Shown piece by piece: positions 1 to 64,000 of a stretch of DNA of 64,000 nucleotides. How positions within the stretch are numbered: the first letter of the stretch is position 1; each line of letters opens with the position of its first letter. The position numbers were made by a program, and so were the translations under genes. Under the pieces are notes generated by a model that had not been told where the DNA came from, searched no databases, and saw only the letters and a program-made list of their open reading frames with translations. The stretch spans positions 186,001 through 250,000 of the forward strand of contig NZ_JWHL01000001.1 of NCBI RefSeq assembly GCF_018132105.1, read 5' to 3'. This DNA is from Methanocalculus chunghsingensis (GTDB lineage Archaea; Halobacteriota; Methanomicrobia; Methanomicrobiales; Methanocorpusculaceae).

Positions 1-575
1 ACACCTTTGTCATTTAACAAAGACTTAATATAAGTATATATACAGTCAGATATAGAGACAATAAATAGATTGTTAGATAATTGTGCTTTTTTATCCGGAC
101 CAATTACTAATGTTGGGATCTGTTTATTTGAAAAAGCGTATCCTTGATCAATTTCGTCATCAATATGCAAAACAATTTCATTTTCCTCTAATTCGTTAAA
201 TAACGCATCATCAAATTTATAATATAGCTTATCACACGGAATTCTATTTTTTTTCAACCAATTCAATGTCAAATCTTCTAATAAGGGATATTTCATTTTA
301 TTACCTATAGGACGAGATGTGACTATCATTATTAAGTAACCTTGCTTTTTCAATAATTGTAGTACATTGACCATATTCCTATTACATTTTAAATTTGCCT
401 TGAATTCACTCCATCGGTATTTATCTTTAATATTATCATAGTCACTATGACCAATTGTACTCTTGATTTCCTCTTTGGTCAGAAAGTCTGCAGATAATTC
501 ATTATTAACATATTTAATCCAACACAATGGATAATCATTTAACACCCCATCTATATCGCATGTGATTATTTTCAT
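1..575 (-). CDS. HAD-superfamily 5'-nucleotidase-like phosphatase (3' end outside window)
   Basis: The reading frame starts at an ATG (573-575) behind a good ribosome site (TTAGGAGAG) and stays open to the window edge, giving about 191 residues without a stop. It shows the HAD motifs in order: DIDGV near the N-terminus (nucleophile aspartate), an IVTSRP motif near residue 90 (motif II), and HIDDE near residue 150 (acidic metal-binding pair). The layout fits small cytosolic 5'(3')-deoxynucleotidase-like HAD phosphatases, often found in polysaccharide clusters where they dephosphorylate sugar or nucleotide intermediates; the substrate cannot be told. It is clearly more AT-rich than nearly everything else in the window, which suggests recent transfer with a polysaccharide cluster lying to the left. 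Same strand as the cytidylyltransferase scrap and the ABC exporter. Confidence 0.75.
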   Translation of the reverse strand, partial: MKIITCDIDGVLNDYPLCWIKYVNNELSADFLTKEEIKSTIGHSDYDNIKDKYRWSEFKANLKCNRNMVNVLQLLKKQGYLIMIVTSRPIGNKMKYPLLEDLTLNWLKKNRIPCDKLYYKFDDALFNELEENEIVLHIDDEIDQGYAFSNKQIPTLVIGPDKKAQLSNNLFIVSISDCIYTYIKSLLNDKG

Positions 576-639
576 CGAAATATTCTCTCCTAAATTGTCA
601 TCATTTTTATTATTTATCTCTGTTACATCTAAAGATTTT

Positions 640-774
640 TCATTTAGTTAAGTCCGATATCTCTTTTTCGAGGAGAAAAAAAATAACCAACAGATCAAGC
701 ATCGGCTTTGGAATTGTGTGCGTTTCTTCAGCGAGGCGTGTACCAAATCCACCTGCGAGTGTGAGGGTTTTCAT
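640..774 (-). pseudogene. rfbF: Glucose-1-phosphate cytidylyltransferase, N-terminal fragment
   Basis: A 44-residue frame begins MKTLTLAGGFGTRL and continues EETHTIPKPM. This is the nucleotide-binding start of sugar-1-phosphate nucleotidyltransferases, and the EETHTIPKPM part is typical of RfbF-like glucose-1-phosphate cytidylyltransferases. Family members run to about 250 residues, but here similarity stops right after the PKPM motif and a TGA follows about 18 codons later. The active enzyme makes CDP-glucose for deoxysugar synthesis. I read it as a remnant left by deletion or recombination at the edge of a polysaccharide cluster. A longer frame starting at 822 exists, but MKTL at 774 is the homologous start. 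Confidence 0.7.
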
Positions 775-952
775 GAGACAATACAACTCCGGATCCCTAT
801 GAATAGCGAACAAACACATCACTCACAAGCATCAAAATAATGCAGAATCATACGCTGACAGTTTCACTCACATACTATGTGCAAAGAGTGATCATAAGTG
901 CTTTGATAAGATTCTGTATCCCCAGAAAACTTCACACAAAGAGCCTCTCCGA

Positions 953-2779
953 TCACTCCTCATCAATCTGAGGTTCTTCCGCACTCCCCTTCTCCCCCTG
1001 ACCCAGATACAACCGATAATACTCCCCCCTCGCTTCAAGCAACTCCTCATGGCTCCCGCTCTCCACAATCTTCCCTGCCTTCAGGACATGAATCACATGG
1101 GCATCCTGGATCGTCGATAACCGGTGGGCAATCGTGATCACAGTCATATTCGCAGAAAGCCGCTTGACAGAATCGATGATCCGCTTCTCAGAGATATTAT
1201 CAAGCGAACTCGTCGCCTCATCCAGCAGCAGGATCTCCGGATTCCGCAGGATAATCCGGGCAATCGCCACCCGCTGCCGCTGGCCGCCGGAGAGCTTCAT
1301 CCCCTGGTCGCCGATGATAGTGTCATAGCCATAATCGGTTCGCATGATGAAGTCATGGGCATCGGCTCGGCGAGCGGCTGCGATGATCTCATCATCAGTG
1401 CAGTCGAGACCGAACCGGATATTCTCCCTGATAGAATCATTGTAGATGAAGGTCTCCTGGCCGATGTATCCAAGGGATCGGAGATAGCTTGTGGTGTCGA
1501 ATTCATTGATATCCACCCCATCTATTGCAATCCTCCCGGAATCTGGAGAGTAGAGGAGAGCGAGGAGATTGGCGATCGTCGTCTTGCCGGATCCTGAGTC
1601 CCCGACGATTGCAACTGAGGTATTCTTTTCAATTGCAAACGAGAGATCACTGATCGTATTCCCGGCCGCATCCGGGTACCGGAAGCTTACCCCTTCAAAT
1701 GCAATTGATCGATCAAAAGAGAGAGGAAGACCACCGCCCTGAATCCTCTTCTTCTCTCGCTCACTCTCTTCCTGGATGAGTTCTGCATGCACAAGCTCAA
1801 GGGCAGGGAGGTACTGAACCATATACGAGAGATTGCTCTGTGCCTGGCTTACTGCTGGTACCAGCCGGTAGAGGGCTAGCATGAATGTCCCAAAAAGGCC
1901 TATATAGGAGAGGAAATCCCCGCCTGTTGAGATGTAGAGCACAAGAGCACCAATTGCAATGACCGAGAACATCAGGAAATCATTGATGATCGATGGAAGC
2001 TTACTAAGAGCATTCACAAAAGTATATGCCTGCCTGAGCTTCGAAACAGCAGCATCATATTTTTCAGCCCAGAAAGAATGTGAACCCGTGATAAAGATCG
2101 TCTTGATCCCGGAGATGAACTCCTGGTAGGCAACGGACTTCTGCATAAGTGCAGTATTCAAAGCTGAACTGTTCCGGTAGACACGGGTGAAGAGCTGCTG
2201 CCTGATAAGATATGCATAGATTATTCCGAGGATCACCAGTGCGAAAGCTAGCCAGAAGGAGAGATAGATGATAAAAAGGAAATAGAGCAGTGCCATCAGG
2301 GAGTTCTTAACGCATTCCATGAACTGGTTGATCGCCTGGCCGGACTCTGTCACCGCTCCCTGCCCGATATACAGCAGATCGCCCTGCTTCTTTGCGGCAA
2401 AATAACTGTAATCATTGCCAATCAGGCGGGCAAAGATCCGCCTGTCAAGCGAATCCCGTACCGCTGCAAAGACATACGCCCCTGAGTAGGCAACAATCCC
2501 GTAAAACCCGGCGATGAATCCGGTTGTCAGAAGGAGCAGCAGTGCCGAGGCGAGGAACGGATGCATCGTTCCCGGCAGGATCAGGTCAAAGAACGTATCA
2601 AGGAGCCGGTGCTGGTTCTCGACATCCAGCCCGTAATTGATGATCGGGTACACAAGTGACACCCGGAAGACCTCAAGCCCGGCAAGTGCGATGACCGCCA
2701 GAAGATAGAGTGCGAGCATCTTCTTGAAGGGGCCGAAGAGATAGTAGAGAATACGACTAGCGTTCCTGATGACCGACAC
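953..2779 (-). CDS. ABC exporter, fused membrane and ATPase domains (flippase-like)
   Basis: This 608-residue half-transporter has an N-terminal type IV exporter membrane domain (about residues 1-320, six hydrophobic segments) and a C-terminal ATPase. Walker A (GDSGSGKTT) starts at residue 393, followed by the signature LSGGQRQR, Walker B (ILLLDEAT) and an AHRLST switch histidine. It would work as a homodimer in the cytoplasmic membrane. Family members move lipids, drugs or peptides (MsbA) or flip lipid-linked oligosaccharides (PglK). Its position between polysaccharide gene remnants and the AglB/glycosyltransferase block suggests export or flipping of a lipid-linked glycan, but that is context only. 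Its start is at 2779; the N-terminus lies next to the toxin-antitoxin island. Confidence 0.85.
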   Translation of the reverse strand: MSVIRNASRILYYLFGPFKKMLALYLLAVIALAGLEVFRVSLVYPIINYGLDVENQHRLLDTFFDLILPGTMHPFLASALLLLLTTGFIAGFYGIVAYSGAYVFAAVRDSLDRRIFARLIGNDYSYFAAKKQGDLLYIGQGAVTESGQAINQFMECVKNSLMALLYFLFIIYLSFWLAFALVILGIIYAYLIRQQLFTRVYRNSSALNTALMQKSVAYQEFISGIKTIFITGSHSFWAEKYDAAVSKLRQAYTFVNALSKLPSIINDFLMFSVIAIGALVLYISTGGDFLSYIGLFGTFMLALYRLVPAVSQAQSNLSYMVQYLPALELVHAELIQEESEREKKRIQGGGLPLSFDRSIAFEGVSFRYPDAAGNTISDLSFAIEKNTSVAIVGDSGSGKTTIANLLALLYSPDSGRIAIDGVDINEFDTTSYLRSLGYIGQETFIYNDSIRENIRFGLDCTDDEIIAAARRADAHDFIMRTDYGYDTIIGDQGMKLSGGQRQRVAIARIILRNPEILLLDEATSSLDNISEKRIIDSVKRLSANMTVITIAHRLSTIQDAHVIHVLKAGKIVESGSHEELLEARGEYYRLYLGQGEKGSAEEPQIDEE

Positions 2780-2844
2780 GAATGATCCCCGATTAGTTCC
2801 TCAGTGTTTGACGGACAGACGTATGTAGTATTCGATTGAAAGGA

Positions 2845-2904
2845 GGAGAGGGTCTGATCAATCATCCGGATTCGGGCATGGTGCTCAACCTTTACCGGAT
2901 CCCA
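2845..2904. repeat. 60-bp direct repeat, copy 1
   Basis: This segment matches 3557-3615 in the same orientation with about six substitutions and one single-base indel. The two copies bracket the first hicB/hicA module. It has no coding sense that I can support. A flanking direct repeat of this kind points to insertion or duplication of the bracketed module. Confidence 0.8.
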
Positions 2905-2944
2905 CATGAATCTTCAATAAATTGAAGCTTCAATGCTGGTTCCT

Positions 2945-3170
2945 TTACAACAGGTTCCGGAATTCCTCTGGTGACAGGCCAGCCTGCGAGAGTATTGTTT
3001 GCAGGGTCTTTGGTGCCACTATTTGCCCTGAGTGGACTGGAACAGTGACCAGAAAGCCTCGTTCTGCATGATGGAGATAATGATGACTACCCCTGATATG
3101 CACAACTTCGAATCCTGCCCATCTTCAATGCCCGAATAACCGTATCTCCATGTATTATTGGGAGTTTCAT
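2945..3170 (-). pseudogene. hicA: HicA-family toxin, frameshifted
   Basis: From ATG 3168-3170 the frame reads MKLPIIHGDTVIRALKMG and then needs a +1 shift to continue as GFEVVHIRGSHHYLHH, followed by AERGFLVTVPVHSGQ and ending at TAA 2945-2947. Put together this is a complete HicA of about 74 residues, including the catalytic-histidine motif GSHHYLHH. HicA toxins are small double-stranded-RNA-binding-fold proteins that cut mRNA. The single extra base about 16 codons in destroys the product unless frameshifting occurs. It lies downstream of hicB on the same strand (85-base gap), the order seen in many archaeal HicBA operons. Confidence 0.8.
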
Positions 3171-3254
3171 ATTAACCTTGACCCCTTTCTGATCGGGTAA
3201 AGCAGTCCAGCTCTATACTCAAGAAATCTGATGAGAGGATTAGATTATCAAGGA

Positions 3255-3488
3255 TTAGAGTCCGGCATTCTCTGCATGCATTGGAACGGTAACTACAACG
3301 GGAATTGGTCTGCCGAGTTTTCTGGCAACCTCAATGTATCCGGATATCGCCTCCTCAATATGTGTCAGAGCCTCCTCCCAGGTTGACCCCTGGCTGATAC
3401 ATCCTGGAAGAGATGGAACAGTTACGGTATATCCGCCGTCTTCATTTTTTTCCATGAGAACAGTATAGCGAAGATCCTTCTCTGACAT
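3255..3488 (-). CDS. hicB: HicB-family antitoxin
   Basis: A 77-residue protein with the HicB partial-RNaseH-like fold signature: YTVLMEKNEDGGYTVTVPSL, then PGCISQGSTWEEALTHIEEA. Both the DGGY turn and the GCxSQG motif are intact. HicB binds and neutralises HicA and represses the operon. It lacks a clear C-terminal DNA-binding domain, as do other short HicBs. The partner hicA downstream is frameshifted, so this antitoxin may now be an orphan. The pair is bracketed by 60-bp direct repeats. Confidence 0.85.
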   Translation of the reverse strand: MSEKDLRYTVLMEKNEDGGYTVTVPSLPGCISQGSTWEEALTHIEEAISGYIEVARKLGRPIPVVVTVPMHAENAGL

Positions 3489-3556
3489 ACGACTTCTCCA
3501 GATTAGACATTATGTATAGAACTATAAAGTGATTCTGATGAACCTCACCCTGAGGG

Positions 3557-3615
3557 GGAGAGGGTCTGATCAACCATCCGGATCCGGGCATGGTGCACAA
3601 CCCTTGCCGGACCCA
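3557..3615. repeat. 60-bp direct repeat, copy 2
   Basis: Second copy of the 2845-2904 repeat, same orientation. Immediately to its right (3619-3668) begins a scrap of the antitoxin gene also found at 10000-10548, so the repeat sits at a junction between unrelated pieces. The wider gene-free stretch 3489-3891 holds this repeat, the scrap, a 12-bp tandem repeat and otherwise nothing I recognise. Confidence 0.8.
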
Positions 3616-3618
3616 TGA

Positions 3619-3668
3619 CTTCCATCTCAAAGACCCCGCTGCTTCTGTGATTCGTATATTCCCTTCTG
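3619..3668 (-). pseudogene. Scrap of DUF2283/Phd-like antitoxin gene
   Basis: About 50 bases match 10078-10127 (the 3' part of the gene at 10000-10548) with only a few differences and in the same orientation. On the minus strand it encodes the equivalent of the RITESAGSLRW stretch. No start, no flanking reading frame. It is best read as debris from a past duplication of the region around the intact gene. Confidence 0.65.
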
Positions 3669-3762
3669 GTATGTTCCGGGTCTAACAGCCTACCACGGAG
3701 CTATCTCAGACACGCAAAGGAAGGTACGCTTTGAGCTTTTGTGGGGTGGCTATCAAAAGATT

Positions 3763-3798
3763 ACTCATGCAATCACTCATGCAATCACTCATGCAATC
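3763..3798. repeat. 12-bp tandem repeat, three units
   Basis: The unit actcatgcaatc occurs three times head to tail, with partial continuation. It lies in the leader of the truncated hicBA copy and would encode repeated THAI if translated. This looks like slippage in non-coding DNA; no function is evident. Confidence 0.85.
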
Positions 3799-3891
3799 TC
3801 TCCCCATGGTTGCCAGTCCATCAGAAGGTTATTTATTCACCAAATGCTAGAGAACACAGCTGTAGAATTATGGATAAAATGGGAGAATGGC

Positions 3892-4125
3892 TTGGAGTGG
3901 GCAGATTTGAATTTTAAAATTGTTCTTGAACAGGATGAGGATGGATGGTATATCGCTACAGTTCCAGCACTTCCGGGGTGCATCTCTCAAGGAAAAACTG
4001 AGGAGGAGGCAAAGAAGAATATTGTCGAAGCAATTGAACTTCATCTTCGTTCGCTTGCACAGGATGGTGTTCCACTGTATCAGAAAGATGGGCGAAAAGA
4101 GACATTTGTTGCAATCAACCTATGA
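3892..4125 (+). CDS. hicB: HicB-family antitoxin (duplicate copy A)
   Basis: Starting at a TTG this encodes 77 residues nearly identical to the hicB at 9554-9787 (differences include V/F near residue 11 and D/E near residue 67). It carries the HicB core: EQDEDGWYIATVPALPGC followed by ISQGKTEEEAKKNI. A longer frame from 3739 exists, but it runs through the 12-bp repeats and has no counterpart in copy B, so I place the start at the shared TTG. Its hicA partner is cut off after about nine codons by the Rpn-tail repeat. Possibly an orphan antitoxin. Confidence 0.75.
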   Translation: MEWADLNFKIVLEQDEDGWYIATVPALPGCISQGKTEEEAKKNIVEAIELHLRSLAQDGVPLYQKDGRKETFVAINL

Positions 4126-4149
4126 GTTCTAAACTGCCAGTCCTTTCAT
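4122..4149 (+). pseudogene. hicA: HicA toxin, truncated after nine codons
   Basis: The first 27 bases equal the start of hicA at 9784 (MSSKLPVLS) and overlap the hicB stop by four bases, as in the intact copy. Identity breaks abruptly at 4149/4150, where the repeated 3' end of the Rpn-type gene begins. This is a clean recombination or insertion joint. Confidence 0.8.
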
Positions 4150-4519
4150 GCGAGGTTCAATCAATCCGGAAATCTACCATTTCGGGATATACGGCCCCAG
4201 GTCTTCGATACGCTCTATATCGAGGATGTCCGCGCTCAGAATATCAAGCGTTGAGGAATCCAGGGTATCAATCGCCTGGCTGAGTGTCTGTGGCAATGGA
4301 CCAAACTTCCTTGTCAACAGCTGTTTGATGACTTTTATCTGTCCCTCTTCCCTTCCTTCTTCCCTTCCCTTCTCCCTTCCCTTCTTCTCGGCGAATTTTA
4401 TGACCTTCAGCATCTGTAACTCCTCCCACAGTTCTTCAAGTGTTTCTTCATCGACAATACGATTTGAGACGACAAGCGAGAGTACACATATCTTCTGGCT
4501 CACTGCCGTCTCAGGGACC
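4150..4519. repeat. Duplicated Rpn-gene tail, copy A (about 370 bp)
   Basis: Direct repeat of 4656-5013 in the same orientation. Both copies begin with the same gcgagg(t/a)tcaatcaatcc. Copy A is longer by 12 bases in a stretch encoding GREEG units, so the short charged repeat has varied in number. Copy A ends where sequence similarity to the Rpn gene stops, around residue 180 of the full protein. Confidence 0.85.
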
Positions 4520-4533
4520 TGTCTGAACGACAC
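4174..4533 (-). pseudogene. C-terminal fragment of Rpn-type nuclease/transposase
   Basis: A 119-residue frame matches the C-terminal part of the adjacent 4680-5549 product: a hydrophobic helix region, a charged EKKGREKGREEG linker and the DUF4351-like tail (LLTRKFGPLPQTLSQAID). It lacks the whole nuclease domain. The first few codons (MSFRQVP) come from unrelated DNA. It could be translated as a free tail domain, but I treat it as a truncated duplicate. The 4534-4655 spacer between the two copies holds nothing I recognise. Confidence 0.75.
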
Positions 4534-4655
4534 TGGTGAACGTGAACGATCTCTGCGCTGGCAGTTCCGCAGGCTTGCCGTTGATCAATGGATGTGTATC
4601 TGGAACAAGAATGGGGGAATGGCTCCAGAAGACATCTCTCTGTGTAAGGATCTCT

Positions 4656-5013
4656 GCGAGGATCAATCAATCCGGAAATCTACCATTTCGGGATATACTG
4701 CTTCAGGTCTTCGATACGCTCTATATCGAGGATGTCCGCGGTCAGAATATCAAGCGTTGAGGAGTCCAGGGTATCAATCGCCTGGCTGAGTGTCTGTGGC
4801 AATGGACCAAACTTCCTTGTCAACAGCTGTTTGATGACTTTTATCTGTCCCTCTTCCCTTCCCTTCTCTCTTCCCTTCTTCTCGGCGAATTTTATGACCT
4901 TCAGCATCTGTAACTCCTCCCACAGTTCTTCAAGTGTTTCTTCATCGACAATACGATTTGAGATGACAAGCGAGAGTACACATATCTTCTGGCTTACTGT
5001 CGTCTCAGGGATC
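4656..5013. repeat. Duplicated Rpn-gene tail, copy B
   Basis: The matching copy of 4150-4519, here forming the genuine 3' end of the Rpn-type gene. The left edges of both copies coincide 24 bases beyond the gene's stop codon, which would be expected if that edge is the end of a mobile or amplified unit. Confidence 0.85.
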
Positions 5014-5549
5014 TCCTTTGCAAGCTCAATCGTCTTCCTGAGCAGGGCATCTACTGACAGGCTGCTCCTCATCAGAGGCAGAAAGATTAATTCAAGCTCA
5101 TTGATCTCTTCTCCTCTCTTCAATGCAGATTGAATCTTTTCAATCAACGCATCGCCGTCACGATTCCCGAGGATCAATTGTGTTACCGTATACTGTAAAC
5201 TCCCGGTATTTATACTTTGTACACCCTTCGACCCGGTGAAGGGGGTCAGCACAATCGTATGGATCATCGTCTTATACCGGTTGTAGAGCCGGAGATCATA
5301 ATGTGCAAAACGGACGAGATCATCCCGTGATAGGTGCGTCTCTTCTTCAAGATGGAGGATAGTGTTATCTTCCAGCCGGAAGGTGAGATCCATCATGTCA
5401 TCATGTGTCTCCACCTCTGGAATTTCCGTCTCCATAAATCCGGTGATGCGTGGAAGATCAACCCCAAGGAAGTCCAGAGACCGGTTCTCAAAGAGAGAGA
5501 AGGCCTCTTTGAAGACGAGATCATAATTCTGATGATTAATCTGCTGCAT
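4680..5549 (-). CDS. Rpn-family recombination-promoting nuclease/putative transposase
   Basis: A 289-residue protein typical of the PD-(D/E)XK nuclease family transposases. The N-terminal part (NYDLVFKEAFSLF, about 7-20) is the usual Rpn opening. DLTFRLEDNTILHLEEE (about 53-70) supplies the acidic catalytic stretch, though the usual ExQ/ExK is here EEETH. The C-terminus has a REKGREEGQ charged linker and a DUF4351-like tail. Rpn proteins cleave DNA and promote RecA-independent recombination; they multiply in genomes rich in repeats. That may relate to the duplications around it, but no direct link is shown. Full length and apparently intact. Confidence 0.85.
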   Translation of the reverse strand: MQQINHQNYDLVFKEAFSLFENRSLDFLGVDLPRITGFMETEIPEVETHDDMMDLTFRLEDNTILHLEEETHLSRDDLVRFAHYDLRLYNRYKTMIHTIVLTPFTGSKGVQSINTGSLQYTVTQLILGNRDGDALIEKIQSALKRGEEINELELIFLPLMRSSLSVDALLRKTIELAKEIPETTVSQKICVLSLVISNRIVDEETLEELWEELQMLKVIKFAEKKGREKGREEGQIKVIKQLLTRKFGPLPQTLSQAIDTLDSSTLDILTADILDIERIEDLKQYIPKW

Positions 5550-5725
5550 GTCTGGTACCAGAACTGGGATTGTATCATATGAGTACTCTTCGATTCATTC
5601 CACCGTCTTCTCCAACGTATCCAGCACCCATCCAAAACCAATACATATGATGATGGACGCCCATTATGTACATATGAGACCGGGCATGCCCCCCACAGAA
5701 GACCTGGCACGCGAAGCTGTCAGGC

Positions 5726-6037
5726 GCATATGGATCAGTTGCAGCAGGGCAGGCAAGGGATGATTCGGATCTCGATCTCTGCCTCTGGTATGATGGAGAT
5801 GCAACCGAGGCCGAACGATTCAGGTTTGCGTGTATAAAAGAGCTCTCTGATTCCCGGTATGATATCCTGATCTTTTTCCACCTCCCGCTCTACATCAGAA
5901 TTGAGGTCATCCGGGGCCGCCTCCTCTATGCAAAAGATTTGCGCTTTGTGTATGACATTGCATACCGGACAATCAGGGAATTTGATTATTTCAAACACCG
6001 TTTCTATGACTATATCGGAAAAGAGGCGATGGTATGA
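5726..6037 (+). pseudogene. MntA-like nucleotidyltransferase antitoxin, 5' end lost
   Basis: From AYGSVAAGQARDDSDLDLCL onward, 103 residues match the minimal nucleotidyltransferase fold: GSVAAG plus SDLDL provides the glycine turn and the two metal-binding aspartates, and the tail ends IREFDYFKHRFYDYIGKEAMV as in MntA antitoxins. The stretch upstream is in another frame (DLAREAV just before the joint), with no start in frame, so the N-terminus appears frameshifted or deleted. MntA antitoxins AMPylate HepT toxins. A HEPN-like scrap follows within nine bases. Confidence 0.65.
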
Positions 6038-6045
6038 GGGGCGAT

Positions 6046-6117
6046 ATGAGTAGTGTGGTCAGGGACACACTGATCCGGATAAAACTCAACTTCTCCAACC
6101 GTATTCAGGATCCGTGA
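6046..6117 (+). pseudogene. Possible HepT (HEPN toxin) N-terminal scrap
   Basis: ATG at 6046 opens MSSVVRDTLIRIKLNFSNRI and stops four codons later. The VxRDTLIRK-like opening resembles the first helix of HepT HEPN toxins, and the position just after an MntA-type gene fits. Too short to be certain; the rest of the gene is absent. The stretch 6118-6387 that follows shows no gene I recognise. Confidence 0.4.
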
Positions 6118-6387
6118 GAAACTCGTGGTTGTTACATTTTTCGACTCTTCTCCAAAATTCTGATCGCGGGGATTCTTCCAGAATTCTTAAGAACGTGGGA
6201 AAAGATCCCGAGTAGAATTCCCGATGCAACAACCTGATTATCGGGAGTGAGTTAAAGCAGGTGAGGCGGGGATTTCTGATGCTCAATACCATAGCCCTTC
6301 TTAAAAGTAATACGAGACCTGTCTCTGACTTGTTAACACCAATAATCTTAAAGCCTGAAAATGATTAATAGTATCAAGACACATTAT

Positions 6388-6419
6388 TATACAGCTGTAT
6401 ATGATTATACAACTGTATA
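6388..6419. promoter_or_regulatory. Twin palindromic operator candidate
   Basis: TATACAGCTGTATA (6388-6401) is a perfect 14-bp palindrome. It is followed 18 bases on by TATACAACTGTATA (6406-6419), the same site with one changed centre base. The pair lies about 105 bases before the antitoxin/RelE operon and next to AT-rich DNA suited to a promoter. Antitoxins often autoregulate through paired palindromes, so an operator is the likely reading. Confidence 0.5.
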
Positions 6420-6525
6420 AACACATATCGCCACATCCATGTACTGGTGTGTATTGATACACGAAGGTATAATCCAAACTATAACAGAAGGAAAAGAAAA
6501 GAATTGTCGTATGGAGAAGGGTAAA

Positions 6526-6753
6526 ATGACGGCACAGAAAAAGGCTGATGTAGCAACGAAGCGGGTAGCCCTCACCCCGGGTACATGGGCGGCACTCTCG
6601 AATATCAAAGAACCGGGGAAGACCCTTGGTGAAACAGTTGCTGATCTTATTGCTGAACACCAGAGACGAAAGCTTGAGTTGGATCTCGATGAAATTGATG
6701 CAACCGGCACCTTCACCTCATGGGAAGAAGCAAAAAAAGAACTTAATCTGTAA
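6526..6753 (+). CDS. Putative antitoxin upstream of RelE
   Basis: A 75-residue, charged, lysine/glutamate-rich protein. The stretch VALTPGTWAALSNIKEPG looks like an N-terminal ribbon-helix-helix-like region (about residues 11-30), and the acidic tail (LDEIDATGTFTSWEEAKKEL) is like those that wrap RelE toxins. I chose ATG 6526 (GGAG eight bases upstream) over 6511 and the 6439 start; all are in frame. It is followed after 12 bases by a RelE-type toxin gene. Family not identified by name. Confidence 0.65.
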   Translation: MTAQKKADVATKRVALTPGTWAALSNIKEPGKTLGETVADLIAEHQRRKLELDLDEIDATGTFTSWEEAKKELNL

Positions 6754-6765
6754 ACGAGGTTCTTT

Positions 6766-7032
6766 GTGCAGATCAAAATAGAGGATCGTGCAAAGGAATT
6801 CATCCGGGAACTTCCACAAAAAGATCGACGTATCATTGGCGAACATATCGAACAGCTTATCCACCATCCACATGCCCGGGGGAATATCAAGAAGCTTCAT
6901 ACAAAAAAACCCCGTTGGCGCATGCATATATCATGGAAATACACGATATTCTTTTCAGCCGATTCCGATACCGTATGGATCGAGAAGATCATGACAATTG
7001 AACAGGCGCACAAGAAATATGGGAAGATCTGA
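6766..7032 (+). CDS. RelE/ParE-family toxin
   Basis: An 88-residue basic protein with the RelE pattern: FIRELPQKDRRIIGEHIEQL helices, then KKLHTKKPRWRMHISWKYTI (the strand with the Arg typical of the active face) and VWIEKIMTIEQAHKKYGKI at the end. GTG start. RelE toxins cut mRNA in the ribosomal A site; ParE relatives poison gyrase. Intact, coupled to the antitoxin 12 bases upstream. Confidence 0.75.
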   Translation: MQIKIEDRAKEFIRELPQKDRRIIGEHIEQLIHHPHARGNIKKLHTKKPRWRMHISWKYTIFFSADSDTVWIEKIMTIEQAHKKYGKI

Positions 7033-7112
7033 CAGTAAAGAAGTAGTTCGCTCATCAAAAACTGATCCACTTTCAGCAAAATCTTTCTCCCAATACCTCC
7101 CTGTAGAATCCC

Positions 7113-7343
7113 ATGGCGAAAACGATTCAACTTCAGCCGGAGACAAAAACCCGTCTGGATGCCTGAAAAATCCACCCCCGGGAGAGTGATGATGAAACAC
7201 TCAACCGCCTTCTGGACATGGCACTTGACCCGGAGCCTCTCTCAGAAGAGACATTGCACCAGATCGAGGAGGGGATAGCAGACATCCGTGCCGGTCGCTT
7301 GAGCTCACTTGAAGATATCACGGTGGAACTGGATCTGAAATGA
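7113..7343 (+). pseudogene. Antitoxin (DUF7557-like) interrupted by an in-frame TGA
   Basis: The frame starts MAKTIQLQPETKTRLDA, meets TGA at codon 18 (7164-7166), then continues in the same frame as KIHPRESDDETLNRLLDMAL, ending DITVELDLK and overlapping the next gene by ATGA. In related methanogen antitoxins the interrupted place reads D-x-L-K-IHPRES, so TGA replaces a leucine codon (one base from TTA/TTG). Everything else is intact. Possible readings: a real nonsense mutation, a restart at the in-frame ATG (MALDPEP), readthrough or a sequence error. Confidence 0.7.
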
Positions 7344-7609
7344 TCTGGCGAGTCTTATTCACTCCGAAAGCGGAACGAGACTTAAAAAGCCTTCAAAAGC
7401 CCGAGGAACAGCGGATAAAAGACGAGTTGACCGCTCTCGCAGAAGAAGCGCATCCCCGTTTACACGTAAAACAAAAGGGAAACCAAAACATTCCGGCTTA
7501 CTCCTATCGAATAGGGCGGTTTCGAATCATCCTCACAATTGAGGATGATATGATGGTAATCTTTGTGATCGAGATCGGGGATCGAAGCATAGTCTACCGA
7601 AAGTATTGA
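7340..7609 (+). CDS. RelE-family toxin
   Basis: An 89-residue RelE-like protein: WRVLFTPKAERDLKSLQKPE at the N-terminus, central IPAYSYRIGRFRIILTIED with the conserved YRIGRFR strand, and DRSIVYRKY at the end. Its ATG overlaps the antitoxin's stop (ATGA). The toxin is intact although its antitoxin carries an internal stop, which is noteworthy because free RelE is usually harmful. Confidence 0.8.
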   Translation: MIWRVLFTPKAERDLKSLQKPEEQRIKDELTALAEEAHPRLHVKQKGNQNIPAYSYRIGRFRIILTIEDDMMVIFVIEIGDRSIVYRKY

Positions 7610-7760
7610 TGTGGTGCGGGTTTTACATGGCATCACTATTTCTACAACTTGATTTAAGGAGATCGGGTACACTACACCATTTATCATTCTGTTAATTTCC
7701 ATCATATTTTCGCCCTTTTTCTGATCGTGCCATGAAATGTATCGAAAGCTTTATTGTAGT

Positions 7761-7781
7761 GTAGTGTTTACATAACACTAC
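7761..7781. promoter_or_regulatory. Palindrome abutting the transposase start
   Basis: GTAGTGTT-TACAT-AACACTAC is a perfect 8-bp inverted repeat ending one base before the ATG. A second overlapping one (TTGTAGTGT / ACACTACAA, 7754-7783) shares its right arm. It could be the terminal repeat, a repressor site or an RNA hairpin masking the start codon when transcription enters from outside. Confidence 0.55.
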
Positions 7782-9487
7782 AATGACCTGGATTCGGCGT
7801 ATGAAAAAGGGGGACAAAGTATACCTGTGTGAATACCGGAGTGTCAGAGAAGGGAAGAAGGTCCGGAGTGAGTTTGTCAGATACCTGGGGATCGAAGGTG
7901 ACCAGGAGAAGGTACCTCTCCCAAAGAAAACCATGATAGACTGGAAACCACCTGAACGATCCGTTCGGGCAGGTGATGTGACCGTTCTTTGGTCAATTGC
8001 CAGTGAGATGATGATGCCCGAGATTATTGACCGGATATGCGGCCGTAAAGGACGGAGAAAAACCAATAGTCCGGGGAAACTTCTGACATTGTGGGCGATT
8101 AACCGGGCGTTGGATCCTGAAAGTACAACCAATCTTGAAGAATGGATTGCGAGCACATCACTCCCTGAACTGGCACAGTTATCACCAAAAGGAAGTGATA
8201 GAGATGCGTTTTATGCGGCTCTTGATTGTATCTGCTCTGAGGATCCGGCAACAGGCCATCTCGTTAACAATACTCCGGCAATTGATGAGTCATTGTATGC
8301 GAAATGGAGAGATCTTCACCCAATACCAAATGGAGAATCAGAGTTTCTGGCATATGATATGACATCGACCCTCACCTATGGAGCCAGCTGCCCTCTTGCT
8401 GAAAAAGGACATAGTGCTGAGGACTGGCGACACCGACAGTTCAACCTCTCTCTTTTGGTTTCCAAATACGATTCTCAGCCACTGGCTCATATGGTTCATC
8501 CCGGAAATCACTCTTCGATGACCACTATGCAGCACGTTATTCCCCGGCTGTCCGACTTTGCAATACATAATGGGACTATTATCTGGGATAGAGGGAATAC
8601 CTCGAAAAAAACGGTTGTCGCATTGGAGAGAATGGGATGGAAGGTTGTGTGCGGTGTCCCAAAGATCTCAAATGAAGTGAAAAGCATCATTATGGCAACC
8701 GAGGTTCCGGAAAATCCCGAGTCTTTGGTTCCCTGCAAGAAGACCGGAGAGTTGTATGCATGTACGGCTGTGGCTCCGTTCTATGGCCAGGAACGGAAAG
8801 TGGTTATCTATAAAAACGTCACAAAAGCGGCCAAATCGCTTATTCGGAGAAACAAAGCAATCTATGAGATTTCACATGAGTTAGATCAGCTGAGGGGCAA
8901 ACGATCGTTCAAATCGCAAAGAGATCTGGCCAGTGCGATAAAAGCGATTGTCAATGGCTGGAGCAGCTTTTTTACGATACAGTACCCGGAAGATGAAAAC
9001 CAGATATCCTTCTCCTGGTCGCTGAATCAGAAAAGAGTTGATGATGCTAAAGCGATGGATGGAAAATTTCTGTTGTATGCAACAGATGAGACGTTTACCG
9101 CTCAGGAGATTGTCAGGATGTATCTTGAAAAAGACTTCATCGAGAAGGTTTTCAGGACAGTAAAGACGGATGAGGAGTTAAAACCAATCCGCCACAGATT
9201 GGAGTCACGGGTCAGGGCTATATTTTTTGTCTGTACATTGGCGTACCGATTACTGGCTGCCCTTCGTTGGAGGATCAATTCATCGAATTCTCGATATGTG
9301 ACGTTATCAGCAACTCAATTACTCCGAAAGCTTGGAAGGGTCGAGAAGTTAGAGGTGGATTTTGGGAAAGAATATGAGGTGTTCTATGTGAATGTGATGA
9401 AGGATCTCAGTGAACAGGTGGTAGCACTTGGTATGAACGATCTCTTTGCGACTCGAAGGTTTCTGAAGGAGTAGTGTACATAAACTC
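7764..9487 (+). mobile_element. IS1634-family insertion sequence
   Basis: The element spans a full transposase gene. Candidate terminal inverted repeats are gtgtttacataacactac on the left (7764-7781) and, on the right, gtagtgtacataaactc (9471-9487), which reversed reads gagtttatgtacactac; most positions pair. The exact ends and any target duplication are uncertain because the left side carries extra copies of the gtagtgt motif. It sits between the broken RelE module and the intact hicBA. Confidence 0.6.
7783..9474 (+). CDS. IS1634-family DDE transposase
   Basis: A 563-residue transposase. The N-terminus (MTWIRRMKKGDKVYLCEYRS) and layout are typical of IS1634-group, IS4-like enzymes. The DDE triad can be placed at D192 (AYDMTST), D269 (IIWDRGN) and E454 (DFIEKVFRTVK), the last within the Y-2-R-3-E-6-K type signature region. 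Full length, no frameshift seen, so probably recently active. It has no leader: the ATG follows directly after the left inverted repeat. Confidence 0.9.
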   Translation: MTWIRRMKKGDKVYLCEYRSVREGKKVRSEFVRYLGIEGDQEKVPLPKKTMIDWKPPERSVRAGDVTVLWSIASEMMMPEIIDRICGRKGRRKTNSPGKLLTLWAINRALDPESTTNLEEWIASTSLPELAQLSPKGSDRDAFYAALDCICSEDPATGHLVNNTPAIDESLYAKWRDLHPIPNGESEFLAYDMTSTLTYGASCPLAEKGHSAEDWRHRQFNLSLLVSKYDSQPLAHMVHPGNHSSMTTMQHVIPRLSDFAIHNGTIIWDRGNTSKKTVVALERMGWKVVCGVPKISNEVKSIIMATEVPENPESLVPCKKTGELYACTAVAPFYGQERKVVIYKNVTKAAKSLIRRNKAIYEISHELDQLRGKRSFKSQRDLASAIKAIVNGWSSFFTIQYPEDENQISFSWSLNQKRVDDAKAMDGKFLLYATDETFTAQEIVRMYLEKDFIEKVFRTVKTDEELKPIRHRLESRVRAIFFVCTLAYRLLAALRWRINSSNSRYVTLSATQLLRKLGRVEKLEVDFGKEYEVFYVNVMKDLSEQVVALGMNDLFATRRFLKE

Positions 9488-9553
9488 CGTAATTCAGGCT
9501 ACAAATGCGATTACAACATCAGTGTAGAATTATGGATAATATGAGAGAACGGC

Positions 9554-9787
9554 TTGGAGTGGGCAGATTTGAATTTTAAAATTTTTCTTGAACAGGATGA
9601 GGATGGATGGTATATCGCTACAGTTCCAGCACTTCCGGGGTGCATCTCTCAAGGAAAAACTGAGGAGGAGGCAAAGAAGAATATTGTCGAAGCAATTGAA
9701 CTTCATCTTCGTTCGCTTGCACAGGATGGTGTTCCACTGTATCAGAAAGAAGGACGAAAAGAGACATTTGTTGCCATCAATCTATGA
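9554..9787 (+). CDS. hicB: HicB-family antitoxin (duplicate copy B)
   Basis: TTG start, 77 residues, with the HicB core EQDEDGWYIATVPALPGC and ISQGKTEEEAKKNI. Nearly identical to 3892-4125; similarity extends upstream to about 9511 (3855 in copy A). The TTG start is preferred because an acidic WADLNFKI opening directly follows it in both copies. It overlaps hicA by four bases (ATGA), so the two are translationally coupled. This is the one hicBA locus in the island with both genes intact. Confidence 0.85.
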   Translation: MEWADLNFKIFLEQDEDGWYIATVPALPGCISQGKTEEEAKKNIVEAIELHLRSLAQDGVPLYQKEGRKETFVAINL

Positions 9788-10005
9788 GTTCTAAACTGCC
9801 AGTCCTTTCAGGTAAGGAGGTGGTAAAAGCACTGAGTAGACTGGGATATTGTGTTCATGATCAAAAGGGGAGCCATATTCATCTCAGGCACCCGATCCAA
9901 AGACCATTGACGGTTCCAAACCACCAGGAGATTGCACGAGGTACATTACGAGTCATCATCAAGGATGCAGATCTCACTGTTGAGGCATTTTTAGACTTGT
10001 TATAA
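9784..10005 (+). CDS. hicA: HicA-family mRNA interferase toxin
   Basis: A 73-residue HicA: LSGKEVVKALSRLGYCVHDQ forms the first helix and strands, KGSHIHLRHP carries the catalytic histidine, and the C-terminal helix LTVEAFLDLL closes the fold. HicA binds and cuts mRNA until neutralised by HicB. Intact. Its 3' end overlaps the convergent antitoxin gene by six bases. Confidence 0.85.
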   Translation: MSSKLPVLSGKEVVKALSRLGYCVHDQKGSHIHLRHPIQRPLTVPNHQEIARGTLRVIIKDADLTVEAFLDLL

Positions 10006-10548
10006 CCACCCATTTTTTCGTCGTACCCTTTCCCTTATCCAATCTCTTGATACGAAAAGAGATTCAGGAAAACAATGCTTCCATCTCAAAGACCCCGCTG
10101 ATTCTGTGATTCGCATAATCCCTTCGATTGTCGATTCAGTTCTTCGCTCTGCCAGCACAGCCAGATCATGGAGATCTTCCTGCAACTGCTCGTATTCATC
10201 AAGAGACAAAATGACTGCAACATGCTTCCCCCGCTCATCGATAATAAACTGTTCTTTGAATACACCCATCGTTGTTTTCCTCTGTGTAGCAGAATGCACA
10301 AGCTCGGAGGTAGTAAGGAGCTTTATTCCGATCAGACTATTCTCGTCATCGTAATCAAGGATGATCCCCTGCTTTATCCCTTCTGAATCCTTAATAGGGG
10401 TATCAGACAGCCGCATATACACTGCATCAGCCTCTTTGGCGATTCTTACTTTTAATGCGCATCCCTCCTGCCAATGAATGGTGCAATCGCGTGGTGAGGG
10501 GATAAAATGGGATTGATGATGAACCTGATCACGCTTCTCACACTTCAA
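10000..10548 (-). CDS. DUF2283 + Phd/YefM-like fusion, putative antitoxin
   Basis: The 182-residue frame holds two small domains. Residues about 32-80 (LKVRIAKEADAVYMRLSDTP onward, with GIILDYDDENSLIGIKLL) match DUF2283. Residues about 95-145 (MGVFKEQFIIDERGKHVAVI then LSLDEYEQLQEDLHDL) look like a Phd/YefM-type antitoxin. They are normally separate genes; here one frame joins them, though an internal ATG with AGGA upstream could still start the second alone. The C-terminal about 35 residues look decayed. The true start may be near residue 31 rather than 10548. No toxin partner adjoins. A scrap of it recurs at 3619-3668. Confidence 0.6.
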   Translation of the reverse strand: MKCEKRDQVHHQSHFIPSPRDCTIHWQEGCALKVRIAKEADAVYMRLSDTPIKDSEGIKQGIILDYDDENSLIGIKLLTTSELVHSATQRKTTMGVFKEQFIIDERGKHVAVILSLDEYEQLQEDLHDLAVLAERRTESTIEGIMRITESAGSLRWKHCFPESLFVSRDWIRERVRRKNGWL

Positions 10549-10569
10549 AAAAGATTGTGGTAGTACTAT

Positions 10570-13206
10570 TCAGATCCTCAACCCTTCCATCACCGCCCGG
10601 TACGACACAGAAACCTCCTGCCCCGTCTCAACAATCCGATACGTCCCTGTTGCCACAACCACATCATCCGGCCCGGCCTCGGTCGGATACGGGAGCACAA
10701 AGATCCCGTCCCGGCTCTCCTGCCGGTAGGTGAATGTCCTGCCGGTATTCGTCTCAACCGGCACCTCAATCGTTCCTTCTCCTTCGAGAACTGCACCGGA
10801 GACGAACTCGAAGATCTTCACATACCGGATATCGCCGCCACTGCTAAGGACATTTGTCGGTGATTCGTAGACAAGCCTGAACCGCTGCAGGGCATCAAGG
10901 TCTGTCGATGGTGTAAACATCTCCGGTGAGAGAATCTCGGCAGAATGGTTCGCCGGGGCGGCCCGGGTGAATTCCTCGATGTACCGCAGTGCATCCTCAA
11001 CCGTACCTGCCTGCTGGACGTTAGTGATTACGGGATAGGGGCTGGTTCCAAGGCCCAGTGCAGATGCCGGAGCAGACTCGACAACGAGAATCTCTCCGGC
11101 AGGTGTCGCCGAACCATCAAAGGCGTGGAGCCGCTGGATCATCGTCTGATAATAACTCTCTCGGTACAACTGGATGGTTGAGTAAGAACCTGTTGTAGCC
11201 GACTCCTGGTACAGCATCGGCTTCTGGAAGGGATCAGTCGCGTTCACCGGATCATGCCAGGTGGCCATCGCCCAGAATTTTCCGGTCGCCATCTCGATAT
11301 CGGTGATCACATACCGGATGCCGAGCTCTTCCAGCATCCCGGTTGCAGCATTAACATCTGTTTCCATAAAGAAATGTGCTGATGTTGTCGCCCCCCGCTG
11401 GAACGGATTTGCATGTGGTATCCGTTTGGAGACGAAGGTGATCCAGTGGCCGTAATCCCACCAGGAAAGCACTCCATAAGCTTCAGTCGGGTATTCAAAG
11501 GTATCCCGGACTTTCGGGGAGTCATAGATCTCATAATAATCCAGACCGGGATCCGACGTGTTCTCTCCAAGCCAGACGAGTGCGGCTGTCCAGTCACTGT
11601 TTATCCCCCCACCGACATTTGAGCCCATCATGATATTTGCGGACGCACTTGACCATGCAAAGAGGAGGGCGATGATCACCGTAACTACAAGTAGTCCGGA
11701 GCGGAGGGGCTTGCCAGATGGCTCTGCCGGTGCTTTCTGAACGACCTTCTGTTTCCTCCCTTTCTTCCCGGTATCCTCAGGGACGTCATCAGGAGCTTCA
11801 GGGGGTACCTCTTCTTCTTTCAGCTTGAGAAGCCTCTCAATTCCGGCAAGACGGAGGAGGTCCCTGCCGCCGATCTGCATCACTGCACCAACACAAATGG
11901 CCGCCATCAGTGCGATATTAGCGGCAAGATAATACTCAAACCGGACCTGCCGGGTGGTTGCAACGAAGATAAGGGCAAACCAGATGAGGGTGAAGAGAGC
12001 AGGAGCGTCATTCTGTTTCCAGATCCGATAGAGAAGATAGACCACACCGCCAGCGACAAGAATCCAGCCCCAATTAAAGACAGAGACTGCATTTGCAAAC
12101 TGCCAGGGCATCGCCTCCTGAACGGTGAGAACGACAGCCTGCATACCAAACACTGCAGTGAACTGGCCGATATACCCTCGTGTCAGATTTGGCAATGCCA
12201 GCAAACCAACAATCAAAGAAACGATAGTCAGGCCAACAAGAGATATTGGGTAGAAGTACCAGGGACGATCTGAAAGATACCGGGAGATACCATAGAGGAT
12301 AAGTGACCCGATAATAAGCAGTCCATAAACAACGATGTTCCCGGGTCCATAGACACCTACACCAAACCCTGTCTGATTCAGTCCAAAAGGAATGATCCCA
12401 AGAATGACCACAAGGAATGTGACAACGTTTGTCAGGATGAGATAATCCGATGCCTCTTTGCGGAACTGGTCAAGGAGTACCTGGATGATCGTATAGATTA
12501 CCACAATCACGCCGAAGATAACCATCGTCGTCATAGTGTAGAAACCAAGGAGGAACGCAATGCCCGCAAGAGCCGGATAGATCAGCACCGGATTCTTCAG
12601 GCTCGAGAGATCAGAAAGCCTCACCCCGCTCTCCTTCATTTTCATCAATGCAACAATAAAACAAAGGCAAAAGAGCGTCGAAAAGAGTGTCTCTCCGATA
12701 TGATGGTCCACAAATCCAAAGAGCGACCGATATGCATACTGGCCGGAGACAATTGCAATAAACCCGGCAGAAACAAGCCCGGTCTTCCAGTCCACAAGCT
12801 TTGCACCAAGCCCGTACATCACTGGAACCATCGCAACTGCCATCAGCGGCGGAAGGAACGAGGCGACATACATAATCTCCGGGCGGGTCGATGCCCCGGT
12901 CAGGATCACAAGAACGACCGCAAGCAGCCGGAAGAGCGGGCCCCAGTAGATCGCCTCTCCCATCGGGAAATGCGTCATCGGATCAAACCAGGAGTACGCA
13001 GGGAAATCAAGCGCCATCTGTTCGATCTGGCGGAGACTGTACCAGGGATCATTCCCTAGGAGATTAACCCAGTCATCCGAGACGATCCTGGGAATCGGAA
13101 GGGTCCGCAACCAGAATGTCAGAAGGGAAAAAGCGATCAGGCAGGTACCGATAAATGAATATCGGATCATTCGCCTGGTTATCTGAATATTTGACCCCTT
13201 ACGCAT
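10570..13206 (-). CDS. aglB: AglB/STT3 oligosaccharyltransferase
   Basis: An 878-residue membrane enzyme that transfers a lipid-linked glycan to Asn in N-x-S/T sequons on the outer face of the membrane. About 13 membrane helices fill the first half. The first external loop holds the DDW acidic motif (near residue 40) and the catalytic motif WWDYGHW starts at W582 in the soluble domain. A DIEMATGKFWAM stretch about 60 residues later fits the euryarchaeal DK-type motif. Length is normal for the family. A cytoplasmic basic/acidic linker (KKGRKQK) separates halves. It sits beside a GT4 glycosyltransferase and amino-uronate genes, consistent with S-layer or archaellin glycosylation. Confidence 0.95.
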   Translation of the reverse strand: MRKGSNIQITRRMIRYSFIGTCLIAFSLLTFWLRTLPIPRIVSDDWVNLLGNDPWYSLRQIEQMALDFPAYSWFDPMTHFPMGEAIYWGPLFRLLAVVLVILTGASTRPEIMYVASFLPPLMAVAMVPVMYGLGAKLVDWKTGLVSAGFIAIVSGQYAYRSLFGFVDHHIGETLFSTLFCLCFIVALMKMKESGVRLSDLSSLKNPVLIYPALAGIAFLLGFYTMTTMVIFGVIVVIYTIIQVLLDQFRKEASDYLILTNVVTFLVVILGIIPFGLNQTGFGVGVYGPGNIVVYGLLIIGSLILYGISRYLSDRPWYFYPISLVGLTIVSLIVGLLALPNLTRGYIGQFTAVFGMQAVVLTVQEAMPWQFANAVSVFNWGWILVAGGVVYLLYRIWKQNDAPALFTLIWFALIFVATTRQVRFEYYLAANIALMAAICVGAVMQIGGRDLLRLAGIERLLKLKEEEVPPEAPDDVPEDTGKKGRKQKVVQKAPAEPSGKPLRSGLLVVTVIIALLFAWSSASANIMMGSNVGGGINSDWTAALVWLGENTSDPGLDYYEIYDSPKVRDTFEYPTEAYGVLSWWDYGHWITFVSKRIPHANPFQRGATTSAHFFMETDVNAATGMLEELGIRYVITDIEMATGKFWAMATWHDPVNATDPFQKPMLYQESATTGSYSTIQLYRESYYQTMIQRLHAFDGSATPAGEILVVESAPASALGLGTSPYPVITNVQQAGTVEDALRYIEEFTRAAPANHSAEILSPEMFTPSTDLDALQRFRLVYESPTNVLSSGGDIRYVKIFEFVSGAVLEGEGTIEVPVETNTGRTFTYRQESRDGIFVLPYPTEAGPDDVVVATGTYRIVETGQEVSVSYRAVMEGLRI

Positions 13207-13231
13207 ATGATCAATCTATGCCTCAGAGGAT

Positions 13232-13247
13232 AATAATACGTATTATT
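13232..13247. promoter_or_regulatory. 16-bp palindrome between aglB and GT gene
   Basis: AATAATACGTATTATT is a perfect AT-rich palindrome in the 40-base gap between the GT4 stop and aglB start, 26 bases before aglB. That is the distance of an archaeal TATA element from a start with little or no leader. It could also act as a terminator for the upstream gene. Confidence 0.4.
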
Positions 13248-14407
13248 TATCTCTCCTCCCCGGAGAGAATCTCTTCTATAACAGTTTCAAACTCGGCTGC
13301 CTTCCTCTTCCAGGAGAAACGGGAAAAATCAATGGTATACTCCAACCTTTCCAGGTAGATCCGCCGAACTGTATTAACGAACTCATCCGGGCTCCGATAG
13401 ATATGAAGGTGAGGCCCGCCAATCGCCTCAACATCCGGGATCGGGGTCGAGAGGATCGGCCGGGAGCATGCTGAATATTCAAAGAACTTATTTGGGAGTG
13501 CTATCTGCACCCATTGCGGTGGAGAGAGCGGGATGGTGCAGACATCCATCGCATTCATGTAGAGCGGGAGTTCATCATACCGCTTTCCCCCGGTGAAGGT
13601 GACCATATCATCAAGGTTCAGAGAGGCGACCAGCACCTTCAGCTCATCAATATAATCGGTGAAGAGCGATCCCCCAACAATAAGTAAATGTACCTCAGGA
13701 CAGAAGGATCGGATCTCTGGCAGCATCCTGATCAGTTGATCAATCGCATACCAACGCTCGACACTCCCTGCAAAGCCTATCACAAAACTCTCCGAATCCA
13801 GCCCGACCTGTCTTTTACACACTCCCGTATCCCGTGGATAGAAGAGATCGGTATTGACTCCGTTTGTGATGAGCCCGGCAGAAAATCCATACTCTGCCAG
13901 CTGACGAACCAGGGATGGTGATACGGTCGTCACCCGGGTGCTATGAGAGAGATTCCACCGTGTAATCTTCCAGACAGTTGACCGGATCGCCTCTTTCAGG
14001 AAACGATTATTATAGTATGCAGCGGCTGAGTCAGGGAACCAGTCCTTGAGATCAAAGATGACCGGGACATTCTGCCGCTCCGCTGCTTTAACCATCGCTG
14101 CTCCTGCCAAAACATGCGCCCCGACGACGATATCGATATCTTCCTCCTTAATGATCCGATCGATCACCCTGAAATGATAAGGGGCATTCAATGTATAGTG
14201 AAGAAGCGGGCTCTGAAAGGGGAAGAGTGTCGCCTCATGCACTTTCAGCCTCGTCTCCCGTTCTTCTCCCCGGCTGACATGAAAGTGCGGGACATGGACT
14301 TCATGCCGGAGTGCCAGCTCCTCGCAGATGTAATGATGGCGGGATGGAATCGGATGGTGGATGTAATCCTGCGTTGAGACGAGGAGGATTCGCCGTTTCG
14401 CACCCAT
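13247..14407 (-). CDS. Glycosyltransferase family 4 protein
   Basis: A 386-residue GT-B enzyme. N-terminal acceptor half (ILLVSTQDYIHHPIPSRHH), a linker TTVSPSLVRQL with ITNGVNTDLFYPRD (near residue 195), then the donor half with FVIGFAGSVERWYAIDQLIR, LLIVGGS and NKFFEYSACSRPILSTPIPD. The last carries the conserved ExSA segment that contacts the nucleotide sugar. Likely builds the lipid-linked N-glycan used by AglB directly downstream. Sugar specificity is unknown. Same strand as aglB with a 40-base gap. The 14408-14659 stretch upstream, between divergent genes, should hold both promoters; I see no distinct element. Confidence 0.85.
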   Translation of the reverse strand: MGAKRRILLVSTQDYIHHPIPSRHHYICEELALRHEVHVPHFHVSRGEERETRLKVHEATLFPFQSPLLHYTLNAPYHFRVIDRIIKEEDIDIVVGAHVLAGAAMVKAAERQNVPVIFDLKDWFPDSAAAYYNNRFLKEAIRSTVWKITRWNLSHSTRVTTVSPSLVRQLAEYGFSAGLITNGVNTDLFYPRDTGVCKRQVGLDSESFVIGFAGSVERWYAIDQLIRMLPEIRSFCPEVHLLIVGGSLFTDYIDELKVLVASLNLDDMVTFTGGKRYDELPLYMNAMDVCTIPLSPPQWVQIALPNKFFEYSACSRPILSTPIPDVEAIGGPHLHIYRSPDEFVNTVRRIYLERLEYTIDFSRFSWKRKAAEFETVIEEILSGEER

Positions 14408-14659
14408 CGATCAGATCACTCCGATAACTTTCCAGAATAATGAACATACAACCTGATCCTTCCATCCGTTAGGTCGTGCTGGATATTTCGAGTACGCCAT
14501 ATGCATGATACCCTGTTTGTACCCGGCACTATTAATTCTGCCACACATACAAGAGAGCCGTTCAATTTGGATTCCATGTTCTTGATCCATATTCAGAATG
14601 CAGATCCTGTTTTACAAGATGAAAACCGATAATGATCCAGAACAGTCGGGGTTAGTCAG

Positions 14660-15574
14660 ATGGATGTCGGTGTCATCGGAGTAGGAGTGATGGGCAGAAA
14701 TCATGCCCGAATTTATAGTGAGCTAAAGGAGATTGGAACAACCTATGTCTTTGACCTTGATACAAAAAGTGCTGAAGAGGTTGCTGCCCAGACGGGAGCC
14801 GTGGTCTGTTCCTCGATTGGTGAACTGCTCAGGAAGGTCGATCTCGTCTCACTCGCTGTCCCTACCCGGTTCCACTTCGAGACCGCAAAACAGGTGATCG
14901 GATCCGGGGTGCATACCTTAATTGAAAAGCCGATCTGCTCCACCGTATCCGAGGCTGAGGAGCTGATCCAGGAGATTCCGGATGGGATTACAGTTGGAAT
15001 CGGGCATATCGAGCGGTTCAACCCGATCGTCCCTGAGATCCGAAGAATCGCAACCGCCCCCCAGTATGTCGCCTTCCACCGGCACAACCCGGCATCCGGC
15101 CGGATCACTGATGCCTCAATCGTCGAGGACCTGATGATCCATGATATCGACATCCTCTTCAATGCCTTCTTCCCGGATCAGCAGCATTCCTTCTCGGTAC
15201 GCGGAAACAAAGATATCGCGCTTGTTCTCGGATCTGTAGATACCACCTCCTTCTATCTCTCTGCCTCAAGGAAATCCGCAAAAAAGATCCGTTCGATCTA
15301 CATTGAGGAAGAAGAGCGTACAATCGAGGGCGATTTCATGACCCAGGAGATCTTTGTATACCGGAAACCGGAGACCTATGATCAGACGAACGGCTTATAC
15401 CGACAGGAGAATATCATCGAGAAGGTGCTCGTGAACAAGGTCGAGCCACTGAAGGTCGAACTTCAGGCATTTGTACGGGCTGCCAGGGATGGCAGACCAT
15501 TTGAGGTGACGCCAGAGCAGGGGCTTGCAAATCTGAGGATCTGTGAGGCGATCCAGCGGGGGATTTCCAGGTGA
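14660..15574 (+). CDS. Gfo/Idh/MocA-family oxidoreductase (WbpB-like)
   Basis: A 304-residue NAD-dependent sugar oxidoreductase. Rossmann start (VGVIGVGVMGRNHARIY, residues 3-19), the conserved EKPICSTVSEAEEL motif (about residue 93) and MIHDIDILFNAF (about 160) carrying the catalytic-site His. With the UDP-sugar dehydrogenase and DegT aminotransferase downstream it matches the 3-oxidation step of UDP-2,3-diamino-uronic acid synthesis (WbpB role): oxidation of UDP-GlcNAcA at C3. The assignment rests on the gene set. First gene of the operon 14660-20180. Confidence 0.8.
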   Translation: MDVGVIGVGVMGRNHARIYSELKEIGTTYVFDLDTKSAEEVAAQTGAVVCSSIGELLRKVDLVSLAVPTRFHFETAKQVIGSGVHTLIEKPICSTVSEAEELIQEIPDGITVGIGHIERFNPIVPEIRRIATAPQYVAFHRHNPASGRITDASIVEDLMIHDIDILFNAFFPDQQHSFSVRGNKDIALVLGSVDTTSFYLSASRKSAKKIRSIYIEEEERTIEGDFMTQEIFVYRKPETYDQTNGLYRQENIIEKVLVNKVEPLKVELQAFVRAARDGRPFEVTPEQGLANLRICEAIQRGISR

Positions 15575-15735
15575 TAGGAGAGAACCAGAACTGTAAGATC
15601 GAAGGGGTTCCTGCCTACCGGATCTCCTCCCTTGCAGTTGATACAAGTATTGAGGACTCGCCTTCGAGCATGACAACTACCTTTATGGAACCCCGAAACA
15701 TCGCTGCCACCGTATGCAATCCAGACATCATATAA
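15571..15735 (+). CDS. 54-residue ORF squeezed between sugar genes
   Basis: GTG overlaps the upstream stop (GTGA) and TAA is followed at once by the next gene's ATG, so the frame exactly fills the gap. It begins VIGENQNCKIEGVPAYRISS and contains no recognisable domain. In similar clusters a hexapeptide N-acetyltransferase (WbpD role) occupies this place; this could be a remnant or replacement, but I cannot show homology. May be a small protein, a relic or chance. Confidence 0.35.
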   Translation: MIGENQNCKIEGVPAYRISSLAVDTSIEDSPSSMTTTFMEPRNIAATVCNPDII

Positions 15736-17205
15736 ATGGAGAAGATCATGACCGACCATCGCCAAAAAAATCACCAGAACCAACTCACAAAACTCATCAC
15801 TAAACGCGGACCTGTCAGCACCATCGGCGTCATCGGGATGGGGTATGTCGGCATCCCGGCAGCCGCACTCTTTGCCGATGCCCCTGAATTTCAGAAAGTC
15901 TATGGCTTTCAGCGGGATTCCAAAAGTTCAGGGTACAAAATTGAGATGATCAACCGGGGCGAGTCCCCACTCGATAAAGATGAGCCTGAGCTGGGCGATC
16001 TGATCCGGAAGGTCGTCTCAGCAGGAAAGTTTGAATGTACTTCGGACTTTGCAAAGATCACCGAATGCGATGCCGTCTGCCTTGCCATACAGACGCCATT
16101 TGCCAATCCAAAAGATCTCATCCCTGACTTTGGACCTCTTCAGGAGGGGCTCAGGCAGACAGGGAAGTACCTCACGGAAGGTGCCCTCGTCGTCCTTGAG
16201 TCCACCATCACCCCGGGCACGACCACAGGCATGGCACGGGAGATCCTTGAGGCGGAATCCGGCCTCATCGCAGGCGAGGACTTTGCCCTCGCCCATGCCC
16301 CGGAGCGGGTGATGGTCGGCCGGCTCCTGAAGAATATCCGGGAGCATGACCGGATCATCGGCGGGATTGATGATCCAAGTACCCGACGTGCCATCGAACT
16401 CTATGCACCTGTGCTGACCACCGGATCTATCATCCCGATGACGGCAACCGCGGCCGAAGTAACGAAGACCGCTGAGAATGCCTTCCGCGACCTCCAGATA
16501 GCAGCAGCAAACCAGCTCGCACTCCACTGTGAGGCGATGGGTGTCAATGTCTATGATGTCCGTGCAGGCATCGATTCGCTGAAAGGCGAAGGGATCACCC
16601 GGGCTATCCTCTGGCCCGGTGCCGGTGTCGGAGGTCACTGCCTGACAAAAGACACCTGGCATCTTGAGCGGGGTGCTCAACAGCTCGGCGGCGAACTCTG
16701 GTACCCCCACGGCCAGCACTCAATCTTCGGGGTTGCCCGTGCAATCAACGATTTCATGCCCTCCCACATGGCTCAGCTGACAAGAGATGCGCTGGATCGT
16801 GCCGGGATAGATGTCACAGATGCACATATTGCCCTCCTTGGCTGGGCGTTCATCAACGATTCAGGGGATGCCCGGAATACCCCCTCTGAACCATTTTATG
16901 AAGAGATGGAGGGGTATGGTGCCAGGATGATGGTACATGACCCGTTTGTTGCAGATGATGGTGCCGGCATCCCGATCGAAGATAATCTGGAAGTTGCTCT
17001 CCGCGGTACAGATGCAATTATTATCTTCACCGGCCATTCTGAATACCGGAATCTTGATCCTCTAACCGTTAAGTGGCTCTCAGGTGAAGATCATCCTGTG
17101 ATCGTGGATGGGCGCAATACAATCGATCCCGACCTCTTCATCAACGCGGGGTTCATCTACAAGGGGATCGGCCGGGGCGATAAGAACAACCATACGGTGA
17201 TCTGA
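15736..17205 (+). CDS. UDP-N-acetylhexosamine 6-dehydrogenase (nucleotide sugar dehydrogenase)
   Basis: A 489-residue UDP-glucose/GDP-mannose dehydrogenase family enzyme that oxidises the C6 hydroxyl of a UDP-HexNAc to a uronic acid with two NAD+. N-terminal Rossmann motif IGVIGMGYVGIPAA (about 33), conserved ESTITPGTT, the central helix domain, and GAGVGGHCLTKDTW with the catalytic cysteine (about residue 301). The C-terminal domain has GWAFINDSGDARNTPS. Relative to standard WecC/WbpA (about 430 residues) it has about 25 extra N-terminal residues and insertions. An internal ATG at 15748 (MTDHRQ) is an alternative start. Substrate probably UDP-GlcNAc or UDP-ManNAc. Confidence 0.88.
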   Translation: MEKIMTDHRQKNHQNQLTKLITKRGPVSTIGVIGMGYVGIPAAALFADAPEFQKVYGFQRDSKSSGYKIEMINRGESPLDKDEPELGDLIRKVVSAGKFECTSDFAKITECDAVCLAIQTPFANPKDLIPDFGPLQEGLRQTGKYLTEGALVVLESTITPGTTTGMAREILEAESGLIAGEDFALAHAPERVMVGRLLKNIREHDRIIGGIDDPSTRRAIELYAPVLTTGSIIPMTATAAEVTKTAENAFRDLQIAAANQLALHCEAMGVNVYDVRAGIDSLKGEGITRAILWPGAGVGGHCLTKDTWHLERGAQQLGGELWYPHGQHSIFGVARAINDFMPSHMAQLTRDALDRAGIDVTDAHIALLGWAFINDSGDARNTPSEPFYEEMEGYGARMMVHDPFVADDGAGIPIEDNLEVALRGTDAIIIFTGHSEYRNLDPLTVKWLSGEDHPVIVDGRNTIDPDLFINAGFIYKGIGRGDKNNHTVI

Positions 17206-18291
17206 TTGATACCGATTGCACAACCGGATCTGGGGGATGAAGAGGTCGAAGCAGCCACAGAGGTGATCCGATCCGGCATGCTCGCCTCAGGTCCGAAGGT
17301 GGCTGCATTTGAAGAGGCATTTGCCGGATACTGCAGCACACAACATGCCATCGCAACCTCAAACGGAACCACATCGCTTCATGCCGGGCTGCTCGCCGCC
17401 GGGATCGGACCCGGTGATGAGGTGATAGTCCCTGCCTTCACCTTCTTTGCAACCGCAAGCACGATTGCAATGTGTGGAGCAACACCGGTCTTTGCAGATG
17501 TTGATCCAAAAACCTTTACCATCGATCCGGCATCGGTGGCAGAGGCGATCACACAAAAAACAAAAGCGGTGATGGGGGTTCACCTTTTTGGCCAGCCATT
17601 TGATCTCAATGCACTCCAGGAGATCTGCTCTGACCACACACTCATGCTCTTCGAGGATGCCGCCCAGGCACATGGAGCTGAATATCAGGGGCGGAGGGTA
17701 GGAAGCTTTGGTACCTTTGGTTCCTTCTCATTCTACCCGACAAAAAATATGACGACCGGGGAGGGTGGGATGATTACAACAAATGATCCAGAGATCGCAC
17801 GCAAGGCCCGGCTCTATACAAATCATGGACAGAGCGAGAAGTATCTCCATACCCTGCTCGGCTATAACTACCGGATGACCGATATCGCAGCAGCTATCGG
17901 GCTGGTGCAACTTGGCAGGCTCGAACAGTACACCGATCAACGACGAGAAAACGCCAGGTACTATGATACTCATATCAGAGCACCCGGCATCATCACCCCC
18001 GCAATAATGCACGACGCCCGGCATGTGTACCATCAGTATGTTATCCGGGTGACTGACGAGTGCCCCCTCTCAAGGGATGATCTGATGGCATATCTCAGGG
18101 ATAACGGCATCGGAACCGCGGTCCATTATCCGATTGCACTCCCTGATCAGCCGGTCTTTGCTGATCACAAAACCGAATGCCCGGTTGCCCGTACTCTCGC
18201 AAAGAGCGTACTCAGTCTTCCGGTACATCCACGGATCACAATGAAGGATTGTGAGACGGTATGCCGTGCTCTCAATAACCTCGCCAGATGA
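17206..18291 (+). CDS. DegT/DnrJ/EryC1-family sugar aminotransferase (WbpE-like)
   Basis: A 361-residue PLP enzyme adding an amino group to a 3- or 4-keto nucleotide sugar. ATSNGTTSLHAGLLAAGI (about 43) holds the cofactor phosphate, EDAAQAHGAEY (about 153) the Asp that contacts the PLP ring nitrogen, and SFYPTKNMTTGEGG (about 178) the Schiff-base lysine. TTG start directly abuts the stop of the dehydrogenase, so it is co-translated. With its neighbours it would make a 3-amino (diamino) uronate. Confidence 0.88.
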   Translation: MIPIAQPDLGDEEVEAATEVIRSGMLASGPKVAAFEEAFAGYCSTQHAIATSNGTTSLHAGLLAAGIGPGDEVIVPAFTFFATASTIAMCGATPVFADVDPKTFTIDPASVAEAITQKTKAVMGVHLFGQPFDLNALQEICSDHTLMLFEDAAQAHGAEYQGRRVGSFGTFGSFSFYPTKNMTTGEGGMITTNDPEIARKARLYTNHGQSEKYLHTLLGYNYRMTDIAAAIGLVQLGRLEQYTDQRRENARYYDTHIRAPGIITPAIMHDARHVYHQYVIRVTDECPLSRDDLMAYLRDNGIGTAVHYPIALPDQPVFADHKTECPVARTLAKSVLSLPVHPRITMKDCETVCRALNNLAR

Positions 18292-18353
18292 CAACAACAT
18301 CTCGCGAGCTTTCAGAGCATCATTTTTACCTATCAAAACCATAGATATACCTC

Positions 18354-20180
18354 ATGTGCGGCATTGCAGGGCAATTTGCCATCGATGGCGATCAGGTCGA
18401 CTCTGATCTCCTCCACCGGATGTCCGCAACCCTCGCCCACCGGGGCCCGGACGGCGACGGGATCTATATCAGTGACCGTATCGGTCTTACCCATCGGCGT
18501 CTTGCTATCATTGATCTCTCCGAGACCGGGCATCAACCGATGTCCAATGCGAAAGAGACTCTCTGGATAGTCTATAATGGCGAGATCTATAATTACAAAG
18601 AACTCAGGGAAGAACTGAAGAACCTCGGGTACAAATTCCGTTCAGAGTCCGATACTGAGGTGATCCTCCATGCATATGCGGCGTGGGGTCCAGATTGCAT
18701 CTCCCGGTTCAACGGCATGTGGGCATTTGCACTCTGGGATAGTACCAGGGGAGAGCTCTTCTGTTCGCGGGACCGCCTCGGGATCAAGCCATTCTACTAT
18801 GCGGTCATCAATGGATCATTCTTCTTCGCCTCTGAGATCAAGGCACTCCGGGAGAACCCCGCAATCGGGAGGCGACCGAATGAAGCGAGGCTCTATGATT
18901 TTCTCACATGGAGTCTTGCCGATCATACAGATGAGACCTTCTTTGAGGGTATCTTCCTGCTCCTCCCTGGTCATGCCATGAGAGTGACAGCAGCGGGTGT
19001 CGGGGAACCGGCGGCATACTGGGATCTCTCCATGAACCCGGCACTACAATCGAGAGAGATACATGATGGGGAAGCCGCCGGGGAGTTCCTCAATCTCATG
19101 ACCGATGCGGTCAGGGTACATCTCAGATCAGATGTACCGGTTGGCACCTGCCTTTCAGGGGGTCTTGATTCATCGACGCTGACGGTATTGATCAACAGGG
19201 TTCTGAATGAAGAGGATCCGGAAAAAGGAAATAAACTTCAGAATACATTCTCTGCCTGTTTCTCTGACAAACGCTTCGATGAGAGCGATTATATCGATAT
19301 CATTGCAGAGGATACACAGGTGAAATCACATCCAACCTATCCTGGAACAGAGACCATCTGGGAGGATCTCGATCACCTTCTCTACAGCAACGACGAGCCC
19401 TTCGCCAGCCTCACCATCTACTCCCAGTACTGTGTCATGCGTGAAGCGAAGAAACGGGTTAAGGTCGTCCTCGATGGGCAGGGGGCAGATGAGCTGCTCG
19501 GCGGATATATTGCGTACCATATCCCACATCTCCGTGGTCTTCTCCTTGAAAGACATCCTCTTCTTGCTCTTTCAGAGTTGTTTGGTATTCTCCGCCACCA
19601 CCGGAGCTTCTTCTGGTCTGCTCTCCACCAGGTCCTGATTAGAAAGAAACGTCGTGGTCTGATGTGCAATGTACGTCCTGATCCCCTGCCCCGATACCAG
19701 GGGACACTTGGCGAAACGCTGCTTGTCGATCTCACCCGTGCCAATCTCCCGTATATGCTCCATTGGGAAGACAGAACCTCAATGGCCTTCTCCATCGAAT
19801 CCCGGGTTCCATTCCTCGACTATCGTATCGTCGAATATCTGGCATCCCTTCCCGAGGATCAGAAGATCAGAAACGGCATAACAAAGTATATCCTACGAAA
19901 GGCAACAAAAGGTCTCCTCCCAGAAGTGATCAGGTGCCGGATGGACAAGCGTGGCTTCTCAACCCCGGAAGAGGTCTGGATGAAAGGGGCAATGCAATCC
20001 GGCATCCTTGAGATCCTCACCTCCCCTTCATTTCTATCACGCCCCTACTGGAATGCAGACGAGGTGCTTGAAAGCTACCGTGACTTTGTTGATGGACGCT
20101 CTTCCTATTCGGGGGAGATCTGGCGGATCATCTGCACTGAAATCTGGCTCAGGCAGTGTATCGACACACCCGGGCAATAA
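18354..20180 (+). CDS. asnB: AsnB-type glutamine-dependent amidotransferase
   Basis: A 608-residue enzyme with an N-terminal class II glutaminase domain (MCGIAGQFAI, nucleophile Cys2) and a C-terminal ATP pyrophosphatase domain with SGGLDSS at residues 268-274. It either makes asparagine or, as AsnB relatives in surface-glycan clusters do, amidates a sugar carboxylate. Its place at the end of an amino-uronate operon makes the glycan role attractive, but housekeeping asparagine synthase cannot be excluded. It starts 62 bases after the aminotransferase. Confidence 0.85.
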   Translation: MCGIAGQFAIDGDQVDSDLLHRMSATLAHRGPDGDGIYISDRIGLTHRRLAIIDLSETGHQPMSNAKETLWIVYNGEIYNYKELREELKNLGYKFRSESDTEVILHAYAAWGPDCISRFNGMWAFALWDSTRGELFCSRDRLGIKPFYYAVINGSFFFASEIKALRENPAIGRRPNEARLYDFLTWSLADHTDETFFEGIFLLLPGHAMRVTAAGVGEPAAYWDLSMNPALQSREIHDGEAAGEFLNLMTDAVRVHLRSDVPVGTCLSGGLDSSTLTVLINRVLNEEDPEKGNKLQNTFSACFSDKRFDESDYIDIIAEDTQVKSHPTYPGTETIWEDLDHLLYSNDEPFASLTIYSQYCVMREAKKRVKVVLDGQGADELLGGYIAYHIPHLRGLLLERHPLLALSELFGILRHHRSFFWSALHQVLIRKKRRGLMCNVRPDPLPRYQGTLGETLLVDLTRANLPYMLHWEDRTSMAFSIESRVPFLDYRIVEYLASLPEDQKIRNGITKYILRKATKGLLPEVIRCRMDKRGFSTPEEVWMKGAMQSGILEILTSPSFLSRPYWNADEVLESYRDFVDGRSSYSGEIWRIICTEIWLRQCIDTPGQ

Positions 20181-20201
20181 TAAAAGGAAAATGATAGGTG
20201 A

Positions 20202-20475
20202 TTAAAGAAATAAATTAATAATTTCTTGTTTTGTCATATTGTTATGGTCTGCGATATCATGGAAGATACTATTTAATGTTCGTTTTTGTTGTTCTTTTCG
20301 GAATGGAATGATAATAATATGATTTCCCCGGTCGGTTTTTTACCATCTTGATGTGACTTCCGCGTTGTTGGACAAAAGAATAGCCAAATGTTGTAAGGAC
20401 TCTGATGATATCAGTGCTGCTAACAACCGGAAGATGTGGCAATGTTATGCACCTGATTTGTGGTCCGGGTCTCAA
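20202..20475 (-). pseudogene. hicA: HicA-family toxin, frameshifted (second locus)
   Basis: The frame reads TDIIRVLTTFGYSFVQQRGS, HIKMVKNRPGK and is then off by one base (an extra A at the GGGGAAA run). In the shifted frame it continues NHIIIIPFRKEQQKRTLNSI and ends IINLFL at TAA 20202-20204. Restored, it is a full HicA with GSHIKM catalytic motif. A TTG just after CIT, or ATG 20473-20475, may be the start. AT-rich compared with the flanking genes. Confidence 0.75.
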
Positions 20476-20644
20476 TTGTGATCTGTTCGTCAGGCTTTAT
20501 TTCATCTTCAAAATATAACAGTACGGCTTCTTCAATGTTTTTCAGCAGCTCTTCGAATGTTTCTCCATCGGTAAAAATACTAAATCCGATAGCGCAGGCT
20601 GACCAGTATCCATCTTCACAGGTAGTTTCAAATAGCACCAGCAT
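20420..20644 (-). CDS. hicB: HicB-family antitoxin
   Basis: A 74-residue HicB-like protein: MLVLFETTCEDGYWSACAIG with the DGYW turn and FTDGETFEELLKNIEEAVLLY helix. It lacks the GCxSQG form of the motif and instead has IGFSIFTDG, as in a distinct HicB subgroup. Good ribosome site (GGAG). It overlaps the frameshifted hicA, so toxin and antitoxin were coupled. Confidence 0.75.
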   Translation of the reverse strand: MLVLFETTCEDGYWSACAIGFSIFTDGETFEELLKNIEEAVLLYFEDEIKPDEQITIETRTTNQVHNIATSSGC

Positions 20645-20821
20645 AAAATATTCTCCGGTTTAGATTATGGAATCTGTATGATAAAAAAGCTTGTGAAGAA
20701 ATTGTTCCACACGGATCTGGATATCAAAGGCGCACCCACACTACTCCTTAAACCCTGCAAAAGCCTCTTGAGACCCTCTTTTTACTTCCCCTTCATCAAT
20801 CCGCACCACATCAGTACTTCA

Positions 20822-21952
20822 TCACTCCCCATTACAGAGACTGAGAATCTCCTTCATCCTTCCGGTCTCGATCGATGGCTTCGTCGACTCAAGCCAGAGA
20901 TAGAAACCTACCCGGCCGGGCGTGAGGCGTTCAAACTTGAATCCCCCGGACTTCTCAGGGACCATCTTATAGTACATCCGTTTCTTCTTCGGTCTGAGGT
21001 AGATGACGGGGGAGAGTTCAGGGAGATCAACGGCAAGGACCGCCTTTGAGTAGTTCTGGATCAGATCATGATAATCGAGGATTGAACTCTTCACCCGGAG
21101 ACCATAGTCCTGGATAAGAGCCTTCTGCGCCGATGGGATCAGTGCACCACAGATGATCTTTTTGACAAGCGGGGAGATATCCGGATCCGCGAGCGTCTCC
21201 TGCGGGGTATTCTGCCTGGAAGCGGCAAGATTCAGGCGGGAGAGGGCAATATCATGGAAATATCGGTAGTCAAAGGGGCGGGCCCTGAGTGAGAGTGCAC
21301 TGATCAGCTTCGGGTTGTTGGCTGCCTTTCGTGGGAACGGTGCAAGGCGGATGGAGCGGAGCGATGCCTTCAGATCCTCACAGCTGTGTGTCCCGACATA
21401 GGCATTTTCCTTCTCTCTGCAGAGCCTCTTGACGACCTGCGTGTTCGAGATATCGACTGAAGAAAAGAGGATAAACTCCACCGTCTCCTGCCTGAAGAGA
21501 TAGCCGAAGAGCTTCTTCTTGTATTTGATCTCAGCCTCGAGATCCTTAAGATCTGCGGGAGAGGTGACGATCTCTGCAAAAGAGACCTTGTTATTGTCAT
21601 CTATTAAGAGGAGATCCACCTCAGCGAGATCCTGGCCATTGCCTCTGACACGAATATCCCCCTTCTCGGCATAGTAGATGCCGTTCTGGCCGAGTGCCAG
21701 GCGAACCGGCCTCCGGGGAGCATCAGCCCCCTTCTTCACAATCTTCTTGATCGATCCGGTATCCGCTGCAATATCAAGGAGGAGTTCATAGATGAGTGCT
21801 TCATACCAGTACCCCTCCACCGTACGCATCTCCATGATATCCTCTGAGAAAAGTTTCTGGTTATCACCCTTCTTCAGATGGCGGAGGGCCCGTATGGCAA
21901 GAGCCCGGCTCGGCTCAAATTTGGCGCAGTTATCTTCTATCCAGTTTAGCAA
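20822..21952 (-). CDS. Unrecognised 376-residue protein with a possible PD-(D/E)XK-like core
   Basis: I do not recognise this family. It is soluble, with no signal or membrane segment. A central stretch, AEVDLLLIDDNNKVSFAEIV (about residues 112-131), has the D...E spacing of PD-(D/E)XK nuclease folds, but the expected Lys after the second acid is Thr (EIVTS). This is followed by a basic helix EAEIKYKKKLFGYLF. The C-terminal third has a KKKRMYYKMVPEKSGG basic turn. It lies 23 bases downstream of the tRNA methyltransferase gene on the same strand, so they are probably co-transcribed. A DNA/RNA-related role is only a guess. Confidence 0.55.
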   Translation of the reverse strand: MLNWIEDNCAKFEPSRALAIRALRHLKKGDNQKLFSEDIMEMRTVEGYWYEALIYELLLDIAADTGSIKKIVKKGADAPRRPVRLALGQNGIYYAEKGDIRVRGNGQDLAEVDLLLIDDNNKVSFAEIVTSPADLKDLEAEIKYKKKLFGYLFRQETVEFILFSSVDISNTQVVKRLCREKENAYVGTHSCEDLKASLRSIRLAPFPRKAANNPKLISALSLRARPFDYRYFHDIALSRLNLAASRQNTPQETLADPDISPLVKKIICGALIPSAQKALIQDYGLRVKSSILDYHDLIQNYSKAVLAVDLPELSPVIYLRPKKKRMYYKMVPEKSGGFKFERLTPGRVGFYLWLESTKPSIETGRMKEILSLCNGE

Positions 21953-21975
21953 CGGCTTGTACCTCCATGTTGCGT

Positions 21976-22929
21976 CTATCGCAGTACCAGTATCCGGCGG
22001 GTCAGGCTCTTATGCACCCGCTGCTCGAAGGCATGCACAATCTCAAAGTATTCTGATGCGGCAGGTGAGATGTCCCGGTGGGTCACAACCACTGCTCTGC
22101 CCCCTCTTCGGAGTATCCGTCGTATCTCCGATAATGAGGCATCATAGAGCCATTCAAGGCTTGATGCCCCTATAGCAGTAGACTGCCCGTACGGGAGATC
22201 GGTTGCAATTGCATCAACTGTACCATCCCCTATCGGGAGCTGGCATGTATCAGCACGGAAACATACCGCATCGCGGATATTGTTACAGAATCCGTCGATC
22301 ATCTTTGGATCGATATCGGATCCGACTGTTCGTGCCCCGACGAGTTCTGCTTCGAGGAGAATTCCTCCTGTTCCACAGAAGGGATCATAGAAAATCTCAT
22401 CGGGTCTGACATGGGTGAGATTCACCATGGCACGGGCCATGAGTGGCATCATCACGCCGGGATGAAAGAACGGACGCCTCATCGGATTACGGTAGGCATA
22501 GGAGCCCCGCTCGATCCGCTGAATAACCCTCCCAAGATAGCAGGTACCCTCTGAGAAGATGGCACGATACTCTTCCTGCGGGTCTTTCAATGAGACATCT
22601 CCGTTGATCAGATCTCCCATCATCCGCTCAAGATCTCCCTTCTCTGCAGGAAGAACTGATGGATGTATCCGCTTCACACGGCAGGCAAACGACCTTTCCG
22701 TAGATAGGGAGAGATCAGAGAGGAGGGATCGAAATGAGATCAGATCCGTTTCGCACTCCCCCAGGTACTCCATGACAACATGTGTCTGGGCAAGCCTGGA
22801 TACTTCTCCGGGACGAGGACAGTCTGCCACTGCAACCTGCGGTGCAGATGCCGTAATAGTTCCGAGACACTCTATCTCAGCGAGAGGAATGCCGGGGTGT
22901 TCACCAGAGAGTTCAAAGAGGAGTTTCAT
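21976..22929 (-). CDS. tRNA (guanine10-N2) methyltransferase, Trm-G10/Trm11 type
   Basis: A 317-residue enzyme with an N-terminal THUMP-like RNA-binding region (SFACRVKRIHPSVLPAEKGD, about 77-97) and a C-terminal Rossmann methyltransferase. FYDPFCGTGGILLEAEL (about 183) is the SAM motif I, VGSDIDPKMIDG motif II and TDLPYGQS (about 243) the catalytic D-x-PY motif that methylates an exocyclic amine. Together these fit archaeal m2G10/m22G10 synthesis in tRNA. Normal length. Confidence 0.88.
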   Translation of the reverse strand: MKLLFELSGEHPGIPLAEIECLGTITASAPQVAVADCPRPGEVSRLAQTHVVMEYLGECETDLISFRSLLSDLSLSTERSFACRVKRIHPSVLPAEKGDLERMMGDLINGDVSLKDPQEEYRAIFSEGTCYLGRVIQRIERGSYAYRNPMRRPFFHPGVMMPLMARAMVNLTHVRPDEIFYDPFCGTGGILLEAELVGARTVGSDIDPKMIDGFCNNIRDAVCFRADTCQLPIGDGTVDAIATDLPYGQSTAIGASSLEWLYDASLSEIRRILRRGGRAVVVTHRDISPAASEYFEIVHAFEQRVHKSLTRRILVLR

Positions 22930-22992
22930 CCCGGTAATACTTTGGTATGGAAGATGAAATACCTGCGCAAAAAAGGTTGGTGAAAGGGCGGC

Positions 22993-24135
22993 TCATCGCC
23001 CCATTACCTTCTCAAAGAAGCCCTTCTTTGTCTTTGAGGTGGATCCCTTCCCTTCTGCACCAATCTCGATCTCACGGATCTTCTCATAGAGTTCCCTGAG
23101 ATCGCCGTCGAGGTTCTTTGGTGTCACCACGACGACACGGACGAGGAGATCCCCGGGCCGTCCCCGTCGCCTGATACCCTCACCGGGAATCCTGAGTGCG
23201 GTTCCATACTGGATACCTGCCGGGATCTTCAGGCTCACCTTCCGGTTGTCGATCGTCTCGATCTCGACCTCCGATCCAAGTGTGGCCTGTGCCGGTGAGA
23301 CTTCGACCCCGGTCTCAAGATTATCTCCTTTCCGGTCAAACCGTGTATCCGGCTCCACCAGTATCTCAATATAGAGATCCCCGGTCGGTGCACCGAAGTC
23401 TCCTGCCTCGCCGTACCCGTCCATCTTCAGGCGCATCCCGGTTTCGACGCCCGCCGGGATATGGACCGTCACCGTCCTCTGTACCTGTGTATGGCCACTT
23501 CCGCTGCATGAGGTGCAGGTCTCCTCAGGAATCTTTCCCCGCCCACCACATTCTGTACAGGTGGTCATCCTGACGAACTGGCCGAAGAGCGACTGGCTGA
23601 CCGATCGCATCTGCCCGCTCCCGCCGCATCGTGCACAGGTCTTCACCCGCTTGTTGGCGCTTCCGCTGCCGTCACAGGCAGGGCATGCCTCAGTATGCAT
23701 AACCCTGATGTCCCTGTCTATTCCAAAGACCGCATCACGAAGGGAGACTGAGACACGCATCAGGAGATCAGATCCACGCTGGGGTCCGCCTCTCTGTCCT
23801 CTTCCTCCGAAAAAGGAGTCGAATATATCGCCAAAACCGGCAAAGTCTGATGAGAAGCCATACCCTGCCCCACCAGCCCCACTATAACTGCCCTTTGAGG
23901 CATTGGTATATGCCTCATGGCCGAGCTGGTCATACTGGCGCCGCTTCTCAGTATCGGAGAGGATGCTGTACGCCTCATTGATCTTCTTGAATCGATCCTC
24001 TGCACCCTCATCCTTGCAGACATCCGGATGATATTTCCGGGCAAGGTTGCGGTAGGCTTTCTTTATATCCTTCTCCGATGCGTTTTTGGGAACGCCGAGG
24101 GTTTCATAGTAGCTCTCCGCAACCATCCGACTCAC
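22993..24135 (-). CDS. dnaJ: Molecular chaperone DnaJ
   Basis: A 380-residue type I J-protein: J domain with KYHPDVCK (HPD tripeptide, about 37), a Gly/Phe-rich linker, four CxxCxGxG zinc repeats ([32 protein letters not shown], about 150-210), and two C-terminal beta-barrel client domains. It delivers unfolded clients to DnaK and stimulates its ATPase. The start overlaps the dnaK stop by four bases, so the genes are translationally coupled. The DnaK system is bacterial in origin and patchy in archaea. Confidence 0.97.
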
Positions 24136-25958
24136 TCTTTCTTGACTTCGTAGTCGGCATCAACGACGGTATCGTCCTGTGCAGGCTCAGCACCCTCACC
24201 GGCTGCCTGAGCCTCTTCACTTGCCTGCTGGTAGAGCTTGGTTGACACCGCAAAGACTGCCTCCTGCAGGGCATCCATCTTCTCCTTGATGACGACGATA
24301 TCCTCGCCTTCAAGTGCTGTCCGGAGACCTGCGACCGCCTCTTCGATGGCTGTCTTGTCTGCCTCCTCAATCTTGTCGCCACTCTCTTTGATCAGCTTTT
24401 CTGCGCTGTATGCAGCCATATCAGCATTATTGCGGATCTCAATCTCCTCACGTTTCTTCTTATCCTCTTCCTCATAGAGTTTGGCGTCGTTGACCATCTT
24501 CTCGATCTCGTTCTTGTCGAGATCCTTCTTGCCATGGATGGTGATCGACTGCTCTTTACCAGATCCGAGATCCTTGGCAGATACATGGACGATACCATTG
24601 GCATCGATATCAAACGTCACCTCGATCTGCGGGACACCCCGTGGTGCAGGGGGGATACCGGTCAGCTGGAATCTGCCGAGGGAGAAGTTATCGCGTGCAA
24701 ACTGCCGCTCGCCCTGGACGACATGGATCTCAACACTTGTCTGGCCATCTGCCGCAGTGGAGAAGATCTGGCTCTTCCGTGTCGGGATGGTGGTGTTGCG
24801 TTCGATGACGGCTGTTGCGATATTACCAAGGGTCTCGATTCCAAGCGTGAGCGGTGTCACATCGAGGAGGACGACATCTTTCGCTTCGCCGGTCAGGACT
24901 GCCCCCTGAATGGCGGCACCAAGACCGACACATTCGTCAGGGTTGATCCCCTTGTCAGGTTCCTTTCCGAGGATCTTCCGAACCGTCTCGACGACGAGGG
25001 GTACCCGGGTCGATCCGCCGACGAGGAGAACATGGCTGAGATCTTTCGCATCGATACCGGCATCCTTGACAGCCTGCTTCACCGGCTCGACCGTCTTCTC
25101 GACGAGATCGCCGATCAGCTGCTCGAACCTGGCACGGGTCAGATCAATATCAAGGAACTTCGGCCCCGAGTCGGTGGAGGTGATGTAGGGAAGGTTGATA
25201 TTCGTCTTCTGAAGCGTGGAGAGTTCAATCTTGGCCCTCTCTGCCGCATCCTTCAGGCGCTGCAAGGCGACCGGGTCCTTTTTGAGATCGATCCCCTCTT
25301 TCTTCTTGAAATCATCGACAAGGTAATCGATGATCCGGTCATCGAAGTCATCTCCGCCGAGGTGGTTAATGCCGGTTGTTGCAAGAACCTCAAAGACACC
25401 ATCCCCGAGGGTCAGGATCGAGACATCGAATGTTCCGCCACCAAGGTCATAGACGAGGATGGTCGATTCGCCTTCCTTGTCAAGACCATAGGCGAGGGAG
25501 CTTGCAGTCGGTTCGTTGATGATCCTGAGGACCTCAAGCCCGGCGATCCTTCCTGCATCCTTCGTTGCCTGTCTCTGTGCATCATTAAAGTATGCCGGAA
25601 CAGTGATGACCGCTTTTGAGATCTTCTCTCCAAGATATGCCTCTGCATCGATCTTCAGTTTCTGAAGGATCATCGCTGAGATCTCCTGTGGAGAGTACTT
25701 CTTGTCATCGATGGAGACGGTATAGTTCGTTCCTATCTGCCGTTTGATGGATGCAATTGTGCGTCCTGGATTTGTGACAGCCTGTCGCTTGGCGACACTT
25801 CCTACAAGACGCTCACCATCTTTTGAGAATGCAACAACGGAGGGGGTCGTCCGTGCACCTTCTGAGTTTGGGATCACCTTTGGCTCGCCGCCCTCCATGA
25901 TCGCCATACAGGAGTTCGTTGTTCCAAGATCAATTCCGAGAATTTTTTCCTTTGCCAT
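24132..25958 (-). CDS. dnaK: Molecular chaperone DnaK (Hsp70)
   Basis: A 608-residue Hsp70: [17 protein letters not shown] phosphate loop at the N-terminus, [30 protein letters not shown] (phosphate 2) and [13 protein letters not shown] (adenosine motif), the [10 protein letters not shown] interdomain linker, then a beta-sandwich substrate domain and a helical lid. The C-terminal tail ends [14 protein letters not shown], similar to bacterial DnaK. Central gene of grpE-dnaK-dnaJ; 11-base gap from grpE. Confidence 0.97.
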
Positions 25959-25969
25959 AATAATTCACC

Positions 25970-26479
25970 TTATTGTTTATTTCCTTTCGAGACCGCCACT
26001 TTGGCGCATCGGATCACTTTGTCATGCATACAGTACCCACGGCAGACCTCATCCAGAATGATCCCTTCTTCCTTCTGAGATGGCAGATATGCGATCGCCT
26101 CATGCTTCTCCGGATCAAAGGGGGCGTCTTCACTCCTGATCTGGGTTATGCCGTTTCGTTCCAGGACGGAGAGGAAGAGCTTATGAATCTGCACAAGCCC
26201 TGCCCTGAGATCTGCGTCATCCGCCTTCAGTGCCCGTTCAAAGTTGTCGAGGACATCGAGGATCTCAAGGGCAAACCTCTCGTTTGCAAACTGAATGATC
26301 CGCTCCTGGTCCCGGGCGGATCGCTTTCTGTAATTGTCAAAATCAGCAGCAAGACGGAGATATTTCCCATAGAGCTCGTCATATTCCTCTCTGGTAACCT
26401 CAGGGGATACCTGATCGTTTCTTTCAGTACCTTCGTCGATCACAATCCCTTCCTGTCTGTCCTTTGTCTCATCCTCCAT
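25970..26479 (-). CDS. grpE: Nucleotide exchange factor GrpE
   Basis: A 169-residue protein with an acidic N-terminal tail, the long helix YDELYGKYLRLAADFDNYRK, and the C-terminal beta domain (DAPFDPEKHEAIAYLPSQKE). GrpE dimers release ADP from DnaK. First gene of the chaperone operon, with a TATA element about 50 bases upstream. Confidence 0.95.
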   Translation of the reverse strand: MEDETKDRQEGIVIDEGTERNDQVSPEVTREEYDELYGKYLRLAADFDNYRKRSARDQERIIQFANERFALEILDVLDNFERALKADDADLRAGLVQIHKLFLSVLERNGITQIRSEDAPFDPEKHEAIAYLPSQKEEGIILDEVCRGYCMHDKVIRCAKVAVSKGNKQ

Positions 26480-26523
26480 AGAAGATCACATCAAAGTGTT
26501 ACAGTACCTATTGCAATGTAGTT

Positions 26524-26538
26524 CTATATAAATATAAC
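26524..26538 (-). promoter_or_regulatory. TATA element of the grpE-dnaK-dnaJ operon
   Basis: On the minus strand it reads GTTATATTTATATAG, a strong archaeal TATA box about 50 bases before the grpE ATG. That predicts a transcription start about 25 bases downstream and a short leader. Position and AT content fit; no heat-shock regulator site could be assigned. Confidence 0.6.
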
Positions 26539-26759
26539 CCTTACCTCATGTAAGTGCTCCTTGAGGTCAGGAACGGTCTCCAGACGCTGTCTCTCTGGTT
26601 TTGGAGATCATTAGGAGTCATATCCTTCCCCTGATATCTTTCTCCTCCTCCGGGTGTGGGTATCTCAATGAAAAAGAGCGCATAATCAAGGATAACTCGC
26701 AACCCCTCTCTTCTCCGTGATGGGTGCTTCTATTATTGGTGAGGATCAATAGATCTGGT

Positions 26760-28244
26760 ATGACGACAGCTCTCCTCTCTGTCTTTGACAAGACAGGTAT
26801 CATTGCATTTGCAGAGGCTCTCAATACCCGGGGTGTAACCATCCTGAGCTCAGGAGGTACTGGTAAAGCCCTCGCTGAAGCCGGCATCCCCTTCACCGAA
26901 GTCTCAGCATATACCGGCTCCCCCGAGATGATGGACGGACGTGTCAAGACGCTCCATCCAAGGATTCATGGGGGCCTTCTCGGACGGCGTGGCATCGATG
27001 ATGCCGTCATGGCTGAGCATAACATCCCGGGGATTGATATCCTCTGTGTGAACCTCTACCCGTTTGAGGAGATGGCAGCAAAGAATCTCCCTCTCTCCGA
27101 AATCGTCGAGTTTATCGATATCGGCGGCCCTGCGATGATCCGGGCTGCCGCCAAGAATTACCGTGATGTCACCGTCATAACCGATCCATCAGACTACGGG
27201 AGAGTACTGGATGCTCTTGAGCAGGGTGCCATACCTGAAGATATCCGTTTTTCCCTTGCAAAGAAGGCGTTTGCACGGACCGCTGCCTATGATGCCGCGA
27301 TAAGCAACCACCTCTCCGGGATCGACAGCACCTTCCCTGAAACACTCACCGTCCAGTTCTCAGGCGGACGTGTGCTCAGGTATGGTGAAAACCCCCATCA
27401 GCAGGCGGCAGTTTATGGAGATGCCGGGATCGCCGGTGCAGTACCGGTGCAGGGCAAGCAGATGTCCTATAACAACTATCTTGACGTTCATGCCGCCGTC
27501 GGTCTCCTGCGGGAGTTTGACGAGATCTGCACCGTCATCGTCAAGCATAACAATCCCTGTGGTGTTGCCACAGGAACGACGCTCCTTGACTCATATATCC
27601 GCGCCCGCGACGTCGATCCGGTCTCAGCGTATGGGTCGGTCATTGCGATGAACCAGGAGATCGGGGCTGATGTGGCAGAAGCGATCTGCAGTACCTTTGT
27701 TGAGGTTGTCATCGCCCCCTCGTACTCAGAGGAGGCGCTTGCAATGATGAAGGCGAAGGAGAATATGCGGATACTTATCCTCCCGCCACCATCTCTCGCC
27801 GATGAGATCCGGTCGATCGACGGGGGGATGCTCTACATGCGGACACCCCCGTACCGTGAGCACTGGCAGGTCGTCTCCGAACGGGAACCGACGGCTGCCG
27901 AACTTGATGCGATGAGGCTTGCCTGGCGGGTCTGCAAGCATACCAAGAGCAACACCATCATCTTTGCTGACCAGAAAGAGACACTCGGTATCGGTGCCGG
28001 TCAGATGAGCAGGGTTGACGCGGCGAAGATTGCCATCGACAAGGCCCAAAAGCCCCTTAAGGGATCTGTTGCCGCATCCGATGCCTTCCTGCCGTTCCCT
28101 GATACACTTGAGGTCGCCGCCGATGCCGGCGCGACTGCACTTGTTCAGCCGGGCGGCTCGATCCGTGATGCAGAAGTTATCGCCGAAGCAAATAAGCGGA
28201 ATATGGCGATGATCTTCACCGGGGTTCGCTATTTCAGGCATTGA
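26760..28244 (+). CDS. purH: Bifunctional AICAR transformylase/IMP cyclohydrolase PurH
   Basis: A 494-residue enzyme catalysing the last two steps of IMP synthesis. The N-terminal cyclohydrolase domain has LLSVFDKTGIIAFAEAL and DGRVKTLHPRIHGGLL. The C-terminal transformylase has LRYGENPHQQAAVY and KHNNPCGVATG (Lys-His catalytic pair). I prefer ATG 26760, which gives the family's usual MxxALLSVFDKTG start; a GTG at 26724 would add 12 residues. Most archaea use PurP/PurO, so a bacterial-type bifunctional PurH is notable though known in this group. Confidence 0.93.
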   Translation: MTTALLSVFDKTGIIAFAEALNTRGVTILSSGGTGKALAEAGIPFTEVSAYTGSPEMMDGRVKTLHPRIHGGLLGRRGIDDAVMAEHNIPGIDILCVNLYPFEEMAAKNLPLSEIVEFIDIGGPAMIRAAAKNYRDVTVITDPSDYGRVLDALEQGAIPEDIRFSLAKKAFARTAAYDAAISNHLSGIDSTFPETLTVQFSGGRVLRYGENPHQQAAVYGDAGIAGAVPVQGKQMSYNNYLDVHAAVGLLREFDEICTVIVKHNNPCGVATGTTLLDSYIRARDVDPVSAYGSVIAMNQEIGADVAEAICSTFVEVVIAPSYSEEALAMMKAKENMRILILPPPSLADEIRSIDGGMLYMRTPPYREHWQVVSEREPTAAELDAMRLAWRVCKHTKSNTIIFADQKETLGIGAGQMSRVDAAKIAIDKAQKPLKGSVAASDAFLPFPDTLEVAADAGATALVQPGGSIRDAEVIAEANKRNMAMIFTGVRYFRH

Positions 28245-28283
28245 ACGAATAATGTAAAATATCTTTGACACCTATCGTATGGC

Positions 28284-28976
28284 ATGGATATTGGAGAAAT
28301 AGTAACCTCTTCCTTTTATTATGCAAAAGAGGGCCTCATCGGCCACTGGCGTCGCTGGTTCATCCTCATCATCGGGACGGTCATCTTCCCGATCCTTTAT
28401 GGGTATACCGTCCGGGTGATGCAGGGTAACGGAACAGCTCCTGAGGTGGAGGGGTATCTGAGCCTCTTTTTCGATGGTCTGAAACTCGTCCTGATTCAGA
28501 TCATCTATGCAGTTCCGGCAATCATTCTCACCATAGCGACTGTAACAAGCGCCCTATCATTTGATGGACCCGTTTTCTCATCCTCAGTCGCCTTCACACC
28601 GGGTCTGGCTACTGCCGGTTTGTTGCTTGCCCTGATCATCTATCTGATCGCCTATACGCTCATCCTCCCAATGGCACTCGTATCGTTTGCACGGAGCAGC
28701 CGCATCGGTGAGGCTTTCCAATTTAATAAAATACTTGCAATCATCCGGTCAATCGGCTGGATTGAGTATATCCTTGCACTCATCATCCTCTTCGTCATCA
28801 TGGCAGGAATCAGCGTTGTGATTCAGATCCTCTCATTCATCGGCATCATCATTCCGCTTTTTTACATTCTCATAATGATTCTGAGTTTTGCCATATCGCC
28901 TTTAGTTTCCATCTTCCATGCACGGTATGTCCGTGGGATTTTTCTGCATGGGGAACCTGATCAGAAAATCATCTAA
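28284..28976 (+). CDS. DUF4013 membrane protein, paralogue 1
   Basis: A 230-residue integral membrane protein with about five hydrophobic segments. The DUF4013 opening is clear: a charged amphipathic start, RWFILIIGTVIFPILYGY, TVRVMQGNGTAPEVEGY then LFFDGLKLVLIQIIYAVPAI. Function unknown. A second member follows at 29136 and is about as related in its N-terminal half; the two probably arose by tandem duplication. The gap 28977-29135 holds a separate promoter, so they need not be co-transcribed. Confidence 0.8.
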   Translation: MDIGEIVTSSFYYAKEGLIGHWRRWFILIIGTVIFPILYGYTVRVMQGNGTAPEVEGYLSLFFDGLKLVLIQIIYAVPAIILTIATVTSALSFDGPVFSSSVAFTPGLATAGLLLALIIYLIAYTLILPMALVSFARSSRIGEAFQFNKILAIIRSIGWIEYILALIILFVIMAGISVVIQILSFIGIIIPLFYILIMILSFAISPLVSIFHARYVRGIFLHGEPDQKII

Positions 28977-29080
28977 AAGTTTTATATTTTAAAATGATTA
29001 TTTTTTAAACTCCGATCTTGATATTCCCGCCGCATATCTTTTTGATCGAGGAAAAAGCTCATTTCATGAAGATTATATGG

Positions 29081-29094
29081 AAAAAATATAAATA
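29081..29094 (+). promoter_or_regulatory. TATA element for the second DUF4013 gene
   Basis: aaaaaatataaata is a clear archaeal TATA box about 45 bases before the ATG at 29136. A GAGGTGG ribosome site sits at 29124-29130. Confidence 0.6.
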
Positions 29095-29135
29095 CAAAGA
29101 AGTTTACAAATCTGCGTACCACAGAGGTGGTCTTT

Positions 29136-29777
29136 ATGGAATATGGTCAAATGCTTGGGGACTCTTTTGAGTATGTAAAGGAAGGGCTGGTTGGTAAGTG
29201 GATGAAATGGATCCTTCTTATCGTCTCCACCATCATCTTCCCTCTTCTGTACGGATATCTGGTCAGGGTATACAGGGCCAAGGGTCCTGCCCCGGAGCTT
29301 GAAGACTGGGGAGGTCTCTTCATCGATGGGATCAAACTGCTGGTCATCAATATCATCTATGTAATACCTGTCTTCATCGTCGCCCTGATCTTCGGGGTCG
29401 GTGGTGCACTTGCGGGGACGGCAATGGGAACTCCAAATGCAGCAATGGCAGGAGGGGCAATGATCGGTCTTCTCGCTGTCATGATCGTATTTATCATCAT
29501 CGGACTGATCATGCCCTTTGGATGGATCCGGTTTGCACGCACCGAATCGATTGGAGAGGCATTCAACTTCAGCGCTATCTTCGAACATATCGGAAAAGTC
29601 GGGTGGGTCGAGTATATCATCGCACTGCTTATCCTCTTCGTTGTCCTCAGTGTTATCCAGTTCGTTCTTGGCATCATCCCGGTTCTTGGATGGCTTCTTA
29701 TGTTCATCCTTGCTCCGGCATTTGCCATCTTCTCTGCACGGTATATCACAATAATCTATGACAGTGTTCCTGCGTGA
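29136..29777 (+). CDS. DUF4013 membrane protein, paralogue 2
   Basis: A 213-residue membrane protein with the same plan as the gene before it: SFEYVKEGLVGKWMKWILLI, FPLLYGYLVRVYRAKGPAPE, LEDWGGLFIDGIKLLVINII, then alanine/glycine-rich helices and IRFARTESIGEAFNFSAIFE. The IGEAF(N/Q)F segment is shared with the paralogue. ATG 29136 follows GAGGTGG at good spacing and is preferred over a GTG at 29127. Function unknown. Confidence 0.8.
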   Translation: MEYGQMLGDSFEYVKEGLVGKWMKWILLIVSTIIFPLLYGYLVRVYRAKGPAPELEDWGGLFIDGIKLLVINIIYVIPVFIVALIFGVGGALAGTAMGTPNAAMAGGAMIGLLAVMIVFIIIGLIMPFGWIRFARTESIGEAFNFSAIFEHIGKVGWVEYIIALLILFVVLSVIQFVLGIIPVLGWLLMFILAPAFAIFSARYITIIYDSVPA

Positions 29778-29904
29778 GCGGGAATCACATCTTCATTTTT
29801 TTATCTGCCATGCAGACATCACCTATTATATAATCTGAACCCCAATATGTAATCGGTGCTTTCCACTATGAGGGATTGCTTTATTTGTTAATCGGCCACG
29901 TATT

Positions 29905-31371
29905 TTGGATACGACCCTGCGTGATGGTGAACAGACACCAGGGGTATCGCTTAAGCCTGAAGATAAGCTGAGCATTGCAACACTCCTCTCTGACATTGGT
30001 GTTGATGTCATCGAGGTCGGCTCTGCCGCCGCATCAGATGGTGAACGAGAGTCTCTCCGACTTATATCAGATACAGGACTGAAGGCAGAGATCTGTACAT
30101 TTGTTCGTGGAGTGAAGCTCGATATCGATTATGCCGCAGATTATGGTGCTGATTCAGTACATCTCGTCATCCCTGTCTCTGATCTTCATATCGAGAAGAA
30201 GCTGAGGAAGGATCGTGAGTATGTCACGAAGATGGCCTGGGACTCGGTTGAGTACGCAAAGGATCGCGGGCTGATCGTCGAACTCTCCGGGGAAGATGCA
30301 TCACGGGCAGATCCGGAATATCTTCTGAATCTCTACGCAGGAGGTGTCGAAAGGGGTGCTGATCGCCTCTGCTTCTGTGATACCGTCGGTGTGCTCACAC
30401 CGGAGCGTGCAGCAGAGCTCTTACCGCAGTACTGTATCGCTCCCCTCTCCATACATTGCCATAATGACCTTGGAATGGGGCTTGCAACGACCCTTGCCGG
30501 ACTGAAGGCCGGGGCGACATGTGCTCATGTCACGGTAAACGGTCTTGGAGAGCGGGCAGGAAACACGCCACTTGAGGATCTTGTGATGTCGCTTGAGGTA
30601 CTGTATGGTCTTGATACCGGGATCAATACCGAGGAGATCTATCATCTCTCCACCCTCGTCTCACGGCTGACCCGGGTTCCACTCCCCACAAACAAGTCAA
30701 TCGTCGGGGAGATGGCATTTACTCACGAGAGTGGCATCCATGCTCATGGTATCCTCCGCGACTCAGCAACCTATGAGCCGATCAGCCCGGAGCTGGTCGG
30801 GAGGAAGCGGCGGATCCTGCTTGGGAAACATTCAGGGAGTGCTTCAGTGGAGGCAGCCCTCTCCGAGATGGGATACATTATCGAGCCGAGACAGCTCCAG
30901 GAGATTGTCGCACGGGTAAAAAAGCTTGGGGATGATGGAAAACGGGTTACAGACTCGGATCTCCATGCCATCGCCGAGGCGGTCCTTGACATCTCCTGTA
31001 CTCCTGTCATCAGGATGAAACAGTATACGACCGTCTCTGGAAACAGCGTCATGCCGACGGCATCTGTGACCCTCTTTGTCAATGGAGATGAGATCACGCA
31101 GGCATCGACCGGTGCCGGTCCTGTTGACGCAGTCATTATGGCACTTCGGAAGGCAGTACAGGATGTGGGTGATATCACCCTTGAGGAGTATCATGTCGAT
31201 GCCATCTATGGCGGAACCGATGCTCTTGTAGATGTGACCGTCACATTACGCAAGGACGGAGAGTTGATTACCTCCCGCGGCGCACGGACAGATATTGTCA
31301 TGGCGTCTGTGGAGGCTATGATATCTGGAATGAACAGATTATTGAGGAAGAGAGATGAAGACCGGGGCTAA
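29905..31371 (+). CDS. cimA: (R)-citramalate synthase / isopropylmalate synthase family
   Basis: A 488-residue HMGL-like synthase: DTTLRDGEQTPGVSL (metal Asp, catalytic Arg), SIHCHNDLGMGLATTLAG with the metal-binding HxH, GLGERAGNTPLED, GIHAHGILRDSATYEPISP and a C-terminal LeuA allosteric domain ending near MNRLLRKR. Close in pattern to Methanocaldococcus CimA, which condenses pyruvate with acetyl-CoA for isoleucine. ilvB-ilvN follow, which supports that role, but LeuA and AksA paralogues look alike. Odd: the only standard start (TTG 29905) falls inside the first strand; in-frame sequence upstream (VNRPRI) matches the missing residues but has no ATG, GTG or TTG before a stop. Confidence 0.75.
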   Translation: MDTTLRDGEQTPGVSLKPEDKLSIATLLSDIGVDVIEVGSAAASDGERESLRLISDTGLKAEICTFVRGVKLDIDYAADYGADSVHLVIPVSDLHIEKKLRKDREYVTKMAWDSVEYAKDRGLIVELSGEDASRADPEYLLNLYAGGVERGADRLCFCDTVGVLTPERAAELLPQYCIAPLSIHCHNDLGMGLATTLAGLKAGATCAHVTVNGLGERAGNTPLEDLVMSLEVLYGLDTGINTEEIYHLSTLVSRLTRVPLPTNKSIVGEMAFTHESGIHAHGILRDSATYEPISPELVGRKRRILLGKHSGSASVEAALSEMGYIIEPRQLQEIVARVKKLGDDGKRVTDSDLHAIAEAVLDISCTPVIRMKQYTTVSGNSVMPTASVTLFVNGDEITQASTGAGPVDAVIMALRKAVQDVGDITLEEYHVDAIYGGTDALVDVTVTLRKDGELITSRGARTDIVMASVEAMISGMNRLLRKRDEDRG

Positions 31372-33028
31372 ATTACTGGTTGAAGGACTGATAAAGCAGG
31401 GAGTAACGACCATCTTTGGATACCCCGGCGGCGTAGTACTCCCCCTCTATGACGAGCTCTACGACTCCCCCCTCCGCCATATCCTGGTCCGGCATGAACA
31501 GGCGGCTGCGCATGCGGCTGATGGGTATGCACGTGCATCAGGAAGGATTGGTGTCTGCCTGGCAACATCCGGTCCGGGGGCCTGCAATCTCGTTACAGGA
31601 ATTGCAACGGCGTATATGGACTCCGTTCCGGTGGTTGCACTCACCGGGCAGGTTCCGACCTCCATGCTCGGAAATGACGCTTTCCAGGAGTCTGATATCA
31701 CTGGTATCACGATGCCGGTGACGAAACATAATTATCTCGTCAAAAGAGCCGAGGATCTTGACGGCATCGTCCGTGAGGCATTTCATATCGCCGGAACGGG
31801 ACGACAGGGTCCAGTCCTGATCGACATTCCAAAAGATGTCCTGACGAATCAGGCACCTGATCCCGGACCTCCTGAGGATATTGTGAGGAGGGGGTATAAT
31901 CCGACCCTGAAAGGTCATCTCCGGCAGATCGAGAAGGCACTCTCTCTCATCGCAGATGCACAGCGGCCGATCATCTATGCGGGTGGTGGTGTGATCGCCT
32001 CCGATGCGTCAGCTGAACTGATTCGGTTTGTAGAGATGACCGGTATTCCGGTGACGACAACCCTGATGGGGATCGGTGCTCTTCCATGCGATCATCCGCT
32101 CAATCTCGGCATGCTCGGGATGCACGGTACCCGGTCTGCCAATTATGCGATCACCGAGTGTGATCTCCTCATCGCAATCGGCGCACGATTCGATGATCGG
32201 GTTACCGGACGGATCGAGTCATTTGCTCCAAACGCAGGTGTCATCCATATTGATATTGATCCAGCGGAGATCGGGAAGAATAAGAAGGTCGATGTCCCGA
32301 TCGTCGGGGACTCACGTTCTATCCTGACATGCCTCATCGATCGCCTACCACAAAAGAAGCAGAGAGGAGCCTGGGATGAGAAATATAATCACTGGAAGGT
32401 GACCTATCCGATGTCCGTGCCGGATGACGGGCATCTCAGACCACAGATGATCATACGTACCCTCTCTGACCTCCTTGATGGAGAGGGGATCATCGTCTCT
32501 GAGGTCGGCCAGAACCAGATGTGGACAGCCCAGCATTTCTGCTTCAAACATCCAAGGACCTGGATCACCTCCGGAGGCCTCGGAACGATGGGATATGGCT
32601 TCCCAGCTGCAATCGGTGCCCACTTTGCACGGCCGGACCTTCCGGTCTTTGATATTGCAGGCGATGGGAGTATCCAGATGAATATTCAGGAGCTTGGAAC
32701 GGTCGCCCAGTATGATATCCCGGTCAAGATTGTTATTTTGAATAACATGTACCTCGGTATGGTCCGGCAATGGCAGGAGCTCTTCTATGACCGCAGGTAT
32801 TCGTACACAGAACTGCCTGAGGTTGACTTCGTCGGAATCGCACGTGCCTATGGCATCGACGGGATGCGTGTTGACTCGGCAGACGGGGTGAGAGAGGCAC
32901 TGACGACCGCCATCGACACCGACGGTGCATTTGTCCTTGACTTCAGAATCGCCCGTGAGGAGAACGTCTTCCCGATGGTGCCAGCAGGTGCTGCCATCAA
33001 TGAGATGATAGGGGGCCAGCAGAAATGA
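31355..33028 (+). CDS. ilvB: Acetolactate synthase, catalytic subunit
   Basis: A 557-residue thiamine-diphosphate enzyme making 2-acetolactate or 2-aceto-2-hydroxybutyrate for valine, leucine and isoleucine. VRHEQAAAHAADGYARASG (about 45) carries the catalytic Glu; GDGSIQMNIQELGTVAQYD followed by NN (about 430-460) is the ThDP/Mg motif. It overlaps cimA by 17 bases and ilvN by four. Confidence 0.95.
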   Translation: MKTGAKLLVEGLIKQGVTTIFGYPGGVVLPLYDELYDSPLRHILVRHEQAAAHAADGYARASGRIGVCLATSGPGACNLVTGIATAYMDSVPVVALTGQVPTSMLGNDAFQESDITGITMPVTKHNYLVKRAEDLDGIVREAFHIAGTGRQGPVLIDIPKDVLTNQAPDPGPPEDIVRRGYNPTLKGHLRQIEKALSLIADAQRPIIYAGGGVIASDASAELIRFVEMTGIPVTTTLMGIGALPCDHPLNLGMLGMHGTRSANYAITECDLLIAIGARFDDRVTGRIESFAPNAGVIHIDIDPAEIGKNKKVDVPIVGDSRSILTCLIDRLPQKKQRGAWDEKYNHWKVTYPMSVPDDGHLRPQMIIRTLSDLLDGEGIIVSEVGQNQMWTAQHFCFKHPRTWITSGGLGTMGYGFPAAIGAHFARPDLPVFDIAGDGSIQMNIQELGTVAQYDIPVKIVILNNMYLGMVRQWQELFYDRRYSYTELPEVDFVGIARAYGIDGMRVDSADGVREALTTAIDTDGAFVLDFRIAREENVFPMVPAGAAINEMIGGQQK

Positions 33029-33525
33029 AGACTCATACCCTCTCAATCCTTGTTGAAAACCGTGCCGGTGTCCTCTCCAGGGTCTCCGGGATGTTCTCAC
33101 GGCGTGGATTCAACATTGAGAGCCTTGCGGTCGGTACCTGTGAGCAGCCCGAGATGAGCCGGATCACCATCACCGTCAGGGGTGATGATCCCGTCATTGA
33201 ACAGGTGAAAAAGCAGTTAAACAAGCTCATCGATGTCATCAAGGTCTCAGACATTACCTATCGGGAGCATGTCAGGCGGGAGCTGGCACTCATCAAGGTA
33301 GCTGCGAGCCCCGGGACGACCCGCGCCGAGGTGATGCAGATTGCCGATATCTTCAGGGCGCAGATCATCGATGTCGGGACAAAGACCCTCGTCCTTCAGG
33401 TCGTCGGCGATCCTGATAAGATCGATGCCCTTGAGACGTTGCTCAGGCAGTACGGGGTCAAGGAACTGGTCCGTACAGGAACGATCGCCGTCCTGCGTGG
33501 GGCAAAGACCTCAGCAGGAGACTGA
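33025..33525 (+). CDS. ilvN: Acetolactate synthase, regulatory subunit
   Basis: A 166-residue protein with an N-terminal ACT domain (HTLSILVENRAGVLSRVSGM, then FSRRGFNIESLAVG) for valine feedback and the IlvN C-terminal domain (FRAQIIDVGTKTLVLQVVGD). Coupled to ilvB by ATGA. Normal length. Confidence 0.95.
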   Translation: MKTHTLSILVENRAGVLSRVSGMFSRRGFNIESLAVGTCEQPEMSRITITVRGDDPVIEQVKKQLNKLIDVIKVSDITYREHVRRELALIKVAASPGTTRAEVMQIADIFRAQIIDVGTKTLVLQVVGDPDKIDALETLLRQYGVKELVRTGTIAVLRGAKTSAGD

Positions 33526-33544
33526 TCCACCTTTTTTCTTCTAA

Positions 33545-33573
33545 CTCGATCCACTCAGTTGATTCAGATCGAG
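33545..33573. terminator. Inverted repeat after ilvN
   Basis: CTCGATC (33545-33551) and GATCGAG (33567-33573) form a 7-bp stem with a 15-base loop, 20 bases after the ilvN stop. It could end the cimA-ilvBN transcript or be a regulatory site for the following symporter genes. There is no strong U-tract. Confidence 0.35.
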
Positions 33574-33609
33574 CATGTTATATGTTACCATGTCACACAT
33601 TAGCACGAT

Positions 33610-33717
33610 ATGTTATTCGGACTGCCTGAACTTACCGTTTATACCGTTGGTGGTGTTGTGCTCATCATCATCATACTGCTTGTTATTTGGGGACTTCGGT
33701 TTCCGGAGGGTGATTGA
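33610..33717 (+). CDS. 35-residue membrane protein ahead of symporter
   Basis: MLFGLPELTVYTVGGVVLII followed by a run of Ile/Leu and LRFPEGD: one membrane helix and nothing else. It ends two bases before the symporter ATG. Very small hydrophobic ORFs just upstream of SSS-family symporters have been named symporter small accessory proteins. Position and size match, though I cannot test homology. A TATA-like gttatatgtt lies at about 33577-33586. Confidence 0.6.
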   Translation: MLFGLPELTVYTVGGVVLIIIILLVIWGLRFPEGD

Positions 33718-33719
33718 TC

Positions 33720-35237
33720 ATGGCTGATCCCATAACAATCGGAATCATTGTTTTATATTGTATCGTACTCATCGGCATTGGAGGGTGGGCTTCCAGAAAG
33801 ATCAATAATACCGAGGATTACATCCTCGCCGGCCGATCGCTCGGCTTCTGGGTATTTACGATCCTGATGGTTGCATCTATATGCAGTGGTATGACCCTTG
33901 TCGGTGTATCCGGGTTTGGCTATGCCTCAGGATGGCCTGGTATCTGGGAGCAGATTGCGGTTCCGCTTGCAGCTGCCTTCTGTATAACCATCTTCGGGGT
34001 GAAACTTCACCGGGTTGGTCGGGAGAACGGCTATCTCACCCTTGAAGATTACTTTGCACACCGCTTTGAGAGTGCACGGGAGCTGCGTGGGCTATCTGCT
34101 ATTGCCGGGATTACCGTCTCTCTCATCTATCTCGTCGGACAGTATACCGCAATCAGCATCGTCCTCGTCTGGCTCTTTGGTATTGAGCACTGGCAGGCCC
34201 TGATCATCTCTGGAATAATCATCACCGCCTATACCGTCGTCGGAGGACTCTACGCTGTTTCATGGACGACACTCCTCCAGGGGGGTCTGCTGATCGCAGG
34301 GGTCATCGGGATCACACCCTTCCTGATAGCAAAAGCGGGTGGACTGACGCATATTAATCAGGTTCTGGCAGGTATCGATCCGAATTTGGTTCAGCCATGG
34401 TTCCCGTCGCCCGTCTATGCCCCGTATGCCTTTGCCACACCGGAATTCCTCCTCTCTTTCGGGATTCTTCTCACAGTTGGGCTTGCCTGTGCTCCGCATG
34501 TCATCAATAATGTCCTCGCCGCACGGGAGACGACATATTTCAAATGGGCTCCGCTCATCGCCTTCCTCGTCTACCTGGTCGTGATGTTCCTTGTGAAATT
34601 CGCAGGTTTTGCCGTACGTGTCCTCGTTGAGGAAGGGACCCTCGTCCTCCCCGATGCCGTGAATGCGCAGGACTTTGCTTTCATGTATGGTGTTGAGTTT
34701 GCAGCCCCGAATGTCTTTGTATGGGGTATTTTTGCCGTCATCGTCCTTGCAGCGGTGATGTCAACGACTGATCGTCTGATGCTCACCATCGGGACGATGT
34801 TTTCATGGGATATATACAAAAACATCCTCCATCCGGATGCACCGGATGCGAAGGTCCTTCGGATCTCAAAGATATCTGTCTTCCTCGCAGCCGGTATCTC
34901 ACTTATTCTTGCGATTAACCCGCCTGCGATGCTGGCATGGCTGATCTGGATGGGTATCGGGGTGATGCTCTCAACCTTCGCAATCCCGATCCTGGCAGGT
35001 CTCTACTGGCGTGGGGCGACGACGAAAGGGGCCCTTGCCGCGATGAGCCTTGGACTGATTGGATCAGGTGTCTTTGGATACTACCATCAGTTCATCGACA
35101 AACTTCCGGTCCACTTCAGTCTCTATTCGGTGACACTCTCGCTCCTCGCAATGATCATCGTCAGCCTTCTCACAAAGAAGAACAAGCCCGAGGTTCTGGA
35201 TGCGACGATGACAGGGTGGTATATATTTAGAAAATAA
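33720..35237 (+). CDS. Sodium:solute symporter (SSS family)
   Basis: A 505-residue transporter of about 13 membrane helices with the LeuT-like fold. It has SSS marks: YILAGRSLGFWVFTILMVAS in helix 1, SGMTLVGVSGFGYASGW, and VVGGLYAVSWTTLLQGGLLI, a family-signature segment. It moves a solute (amino acid, pantothenate, proline or acetate-like) with Na+. The substrate cannot be told. ATG 33720 is preferred over TTG 33714, which would overlap the small membrane ORF. Confidence 0.88.
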   Translation: MADPITIGIIVLYCIVLIGIGGWASRKINNTEDYILAGRSLGFWVFTILMVASICSGMTLVGVSGFGYASGWPGIWEQIAVPLAAAFCITIFGVKLHRVGRENGYLTLEDYFAHRFESARELRGLSAIAGITVSLIYLVGQYTAISIVLVWLFGIEHWQALIISGIIITAYTVVGGLYAVSWTTLLQGGLLIAGVIGITPFLIAKAGGLTHINQVLAGIDPNLVQPWFPSPVYAPYAFATPEFLLSFGILLTVGLACAPHVINNVLAARETTYFKWAPLIAFLVYLVVMFLVKFAGFAVRVLVEEGTLVLPDAVNAQDFAFMYGVEFAAPNVFVWGIFAVIVLAAVMSTTDRLMLTIGTMFSWDIYKNILHPDAPDAKVLRISKISVFLAAGISLILAINPPAMLAWLIWMGIGVMLSTFAIPILAGLYWRGATTKGALAAMSLGLIGSGVFGYYHQFIDKLPVHFSLYSVTLSLLAMIIVSLLTKKNKPEVLDATMTGWYIFRK

Positions 35238-35442
35238 TTGTGCAGTGAACAGGCCCTCTCCTCCCCTTATTTATCCTGCCACAAAAAATTCATGTTAAAA
35301 TTATTTTTAAAGTATAATGTGTTATCTCCTTGGAAATCCGCTCTTTTCTGATCATTCCCCTGATACTCAAACGAGGGTAATAGCAATGTTTATCGTTTCT
35401 CTCAACTTTCTATTGTTCCGTACTATTCATTAAAGAGGGAGG

Positions 35443-37329
35443 ATGGTTGTGGCAGGTGGTTTATTTGAAAAAGTCTCGTTCCGCTGGCTTCTGATGGGTA
35501 TCATCATCGTCATCATTCTCCTGATAACCGGAGTCATCCTGAACCTCAACTATCAAAGCTCAAAGAATACTCTAGAGACGCATACCGACAATCTCCAGGA
35601 GAATACCGAATATAGTCTTCTTCAGTCGATGATCCTCACTGATCTGGGACTCCGGCTCTTTGATCAGTCTCTTGATTACCGCCTCAAGAGAGAGATGGAT
35701 CGTTTTCTGACCGCATATCGTGAGAGTGGGGGCGATCCTGCCGCCATCGATCTCGAATCGCTGAAAGCGTCGTTTGGGGAAGGGTATGAGCTTTATATCA
35801 TCAATGAGATGGGTGTCATTGAGTATACCACCTATCCTTCCGATCACCTGCTGGACTTCTCTGTATATCCATCCTTTTACAACCGCCTGACCAGTATCCG
35901 GGAGGGAAACGTCTTCGTCTCAGACCGGATCACTACCGAGATTAATACGGGACAGGTACGTAAATTTGTCTATCACCCGACTCCTGACAACCGGTATATC
36001 CTTGAGATCAGCTACATCGATGATGAGATCAAAATGATGCGTTCTGCCCTCCTGTACACACAGGCGACGGTGAAGGTCCGGGATATGAACCCGTATCTCA
36101 CGTCCATCCGTATCTTTAACTTCCTCGGTGATGAGGTCGGAAACTCATCATATGTGCCGGAGGAGTTCCGGACTGAGATCATTCAATCTGTCCTTGAGAC
36201 TGGTGAAGGGTATGTCATCGAGGATCCAGATAGAGCAACATTCACCCGGTATCTCTTCATCGATCTCACCGGCAATGACAATCCCCCTGAGATGAACCTC
36301 GTCGCTGAGCTGACCTATACGACAGCCCCTGTGCAGGAGAAGCTAAACAGCCTCTTCATGTCGCATCTGATCATCGCCGGCTTTGCCTTGGTCGTCGGCG
36401 GTGGTGTCGCATTCACCACCACCCGGTTTATTACACGGCCGATCGATCATCTCGTCGAGGATACCCTGGCTATCAGGGGAGGGAATCTCGACCACCCGAT
36501 CCGGCAATCCCAACTTCCGGAGGTTCGTTCCCTCTCCCTCTCCATGTCAGAGATGGTCAACTCCCTGAAAGATATGATGGAGCGTCTTCAGGCCTCGGAA
36601 GAGGAGCTTCGACAACATAATGATGAACTGGAGGTGAAGGTGGAGGAGCGTACCGCAGCCCTCCGTGACGCCCATGATGAGGTGAACTTCTATCTTGATA
36701 TCATCACCCATGATATCAACAATACAAACCATACCGCCCAGCTCTACCTGGAACTCCTCTCAGAGGAGAGTGATCCCACCCTTGCATCCTTCATTGAGAA
36801 GGTCAAACTCTCACTCAGAAAGAGTAATGAGATCATCGGCAATGTATCGACTCTGCGAAAAATTCAGGAGATGGAGAACGAACTCACCGCCGTTTCACTT
36901 CGATCAGTACTTGCAGGTGAGGCTGAACGTGATGACAGGATAACATTGACGATGAAGGATGACATCCTGGTTCTTGCAGATCCCCTCATCTCTCAGGCAT
37001 TTACAAATATCGTGGATAACAGCCTGAAATTTGGTGGTGATGATGTTTCGGTCTCAATTGATGTCTCTGAAGACGATGATGAAGCAGTTATTCGATTCAG
37101 CGATACCGGCCCTGGCATCCCTGATTCAATAAAGCCGCATATCTTTGCAAGATACCAGCGTGGGACCACAGAACGGGTCCGGGGCAAAGGCCTCGGCCTC
37201 TTTATCGTCCAGACGCTCATCCACGATCGGTACGGGGGATCGATCCAGGTGATCGACCGTCTCCCCGGTGATCACACAAAGGGTGTATCGTTCATCATCA
37301 GGCTGAAGAAGGCTTCTAACGGTTTATGA
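35443..37329 (+). CDS. Membrane sensor histidine kinase with HAMP domain
   Basis: A 628-residue kinase: membrane segment (about 13-35), a large extracytoplasmic Cache-like sensor (about 40-300), a second membrane segment (about 305-325), HAMP (TTRFITRPIDHLVEDTLAIR), a coiled coil, an H-box with YLDIITHDINNTNH (phospho-acceptor H423), and an ATPase domain with NIVDNSLKFGG and DTGPGIP plus GKGLGLFIV. Archaeal-type H-box (HDINN). No response regulator is adjacent. Good ribosome site (GAGGGAGG). Its end overlaps the convergent aldehyde dehydrogenase by 14 bases. Confidence 0.9.
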   Translation: MVVAGGLFEKVSFRWLLMGIIIVIILLITGVILNLNYQSSKNTLETHTDNLQENTEYSLLQSMILTDLGLRLFDQSLDYRLKREMDRFLTAYRESGGDPAAIDLESLKASFGEGYELYIINEMGVIEYTTYPSDHLLDFSVYPSFYNRLTSIREGNVFVSDRITTEINTGQVRKFVYHPTPDNRYILEISYIDDEIKMMRSALLYTQATVKVRDMNPYLTSIRIFNFLGDEVGNSSYVPEEFRTEIIQSVLETGEGYVIEDPDRATFTRYLFIDLTGNDNPPEMNLVAELTYTTAPVQEKLNSLFMSHLIIAGFALVVGGGVAFTTTRFITRPIDHLVEDTLAIRGGNLDHPIRQSQLPEVRSLSLSMSEMVNSLKDMMERLQASEEELRQHNDELEVKVEERTAALRDAHDEVNFYLDIITHDINNTNHTAQLYLELLSEESDPTLASFIEKVKLSLRKSNEIIGNVSTLRKIQEMENELTAVSLRSVLAGEAERDDRITLTMKDDILVLADPLISQAFTNIVDNSLKFGGDDVSVSIDVSEDDDEAVIRFSDTGPGIPDSIKPHIFARYQRGTTERVRGKGLGLFIVQTLIHDRYGGSIQVIDRLPGDHTKGVSFIIRLKKASNGL

Positions 37330-38740
37330 GAATCGTCTTCTCTTCGGTATAGGCGTCAATGAAGGCGAGGCCATTCTCCCGGCCAAAGCCACTCTTCTTA
37401 ATGCCGCCAAATGGCACCTCGGGCGGGAGTTTCATATGCTGGTTTACCCAGATGATACCTGCTTCCAGCGCCTCACTTGCACGCTCAGCAGCAGAAATAT
37501 CCCGGGTCCAGATCGATGCACCAAGGCCGTACTGCGTATCATTTGCGATCCCGATGGCATCGTCGAGATCATCGGCCCGTATGATCGGAAGGACCGGACC
37601 AAAGATCTCTTCTGCATGTATCCTTGAATCCTCTGGAACTCCGGTACAAAGGACAGGGTTATAAAAGAAGCCGTTCTTCGGGAACTCTTCGTTCTTTCCT
37701 CCCCTGATGATGGTTGCCCCTTCATCGCGAAGCGTCTGCACCGCATCCTCAACTGACCGTCTGACTTCTGCATTATTCAGGGGCCCCATCATCGATCCGG
37801 GATCGGTTCCGTCACCAACCGTGACGTCCCTGAGTAACCGTTCGAGATGGGTGGTGAATGTATCATATATCCCCTCTTCGACGATGATCCGCTTTGGGGA
37901 GGTACAGATCTGTCCTGCATTATACAGTCGTAACCTGAGGGCTGCATCCGCCATCATTGCAGGATCCATATCTGAACAGATGATCATCGGATCATTGCCG
38001 CCGAGTTCCAGGGTAAGCCGCTTTATTGTTCTGGCTGTCACCCTGGCAACATGCTCTCCGGTCTCAATCCCGCCGGTAAAGGAGATCTTCCTGACATCCG
38101 GGTGTGCGATGAGGGGATCGCCTGCATCTCTTCCATTCCCGGTGATGATGTTGAGGACACCCGGTGGAAGGCCGGATCGGATCATCACCTCCCCGACAGC
38201 AAGAACCGCCATCGGTGCATTGATGGAGGGTTTCAGGACGAGGGTATTTCCGGTGATGAGAGCGGCGCCGATCTTCCATGCTGCGATCAGAACCGGCATG
38301 TTCCAGGGTATGATAGCCCCACAGACCCCAAGTGGTCTCCTCTGTATTATCCCGTATCCATACCGTGGAAGGCGGTCGGTATATCCTGCAGAGACGAGGG
38401 ATGCCGATCCTGCATAGTACTCAAAGACTGCTGCGGCCCCAAGAACCTCGTCTTTTGCTTCTCTGAGAGGTTTTCCCTGTTCTGTGGTGAGAATGAGGGC
38501 AAGACGGTCTGCCTCTCTCCGAATCAGGGCTGCAGACTGCCAGAAGATCATCCCCCGCCGTGATGTTGGGAGGACTGACCATCTGCGAAAGGCATCTCCG
38601 GCTGCCATGACAGCTCGATCAACATCCTCTTTTCCGCCTTTTGGAACCTCACCGGCCGGCTTTCCATCTGCCGGATTGATAATCCGGGTGCGTTCTCCAG
38701 AGATCGATTCGGTGAATTGATCTGCGATCATCATCTGCAT
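37316..38740 (-). CDS. NAD(P)+-dependent aldehyde dehydrogenase
   Basis: A 474-residue ALDH-superfamily enzyme: PWNMPVLIAAWKIGAALITG and FTGGIETGEHV in the cofactor domain, general base Glu in TLELGGNDPMI and catalytic Cys in NAGQICTSPKR. It is closest in look to succinate-semialdehyde/lactaldehyde dehydrogenases. Oxidises an aldehyde to an acid; the substrate is not shown. Divergent from the ACT/MBL gene at 38832. Confidence 0.88.
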   Translation of the reverse strand: MQMMIADQFTESISGERTRIINPADGKPAGEVPKGGKEDVDRAVMAAGDAFRRWSVLPTSRRGMIFWQSAALIRREADRLALILTTEQGKPLREAKDEVLGAAAVFEYYAGSASLVSAGYTDRLPRYGYGIIQRRPLGVCGAIIPWNMPVLIAAWKIGAALITGNTLVLKPSINAPMAVLAVGEVMIRSGLPPGVLNIITGNGRDAGDPLIAHPDVRKISFTGGIETGEHVARVTARTIKRLTLELGGNDPMIICSDMDPAMMADAALRLRLYNAGQICTSPKRIIVEEGIYDTFTTHLERLLRDVTVGDGTDPGSMMGPLNNAEVRRSVEDAVQTLRDEGATIIRGGKNEEFPKNGFFYNPVLCTGVPEDSRIHAEEIFGPVLPIIRADDLDDAIGIANDTQYGLGASIWTRDISAAERASEALEAGIIWVNQHMKLPPEVPFGGIKKSGFGRENGLAFIDAYTEEKTILINR

Positions 38741-38831
38741 ATACCCTGATCACCGGTATGAACAGATAATTGTGATGCTCGGAGAGGGTTCAGAAAGTAT
38801 AACGGTTCATGGATTGAAAGAGTACCTGACA

Positions 38832-40352
38832 ATGGAAGAGAAGTATTCATTCATCGCCAGGATGCCGGATGAGCCGGGCTCCCTCATCAAGGCGGCGGAT
38901 CTTATCAGGCAGCAGAATGGCAATATCAACCGGATTCAGTTTGACAGGAGGATCGATAAAAATACGGTCTTCTTTGAGATGACCGCAACTAAAGAGAGGT
39001 ATGAGAAAATCAGGGAAAGTCTTGGACACATCGGCTATCTCCAGTCCAGTATCCCTCCGGTGAATATCCTCCTCTTCCACATCTATCTTCCGATGCCACA
39101 CCAGCCCGGCGCCCTCTATGATGTCCTCAATACCTGTGCAGAAGCAGGGGCGGATGTTGCCGGAATCGACTTCGATGATACCGGGCGGCATCCGGATCGC
39201 CTGACGATTCGTCTCAATGTCATCGACTCTCCAAAGGTCGATGAAGTGATCAATACCATCAAGAGCAGATACCGGCTTGAGATCCTCGAGTATGATACCC
39301 TCGGCGAAGCGCTGGATGAGACGGTCTTTTATATCTGTTTCGCCCAGAAGATTCGTCCTTTCATCGGAGAGATGGATGATGACTTCCTTCTGCCTTTCCT
39401 CGGCGATATCAATCATGTTGTTCAGGAGCTGACAAACCGGGGCGAGGATCCACACCTCGTCTTTGAGAAGATTCACCGGATCGGGACGTTCCTCGCTGAA
39501 ACAACCGGCCCCGGATTCTATGCCGATCTTCAGCAGATCGCGGTTACCGGGGACTGTCACCTCACCTGCATCCAGCCTCCTGGTGGTGGCAGCATCTTCC
39601 TCCTTGATATCGGTGGTGAACGGCTGATGATCGATACCGGGTATGGCATCTATCATGAGGATATCGAACGTCTCCTCTTTGAAGCCGGGCTAAATGGGTT
39701 TGGGGATATTTCTCGCCTCATCTGTACCCATGCAGATGCAGATCACTGCGGAGGTTCAGGTTTCATTCCGGTAAAATCCCATCTCCATCATGGAACCGCT
39801 GCAATCATCGACTGCTCAAACCGGGGGTATGGCTCACGCAGCGAAGGCCTGATCCTGGAAGCCGTCTATACAGAGATCATCAATCTCTTCTCGCGGTTCA
39901 CCCCACCTGAAGATCCGGTCCTCTTCCCATCTACAGTCCCTGGCTATCGGGGAATCTTTCCGATCATAGATAGCTTCACCCTCGCCGGTCACCGGTTTGA
40001 GGTCCTTGAGAGTCTCGGTGGTCATATCTATGGGCAGGTCTTTCTCCTTGCCCCGGATCTCGGCCTTCTCTTCACAAGTGATGCCCTGATGAATTTTGGA
40101 AGCCTGACTGAGGATCGGAAGGAGTATAATTCAATTGCCGATTTCCTCGTCACCTCGGTCAATGTGGACTCTGATCTTGCACGGCAGGAGCGGCGGGCAT
40201 TGCTCGAACTGGCGGAGGAGATCGATAGCGCAATGAAACAGAGGGGAGGACGCTGCATCATCTGCGGAGGCCATGGTGCCGTCTCTATCCTCGATGATGA
40301 TGGCAGAATGACTGCGTATGGAGAGATCAGGACATACCGCCATCCTGCATAA
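38832..40352 (+). CDS. ACT-ACT-metallo-beta-lactamase fusion protein
   Basis: With ATG 38832 the product is 506 residues; GTG/ATG at 38772/38775 would add about 20. Residues 5-75 (KYSFIARMPDEPGSLIKAAD) form one ACT domain and about 85-165 (FHIYLPMPHQPGALYDVLNT) a second. A spacer is followed by a metallo-beta-lactamase domain from about 245: LLDIGGERLMIDTGYG, metal motif THADADHCGG (H300-H305), then ESLGGHIYGQVFLL and a C-terminal CGGHG. The metal motif is HxDxDH, with Asp in place of the middle His. ACT domains bind small ligands, often amino acids, so a hydrolase gated by a metabolite is likely. I know of no defined function. Confidence 0.7.
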   Translation: MEEKYSFIARMPDEPGSLIKAADLIRQQNGNINRIQFDRRIDKNTVFFEMTATKERYEKIRESLGHIGYLQSSIPPVNILLFHIYLPMPHQPGALYDVLNTCAEAGADVAGIDFDDTGRHPDRLTIRLNVIDSPKVDEVINTIKSRYRLEILEYDTLGEALDETVFYICFAQKIRPFIGEMDDDFLLPFLGDINHVVQELTNRGEDPHLVFEKIHRIGTFLAETTGPGFYADLQQIAVTGDCHLTCIQPPGGGSIFLLDIGGERLMIDTGYGIYHEDIERLLFEAGLNGFGDISRLICTHADADHCGGSGFIPVKSHLHHGTAAIIDCSNRGYGSRSEGLILEAVYTEIINLFSRFTPPEDPVLFPSTVPGYRGIFPIIDSFTLAGHRFEVLESLGGHIYGQVFLLAPDLGLLFTSDALMNFGSLTEDRKEYNSIADFLVTSVNVDSDLARQERRALLELAEEIDSAMKQRGGRCIICGGHGAVSILDDDGRMTAYGEIRTYRHPA

Positions 40353-40383
40353 TTCTTTTATCTTTGGCGGTCAATTTTCTACC

Positions 40384-40593
40384 ATGGCATCACCCGTTCT
40401 GGCAGTCATCCTCTCTTTCTTCATCCCCGGTCTTGGCCAGTTCTATACAGGGCAGTTCTTAAAAGCAATCGCCCTCTTCATCCTTGCGGTTATCTTTGCA
40501 GGTCTTTCAACAGTTCTTATCGGGATACCGTTCTATCTGATCATCTGGATCTACAGTATGTATGACGCATATACAACTGCGGAGGGGAGATAA
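40384..40593 (+). CDS. TM2-like small membrane protein
   Basis: A 69-residue protein with two hydrophobic segments. It begins with the characteristic LAVILSFFIPGLGQFYTGQF (PGLGQFY motif) and ends IYSMYDAYTTAEGR. ATG 40384 was preferred over an in-frame start upstream because the motif sits next to it. Function unknown; paired with the gene two bases on. Confidence 0.75.
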   Translation: MASPVLAVILSFFIPGLGQFYTGQFLKAIALFILAVIFAGLSTVLIGIPFYLIIWIYSMYDAYTTAEGR

Positions 40594-40595
40594 CA

Positions 40596-40919
40596 ATGTT
40601 TGAGGCACCCCTTCTTCTCCTGCTCATCACCGAGTTCATTGCCATCGTCTTTGTGGCACTCGGGTACCTGATCAAGGTGAAGCGGAAGACAAGCCTTATC
40701 GCAGGTTATGATCCGAAGACCTGTGCAGATCCCGAAGGATTGATAGCATGGGTTGGAAACAGCCTCATCGCACTCGGCCTGGGTGCTGCCGTCATCTTTG
40801 TTGCGATGCTCATCGCGCCGGATTACTCGGTCATCCTCTTCCTCGTCTATACGGCAGGGGTTGTGCCGATCGCTGCTATCATCACCGCAGTCGTCGCCCG
40901 GCGTTTTGATAAAAAATAG
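40596..40919 (+). CDS. DUF3784-like membrane protein
   Basis: A 107-residue protein with three hydrophobic segments. Between the first two is TSLIAGYDPKTCADPEGL, the conserved loop of DUF3784. Function unknown. Starts two bases after the TM2-like gene stop, so one operon. Confidence 0.7.
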   Translation: MFEAPLLLLLITEFIAIVFVALGYLIKVKRKTSLIAGYDPKTCADPEGLIAWVGNSLIALGLGAAVIFVAMLIAPDYSVILFLVYTAGVVPIAAIITAVVARRFDKK

Positions 40920-40922
40920 AAA

Positions 40923-42614
40923 TTATCCGGAGCTGTATTTTTCAAGCTCCATATCCCGCAACTCTTTTCGCTTGATCTTTCCTGAGATCGTCTTTGGGAG
41001 ATCAGCAACAAACTCGATGGCTCGTGGGTATTTGTACGGAGCGGTGACATTTTTCACATGCTCCTGTATCTCCCTGATCAACTTGTCTGATGGTGCACAT
41101 CCATCCTTGAGGACGATGAATGCCTTGACGATAGTCCCTCTGATCGCATCCGGAGCACCCACGACGGCCGACTCCTTCACCGCCGGATGTTCAAGAAGAG
41201 CAGACTCCACCTCGAAGGGACCGATACGGTATCCTGAACTCTTGATGACATCATCGTCACGGCCGACGAACCAGAGGTACCCATCCTCATCCATCGTCGC
41301 CTTATCACCGGTATAATAGTAATCGCCAACAAAGACCTCGTTTGTTGCCTCTTCATTCTCAAGATATCCCCGGAAGAGACCGACCGGACGTGGATTCGTC
41401 CTGATTGCTATCTTTCCGACCTCCCCAACAGGGACCGGGTTGTACTCGTCATCCTGGAGTTCGATCTCCCATCCTGGAGAAGGCCGGCCGATCGACCCCG
41501 GCTTCGGCTCCATACAGGGGAATGTACCGACACAGAGCACCGTCTCGGTCTGTCCATATCCCTCAAAGATGGTTACACCCGTCGCTTCTTTCCAGACACG
41601 GATAACCTCCGGATTTAATGCCTCTCCTGCACTGACGCAGTGGCGGAGTTCCGAGAGGTCAAAGGCCTCGAGGTCGGCGAGGATCAGCATCCGGAAGATC
41701 GTCGGTGGTGCACAGAAGGTCGTAATCTCATACTTTTCAAGGAGTGGAAGAATCTCGGTCGGGACGAACTTCGTCCTGATATCATAGACGAAGACGCAGG
41801 CACCACAGATCCATGGCCCAAAGAATTTGCCCCATGATGATTTTGCCCAGCCGGTATCCGCGAGGGTCAGGTGGAGATCATTATCCCTGAGATCATACCA
41901 GTATTTTCCCGTTATGATATGGCCGAGGGGATAACTGTGATCCTGAAGCACCATCTTCGGCTCTCCGGTCGTCCCGGAGGTAAAGTAGATGACCATCGGG
42001 TCAGTTGCTTTCGTCTTCCGGAATCCGGAGAGCGGGGTAAGATGATGTGATACCGGTGCCGGATAGTCCAGTTCGACCGGGTAGCTGACCCAGTTTGGCA
42101 GCTCACCATCAACAACGAAACGGACCTTCACTGAGGGGCACTCCCGGCAAATCTCCTCAACCTTCCAGGCATTCTCCATATCGGTGATGATCATCTTGAA
42201 ATGGCCGAGATTTACCCTGTATTTCAGATCCTTTGGCGTCAGCATCGTCGGGCAGGGGCAGAAGACTGCTCCGAGCTTGATGGATGCAAGTGCAAACGTC
42301 CACCACTCAGGCACACGCGGGAGCATGATGAGGACCCTGTCTCCCTTCCCGATGTCGCGTTTCATGAACATATTTGCGATCTGGTTTGAGAGGTTCATCA
42401 GGTGGCGGAAGGTGTAGCTCTTCTCGTCTCCGTTCTGGTTTACCCAGATCATCGCAAGCTTATTGCGGTCTTTCTTCGCCCAGTCATCGATTACATCAAA
42501 AGCAAAGTTATAGTACTCCGGGAGATCGATTGTATAGTTGGCATAGCCCTCTTCATAGTCGGGCATATTCGGCTCGGTTTCCACCATATATAGAAATATA
42601 TCCTGAGGGGTCAA
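40923..42614 (-). CDS. Acyl-CoA synthetase (AMP-forming, acetyl/medium-chain type)
   Basis: A 563-residue ANL-superfamily ligase. P-loop-like motif YFTSGTTGEPKMVL (A3), GYGQTETVLCVGTF (A5), YYTGDKATMDEDGYLWFVGR (A7/A8) and KTISGKIKRKELRD with the adenylation Lys (A10). It activates an acyl acid to AMP then CoA. It resembles medium-chain acyl-CoA synthetases of methanogens; which acid is not shown. Sits 18 bases after a second ligase gene on the same strand. Confidence 0.88.
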   Translation of the reverse strand: MTPQDIFLYMVETEPNMPDYEEGYANYTIDLPEYYNFAFDVIDDWAKKDRNKLAMIWVNQNGDEKSYTFRHLMNLSNQIANMFMKRDIGKGDRVLIMLPRVPEWWTFALASIKLGAVFCPCPTMLTPKDLKYRVNLGHFKMIITDMENAWKVEEICRECPSVKVRFVVDGELPNWVSYPVELDYPAPVSHHLTPLSGFRKTKATDPMVIYFTSGTTGEPKMVLQDHSYPLGHIITGKYWYDLRDNDLHLTLADTGWAKSSWGKFFGPWICGACVFVYDIRTKFVPTEILPLLEKYEITTFCAPPTIFRMLILADLEAFDLSELRHCVSAGEALNPEVIRVWKEATGVTIFEGYGQTETVLCVGTFPCMEPKPGSIGRPSPGWEIELQDDEYNPVPVGEVGKIAIRTNPRPVGLFRGYLENEEATNEVFVGDYYYTGDKATMDEDGYLWFVGRDDDVIKSSGYRIGPFEVESALLEHPAVKESAVVGAPDAIRGTIVKAFIVLKDGCAPSDKLIREIQEHVKNVTAPYKYPRAIEFVADLPKTISGKIKRKELRDMELEKYSSG

Positions 42615-42632
42615 GAACCAGACGGTTTTGGA

Positions 42633-44063
42633 TCACCGGCGGTCAATGATCCGTTTCGGCCTCCCCGGAACTTTATACAGCTCAAGCTCACCAGGCCCGG
42701 TGAAATGGAAGAGGATCTCAAGCGATCCACTATTATATAGCTCTTGTAGCTCTGGTTTGAACCGGAAGAATGCCTTCAGGAAGACCTCCTGGATCATATC
42801 TGTATCCGTTGTCTTTGGATCGTTGCATTCAAGACTCACACGGAGGATCGTTGTGTCTGTATCTCTTCCTCCATAGAGGAAGGCTTCATACTCACCGGTA
42901 AGATACTCCATATTCTCCTTCTGAAAAACTCCCCGCTCGACATCGACGCGGCAGAAGGATCGACCCTCAACCCAGAACCGTTCACCCTCACGCTCAGGTG
43001 TTTTAATCCGGAGTGATGTCCTCCCACAGATACACCGATCACGCGAGACGACCGCAGTTGCATCCTCAGTATCATAATTAATGAGCAGTGTTCCGCATCG
43101 TTCCCCTACAGGCAGGAGTTTTGTTAAGATGATCCGCCCGTACTCTCCGTCTTTTACAAAGTGATCCATCCGGGGGTTATAGAGATCCATGTGGATGAGA
43201 TCCTCGGGGACATGAAGGCCTGCTTTTGCATAACACTCCCCGCACATCGTCCCCTCAGTACTCCCATAGGTATTATACACCTCACAGCCCCATAGGCTCG
43301 ACATATAGGTCCGGGACGCCTCGGCAAAGCTCTCCCCCCCGACGACGAGCCTCTCGACCCCGGAGGTCTTTGGATCAATCCCCTCTGCAGTCAGCCGCCT
43401 GGCAAGCCGGATCAATTTGAAGACCGATCCGATGATAACAGTCGGCTTGTAGTTCTTCACCACCCGGACAGGAAATGTGCACTTTCCTTCCGGGATGATG
43501 GTACTCCCTGTCCGGCGTGCGGCGAGCGTCATCATATTTGCACCGACATTCATCCCGTAGCTTGCACAGACGACGATCCGATCCCCGGGAGCAATCCCAT
43601 ACGATCGGAAGATACGTGCGTACTTCTCTGAGTACCGAAGCCAGTCCTGCCATGTGAGAAAGAAGGCCTTTGGTGCCCCCGAGGTTCCGCTCGTTTCATG
43701 AATGGTATAGATCTCGTTCATTCGTGCGGAGAGAAATTCAAAACGTTCTGTGACGGGAGGCTGATTATTCCGGATTGTGCTCCCCGAGATGATAGGAAGC
43801 TCCAGGAGATCTTCGTGCTCCCTGATCGAGGAGATATCGATGGCATGCTCTCTGAACCATTTGCGATAGAACGGGGAATGTTCATTTGCGTAGTGAATGG
43901 TATATCTGACTCTTTCATCGATGACTGCATCAAGCTCGTCACGCGGCATCGTCTCGATCTTCTCGCGGAAATACCCTGTCTCGCCCATACGCTTTTTGAT
44001 GCTATATGACCGGATATATCTTATCATAGACCGGGGAAGGTATTGGATCGCTTCTTTTTTCAA
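42633..44063 (-). CDS. Phenylacetate-CoA ligase / coenzyme F390 synthetase-like protein
   Basis: A 476-residue PaaK-type adenylate-forming enzyme: HETSGTSGAPKAFFLTWQDW (P-loop), TYGSTEGTMCGECYAK, and a Cys pair (DRCICGRTS). Relatives include phenylacetate-CoA ligase and coenzyme F390 synthetase (FtsA), which adenylates or guanylates F420. Which it is cannot be settled by eye. The start at 44063 is a TTG; an ATG 36 bases in (MIRYIRS) is possible. Divergent from mutS by only 25 bases, so promoters overlap. Confidence 0.7.
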   Translation of the reverse strand: MKKEAIQYLPRSMIRYIRSYSIKKRMGETGYFREKIETMPRDELDAVIDERVRYTIHYANEHSPFYRKWFREHAIDISSIREHEDLLELPIISGSTIRNNQPPVTERFEFLSARMNEIYTIHETSGTSGAPKAFFLTWQDWLRYSEKYARIFRSYGIAPGDRIVVCASYGMNVGANMMTLAARRTGSTIIPEGKCTFPVRVVKNYKPTVIIGSVFKLIRLARRLTAEGIDPKTSGVERLVVGGESFAEASRTYMSSLWGCEVYNTYGSTEGTMCGECYAKAGLHVPEDLIHMDLYNPRMDHFVKDGEYGRIILTKLLPVGERCGTLLINYDTEDATAVVSRDRCICGRTSLRIKTPEREGERFWVEGRSFCRVDVERGVFQKENMEYLTGEYEAFLYGGRDTDTTILRVSLECNDPKTTDTDMIQEVFLKAFFRFKPELQELYNSGSLEILFHFTGPGELELYKVPGRPKRIIDRR

Positions 44064-44088
44064 TGCACAGATACGATCAGGTATAGGA

Positions 44089-46713
44089 ATGGCATCTCAT
44101 ACACAACTGACCCCGGCGATGAAGCAGTTCTGGGATATGAAGAATCAGTATCCTGACTGTATTCTCCTTGTCAGGATGGGGGATTTTTACGAGACGTTTT
44201 ATGAGGATGCAGTGACCTGTGCACGGGAACTCGACATCGTCCTGACGACACGATCAAAAGATCCCGAGGGGAATCCCATCGCACTTGCGGGTGTGCCGTA
44301 CCATGCCGCAGAGACCTACATCCCACGTCTGGTGCGAAAAGGGTACCGGGTTGCCATCTGCGAACAGGTTGAGGATCCAAAGAAGGCAAAAGGTGTGGTG
44401 AAACGGGATGTTGTCCGGGTTGTGACCCCGGGGTGCGCCATCGACCCGATGATCATCGATGCTCCGGAGTCACGGTACCTGATGGCGATCCTACCGGACA
44501 GGAAGAACGAGTCCTTCGGCATCGCCTGTCTTGAGCTATCAACTGGTGAATTCTTCGTCAGGATGATTCAGAAAGGCGAGGGGAGAATGGGGATCGCCTC
44601 TCTCATCGAGGCGTCCCGGCCTGCTGAGTGTCTCATCCCTGAACGGACCGATCCGGCAGTTACCAGCCTTATCGCCTCTCTTGGGGTAGTCATTACCGAG
44701 CGGAGTCCGGCAGAGTTCGATCCCGCAGATAGCGATACCATCCTCTGCCGGCAGTTCGGTGTCGCATCGCTGGAAGGGTTTGGCCTCCGTGAGATGCCAT
44801 TAGCTGTGGGTGCTGCAGGTGCTGCTTTCTCCTATGCAACCCGTACACAGAAGACTGCACTTCCGCACCTCTCAGAGATCAGGGTGATGCAGCCATCTGA
44901 GGGGATGATCCTGGATGCCGTCACCCAGAGAAACCTTGAGATCACCCGGACAGAACGTGGCGAAAAGAGTCGTTCAACCCTCCTTGGCACGCTTGATCTG
45001 ACGAAGAGCCCGATGGGACGGCGGCGACTCTCAATGGAGATTACCGCACCCCTGACCAGCATATCCGCCATAAATGAACGTCTTGATCTGGTGGAGTGGT
45101 TCATACATCACCCCTTGATCCGATCAGATATTGAAGATCTATTGTCAGAGTGCAGCGATATTGAGCGGATCGCAGGGAGGATCGCCTATGGAAATGCATC
45201 CCCACGTGATCTCCTCTCCCTCGCGGGATCCCTTTCGTCTCTTGTGAGGATCAGAACCTGTCTCTCCGGAGAGGTACCTCCTCTTATGGATAAACTCTCC
45301 CGGGATATCGGACAGTTCGGGGATATCATTGCGCTGATCGAATCTGCAATCGCAGATGACCCCCCGCTCCTCATCCGAAACGGTGGTGTCATCCGTGAGG
45401 GTTATGATCCAACCCTCGACGAGCTCCGGAAGACAGCCGGCTCCGGGAGAGAATGGATTCTTACCCTCCAGCAGTCTGAGCGGGAACGGACCGGGATTAA
45501 ATCGCTGAAGATCGCGTATAATCAGGTATTTGGGTATTATATAGAAGTGACGAAGCCGAATCTCACAAAGGTTCCTCCTGAGTATGAGAGGAAGCAGACG
45601 ACGGCGACAGGGGAGCGTTTTACGCTTCCTGAACTTCGTGAATATGAGCGGACGATTGCCACCGCCGATGAACGGGCACTCCTCCGGGAGGCAGAACTTT
45701 ACATACACCTCATCGAGGAACTCCGCCCGATGGTTCCGGCGTTTCAGAAGGCGGCACGGGCAACGGGGATGATCGATCTCCTCCTCTCATTTGCCCTGGT
45801 TGCAGAGAGGCAGGGGTACACACGCCCGGGCCTGACCGGGGGCGGATCTATCCGGATACGTGGAGGCCGCCATCCCGTCGTCGAGTCGACGGTTACCGGC
45901 GGGTACGTCCCGAATGATACAGACCTCGATACCGTCGGGGATCAGATCCTGATCCTCACAGGGGCGAATATGGCGGGAAAATCCACGTATATGCGTTCTG
46001 TAGCCCTCATCTGTATTATGGCACAGACCGGGAGCTTCGTTCCGGCAGATGCAGCAGAGATCGGGGTGATAGATCGGATATTCACCCGTGTCGGTGCCTC
46101 AGATGATCTCGCAGGCGGGCAGAGCACCTTCATGGTCGAGATGGTGGAGCTTGCATCCATCCTCAGGAATGCCACTGAGCGGAGCCTTATCCTGCTTGAT
46201 GAGATCGGGCGGGGAACGAGTACCGTCGATGGATACAGCATCGCCAGATCCGTCCTTGAGTACCTTCATGGCAAGCGGCCCTCAGGGCCTAAGACCCTCT
46301 TTGCAACACATTTCCATCGGCTCGTCGAGGTTGAGGGGGAGTTATCCCGGGTCCGGAACTACCACTTTGCTGTCAGAGAGACAGAGAAAGAGATCACGTT
46401 CCTTCGAAAACTCATCCCGGGTGCGACAGATCGGAGCTATGGTATCCATGTCGCACGTATTGCCGGTGTCCCAGAGAAGGTTCTCATCCGTGCGGATTCG
46501 ATTCTGAAAGAGGTGCTTGAAGAAGAGGAGCGGGGAGGAACAGAAGGCAGGCGGAGGCCCCGGTATACCCAGCTCCTCATCTCTGATCTGAGTCAGGAGA
46601 AACCTCCGGAGAGTCCTGTCCTTGCAGAACTACGGCAGATAGATATCGATCGTCTCAGTCCCATTGAGGCGTTGAATATCCTTTCTGACCTGAAGAAGAG
46701 AGCTGGTGATTAG
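44089..46713 (+). CDS. mutS: DNA mismatch repair protein MutS
   Basis: An 874-residue MutS1: N-terminal mismatch-binding MGDFYETFYEDA (Phe-x-Glu wedge, about residue 28), connector, clamp and lever domains, then ATPase LTGANMAGKSTYMRSV (Walker A), SLILLDEIGRGTST (Walker B) and ATHFHRL. A longer frame from 43897 runs through the divergent gene and is not used. It recognises mispairs and recruits MutL. Bacterial-type MutSL is found in some methanogens and halophiles. Confidence 0.96.
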   Translation: MASHTQLTPAMKQFWDMKNQYPDCILLVRMGDFYETFYEDAVTCARELDIVLTTRSKDPEGNPIALAGVPYHAAETYIPRLVRKGYRVAICEQVEDPKKAKGVVKRDVVRVVTPGCAIDPMIIDAPESRYLMAILPDRKNESFGIACLELSTGEFFVRMIQKGEGRMGIASLIEASRPAECLIPERTDPAVTSLIASLGVVITERSPAEFDPADSDTILCRQFGVASLEGFGLREMPLAVGAAGAAFSYATRTQKTALPHLSEIRVMQPSEGMILDAVTQRNLEITRTERGEKSRSTLLGTLDLTKSPMGRRRLSMEITAPLTSISAINERLDLVEWFIHHPLIRSDIEDLLSECSDIERIAGRIAYGNASPRDLLSLAGSLSSLVRIRTCLSGEVPPLMDKLSRDIGQFGDIIALIESAIADDPPLLIRNGGVIREGYDPTLDELRKTAGSGREWILTLQQSERERTGIKSLKIAYNQVFGYYIEVTKPNLTKVPPEYERKQTTATGERFTLPELREYERTIATADERALLREAELYIHLIEELRPMVPAFQKAARATGMIDLLLSFALVAERQGYTRPGLTGGGSIRIRGGRHPVVESTVTGGYVPNDTDLDTVGDQILILTGANMAGKSTYMRSVALICIMAQTGSFVPADAAEIGVIDRIFTRVGASDDLAGGQSTFMVEMVELASILRNATERSLILLDEIGRGTSTVDGYSIARSVLEYLHGKRPSGPKTLFATHFHRLVEVEGELSRVRNYHFAVRETEKEITFLRKLIPGATDRSYGIHVARIAGVPEKVLIRADSILKEVLEEEERGGTEGRRRPRYTQLLISDLSQEKPPESPVLAELRQIDIDRLSPIEALNILSDLKKRAGD

Positions 46714-48501
46714 ATGATGGACAATCCAGTCATCCATATTCTTGATGAAGAGACCGTCTCACATATCGCGGCAGGAGAGGTTGTGGAACGGCCGGCATCG
46801 GTTGTGAAGGAACTGGTTGAGAATGCAATCGATGCCGGGGCGTCGAGGATCCGCATCGATATCAGGAGTGACCGGAGCGAGGTCAGACGTATCATCGTCA
46901 CCGATAACGGCATCGGGATGAGTCCGGATGATGCCGAACGTGCTTTTCGACAGCATGCAACGAGCAAGATCAAAACCGCAGACGATCTCGGACTCATCCG
47001 GACACTGGGGTTTCGGGGTGAGGCACTTGCAAGCATCGCTGCAATATCCGAAGTCGTCCTCTCCACGAGAAGAAGAGATGATATTGCAGGAACAGAGGTT
47101 CACCTCTCAGGTGGGGCGATCACCTCAGTTTCTGAGTGTGGAACACCCCCGGGGACGATCCTCGAGGTCTCCGGCCTCTTCTTCAACACACCTGCACGGA
47201 GAAAGTTCCAGAGGACCATCTCAACGGAGCTTGCCCATATCTTCGATATGGTGGAGCGGACGGCACTCTCACATCCCGGGGTCTCTTTTCAGCTCCTTCA
47301 CCAGGAGAAGGAGAAGTTCCGGACCTCAGGACGGGGGGATCTCCTTGATACGATTCAGAGCCTCTTTGGGGCAGATCTCTCCCGCCGACTCATTGAGGTT
47401 CTGCCAGCTCCGGGTGGAATCTCCATATCCGGGTTTATAGCGTACCCTCTTGTATCACAGAGGGGGAGATCCTCGGTGTATCTCTCGGTGAATGGTCGCC
47501 AGATAACCTCTCCCTCCCTTGCACGTGCGATCCGGGATGGCTTTGGGGAGAGTCTCCCAAAGGGTGAATATCCGTTTGCTGTCATCGACTGCAGGATGGA
47601 TCCCGAAGAGGTCGATGTGAACGTCCATCCAACCAAGAAGGAGGTCCGGTTTTCATCAGAACGGGCTGTTGCTGATACGGTACGGGGAGCTGTCCGTTCT
47701 GCCCTGACGACCTCGGGTTCATTTCAGGTGCCGGAGATCAGGCAGAATCCGGCACCTGTCCCGATCAGAGATGGGGAACTCCATCATCCGGAACCGGTAT
47801 TACGAACGGCTTCAGGTGCCGTGGAATTCCCCCGGCAGCCCGTCGTCGCCGAAGGAAAGGGTATTTATGGCCGAACCGACCGGCAGCTTCGCCAGACCGA
47901 GCTTCCCAGGAAGAGTCAGGAGATTCCACCCATCCCGTCAGTTCTCGGGCAGATTGATGGAACCTACATCCTCGCCGCGGGAAAGGATGGGGGTCTGCTG
48001 ATCATCGATCAGCATGCAGCGCATGAAAAGATCGTATATGACAATCTCCGGAAGCAGACGGATGGTACAACCGCGTATCAGCATCTCCTTGAACCGGTGA
48101 CGATCAGCCTTTCACGCAAGGATTCAGCCCTTCTCAAGGATGCACTAGAGGATATCGCTTCTGCCGGTATCATCCTTGAGGAGTTCGGTGGTGATACCTG
48201 GATGGTCCGTGCAGTACCGGCAGACGGAGTGAAGCTTGAAGAAGCTGATGAGATCCGATCGCTTCTTCTTGAATTGATTGAGGGTGTTCGGGGACCTGCA
48301 GGGGATCGACGCCTCCGGATGTACCAGACGATCGCCTGCAGAGCAGCGATCAAGGGAAATACCCTCCTCTCACAGGAGCAGATGGAACGACTCCTCTCCC
48401 AGCTCTTCACTGCTGCCCCTCCGTATACCTGCCCCCATGGGAGGCCAGCTGTTATCAGCTATGCGCCATCGGATCTTGAGCAGCTCTTCAGGCGAAGGTA
48501 G
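46714..48501 (+). CDS. mutL: DNA mismatch repair protein MutL
   Basis: A 595-residue GHKL ATPase: VENAIDAGASRIRI and DNGIGM, LGFRGEALASIAAI, and NVHPTKKEVRFS. The C-terminal domain has LIIDQHAAHEKIVYD (compare DQHA-x2-E-x4-E of endonucleolytic MutL; here the last E is D) and YTCPHGRP. This suggests a nicking MutL, fitting the absence of mutH. It starts right after the mutS stop, so the two are coupled. Confidence 0.95.
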   Translation: MMDNPVIHILDEETVSHIAAGEVVERPASVVKELVENAIDAGASRIRIDIRSDRSEVRRIIVTDNGIGMSPDDAERAFRQHATSKIKTADDLGLIRTLGFRGEALASIAAISEVVLSTRRRDDIAGTEVHLSGGAITSVSECGTPPGTILEVSGLFFNTPARRKFQRTISTELAHIFDMVERTALSHPGVSFQLLHQEKEKFRTSGRGDLLDTIQSLFGADLSRRLIEVLPAPGGISISGFIAYPLVSQRGRSSVYLSVNGRQITSPSLARAIRDGFGESLPKGEYPFAVIDCRMDPEEVDVNVHPTKKEVRFSSERAVADTVRGAVRSALTTSGSFQVPEIRQNPAPVPIRDGELHHPEPVLRTASGAVEFPRQPVVAEGKGIYGRTDRQLRQTELPRKSQEIPPIPSVLGQIDGTYILAAGKDGGLLIIDQHAAHEKIVYDNLRKQTDGTTAYQHLLEPVTISLSRKDSALLKDALEDIASAGIILEEFGGDTWMVRAVPADGVKLEEADEIRSLLLELIEGVRGPAGDRRLRMYQTIACRAAIKGNTLLSQEQMERLLSQLFTAAPPYTCPHGRPAVISYAPSDLEQLFRRR

Positions 48502-48550
48502 GATGAAAAAGGGCACATTGATTATCACCTCCTGCCTCACATGATATACT

Positions 48551-49861
48551 GTGAAATGGGGGATTCTTGGTGGCGGGCTGACTGGTGTGACGCTCGCCCG
48601 GCTATTGCATGAGGCAGGAGAGGACCCGGTTGTCTTTGAGAAGGAGGACCGGATTGGTGGTCTCTGCCGTTCCATGCGTCAGGATGGCTTCACCTTTGAT
48701 CAGGGTGGTTCACATATTATCTTCTCACGTGACACCGATGTGCTCACGTTCATGCATTCCGTTCTTGATACCAATAAGGCTGAGCGGAAGCGAAATACGA
48801 AGATTTTTTATAAAGACCTCCTTGTGACATATCCTTTCGAGAACGGGCTCTATGAACTTCCTAAAGAGGATCTCTTCCTCTGCATCAACGAATATATCAG
48901 GACACTCATCGCCGCTGAAAAAGGGGAGATTCCCGCTCCTGAAAACTTCCGTGAATGGATTTATTGCACCTTCGGCCGGGGGATAGCTGAATGTTATCTT
49001 GTTCCATATAACGAAAAGATCTGGAACTATCCGACAGAACGGATGTCGGCACACTGGATGGAAGGGCGCGTTCCACGCCCCCCTGTTGAGGATATCATCC
49101 GGTCTGCGACCGGAATTCCAACAGAAGGATATACCCATCAGTCGGTCTTCTGCTATCCTGTCGAGGGGGGAATCGAAGCCCTTGTATCGGCAATTGCAGA
49201 TCCGATCAAGGGGAAGATACATACTGACTGTGCAGTCAGCTCTCTTCGAAAGGATGGGGACGTATGGTTCATCGGAGATGGAAAGGACGAGTATCGGGTC
49301 GATGCGGTCATCTCCACGATCCCGCTCCAGTATCTCCTGCCAACTCTTTCTGAAATCCCTTCTTCGGTCGTGGAGGCCTGTAATAATCTCCGTTACAACT
49401 CCCTCATCTCGGTCTGTATCGGATTTGAAGGGAGGGTCCCTCCCCTCTCCTGGGTTTATATCCCTGACAGCGCCACAGGCCATTTCAACCGGATATCATT
49501 CCCATCAAACTACAGTGATGCGGTCGCCCCGCCCGGCCATGCATCGATCCTTGCCGAGATCACTTATAATGACGGAGATGTCATCTCAGAGCTGACCGAT
49601 GAGGAGATACTCGATGATACCATCTCTCACCTGATCCGGATGGGCTTCATCCCTGAGGATGCCAATATAGTCACCCGTTCGGTCGCCCGTTCGGAGTTTG
49701 CCTACGTCGTCTATGATCTTGAGTACCTCAGGAATATTCAGATTGTGCGGTCCTATCTTGAGGATCTCGGCATCCACCTCGTCGGGCGTTTCTCGCAGTT
49801 TGAATATCTCAACATGGATGGTTGTATCCGTAGTGCTCTTCAGTTTATGGAGGAATTATGA
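48551..49861 (+). CDS. FAD-dependent oxidoreductase (UDP-galactopyranose mutase/protoporphyrinogen-oxidase-like)
   Basis: A 436-residue flavoprotein. N-terminal FAD motif GILGGGLTGVTLARLLHEAG with the GxGxxG pattern and an acidic end, IGGLCRSM, FDQGGSHIIF, then EKIWNYPTERMSAHWMEGRV (about 150-170) like UGM-type enzymes. GTG start with no clear ribosome site. It overlaps the next GT4 gene by four bases, so a sugar or isoprenoid-linked role is likely; true UGM is usually about 370-390 residues. Function not certain. Confidence 0.75.
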   Translation: MKWGILGGGLTGVTLARLLHEAGEDPVVFEKEDRIGGLCRSMRQDGFTFDQGGSHIIFSRDTDVLTFMHSVLDTNKAERKRNTKIFYKDLLVTYPFENGLYELPKEDLFLCINEYIRTLIAAEKGEIPAPENFREWIYCTFGRGIAECYLVPYNEKIWNYPTERMSAHWMEGRVPRPPVEDIIRSATGIPTEGYTHQSVFCYPVEGGIEALVSAIADPIKGKIHTDCAVSSLRKDGDVWFIGDGKDEYRVDAVISTIPLQYLLPTLSEIPSSVVEACNNLRYNSLISVCIGFEGRVPPLSWVYIPDSATGHFNRISFPSNYSDAVAPPGHASILAEITYNDGDVISELTDEEILDDTISHLIRMGFIPEDANIVTRSVARSEFAYVVYDLEYLRNIQIVRSYLEDLGIHLVGRFSQFEYLNMDGCIRSALQFMEEL

Positions 49862-50838
49862 GAGTGAATATCTTTGTTGAGGATATCTTCTTCTTCAAGT
49901 ACCTCGGCTGTTCAACCCTGGCAAAGACACTCTTTCGGGGGATATCTGCATCAAACTCTATTGATGCTCACTGGAACTCCTATAATGCCGATTTTGATCT
50001 TGTTCATTATCATAGCTTCGGACCGATGACGCTCACCCATAAATCATATAGTGATGGGGTCAAGGTTCTGACGGCACACTCGACCCCCCGTTTAAATGAC
50101 GGCAACATCGCCTTCTCTTCCTTCATAAACAACCAGTATCCGAAGATCTACTCGAAGTTCGATCATATCATCGCAATCACACCCCCAAGCCTGCGCGAGA
50201 TCAAGGAGATGCTCCCCGATATGGAGACAACCCTTATTCCAAACGGGGTGGATCGAGAGAAGTTCAGGCCCGACAAGGAGAAGAGAGACCGCTTCCGGGG
50301 GTTCATCGGGGTTTTGGACACAGATATCGTCGTCCTGACTGTAGCACAGGAGACGCCGAGAAAAGGGATCTATGATTTCCTCAACCTTGCAAAGCTTTTC
50401 CCTGATGTCACCTTCGTCTGGGTTGGAGGGTACCCATACAGCATCTTCTCAAAGGATTATGCAAAGATCGAGTACTGTAAGCGAAATGCAGGAAAGAACG
50501 TCATATTCACCGGATTTGTTCCTGATATCACCGAGGCGTATGCAGGAGCCGATATCTTCCTGATGCCGTCGTTTGCCGAGATCATGCCGATGGTCCTCCT
50601 TGAAGCTCTCTCAAGTGGCGTTCCGGTCATCGCCCGTGACATCCCGGAGTTTCGGGAGGTCTTTGGGTGTGCTGCCCTCCTCTTCTCGGATATTGAAGGG
50701 GCGGCAGCCCATCTGAGGGATGAGCCAGAGATCAGGCGTATCCGAACCATCGCGAGGCCATTTACGGAACGGTATGATATCAGGAAGATTGCAGACGAGC
50801 ATATTGCGACATACAGAAGACTGGTGAACGAGGCATGA
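49858..50838 (+). CDS. Glycosyltransferase family 4 protein
   Basis: A 326-residue GT-B enzyme, on the short side: DFDLVHYHSFGPMTLTHKSY, IAITPPSLREIKEML, PNGVDREKFRPD, and donor half with TVAQETPRKGIYDFLNLAKL, VWVGGYP, PSFAEIMPMVLLEALSSGVP (E-x7-E). Acceptor and sugar unknown. ATGA coupling with both neighbours suggests one glycan- or glycolipid-assembly unit. Confidence 0.88.
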   Translation: MRVNIFVEDIFFFKYLGCSTLAKTLFRGISASNSIDAHWNSYNADFDLVHYHSFGPMTLTHKSYSDGVKVLTAHSTPRLNDGNIAFSSFINNQYPKIYSKFDHIIAITPPSLREIKEMLPDMETTLIPNGVDREKFRPDKEKRDRFRGFIGVLDTDIVVLTVAQETPRKGIYDFLNLAKLFPDVTFVWVGGYPYSIFSKDYAKIEYCKRNAGKNVIFTGFVPDITEAYAGADIFLMPSFAEIMPMVLLEALSSGVPVIARDIPEFREVFGCAALLFSDIEGAAAHLRDEPEIRRIRTIARPFTERYDIRKIADEHIATYRRLVNEA

Positions 50839-51533
50839 TATCTGTCATTGTACCAACCTATAACGAAGAGGGAAATATCGAGGCCTGCCTTCAGAGCCTC
50901 TCAGACCAGACGATCCCACGATCGGACTATGAGATCATCGTCGTCGATGGCAACTCACGCGATGCAACCCGGACTATTGCAGAGAAGTATGCAGACTCGG
51001 TCTTCATCCAGACCAGTGCAAAGGTCGGCGGTGCACGCAACGATGGTGCTGTAGCATCAAAGGGGGATATCATCGCAACGACGGATGCCGACTGCCTCCT
51101 GCCGAGAGACTGGATTGAGCGTGTTGCAGCAGGATTTTCCGATCCTGAGGTAGTACAGCTGTATGGCCTTGTGGATCCACGTGAGCCTGGAATCAGGCAT
51201 ATCATCTCGCTCGCCTTTGCCAACGCCTTCTCTCGGATTGGGCACTCTACGAACACCCTTTATTATACACTCGGATGCAACACGGCATTTCGGAGGGAGT
51301 CCTTCTTTGAGGCAGGGATGTACCGGACCATCGATGCAGGGGATGATCTTGAGATTGCGCGACGAATGAGAAAGCTTGGCAGGGTCCGGCTCGACAGCAG
51401 GCTCCGTGTCCGGTTCTCTATGAGGCGTTATGTCCAGTTTGGGACGCTCAAATCCCTGTATGAATGGCTCTATATCACCGTGAAGGGTGGGGATGATGAG
51501 AAGTACCAGTACTCCAGGCGTGAGTACAAGTGA
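50835..51533 (+). CDS. Glycosyltransferase family 2 protein
   Basis: A 232-residue GT-A enzyme: ISVIVPTYNEEGNIEACLQS, IIVVDGNSRDATRTIAE, TTDADCLLPRDWIE (DxD-like metal motif) and NTAFRRESFFEAG. No membrane domain, though the C-terminal KSLYEWLYITVK may bind the membrane. Ends immediately before the convergent radical SAM gene with no gap. Confidence 0.88.
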   Translation: MISVIVPTYNEEGNIEACLQSLSDQTIPRSDYEIIVVDGNSRDATRTIAEKYADSVFIQTSAKVGGARNDGAVASKGDIIATTDADCLLPRDWIERVAAGFSDPEVVQLYGLVDPREPGIRHIISLAFANAFSRIGHSTNTLYYTLGCNTAFRRESFFEAGMYRTIDAGDDLEIARRMRKLGRVRLDSRLRVRFSMRRYVQFGTLKSLYEWLYITVKGGDDEKYQYSRREYK

Positions 51534-52565
51534 TTAGAAGAGGCGTGTCTGTCTGCTTCCGGCAATCGAAAGATACGGGAGTGCATGCCTGAGGATAACC
51601 CCTGCCTCCTTCAGGAGTGCCGGTGATATCTCCCTCCCTCTCTCTCTGAGTACCAGAATACGTTCTGCTGCCTTGGGCCCGATACCGGGGATCCTGAGCA
51701 ATTCCTCCCTGCTACCTGATGCCGGGTCAAGAAGGTGTGATTCGGCTGCATGTATCTTCGGATCGCCCGGGAGGAGCATCCCATCATTACCAAAGGCAGG
51801 ACGAAGTTCCTCTTCATTGTATCCATATGAGCGAATCAGTGCATCGACGGCATAGAGCCCTTTTACACGTGCCGGATCTGCTCTTTCTGCCCCCTGAAGC
51901 GGGGTCTTCTTAAGGGGCGTAAAGCCGGAATAATAGATTCTGGCAGGCTGGTATTTCCGGTATTCAGACGCGATGAAGGAGAGGATCTCATCATCGCCTT
52001 CTCCTGCAGCCCCGACGACGATCTGGGTGGTATGCCTGCCGGGTGCTTCTTCTGCAATCCATGCATGCCTTCTCAGGAGGTCGGATTCATAGTTCTTTAC
52101 AGATGCGATCTCAGAGAGGCGACTTTTACCAACTGCTTCGAGATTGATACTTATCCGATTCGCAATACGTGCCGCCTCGGCGATATCCCCTCGTAATGCT
52201 CCGGGTACAATCTTCAGGTGGAGGTATCCGGTAAAGCCACCCTGCCTGAGGAGTTCTCCGGTCCGGAGGAGCTTCTCCATACTCTCATCAGTATCACGGG
52301 GGATACCTGTTGAGAGGAAGAGGCCGTCTATCACTTTTTCCCTCCAGAGCTGGAGGACAAGCGAGGCGAGTTCGTCTGGAGAGAAGGAGACGGGTGATTC
52401 GTTTCTGCATATGGCACAATATGCACAGTCAAAACTACAGCCCCCATCAAGAAGGCACTTCAGATACCGTCCTTTTACCATACCTGAGCGCATATCTCCG
52501 TTTGGGAGGGTGAGATCGAAGCAGGATCGTGAGAGTACCCTGAGCTTCCGAAGCTGTTCTGACAT
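51534..52565 (-). CDS. Radical SAM protein with HhH domain, putative DNA modification/repair
   Basis: A 343-residue protein. The radical SAM cluster is GGCSFDCAYCAICRN (C-x3-C-x2-C, about residue 43), followed by FLSTGIPRDTDESMEKLL. The C-terminus has a helix-hairpin-helix, ELLRIPGIGPKAAERILVLR, which binds DNA. The layout is that of the rSAM_link_UDG (TIGR03916) group, usually next to a uracil-DNA-glycosylase-like gene; none adjoins here. Function of the group is undefined. Stop codon abuts the convergent GT2 gene. Confidence 0.8.
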   Translation of the reverse strand: MSEQLRKLRVLSRSCFDLTLPNGDMRSGMVKGRYLKCLLDGGCSFDCAYCAICRNESPVSFSPDELASLVLQLWREKVIDGLFLSTGIPRDTDESMEKLLRTGELLRQGGFTGYLHLKIVPGALRGDIAEAARIANRISINLEAVGKSRLSEIASVKNYESDLLRRHAWIAEEAPGRHTTQIVVGAAGEGDDEILSFIASEYRKYQPARIYYSGFTPLKKTPLQGAERADPARVKGLYAVDALIRSYGYNEEELRPAFGNDGMLLPGDPKIHAAESHLLDPASGSREELLRIPGIGPKAAERILVLRERGREISPALLKEAGVILRHALPYLSIAGSRQTRLF

Positions 52566-52716
52566 TCCAGGTGATCATCTGAGGGAAGAGATGATAGTCT
52601 CAAGGGCCGGAGGGTGAAAGTGTTCTTCCCTTCTGATGATGGAGCGAAAGCGGGTTTTCGACCAGCGGGAGAAGTCTTATATTCACCCTCTCCCTCTCAC
52701 TCTTCTGGAGAATAGT

Positions 52717-52935
52717 ATGAGGGAGTTGGTCTGTACTATCTGTGGAAAGAAAGCAGTTGGGTGTCAGGTGTTTGGCTGCTGCGGATCCTATGTCTGCCAT
52801 GAACATGCAGATAAACCTCTGCAGGATCTGAAACCCGGAGAGAAGCTCGATCTCGGTGGGAGATATTACCTTCGCTTGAAAGATGAATCCAATGAGGAGG
52901 TTGATACCTCTGTTGATACGGAGGGGGTGGAGTAA
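52717..52935 (+). CDS. Small Cys-rich putative zinc-binding protein
   Basis: A 72-residue protein: VCTICGKKAVGCQVFGCCGS then YVCHEHADKP gives six Cys and two His in a CxxC-x7-C-x4-CC-x4-CxxH arrangement, likely a small treble-clef-like zinc site. The C-terminal half is acidic. ATG 52717 follows GGAG; an upstream start (52636) in frame lies in the divergent promoter region. A TATA-like tcttatattc sits at about 52675. Function unknown. Confidence 0.65.
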   Translation: MRELVCTICGKKAVGCQVFGCCGSYVCHEHADKPLQDLKPGEKLDLGGRYYLRLKDESNEEVDTSVDTEGVE

Positions 52936-52945
52936 TCAGCCAGAG

Positions 52946-52963
52946 GCCGGGGATTCCCCCGGC
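52946..52963. terminator. Strong hairpin between convergent genes
   Basis: GCCGGGG (52946-52952) pairs with CCCCGGC (52957-52963) around a 4-base loop. It lies in the 31-base gap between the convergent Cys-rich gene and ABC permease gene and may end both transcripts, though there is no U-run. Confidence 0.5.
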
Positions 52964-52966
52964 ACC

Positions 52967-53749
52967 TTAAATGATAAGTCTCCTCCTCATCAGGTTCAGC
53001 CCGATCACAAAGAAGATTGCCGCAACCCCGATGATCCAGATGATGTTATAGAGGATCAGGGGCGAAAATTCCGCTGCTGTGATGGCCCGGTTCAGGCTGA
53101 CGACGTTGGCAAGGGGGAGGAGGCCGAATGCAAAGTACTGAAGTGACTCCGGAAGTATGGATATTGGGAAGAATGTCCCTGAGAAGAGGAACATTGGGGT
53201 GATGAAGAGAAATGCCGGATAGTTGAGGGAGTCGATGCTCGGGGTGATTGCAGTAAAGCAGATGCCGATACTGGCAAAGAGGATGCCTGCCGGGATGGCA
53301 CAGGGGATCAGAAGCAGCGAGATCGGCAGATCGATGACTCCAAAGAGGAAGAGGACCGGTATCATCAGTCCGGCATAGATTGTCCCTCGGGTGGCACCCC
53401 AGAGAATCTCGCCGGTGACAATATCCTCAATTGAGAGCGGTGTTGCGATGATCGCATCAAATGTCTTCTGATAATACATTCTCACATAGCTTGAATAGGT
53501 ACACTCAAAGAAGGCTGAGTACATAACCGATATCGAGACGAGAGCCGGGGCAATGAAGACAGGATAGGGGATGCCGTTCACATCCTCGATGAGTGCCCCG
53601 ACACCATACCCGAGAGCGAGAAGATAGAGGACGGGCTCGACGAATGGAGGGATGAAGTTGACTTTATACGTCCTGATGAATGCGTCAAAGTTCCTCCGCC
53701 AGACAGCCAGTGACCCTCTTGAGATCTCAGTTAATCCAAAGTATCCCAT
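52967..53749 (-). CDS. ABC-2-type exporter permease
   Basis: A 260-residue membrane protein with six helices, in the DrrB/ABC-2 style: FEPVLYLLALGYGVGALI-like opening (EPVLYLLALGYG), and MFLFSGTFFPISILPESLQY near helix 5, a family mark. Pairs with the ATPase gene five bases upstream to export lipids, drugs or polysaccharide. Substrate unknown. Confidence 0.88.
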   Translation of the reverse strand: MGYFGLTEISRGSLAVWRRNFDAFIRTYKVNFIPPFVEPVLYLLALGYGVGALIEDVNGIPYPVFIAPALVSISVMYSAFFECTYSSYVRMYYQKTFDAIIATPLSIEDIVTGEILWGATRGTIYAGLMIPVLFLFGVIDLPISLLLIPCAIPAGILFASIGICFTAITPSIDSLNYPAFLFITPMFLFSGTFFPISILPESLQYFAFGLLPLANVVSLNRAITAAEFSPLILYNIIWIIGVAAIFFVIGLNLMRRRLII

Positions 53750-53754
53750 ATCTT

Positions 53755-54660
53755 CTACTCCCGAAGCGTCCTCCCGGTGAGCTTCAGAAAGACATCCTCA
53801 AGGGTCGCCCGGCGAACAGTGACAGTCGTATGACGGCATGATTCCATCAGCGTATGTGCAATAGCCTGAGGTGTTGCAGTCTGTACCTGGAGGAGATCAC
53901 CGAAGATATCATAGGAGATATCCGCAGCTTCCAGGCAGGAGATAGCCTCAGGAGTCGGGGTGGTCTCGATGATCTCGGATCCGGCATACTCCCTGACAAG
54001 TTTCTCAGGACTCCCCTCAACAAGGATCTTTCCATGATCCATGATGACAAGACGATCGCAGAGCCTTTCTGCTTCATCCAGATAATGCGTCGTCATTACC
54101 TGGGTACATCCTTCTGCCTTCAGATGGCGTAATTTCTCCCAGATCAGGTGGCGGGCCTGGGGATCGAGGCCGATGGTGGGTTCATCCAGTATGAGGAGCT
54201 GTGGATCATTTATCAGCGCCCGTGCAATGATGAGGCGCCTCTTCATCCCTCCTGAGAGCTTCTCAATCAGAACATCCCTCTTCTCCGAAAGTTGCATGAA
54301 TGCAAGAAGCTCTTCTGCCTTCGTCTCGGCATCACGGCGGGGTATCCCAAAGTAGCGGCCATAAATCGTCAGATTCTGGAATGCAGAGAAATCAGGATCA
54401 AGATTATTCTCCTGGGGTACAATCCCGAGGCGCTCTTTAATCTTCCGTGCATCTTTGTTGACATCCATTCCAAAGACGGAGAGGATCCCTCCGGTCTTGG
54501 GTGAGACGCAATGGATCATCTTCATTGTTGTCGTTTTTCCGGCACCATTTGGTCCGAGAAACCCAAATATCTCCTTTTCTTCCACCGCAAAGCTGATCTG
54601 GTCAACAGCTGTCAGGTCAGGGAACCGCTTCTCAAGCCCATGTGCTGATATCACCTCCAT
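53755..54660 (-). CDS. ABC exporter ATPase (DrrA-like)
   Basis: A 301-residue ATPase: GFLGPNGAGKTTTMKMIHC (Walker A, about 38), LSGGMKRRLIIARALIND (signature), LLILDEPTIGLDPQARH (Walker B), and THYLDEAERLCDRL. The extra C-terminal domain (about 230-301) is typical of DrrA. ATG 54660 is preferred over the 54720 start because the family sequence EVISAHGLEKRF begins there and AGGT precedes it. Powers the adjoining permease. Confidence 0.92.
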   Translation of the reverse strand: MEVISAHGLEKRFPDLTAVDQISFAVEEKEIFGFLGPNGAGKTTTMKMIHCVSPKTGGILSVFGMDVNKDARKIKERLGIVPQENNLDPDFSAFQNLTIYGRYFGIPRRDAETKAEELLAFMQLSEKRDVLIEKLSGGMKRRLIIARALINDPQLLILDEPTIGLDPQARHLIWEKLRHLKAEGCTQVMTTHYLDEAERLCDRLVIMDHGKILVEGSPEKLVREYAGSEIIETTPTPEAISCLEAADISYDIFGDLLQVQTATPQAIAHTLMESCRHTTVTVRRATLEDVFLKLTGRTLRE

Positions 54661-54806
54661 ATAACTACCTTGCTCTCTGTTTGTCTGGTTTGAGACAGGG
54701 TGAATCGGACTCCCCGGCATGACTATGATCGTATCGTCTCTTATGTCTGTGCATCACATAGTACCTGAGTGATAGGTACGCTATCAGGCCTTTATCAGGA
54801 GAAGAG

Positions 54807-55175
54807 ATGAGCTGGCAGGATATTACAATATCGGTCATCACATTTCTGCTCGCTGCCATGCTCCTACCCCAGCTCGATGATGTGATCCGCCGGGGAGCTG
54901 TGGTTAACTTCTTTACAGCGTTCTTTACGAGTTTTCTTGCCTTTACTCTGACATTCATCTTCGCGACCCTCAGCCTCTGGACAGCAACAATCGGGCAGAC
55001 CACTGTTGCCACGGTCTGGCTTCTTCTGGCATACTACTCCCTCAGAAATGTTCGCGATATGCAGTATCCGGATCAATCCGTTTTTTTTGTGGCACGCGAT
55101 CATCTCGGGGTGTGGTTGATGGGCATTTCATATGTTCTATCACGTTTTTTCAAGGCTTTCTTAAGAAAAGGATGA
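54807..55175 (+). CDS. Hypothetical membrane protein
   Basis: A 122-residue protein with three hydrophobic segments (about 8-25, 32-55, 62-80) and an amphipathic C-terminus ending SRFFKAFLRKG. I recognise no family. Ends two bases from the convergent MFS gene. GAAGAGATG start context. Divergent from the ABC ATPase. Confidence 0.6.
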   Translation: MSWQDITISVITFLLAAMLLPQLDDVIRRGAVVNFFTAFFTSFLAFTLTFIFATLSLWTATIGQTTVATVWLLLAYYSLRNVRDMQYPDQSVFFVARDHLGVWLMGISYVLSRFFKAFLRKG

Positions 55176-55177
55176 TA

Positions 55178-56590
55178 TTACTCTCTTTCTCCCCGCACAA
55201 GTGATATGATAACGCCGATTGAACAGAGCCCCATGTAGATGAGGAAGGCCATTCTCTGGGCCGCTATAAAGTCTGCGGCCTGTCCGGGTCCGATCTCCAT
55301 CGAGCCGATGAAGATGGTGAAGAGGAAGAGGGTGATCCCCATCGAGAGGACCATCCCAAGCTGCCGCATCGTCGCTACCGTTCCGGATGCAACACCATAC
55401 TCGCTGCTTTGTACCGATCCCATCACGGCATTGGTATTTGGGGAAGAGAAGAGGGCAAATCCAAATCCGAGAAATAATAGGGCGAGAATGATTGTTGGTA
55501 TCGTCGTCCCGGCAGTAATGGTTGCAAGGATGAGAAGACCGACTGCATTGAGTCCCATACCAACGGATGCGACATACTTTGGATCGATTCGATCTGATAA
55601 CCGCCCCGCCCATGAGGAGAAGAGGACCTGCATCAGGGGCTGACTGACCAGGATCAGTCCGGCACTCTGTGGATCTATCCCCTTAACCACCTGGAGATAC
55701 AGGCTCAGCAGAAATGCAATAGCAAATGTAGCGCTATAGTTGATGAGGGCAGCAATGTTTGAGAAGGCAAAGACTCTGTTCCTGATAAATATCCGGATAT
55801 CAAAGACAGGAAATGCGGTTCTTCTCTGATATTCAATAAAAATCGGAAGGAGGATGAGTGCAGAGATAAGAGAGATGACTCCTTTCATCGATGTGATGGA
55901 TGTGATACCATATATCCCAAGGAAGATCATGCCTGCATACATTCCGGCCCCTGCGAGATCGAATGGTGGAGCTTTGGGGTCTCTCCAGTCTTCATCAAGA
56001 TAGCGGTGTACCATCACGAGGACAATCATACAGAGTGGAACAAGTGCAAAGAAGATGCTCTGCCATCCGAGATAGTGGGTCAGCACCCCGCCGATGACAG
56101 GGCCGAGGGATAGGCCGGCGTAGACACCTGTTACATTGATCCCGAGGGCCCTGCCGCGCTCCTCCTTCGGATAGGCTGATGTAAGGATCGCAACCGACGT
56201 TCCAAAGATACAGGCACTCCCGATCCCCTGGAGGGCTCGTATCCCTATCAGAACCATGATTGACGGAGAGAATGGGGCAAGAAATGCTGTTAATCCGATG
56301 ATAAGAATTCCAATGGTAAATATCTTCCTTCTCCCATAGATATCAGCCATTTTCCCTATCGGGATGAGGAACATCGCACTTGCCAGAAGGTAGACTGTCG
56401 GTATCCATCCGAGGAGGATAGCATCAGCACCGAATTCAGAACCAATCTGTGGGATTGCAAGATTGACCATGGACCCGATGAATGGAGTCAGAAACGATCC
56501 CATCGTCGAGACGATCAGAACGGCACGAAGAACGGATCTGTCATACATGGTATCCTGCATCCTGCTCACAAACCTGTTGGGAGTCTCCAT
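55178..56590 (-). CDS. MFS drug:proton antiporter (DHA2 type)
   Basis: A 470-residue transporter with about 14 membrane helices. Motif A-like GKMADIYGRRKIFTIGILI sits between helices 2 and 3, and motif C-like GLSLGPVIGGVLTHYLGWQS in helix 5. This is the EmrB/QacA layout. Probably exports a hydrophobic compound. GGAGGAG ribosome site. Confidence 0.9.
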   Translation of the reverse strand: METPNRFVSRMQDTMYDRSVLRAVLIVSTMGSFLTPFIGSMVNLAIPQIGSEFGADAILLGWIPTVYLLASAMFLIPIGKMADIYGRRKIFTIGILIIGLTAFLAPFSPSIMVLIGIRALQGIGSACIFGTSVAILTSAYPKEERGRALGINVTGVYAGLSLGPVIGGVLTHYLGWQSIFFALVPLCMIVLVMVHRYLDEDWRDPKAPPFDLAGAGMYAGMIFLGIYGITSITSMKGVISLISALILLPIFIEYQRRTAFPVFDIRIFIRNRVFAFSNIAALINYSATFAIAFLLSLYLQVVKGIDPQSAGLILVSQPLMQVLFSSWAGRLSDRIDPKYVASVGMGLNAVGLLILATITAGTTIPTIILALLFLGFGFALFSSPNTNAVMGSVQSSEYGVASGTVATMRQLGMVLSMGITLFLFTIFIGSMEIGPGQAADFIAAQRMAFLIYMGLCSIGVIISLVRGERE

Positions 56591-56620
56591 GGATGACTCC
56601 TCCGGTACTCATTCGGGACA

Positions 56621-56632
56621 CCATTATATACT
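56621..56632 (-). promoter_or_regulatory. TATA element for the MFS gene
   Basis: Minus strand AGTATATAATGG lies about 31-42 bases before the MFS ATG, giving a start of transcription about 10 bases ahead of the ribosome site. Confidence 0.5.
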
Positions 56633-56746
56633 CAGAGGAATAACATTATTTTATGCGTGGTGGATGCTTTTTCGCCGGTGAATGTTTTTATCTCCGGTAG
56701 CAGAGCGTATGAACCTTCCGCAGATCAGTTTTTAATTCGACCTGTT

Positions 56747-56768
56747 AAGCCCGTAGCTTGGGCTTTTT
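56747..56768 (+). terminator. Hairpin with T-run upstream of the aromatic operon
   Basis: AAGCCC (56747-56752) pairs with GGGCTT (56760-56765), loop gtagctt, followed by TTT-A-T. No gene ends here on the plus strand, so it may terminate a leader RNA or a small RNA, or form an attenuator-like element for the operon starting at 56854. The 56591-56853 gap otherwise holds only the MFS promoter. Confidence 0.4.
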
Positions 56769-56853
56769 ATGGTTTTTATCGCTATTTTAGATATGCCTGA
56801 TGAGACAGCCGGCAGGTTGTTCTCGATGGGCGTGTATCTGGAGGTTTGGTAGT

Positions 56854-57654
56854 ATGTATGGTAAAGATATTCGTATTGAACGTATCATGGATCGAAAAAC
56901 GAAAAAGATGATCATCGTCCCGCTCGACCATGGGGTCTCACAGGGTCCTATTCACGGCCTTATTGACCTCTGTGGAACGGTTGATGCCGTTGCTGAGGGT
57001 GGGGCAACAGCCGTTCTTGGCCATGTGGGGCTTGCCCTTCATGGCCACCGGCGATCCGGAGAGGATATAGGGCTCATCCTTCACCTCTCTGCCAGTACAT
57101 CTCTTGGTCCGGATCCAAACAACAAGGTGATCGTCAACAGCGTCACCCATGCCCTGAAGATGGGGGCAGATGCTGTCTCGGTACATGTGAATATCGGGGC
57201 AGACTCCGAGTCTGCGATGCTCTCCGATCTCGGGAGAATCTCGATTGAATGTATGGAATGGGGGATGCCACTCCTTGCGATGATGTACCCGAGGGGCAGA
57301 AAAATTGAGTGCGAAAGCGATGTGGAACATGTCAAGCTCGCCGCGCGGGTGGCAGCAGAACTCGGTGCAGATCTCGTCAAGACCGTCTACACAGGTGATC
57401 CCGACTCATTCCGTGAGGTGACAGAAGGGTGCAGCGTCCCTGTCGTTGTGGCGGGCGGGTCGAAGATGAATGATCGTGAGATGCTTGAGATCGTCGAAGG
57501 GTCGATGCTCGGTGGAGCTGCAGGGATTTCTATCGGGAGAAATGTCTTCCAGCACCGGGATCCTGCTGCATTCCTCACTGCTGCCCGCGCAGTCCTGATG
57601 GAACAGCGTTCAGTTGAAGAAGCACTGGAGATACTTGAGGGGGGAGAGAAATGA
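56854..57654 (+). CDS. 2-amino-3,7-dideoxy-D-threo-hept-6-ulosonate synthase, paralogue 1
   Basis: A 266-residue class I aldolase-fold enzyme (DhnA/ADTH synthase family). It condenses L-aspartate semialdehyde with a 6-deoxy-5-ketofructose phosphate to make the archaeal precursor of dehydroquinate. VPLDHG (Asp25), MMYPRG (Tyr145) and LVKTVYTGD (Schiff-base Lys176) correspond to the Asp-Tyr-Lys catalytic set of the family. ATG 56854 follows GGAGG. First gene of the aromatic operon; overlaps the second paralogue by four bases. Confidence 0.85.
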
Positions 57655-58436
57655 TAGGAAAACAGATACGACTTGAGAGGATAATGGATCGTAATACAGG
57701 CCGCAGCGTCATCATACCGATGGATCATGGCTTCACACTTGGCCAGATTGAGGGACTCCTTGATATGCCAAAGATCGTCGATGATGTCAGTGCAGGTGGG
57801 GCAAATGCCATTATTCTCCATAAAGGTATGGTCAAAGGGGGGCACAGGCGGAGAGGCAGGGATATCGGACTTATCGTCCATCTTTCTGCAAGCACGTCAA
57901 TGAACCCGGATCCGAATGATAAGGTCTTGATCTGTACCGTGGAAGAGGCGATCACCCTTGGTGCCGATGCCGTCTCGATTCATATCAACCTTGGTGCTCC
58001 ACAGGAATCGAGGATGATCGAGGCAGCCGGGATCATCTCACAGGAATGCAACCGGTGGGGGATGCCGCTTCTCATCATGATATACGCCCGTGGAAAGGAT
58101 ATCGATCCTGATGATCCCATCGCCATCGCCCATTGTGTCAGGGTTGCAGAAGAGCTTGGGGCAGATCTCATAAAGACCAATTACCCCCGGGATAAAGAGG
58201 CATTCAGACGGATCGTTGCCGCCTGTTCAGTCCCGATCCTCATCGCCGGTGGGGAGAAAGGGGGCGATCTTGCGGCACTGGAGATGATCGACGATGCCAT
58301 CGACTCCGGGGGATCAGGCGTCTGCATGGGAAGGAATGCATTCCAGCGAGAGAATACCACAGAATTTGTCCATGCGATCTGCCGGGTCGTTCATGACCGT
58401 GATAATCCGGCGGCTGTTGAGAGGCGGCTTGCATGA
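57651..58436 (+). CDS. ADTH-synthase/aldolase-like, paralogue 2
   Basis: A 261-residue relative of the gene before it, sharing the N-terminal [12 protein letters not shown] block, PMDHGF (Asp25), [22 protein letters not shown] (Tyr) and LIKTNYP (Lys). All three catalytic residues are kept, so it may be a working enzyme. Whether it makes the same product, works on the ketofructose phosphate precursor or is a fructose-bisphosphate aldolase is open. Tandem duplication with divergence. Confidence 0.8.
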
Positions 58437-59419
58437 AGGAGTTCTGGGTTGAGATCCGGCCCTGGAAGAAGGAGGCTGCACTTGCTGCGATTGAGGGGGG
58501 AGCAACCGCGCTCCTCCTCGATACTAAGGAAGATGCTGCGTCGCTTGCCAGGATTCCGATCATCGCACCTGATGGCGATCTCCTTGAAGGCAGGGACTTC
58601 CGGAGGGTAGAGATCACTGATAAGGCATCTGAGGAGAAGGCGGCAGAGTCTGCCCGTCTGGGTCCTGTCATCGTGAGTACAACCGATTGGACGGTGATTC
58701 CACTGGAGAATCTCGTGGCAGTCTCAGATCGTATTATTGCCGGGGTGGAAGATGAGGCTGAGGCTGAACTTGCCCTTGGCATTCTTGAGAAAGGGGTCGG
58801 GGGACTTCTCCTGACATCTGATGATCCTGATATCATCCGGCGTGTCGCCGCTCTCATCGAAGGGGGTGCCGGAACAGTCCCGCTTGTCCCCTTGACCATC
58901 ACCGGGATCACCCCTGTCGGTGTCGGGGACAGGGTCTGTATCGATACCTGCTCCCTCTTCGCTGAAGGGGAGGGGATGCTCGTTGGTAATACCTCCTCTG
59001 CCCTTCTGCTCGTTGCCGCCGAGACACTTGAGAACCCCTATGTCTCACCCCGTCCATTCAGGGTGAATGCAGGGGCGGTCCATATGTATATCCTCGCCCC
59101 GGACGGCAGGACACGGTACCTCTCCGAGATCGGAGCAGGAGATGACGGGACTGCCGTCGCAGAAGCGGGTAAAACCCGGACGGTCGCGGTTGGACGCGTG
59201 AAGATCGAACGGCGTCCTCTTCTTCTGATCGAGGCGGAGGGTGAGGGGCAGACGGCTAGTGCCATTATCCAGAATGCTGAGACGGTACGGCTCGTTGGCG
59301 AAGACGGGGTTGCACGGAGTGTCGTGGAGCTGAAGCCGGGTGATCGGATACTTGGCCATCTGATGAAAGGAGGGCGGCATTTTGGGGTTGCCATCGATGA
59401 GACCATCCTTGAGAGATGA
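58433..59419 (+). CDS. 3-dehydroquinate synthase II (AroB')
   Basis: A 328-residue archaeal-type enzyme that oxidatively deaminates and cyclises the heptulosonate to 3-dehydroquinate with NAD+. [20 protein letters not shown] at the start, GVGDRVCIDTCSLFAEGEGM and LVGNTSSALLLVAAETLENP, then SRPFRVNAGAVHMYI-like segment (PRPFRVNAGAVHMYI) are typical. Coupled to both neighbours. Confidence 0.92.
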   Translation: MKEFWVEIRPWKKEAALAAIEGGATALLLDTKEDAASLARIPIIAPDGDLLEGRDFRRVEITDKASEEKAAESARLGPVIVSTTDWTVIPLENLVAVSDRIIAGVEDEAEAELALGILEKGVGGLLLTSDDPDIIRRVAALIEGGAGTVPLVPLTITGITPVGVGDRVCIDTCSLFAEGEGMLVGNTSSALLLVAAETLENPYVSPRPFRVNAGAVHMYILAPDGRTRYLSEIGAGDDGTAVAEAGKTRTVAVGRVKIERRPLLLIEAEGEGQTASAIIQNAETVRLVGEDGVARSVVELKPGDRILGHLMKGGRHFGVAIDETILER

Positions 59420-60251
59420 TGGCCGCAATGTCGGGATCATCGGAGGAACCGGCCGGATGGGAGAGATCTTCGCCAGGGTCTTTGAGGCAGCAGGCTGTAC
59501 AGTTGAGGTGATCGGCCGGGCTGATCCTGGTGAGTATCGTACCCTTGCCCGGCGGTGCAGCGTGATCCTGATCTCGGTACCGATCGATGTGACCGAAGCG
59601 GTCATCTCTTCCGTCACTCCGGTACTTGAAGAGGATCAGTTGATCGCAGATCTCACCTCTCTCAAGATGATGCCGGTCGCTGCGATGATGGCATCACGGG
59701 CTGAGGTGATCGGTCTCCACCCCCTCTTTGGACCGCATATGGCGACCCTCGAAGGGCAGAAGATGATCATGACCCCCGCACGCTCCTCTCAGGCGACGGC
59801 AGACTGGCTCAGGGAGATCTTCGAGGCGGTCGGGATGTCCGTCACCGAAGCTACTGCAGAAGAACATGATCATGCGATGGCGGTGATGCAGGGGCTCATC
59901 CATTTCCAGAGTGTGGTGCTTGCAATGACCCTCAGGAGATTGGAACTCCCGATATCCCGCCTCCTCCCGTTTGCAACACCGAATGCGCATGCATCCCTGG
60001 CCTTTATGGCACGGACGCTTTCTCAGGATGGCGGGCTGTACGGTGGAATGCTCCTTGGAAATCAGGAAATCCAGAAGATCCTCGCCACGTATACCCTCTC
60101 CATCAATGCATTGGAGGATACGATTGGATCAGGAGATCTCGAGGCATTTGTCAGGGAGTTTGAGATGAATGCCGACTTCGCAAAGGAATTCTCTGATGCA
60201 GCGCTTCCGCTCACCGACCGCCTCCTTGACACGGTGGTGAGGGAATGGTGA
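59397..60251 (+). CDS. tyrA: Prephenate dehydrogenase
   Basis: A 284-residue NAD(P)-dependent enzyme making 4-hydroxyphenylpyruvate for tyrosine. VGIIGGTGRMGEIFARVFEA is the nucleotide motif; GLHPLFGPHMATLEGQKMIM holds the catalytic His region (HPLFGP); QGLIHFQSVVLAMTL the helical domain. ATG 59397 overlaps the upstream gene by 23 bases; a TTG 15 bases earlier is possible. Confidence 0.88.
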   Translation: MRPSLRDDGRNVGIIGGTGRMGEIFARVFEAAGCTVEVIGRADPGEYRTLARRCSVILISVPIDVTEAVISSVTPVLEEDQLIADLTSLKMMPVAAMMASRAEVIGLHPLFGPHMATLEGQKMIMTPARSSQATADWLREIFEAVGMSVTEATAEEHDHAMAVMQGLIHFQSVVLAMTLRRLELPISRLLPFATPNAHASLAFMARTLSQDGGLYGGMLLGNQEIQKILATYTLSINALEDTIGSGDLEAFVREFEMNADFAKEFSDAALPLTDRLLDTVVREW

Positions 60252-61036
60252 TCGCTGCCTTGGGGCCTGAAGGTACGTTCAGCCACGAACTTGTCGTCCG
60301 TCTCTGCAGGGAAGAGCCGCTCCTCCTCCCGACCATCTCACGGGTATTTGCAATGGTAGAGAATGGCGAGGCGATCGGCTTTGTTCCGATCGAGAACAGC
60401 GAAGCAGGGGGTGTGGGCCCGACCCTGGATGGCCTCTGCGACTATGATGTCAGTATAACCGGGGAATGCTACCTCCCGGTCCACCACCACCTTGCATCAT
60501 CCTTGAGTCTGGATGAGATCACGGTGATATATGCTCACCCACAGACCCATGAGCAGTGCAGTCGTGCACTTGACCGACTCACTATTCCCGTGATTCATAC
60601 AAGCAGCAATGCAGAGAGTGCATTACTGGCAGATTCGAAGGAGGGGGCGGCGGCAGTCATCTCGGATGGTGCCGCAGCCTACTATCATATCCCGATTATC
60701 CTCCGTGATCTCCAGAACAGCCGATCGAATACCACGCGGTTCATCAGGATAGATCGGGATCCATATACCGAAGGGGATGCGGTCAAATGCAGTATTCTCA
60801 TCGATCCTGCGCAAGATTCCCCCGGCCTCCTTCATGCCCTCCTATCACCGTTTGCAGAGAGGAAGATCAACCTCTCACGGATCGAGTCCCGCCCTTCCGG
60901 CCGGGGTATCGGGAGTTACCGGTTCTTCCTTGATTTTGAGGCAGTACCAACGGCGAATGATGCACTTGCTGTCCTGAAGAGGAAGGGGCTGGTGCGGGAA
61001 TTTGGTTGTTATCCACGCCTTGAGGTGCCGGAATGA
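60245..61036 (+). CDS. pheA: Prephenate dehydratase
   Basis: A 263-residue enzyme without a chorismate-mutase domain: IAALGPEGTFSHELVVRL, VPIENSEAGGVGPTLDGL, NTTRFIRIDRD (the TRF catalytic motif) and a C-terminal ACT domain with SRIESRPSGRGIGSYRFFLD (ESRP), which binds phenylalanine for feedback inhibition. Makes phenylpyruvate. Confidence 0.93.
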   Translation: MVIAALGPEGTFSHELVVRLCREEPLLLPTISRVFAMVENGEAIGFVPIENSEAGGVGPTLDGLCDYDVSITGECYLPVHHHLASSLSLDEITVIYAHPQTHEQCSRALDRLTIPVIHTSSNAESALLADSKEGAAAVISDGAAAYYHIPIILRDLQNSRSNTTRFIRIDRDPYTEGDAVKCSILIDPAQDSPGLLHALLSPFAERKINLSRIESRPSGRGIGSYRFFLDFEAVPTANDALAVLKRKGLVREFGCYPRLEVPE

Positions 61037-62313
61037 TAGTTCATCTGGAGAAGAGGCAGGACCCTGTTGATCTGGTTATACAGGCTCCCCCTTCGAAGAG
61101 TTATACCCACCGTGCCTTCATCGCCGCAGCACTTGCAGATGGGGAGTCCTTCATTGAAGATCCTCTCATCGCAGAGGACACACTTCTGACCCTCCAGGCA
61201 CTCAGGACCCTTGGAGTAAAAGTTGAAGAAGAAGAGGGGGGCATTCGTATTCATGGAACCCGGGGGGCTCTTCGGCCGGGGCGGCCTGTCACCATCGATC
61301 TGAAGAACTCGGGAACGAGCATGCGCCTCCTTGCATCCGTCTCACTTCTCGCCGATCATCCGGTCATCCTCACCGGAAGTCCCCGTATGTGTGAACGCCC
61401 GATCGGGGATCTCGTCGAAGCAATCAACCGTATCGGGGGGACAGTCCGGTACCTTGGCCGTCCGGGCTACCCGCCGATTGAGGTCTCCGGCAGACTGCTT
61501 GGTGGGCAGGTCAGACTTCCATCTGGTGTCAGCAGCCAGTTCGTCACCTCCCTCCTGATGACCGCCCCGTATGCAGCGGAACCAATCGAGGTGCGGACCG
61601 GGGAGAACCCTGTATCAGCCAGTTACCTTGGCATCACCACTGATCTGATGAGAAACTTCGGTATCAACGTAGATGAGAGCAAACCGGGTCTCTTTCGGGT
61701 CCCCAATACCTCGGCATATCTTTCCCGGAGATACTCCGTCGAGGGTGATTACTCCTCTGCATCGTATTTCTTTGGCATCGGAGCCATCTGCGGAGGAGAG
61801 GTGACAGTGACAAACCTGAAGAAGGGATCCCCGCAGGGTGACCGGGGTTTTCCCGCCATCCTTGAGATGATGGGATGCCGGGTACAGTCCGGAGAGACCT
61901 CGGTTCATCTCCGGATGGAAGGCCCCCTCTCAGGGACAGATATCAATATGTCTTCGATGCCCGATACCGTCCAGACCCTCTCTGCGGTTGCTGCGTTTGC
62001 AGACAGCCCCACAGAGATTACTGGTGTTGGACACCTCCGTCATAAGGAGAGTGATCGGATCGAGGCTATCAGGCGTGTCCTTACGGCATTGGGTGCGGAA
62101 GTGGTCGCATCCGGCGATGCAATCCGGATAACCTCCGGCAGACTGCACGGTGGAGTTATTGATCCGGAGAATGATCACAGGACTGCGATGAGTGGTGCTC
62201 TTCTTGGACTTGGGATTGGTGATGTCAGCATTCTGGATGCAGGCTGTGTTGCCAAGTCATATCCTGCTTTCTGGGATCTCCTGATGGAGGCGGGATTATG
62301 GAACGGTATGTGA
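61033..62313 (+). CDS. aroA: EPSP synthase (3-phosphoshikimate 1-carboxyvinyltransferase)
   Basis: A 426-residue enzyme: APPSKSYTHRAFIAAALADG (phosphate-binding Lys, Ser, Arg), LKNSGTSMRLLASVSLL, MPDTVQTLSAVAAF, RHKESDRIEAIRRVL and ENDHRTAMSGALLGL. All active-site marks are present. ATGA overlap with pheA. Confidence 0.96.
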   Translation: MIVHLEKRQDPVDLVIQAPPSKSYTHRAFIAAALADGESFIEDPLIAEDTLLTLQALRTLGVKVEEEEGGIRIHGTRGALRPGRPVTIDLKNSGTSMRLLASVSLLADHPVILTGSPRMCERPIGDLVEAINRIGGTVRYLGRPGYPPIEVSGRLLGGQVRLPSGVSSQFVTSLLMTAPYAAEPIEVRTGENPVSASYLGITTDLMRNFGINVDESKPGLFRVPNTSAYLSRRYSVEGDYSSASYFFGIGAICGGEVTVTNLKKGSPQGDRGFPAILEMMGCRVQSGETSVHLRMEGPLSGTDINMSSMPDTVQTLSAVAAFADSPTEITGVGHLRHKESDRIEAIRRVLTALGAEVVASGDAIRITSGRLHGGVIDPENDHRTAMSGALLGLGIGDVSILDAGCVAKSYPAFWDLLMEAGLWNGM

Positions 62314-63629
62314 TCATCGGTCTGCGGGGTACCGGGAAGTCAACGATTGGGAGATTGCTGGCAGATAGGATCGCTGTTCCCTTCCATGATACCGATGCCC
62401 TCATTCAGGGACGAACTGGTCTCCGTATCCCTGAGATCTTCTCCAGGTATGGTGAGGAAGAATTCAGGAGGATTGAGCGGGAGGTGATCGCATCACTTCC
62501 GGCCGGCCCGGCAGTTATTGCAACCGGGGGTGGTGCGGTGATGGATCAGAGAAACAGGCTTCTCCTCCGGCAGGGGGCACATATCATCCTCCTGACAGCA
62601 GATCAGGCAACCCTCGCCGCCCGCACCCGGCGGAGTGGACGGCCTCCTCTCACCCATCTCTCTGCTGAGGAGGAGATACATCATCTTGCAGAGAGACGTG
62701 GTCCCATCTACCGTGGTTGTGCTGATCTCTGTATCAGCACCACCGGAGAGAATCCCGATCGGATTGTTGATCGGATCCTGAGCTGCCGGGGTATGACGGA
62801 GCGAAATATGCCCCTTGCCGGTCAATATTCTCTGGATATTTCCCGTGCTGATCTCAGGGATATGCCACTCATATCTGCCATTACCGGAAACCCTGTCTCC
62901 CATAGCAGAAGCCCGGATCTCTATAACCGGCTCTTTTCAGAATATGGCATCCCTGGGCGGTATATCTTTCTTCCGGCTTCGTCAGCAGAGGATGCGATCA
63001 GGGCGATGCGGGCCCTTGGTGCGAAAGGACTATCTGTTACGATCCCGTTCAAAGAGACGATGGTATCCTGTATCGATGAGCCCGATGAGGATGTCACCGC
63101 GATTGGTGCCCTGAACACTGTCGTTGGTTGTGGCGACCGCCTCTATGGCCATAATACCGACTGGATTGGTGTTCGGGAGCCTCTCAGGGATCTGGTGGGT
63201 TCTGATGCCCTCGTCGTCGGTGCAGGGGGTGCCGCCGCTGCTGCCGTCTATGCACTCCTTTCACTGGATATGCGGGTGCAGATAGCGAACAGGACCCCGG
63301 AACGGGGGGAGGTACTGGCAGAACGGTTCGGATGTACTGCCATCCCCTTCCAGGAGATCAAAGCTCCGGATCTGATCATCAATGCGACATCAGTCGGTAT
63401 GAAGGAGAGCGATGGCTCGCCTGTCCCCTCCTCTCTCCTCAAGCCCGGGGTCACCGTCTTTGATCTCGTTTATACACCTCCGATGACCCCGCTCCTCAGG
63501 GAAGCATCGGCGGCTGGCTGCAGAATTATCAAGGGAACGGAGATGTTTATCTACCAGGCAACAGCACAGTTCCGGCTCCTTACCGGGATCGATCCCGATC
63601 CCTCGAAGATCAGGGAGGTACTGGGATGA
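62298..63629 (+). CDS. Fused shikimate kinase - shikimate dehydrogenase (AroK-AroE)
   Basis: A 443-residue fusion of two consecutive steps. Residues 1-165 are a P-loop shikimate kinase: GLRGTGKST (8-16), [25 protein letters not shown] (lid). Residues about 187-443 are shikimate dehydrogenase: [23 protein letters not shown] (catalytic Lys), [30 protein letters not shown] and [11 protein letters not shown]. Many methanogens instead use a GHMP-type shikimate kinase and a separate AroE, so the P-loop kinase and the fusion suggest a bacterial contribution. It overlaps aroA by 16 bases. Confidence 0.93.
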
Positions 63630-64000
63630 TGAATACCTTCGGCCACCTCTTCCGTGCCACCACTTTTGGGGAGAGCCATGGTCCTGCCATTGGCGTTGTG
63701 ATAGACGGCTGCCCTCCGGGTATCCCTCTGAATGAAGCAGATATCCAGCCGCTTATGGAGCGGAGACGACCAGGACGTGGTCCGACGACCTCCCCACGAA
63801 ATGAGCTGGATCAGGTTGAGATCCTCTCCGGAGTCTTTGAGGGGCAGACCACCGGCATGCCCATTGCGATCCTGATCCGATCAACCGGTGCAGAGAGCAG
63901 GGATTATGAGTCTCTCCGTTCGGTCGTCCGGCCCGGTCATGCAGACCGGACCTACCAGCAGAAGTACGGGATCCGTGATCACCGAGGCGGAGGAAGAAGT
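63626..64000 (+). CDS. aroC: Chorismate synthase (3' end outside window)
   Basis: The first 125 codons: [20 protein letters not shown] (family signature), [40 protein letters not shown] and [20 protein letters not shown]. It makes chorismate with reduced FMN. ATG 63626 overlaps the preceding stop; a second ATG at 63629 is in frame. Last visible gene of the operon. Confidence 0.95.

Follow-up and report, generated by a model that had tools for sequence, protein, structure and literature searches.

The gene analyzed here, from Methanocalculus chunghsingensis, encodes a protein of 506 amino acids in which two ACT domains are followed by a conserved helical module and then by an MBL-fold domain that has a full set of predicted metal ligands, and sequence comparisons indicate that these parts are inherited as a unit across the Methanomicrobiales. 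The best explanation, which we consider moderately probable, is that the protein is an allosterically regulated, amino-acid-gated binuclear metal-dependent hydrolase. The two ACT domains and the MBL fold that an earlier note on this DNA had described are supported, and of the functions that it offered, the metabolite-gated hydrolase is the best reading. The parts are ordinary, and the architecture is well conserved and undescribed. In agreement with the note, which knew of no characterized example, no characterized or published ACT-ACT-MBL protein was found in the open-access literature.

The window, i.e., the whole stretch of DNA that was analyzed, is 64,000 nt long, and the open reading frame is present exactly at the position given previously, from its ATG at 38832 to the stop codon at 40352. 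An in-frame GTG is located upstream at 38772. Nonetheless, the homologues begin at the ATG, and the DNA immediately 5′ of it does not show protein-level conservation among the Methanocalculus orthologues. The opposite strand contains an antisense open frame of 269 aa (38847-39656, minus strand), which is presumably a by-product of coding bias. The features of the gene and the protein are listed in Table 1.

Table 1. Features of the ACT-MBL gene and its product, with positions in the window
Feature	Position	Strand	Evidence
ACT-ACT-helical module-MBL protein, 506 aa	38832..40352	+	ORF, translation, Pfam, orthologues across Methanomicrobiales
ACT domain 1 (residues 1-77); conserved N31-I32-x-R34, D42, T45, F47	38832..39062	+	two whole-protein Pfam stretches, conserved columns, low-confidence fold; weak alone
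ACT domain 2 (residues 78-157); invariant G93, L99; conserved D113-F-D115	39063..39302	+	PF01842 E 4.4e-6, alignment
Helical linker module (residues 158-238, approximate), also present in homologues without the ACT pair	39303..39545	+	predicted helices, alignment
MBL-fold domain (Lactamase_B match, residues 250-462; ligand H481 just beyond)	39579..40217	+	PF00753 E 6.4e-12; PDB profile matches
Metal motif H300-A-D302-A-D304-H305	39729..39746	+	all four ligand positions identical in 51 homologues
H398 (GGHxxG), third predicted metal-binding His	40023..40025	+	invariant
D417, predicted to bridge the metals; 18 residues past H398	40080..40082	+	invariant; spacing 18 in 51/51
Signature S442-V-N-x-x-S-x-x-A-x-x-E-R454, possible substrate-binding region	40155..40193	+	S442, V443, N444, R454 invariant; S447, A450, E453 at least 90%
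H481 (GHG), last predicted metal ligand	40272..40274	+	invariant

Both halves of the fusion described in the earlier note were recovered with Pfam matches above the cut-offs. The ACT profile (PF01842) matched two stretches of the whole protein (E 1.4e-9, 38 bits versus a cut-off of 27), and the profile search that the note had named as a possible refutation thus identified the N-terminal parts as ACT domains. When the protein was split, the piece with the second domain was matched clearly (E 4.4e-6), whereas the piece with the first domain (residues 8-60) was matched weakly and stayed under the cut-off on its own (E 1.1e-3). In an alignment scan, PF01842 was matched in 17 of the 23 aligned family members. 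For the second domain, threonine dehydratase gave the closest match (TIGR01127, E 7.8e-8), and the nearest solved sequences are likewise ACT domains of threonine dehydratase (PDB, IlvA). G93 of the second domain and N31-I32-x-R34 of the first are invariant over the orthologues and a divergent clade, and the PG motif of the first domain is absent in some orthologues and is not conserved in one family.

Structure prediction covered the window protein and four Methanocalculus loci. The two AlphaFold models, a check suggested before, were of low confidence (mean pLDDT 52.5 and 53.1); at this level they contained the beta-alpha-beta-beta-alpha topology of ACT domains twice (AlphaFold2 model) and helices at residues 158-238 (both models). 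A Foldseek search with a low-confidence model yielded tandem-ACT proteins as top matches (AHAS regulatory subunit, aspartokinase), followed by an MBL. Assignment of the N-terminal part to the ACT class agrees with both the whole-protein profile match and this topology in the low-confidence model. The protein resembles ACT-regulated enzymes of amino acid metabolism, such as threonine dehydratase IlvA, the AHAS small subunit, aspartokinase and SerB, where a catalytic part is linked to, or served by, a single ACT domain or a pair of them, but differs from them in that its catalytic domain has the MBL fold.

The large spacer that had been noted between the domains (about residues 157-238) exists, but it is a conserved, predicted helical module and not filler. 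It is conserved in the alignment also in homologues that lack the ACT pair, and it belongs with the catalytic unit. A scan of residues 158-238 against Pfam did not match any family, and the PDB profile matches were mostly designed or generic helical proteins.

The MBL part was matched by PF00753 (Lactamase_B) with 46.3 bits versus a cut-off of 22.7, and the same profile was matched in all 23 aligned family members, which places the protein in the MBL-fold superfamily. HxHxDH is the commonest form of the metal motif in this superfamily, and variants exist. The canonical motif is absent from the family, HxDxDH being found in 51 of 51 homologues, and the remaining ligands are canonical. All seven predicted ligands (H300, D302, D304, H305, H398, D417, and H481) are identical in the 51 homologues, including the ACT-less copies, and HxDxDH is therefore a hallmark of the family and not a sign of decay. 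In the other MBL ORFs retrieved from the genome and from its relatives, the motif, where recognizable, is HxHxDH or HxExDH. Replacement of the middle His by Asp had been reported correctly, but its invariance and a precedent in another protein family argue against an oddity. The precedent is the MBL domain of Moorella glycerini ComEC, in which H598-x-D600-x-D602-H603 binds two Mn2+ and the domain degrades DNA; mutation of most of the metal-coordinating residues left it virtually inactive (PMC12455585). An aspartate variant has likewise been noted for a putative lactonase (PMC6146095).

Profile comparisons with MBLs from the same genomes gave the strongest similarity of the MBL part to HxHxDH hydrolases (178 columns, E 4.8e-12), and the PDB profile matches comprised beta-lactamase II, LACTB2-like proteins, hydroxyacylglutathione hydrolase, paraoxonase-like proteins and RNase J; flavodiiron proteins were not among them. 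The fold and the metal-ligand set are shared with HxHxDH MBL-fold hydrolases (glyoxalase II, class B, and LACTB2-like). In contrast to these, the family has Asp in place of the second His throughout, a longer insert between D304 and H398, and the added helical module and ACT pair. The insert comprises 92-98 residues across the family, while the equivalent distance is usually shorter in HxHxDH hydrolases.

A survey of the domain order, which had been proposed as a further check, revealed that the ACT-MBL architecture is conserved. Of 135 good genomes from the Methanomicrobiales, 131 had a match to the family, and the gene was found in 57 of 61 relatives. The close named relatives are Methanocalculus, including M. 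taiwanensis. Most Methanomicrobiales genomes contain one full-length copy with about 47-92% identity, and the family is largely a one-gene-per-genome family. Elsewhere in the phylum, full-length copies were confined to two Methanosarcina-like genera (g81 and g92); this name, as well as Methanocorpusculum (g2), was derived from kinship. The remaining matches in the phylum were weak and comprised the MBL core or an ACT domain alone. A divergent full-length copy with 25% identity (46% to L041) is encoded on plasmid pNP174 of Methanosphaera ISO3-F5, where it is annotated merely as 'MBL fold metallo-hydrolase'. The bacterial survey covered Pseudomonadota, and 10 of 397 genomes had a match at E <= 1e-10, in each case to the MBL core only. 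A match in Telmatospirillum (L035) turned out to be a chance peptide within an iron-dependent alcohol dehydrogenase-like ORF. No relatives of the ACT-MBL protein were found in the viral contigs searched, nor in the phages searched with the divergent homologue as query. The gene seems to be dispensable in places because broken or partial copies occur in two genomes: one contains frame-split pieces (L046 in G044), and in the other, about 54 N-terminal residues were all that matched (L047 in G034).

The history of the ACT pair was followed with a tree built on the helical module and the MBL part. ACT-less copies from Methanocorpusculum-type genomes (L036-L039) were placed beside Methanocalculus with support values of 96 and 100, nested in an ACT-bearing clade, which shows that the ACT pair was lost in Methanocorpusculum. 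A detached homologous tandem-ACT gene was found in none of the five tested Methanocorpusculum-type genomes that lack the fusion and contain only ACT-less copies, and the pair was thus lost as a unit. Since the close ACT-less homologues keep every metal ligand, the pair can be regarded as a control layer that is removable, and its loss indicates that the catalytic core works without it. A second, divergent clade unites the ACT-bearing copies L041 and L086 with the ACT-less copies L040, L042, and L043. A second ACT loss in this clade is likely but not proven; the support for the ACT-bearing pair is 63% and the branch leading to the clade is long. The Methanosarcina-like copies came out beside this long branch, possibly through an artefact. 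The ACT-less helical-module-MBL genes of the Methanocorpusculum-type genomes (L036-L043) are of two distinct kinds, and many of these genomes have 2 or 3 copies.

The gene neighborhood varies between families, and no operon is conserved beyond single families; the neighbors therefore give no clue to the substrate. The Methanocalculus gene is oriented divergently to an aldehyde dehydrogenase gene and lies near genes for an acyl-CoA synthetase and coenzyme F390 synthetase (42636-44063, minus strand; TIGR03335, 762 bits versus a cut-off of 459). About 5 kb upstream, the large subunit of acetolactate synthase (31355-33525, plus strand) is followed by a 166-aa ORF, which is likely its putative ACT-bearing small subunit. 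Adjacent mutS and mutL genes are present at 43897-48501 (plus strand). The longest possible ORF for MutS extends over the start of the F390 synthetase gene, but the first residue covered by the MutS profile is residue 71; translation of MutS therefore probably starts about 70 codons inside this ORF.

The conserved proximity in Methanocalculus could mean that the ACT-MBL protein is the missing coenzyme F390 hydrolase, which would split the phosphodiester made by the neighboring synthetase. The ten listed Methanocorpusculum-type genomes of the phylum sample, none of which had a match to F390 synthetase, would fit this idea. However, the adjacency is confined to one genus, and the co-distribution is mismatched both ways: the ACT-bearing protein occurs without F390 synthetase in 8 sampled genomes, and 40 Methanosarcina-family genomes outside the two Methanosarcina-like genera contain F390 synthetase without the ACT-MBL protein. 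This identity was rejected and is extremely improbable.

Two further readings concern the nature of the metal site. A flavodiiron or ODP-like diiron protein would bind two irons in the MBL domain and reduce or sense O2 or NO, with the ACT domains as modulators. The window family shares the MBL fold and an acidic second ligand position with flavodiiron proteins and ODP, the site is rendered more acidic by D302, and the hosts are anaerobic. Flavodiiron proteins also have 18 residues between the third His and the Asp, the same number as the window family. Furthermore, Pfam ODP (PF19583) was matched weakly by 13 of 23 homologues (best E 1e-5), and Foldseek with the second low-confidence model listed flavodiiron and ODP structures among the matches, without separating the hydrolase and flavodiiron groups. 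Nevertheless, PF19583 gave no match to the window protein itself, and a genome-wide search with this profile retrieved its separate flavodiiron protein only. In flavodiiron-type ORFs from this genome and from its relatives, the position of D302 is occupied by Glu instead of Asp, in accordance with the HxExDH motif of flavodiiron proteins (PMC6033852). The chain ends after the MBL fold without a flavodoxin Pfam match, and the similarity to flavodiiron profiles (E 6.6e-7, 131 columns) is weaker than that to the HxHxDH hydrolases. Membership was therefore rejected on the basis of Asp for Glu and the lack of a flavodoxin domain, and we regard this reading as quite unlikely. The 'flavodiiron-like relic' suggested earlier is not upheld by these results, and nothing is relic-like because every predicted metal ligand is kept.

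The HxDxDH motif itself leads to the proposal of an amino-acid-gated nuclease or phosphodiesterase of the ComEC type with Mn2+ at the site, which appears unlikely. The motif is common to the window family and the MBL domain of ComEC/Rec2, with its two Mn2+ in the DNA-degrading Moorella glycerini protein (PMC12455585). An ORF that matches TIGR00361 also carries SHPDLDH, weak matches to Avs1a were observed, and RNase J was among the PDB profile matches. In contrast to ComEC/Rec2, the family has no transmembrane part or OB domain, and no DNA-binding domain either. ComEC was missing from the PDB profile matches, and comparison with two ComEC-type ORFs with a recognizable motif gave a weak similarity (E 6.3e-5) confined to 67 columns around the motif. 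Despite the motif, membership in ComEC/Rec2 was rejected, as Pfam and NCBIfam contained no competence-family match and the likeness is confined to the motif region. A different question is whether the ACT pair has a regulatory role at all. It may only dimerize, since the first domain is weak alone and has lost its PG motif in some orthologues; the enzyme would then be a constitutive hydrolase, and the retention of the catalytic site in Methanocorpusculum after loss of the ACT domains would be in line with this. However, the invariant G93 and N31-I32-x-R34 exceed the needs of a plain dimer interface, and a mere scaffold is decidedly unlikely.

For the amino-acid-gated hydrolase, the following mechanism can be envisaged. 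One metal would be held by H300, D302, and H398 and the other by D304, H305, and H481, with D417 as the bridge, and a metal-bound hydroxide would attack the substrate in the manner of other MBL hydrolases. Since D302 is acidic, Mn2+ or Fe2+ may be favored over Zn2+. The ACT pairs would dimerize and bind an amino acid, with the second domain most similar to those of threonine dehydratase, and the helical module would relay the signal to the active site and thereby tune the di-metal hydrolase. The substrate most likely belongs to the small anionic esters, lactones or phosphodiesters of amino acid or coenzyme metabolism.

A more far-reaching view, which is tentative and rather unlikely, is that the proteins form a family of amino-acid-gated MBL enzymes with an Mn2+/Fe2+ HxDxDH site that spans an archaeal order and controls a step of methanogen metabolism filled by no known enzyme, with the ACT layer discarded in some lineages. 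A gene that nearly all Methanomicrobiales have kept, largely as one copy per genome, and whose product combines an invariant active site with an amino acid sensor of its own probably has a basic role. The ACT-bearing proteins of Methanocalculus and the Methanosarcina-like genera and the ACT-less proteins of Methanocorpusculum constitute a natural pair, in which it could be tested directly how control of an MBL enzyme was gained, and later lost, by an ACT layer.
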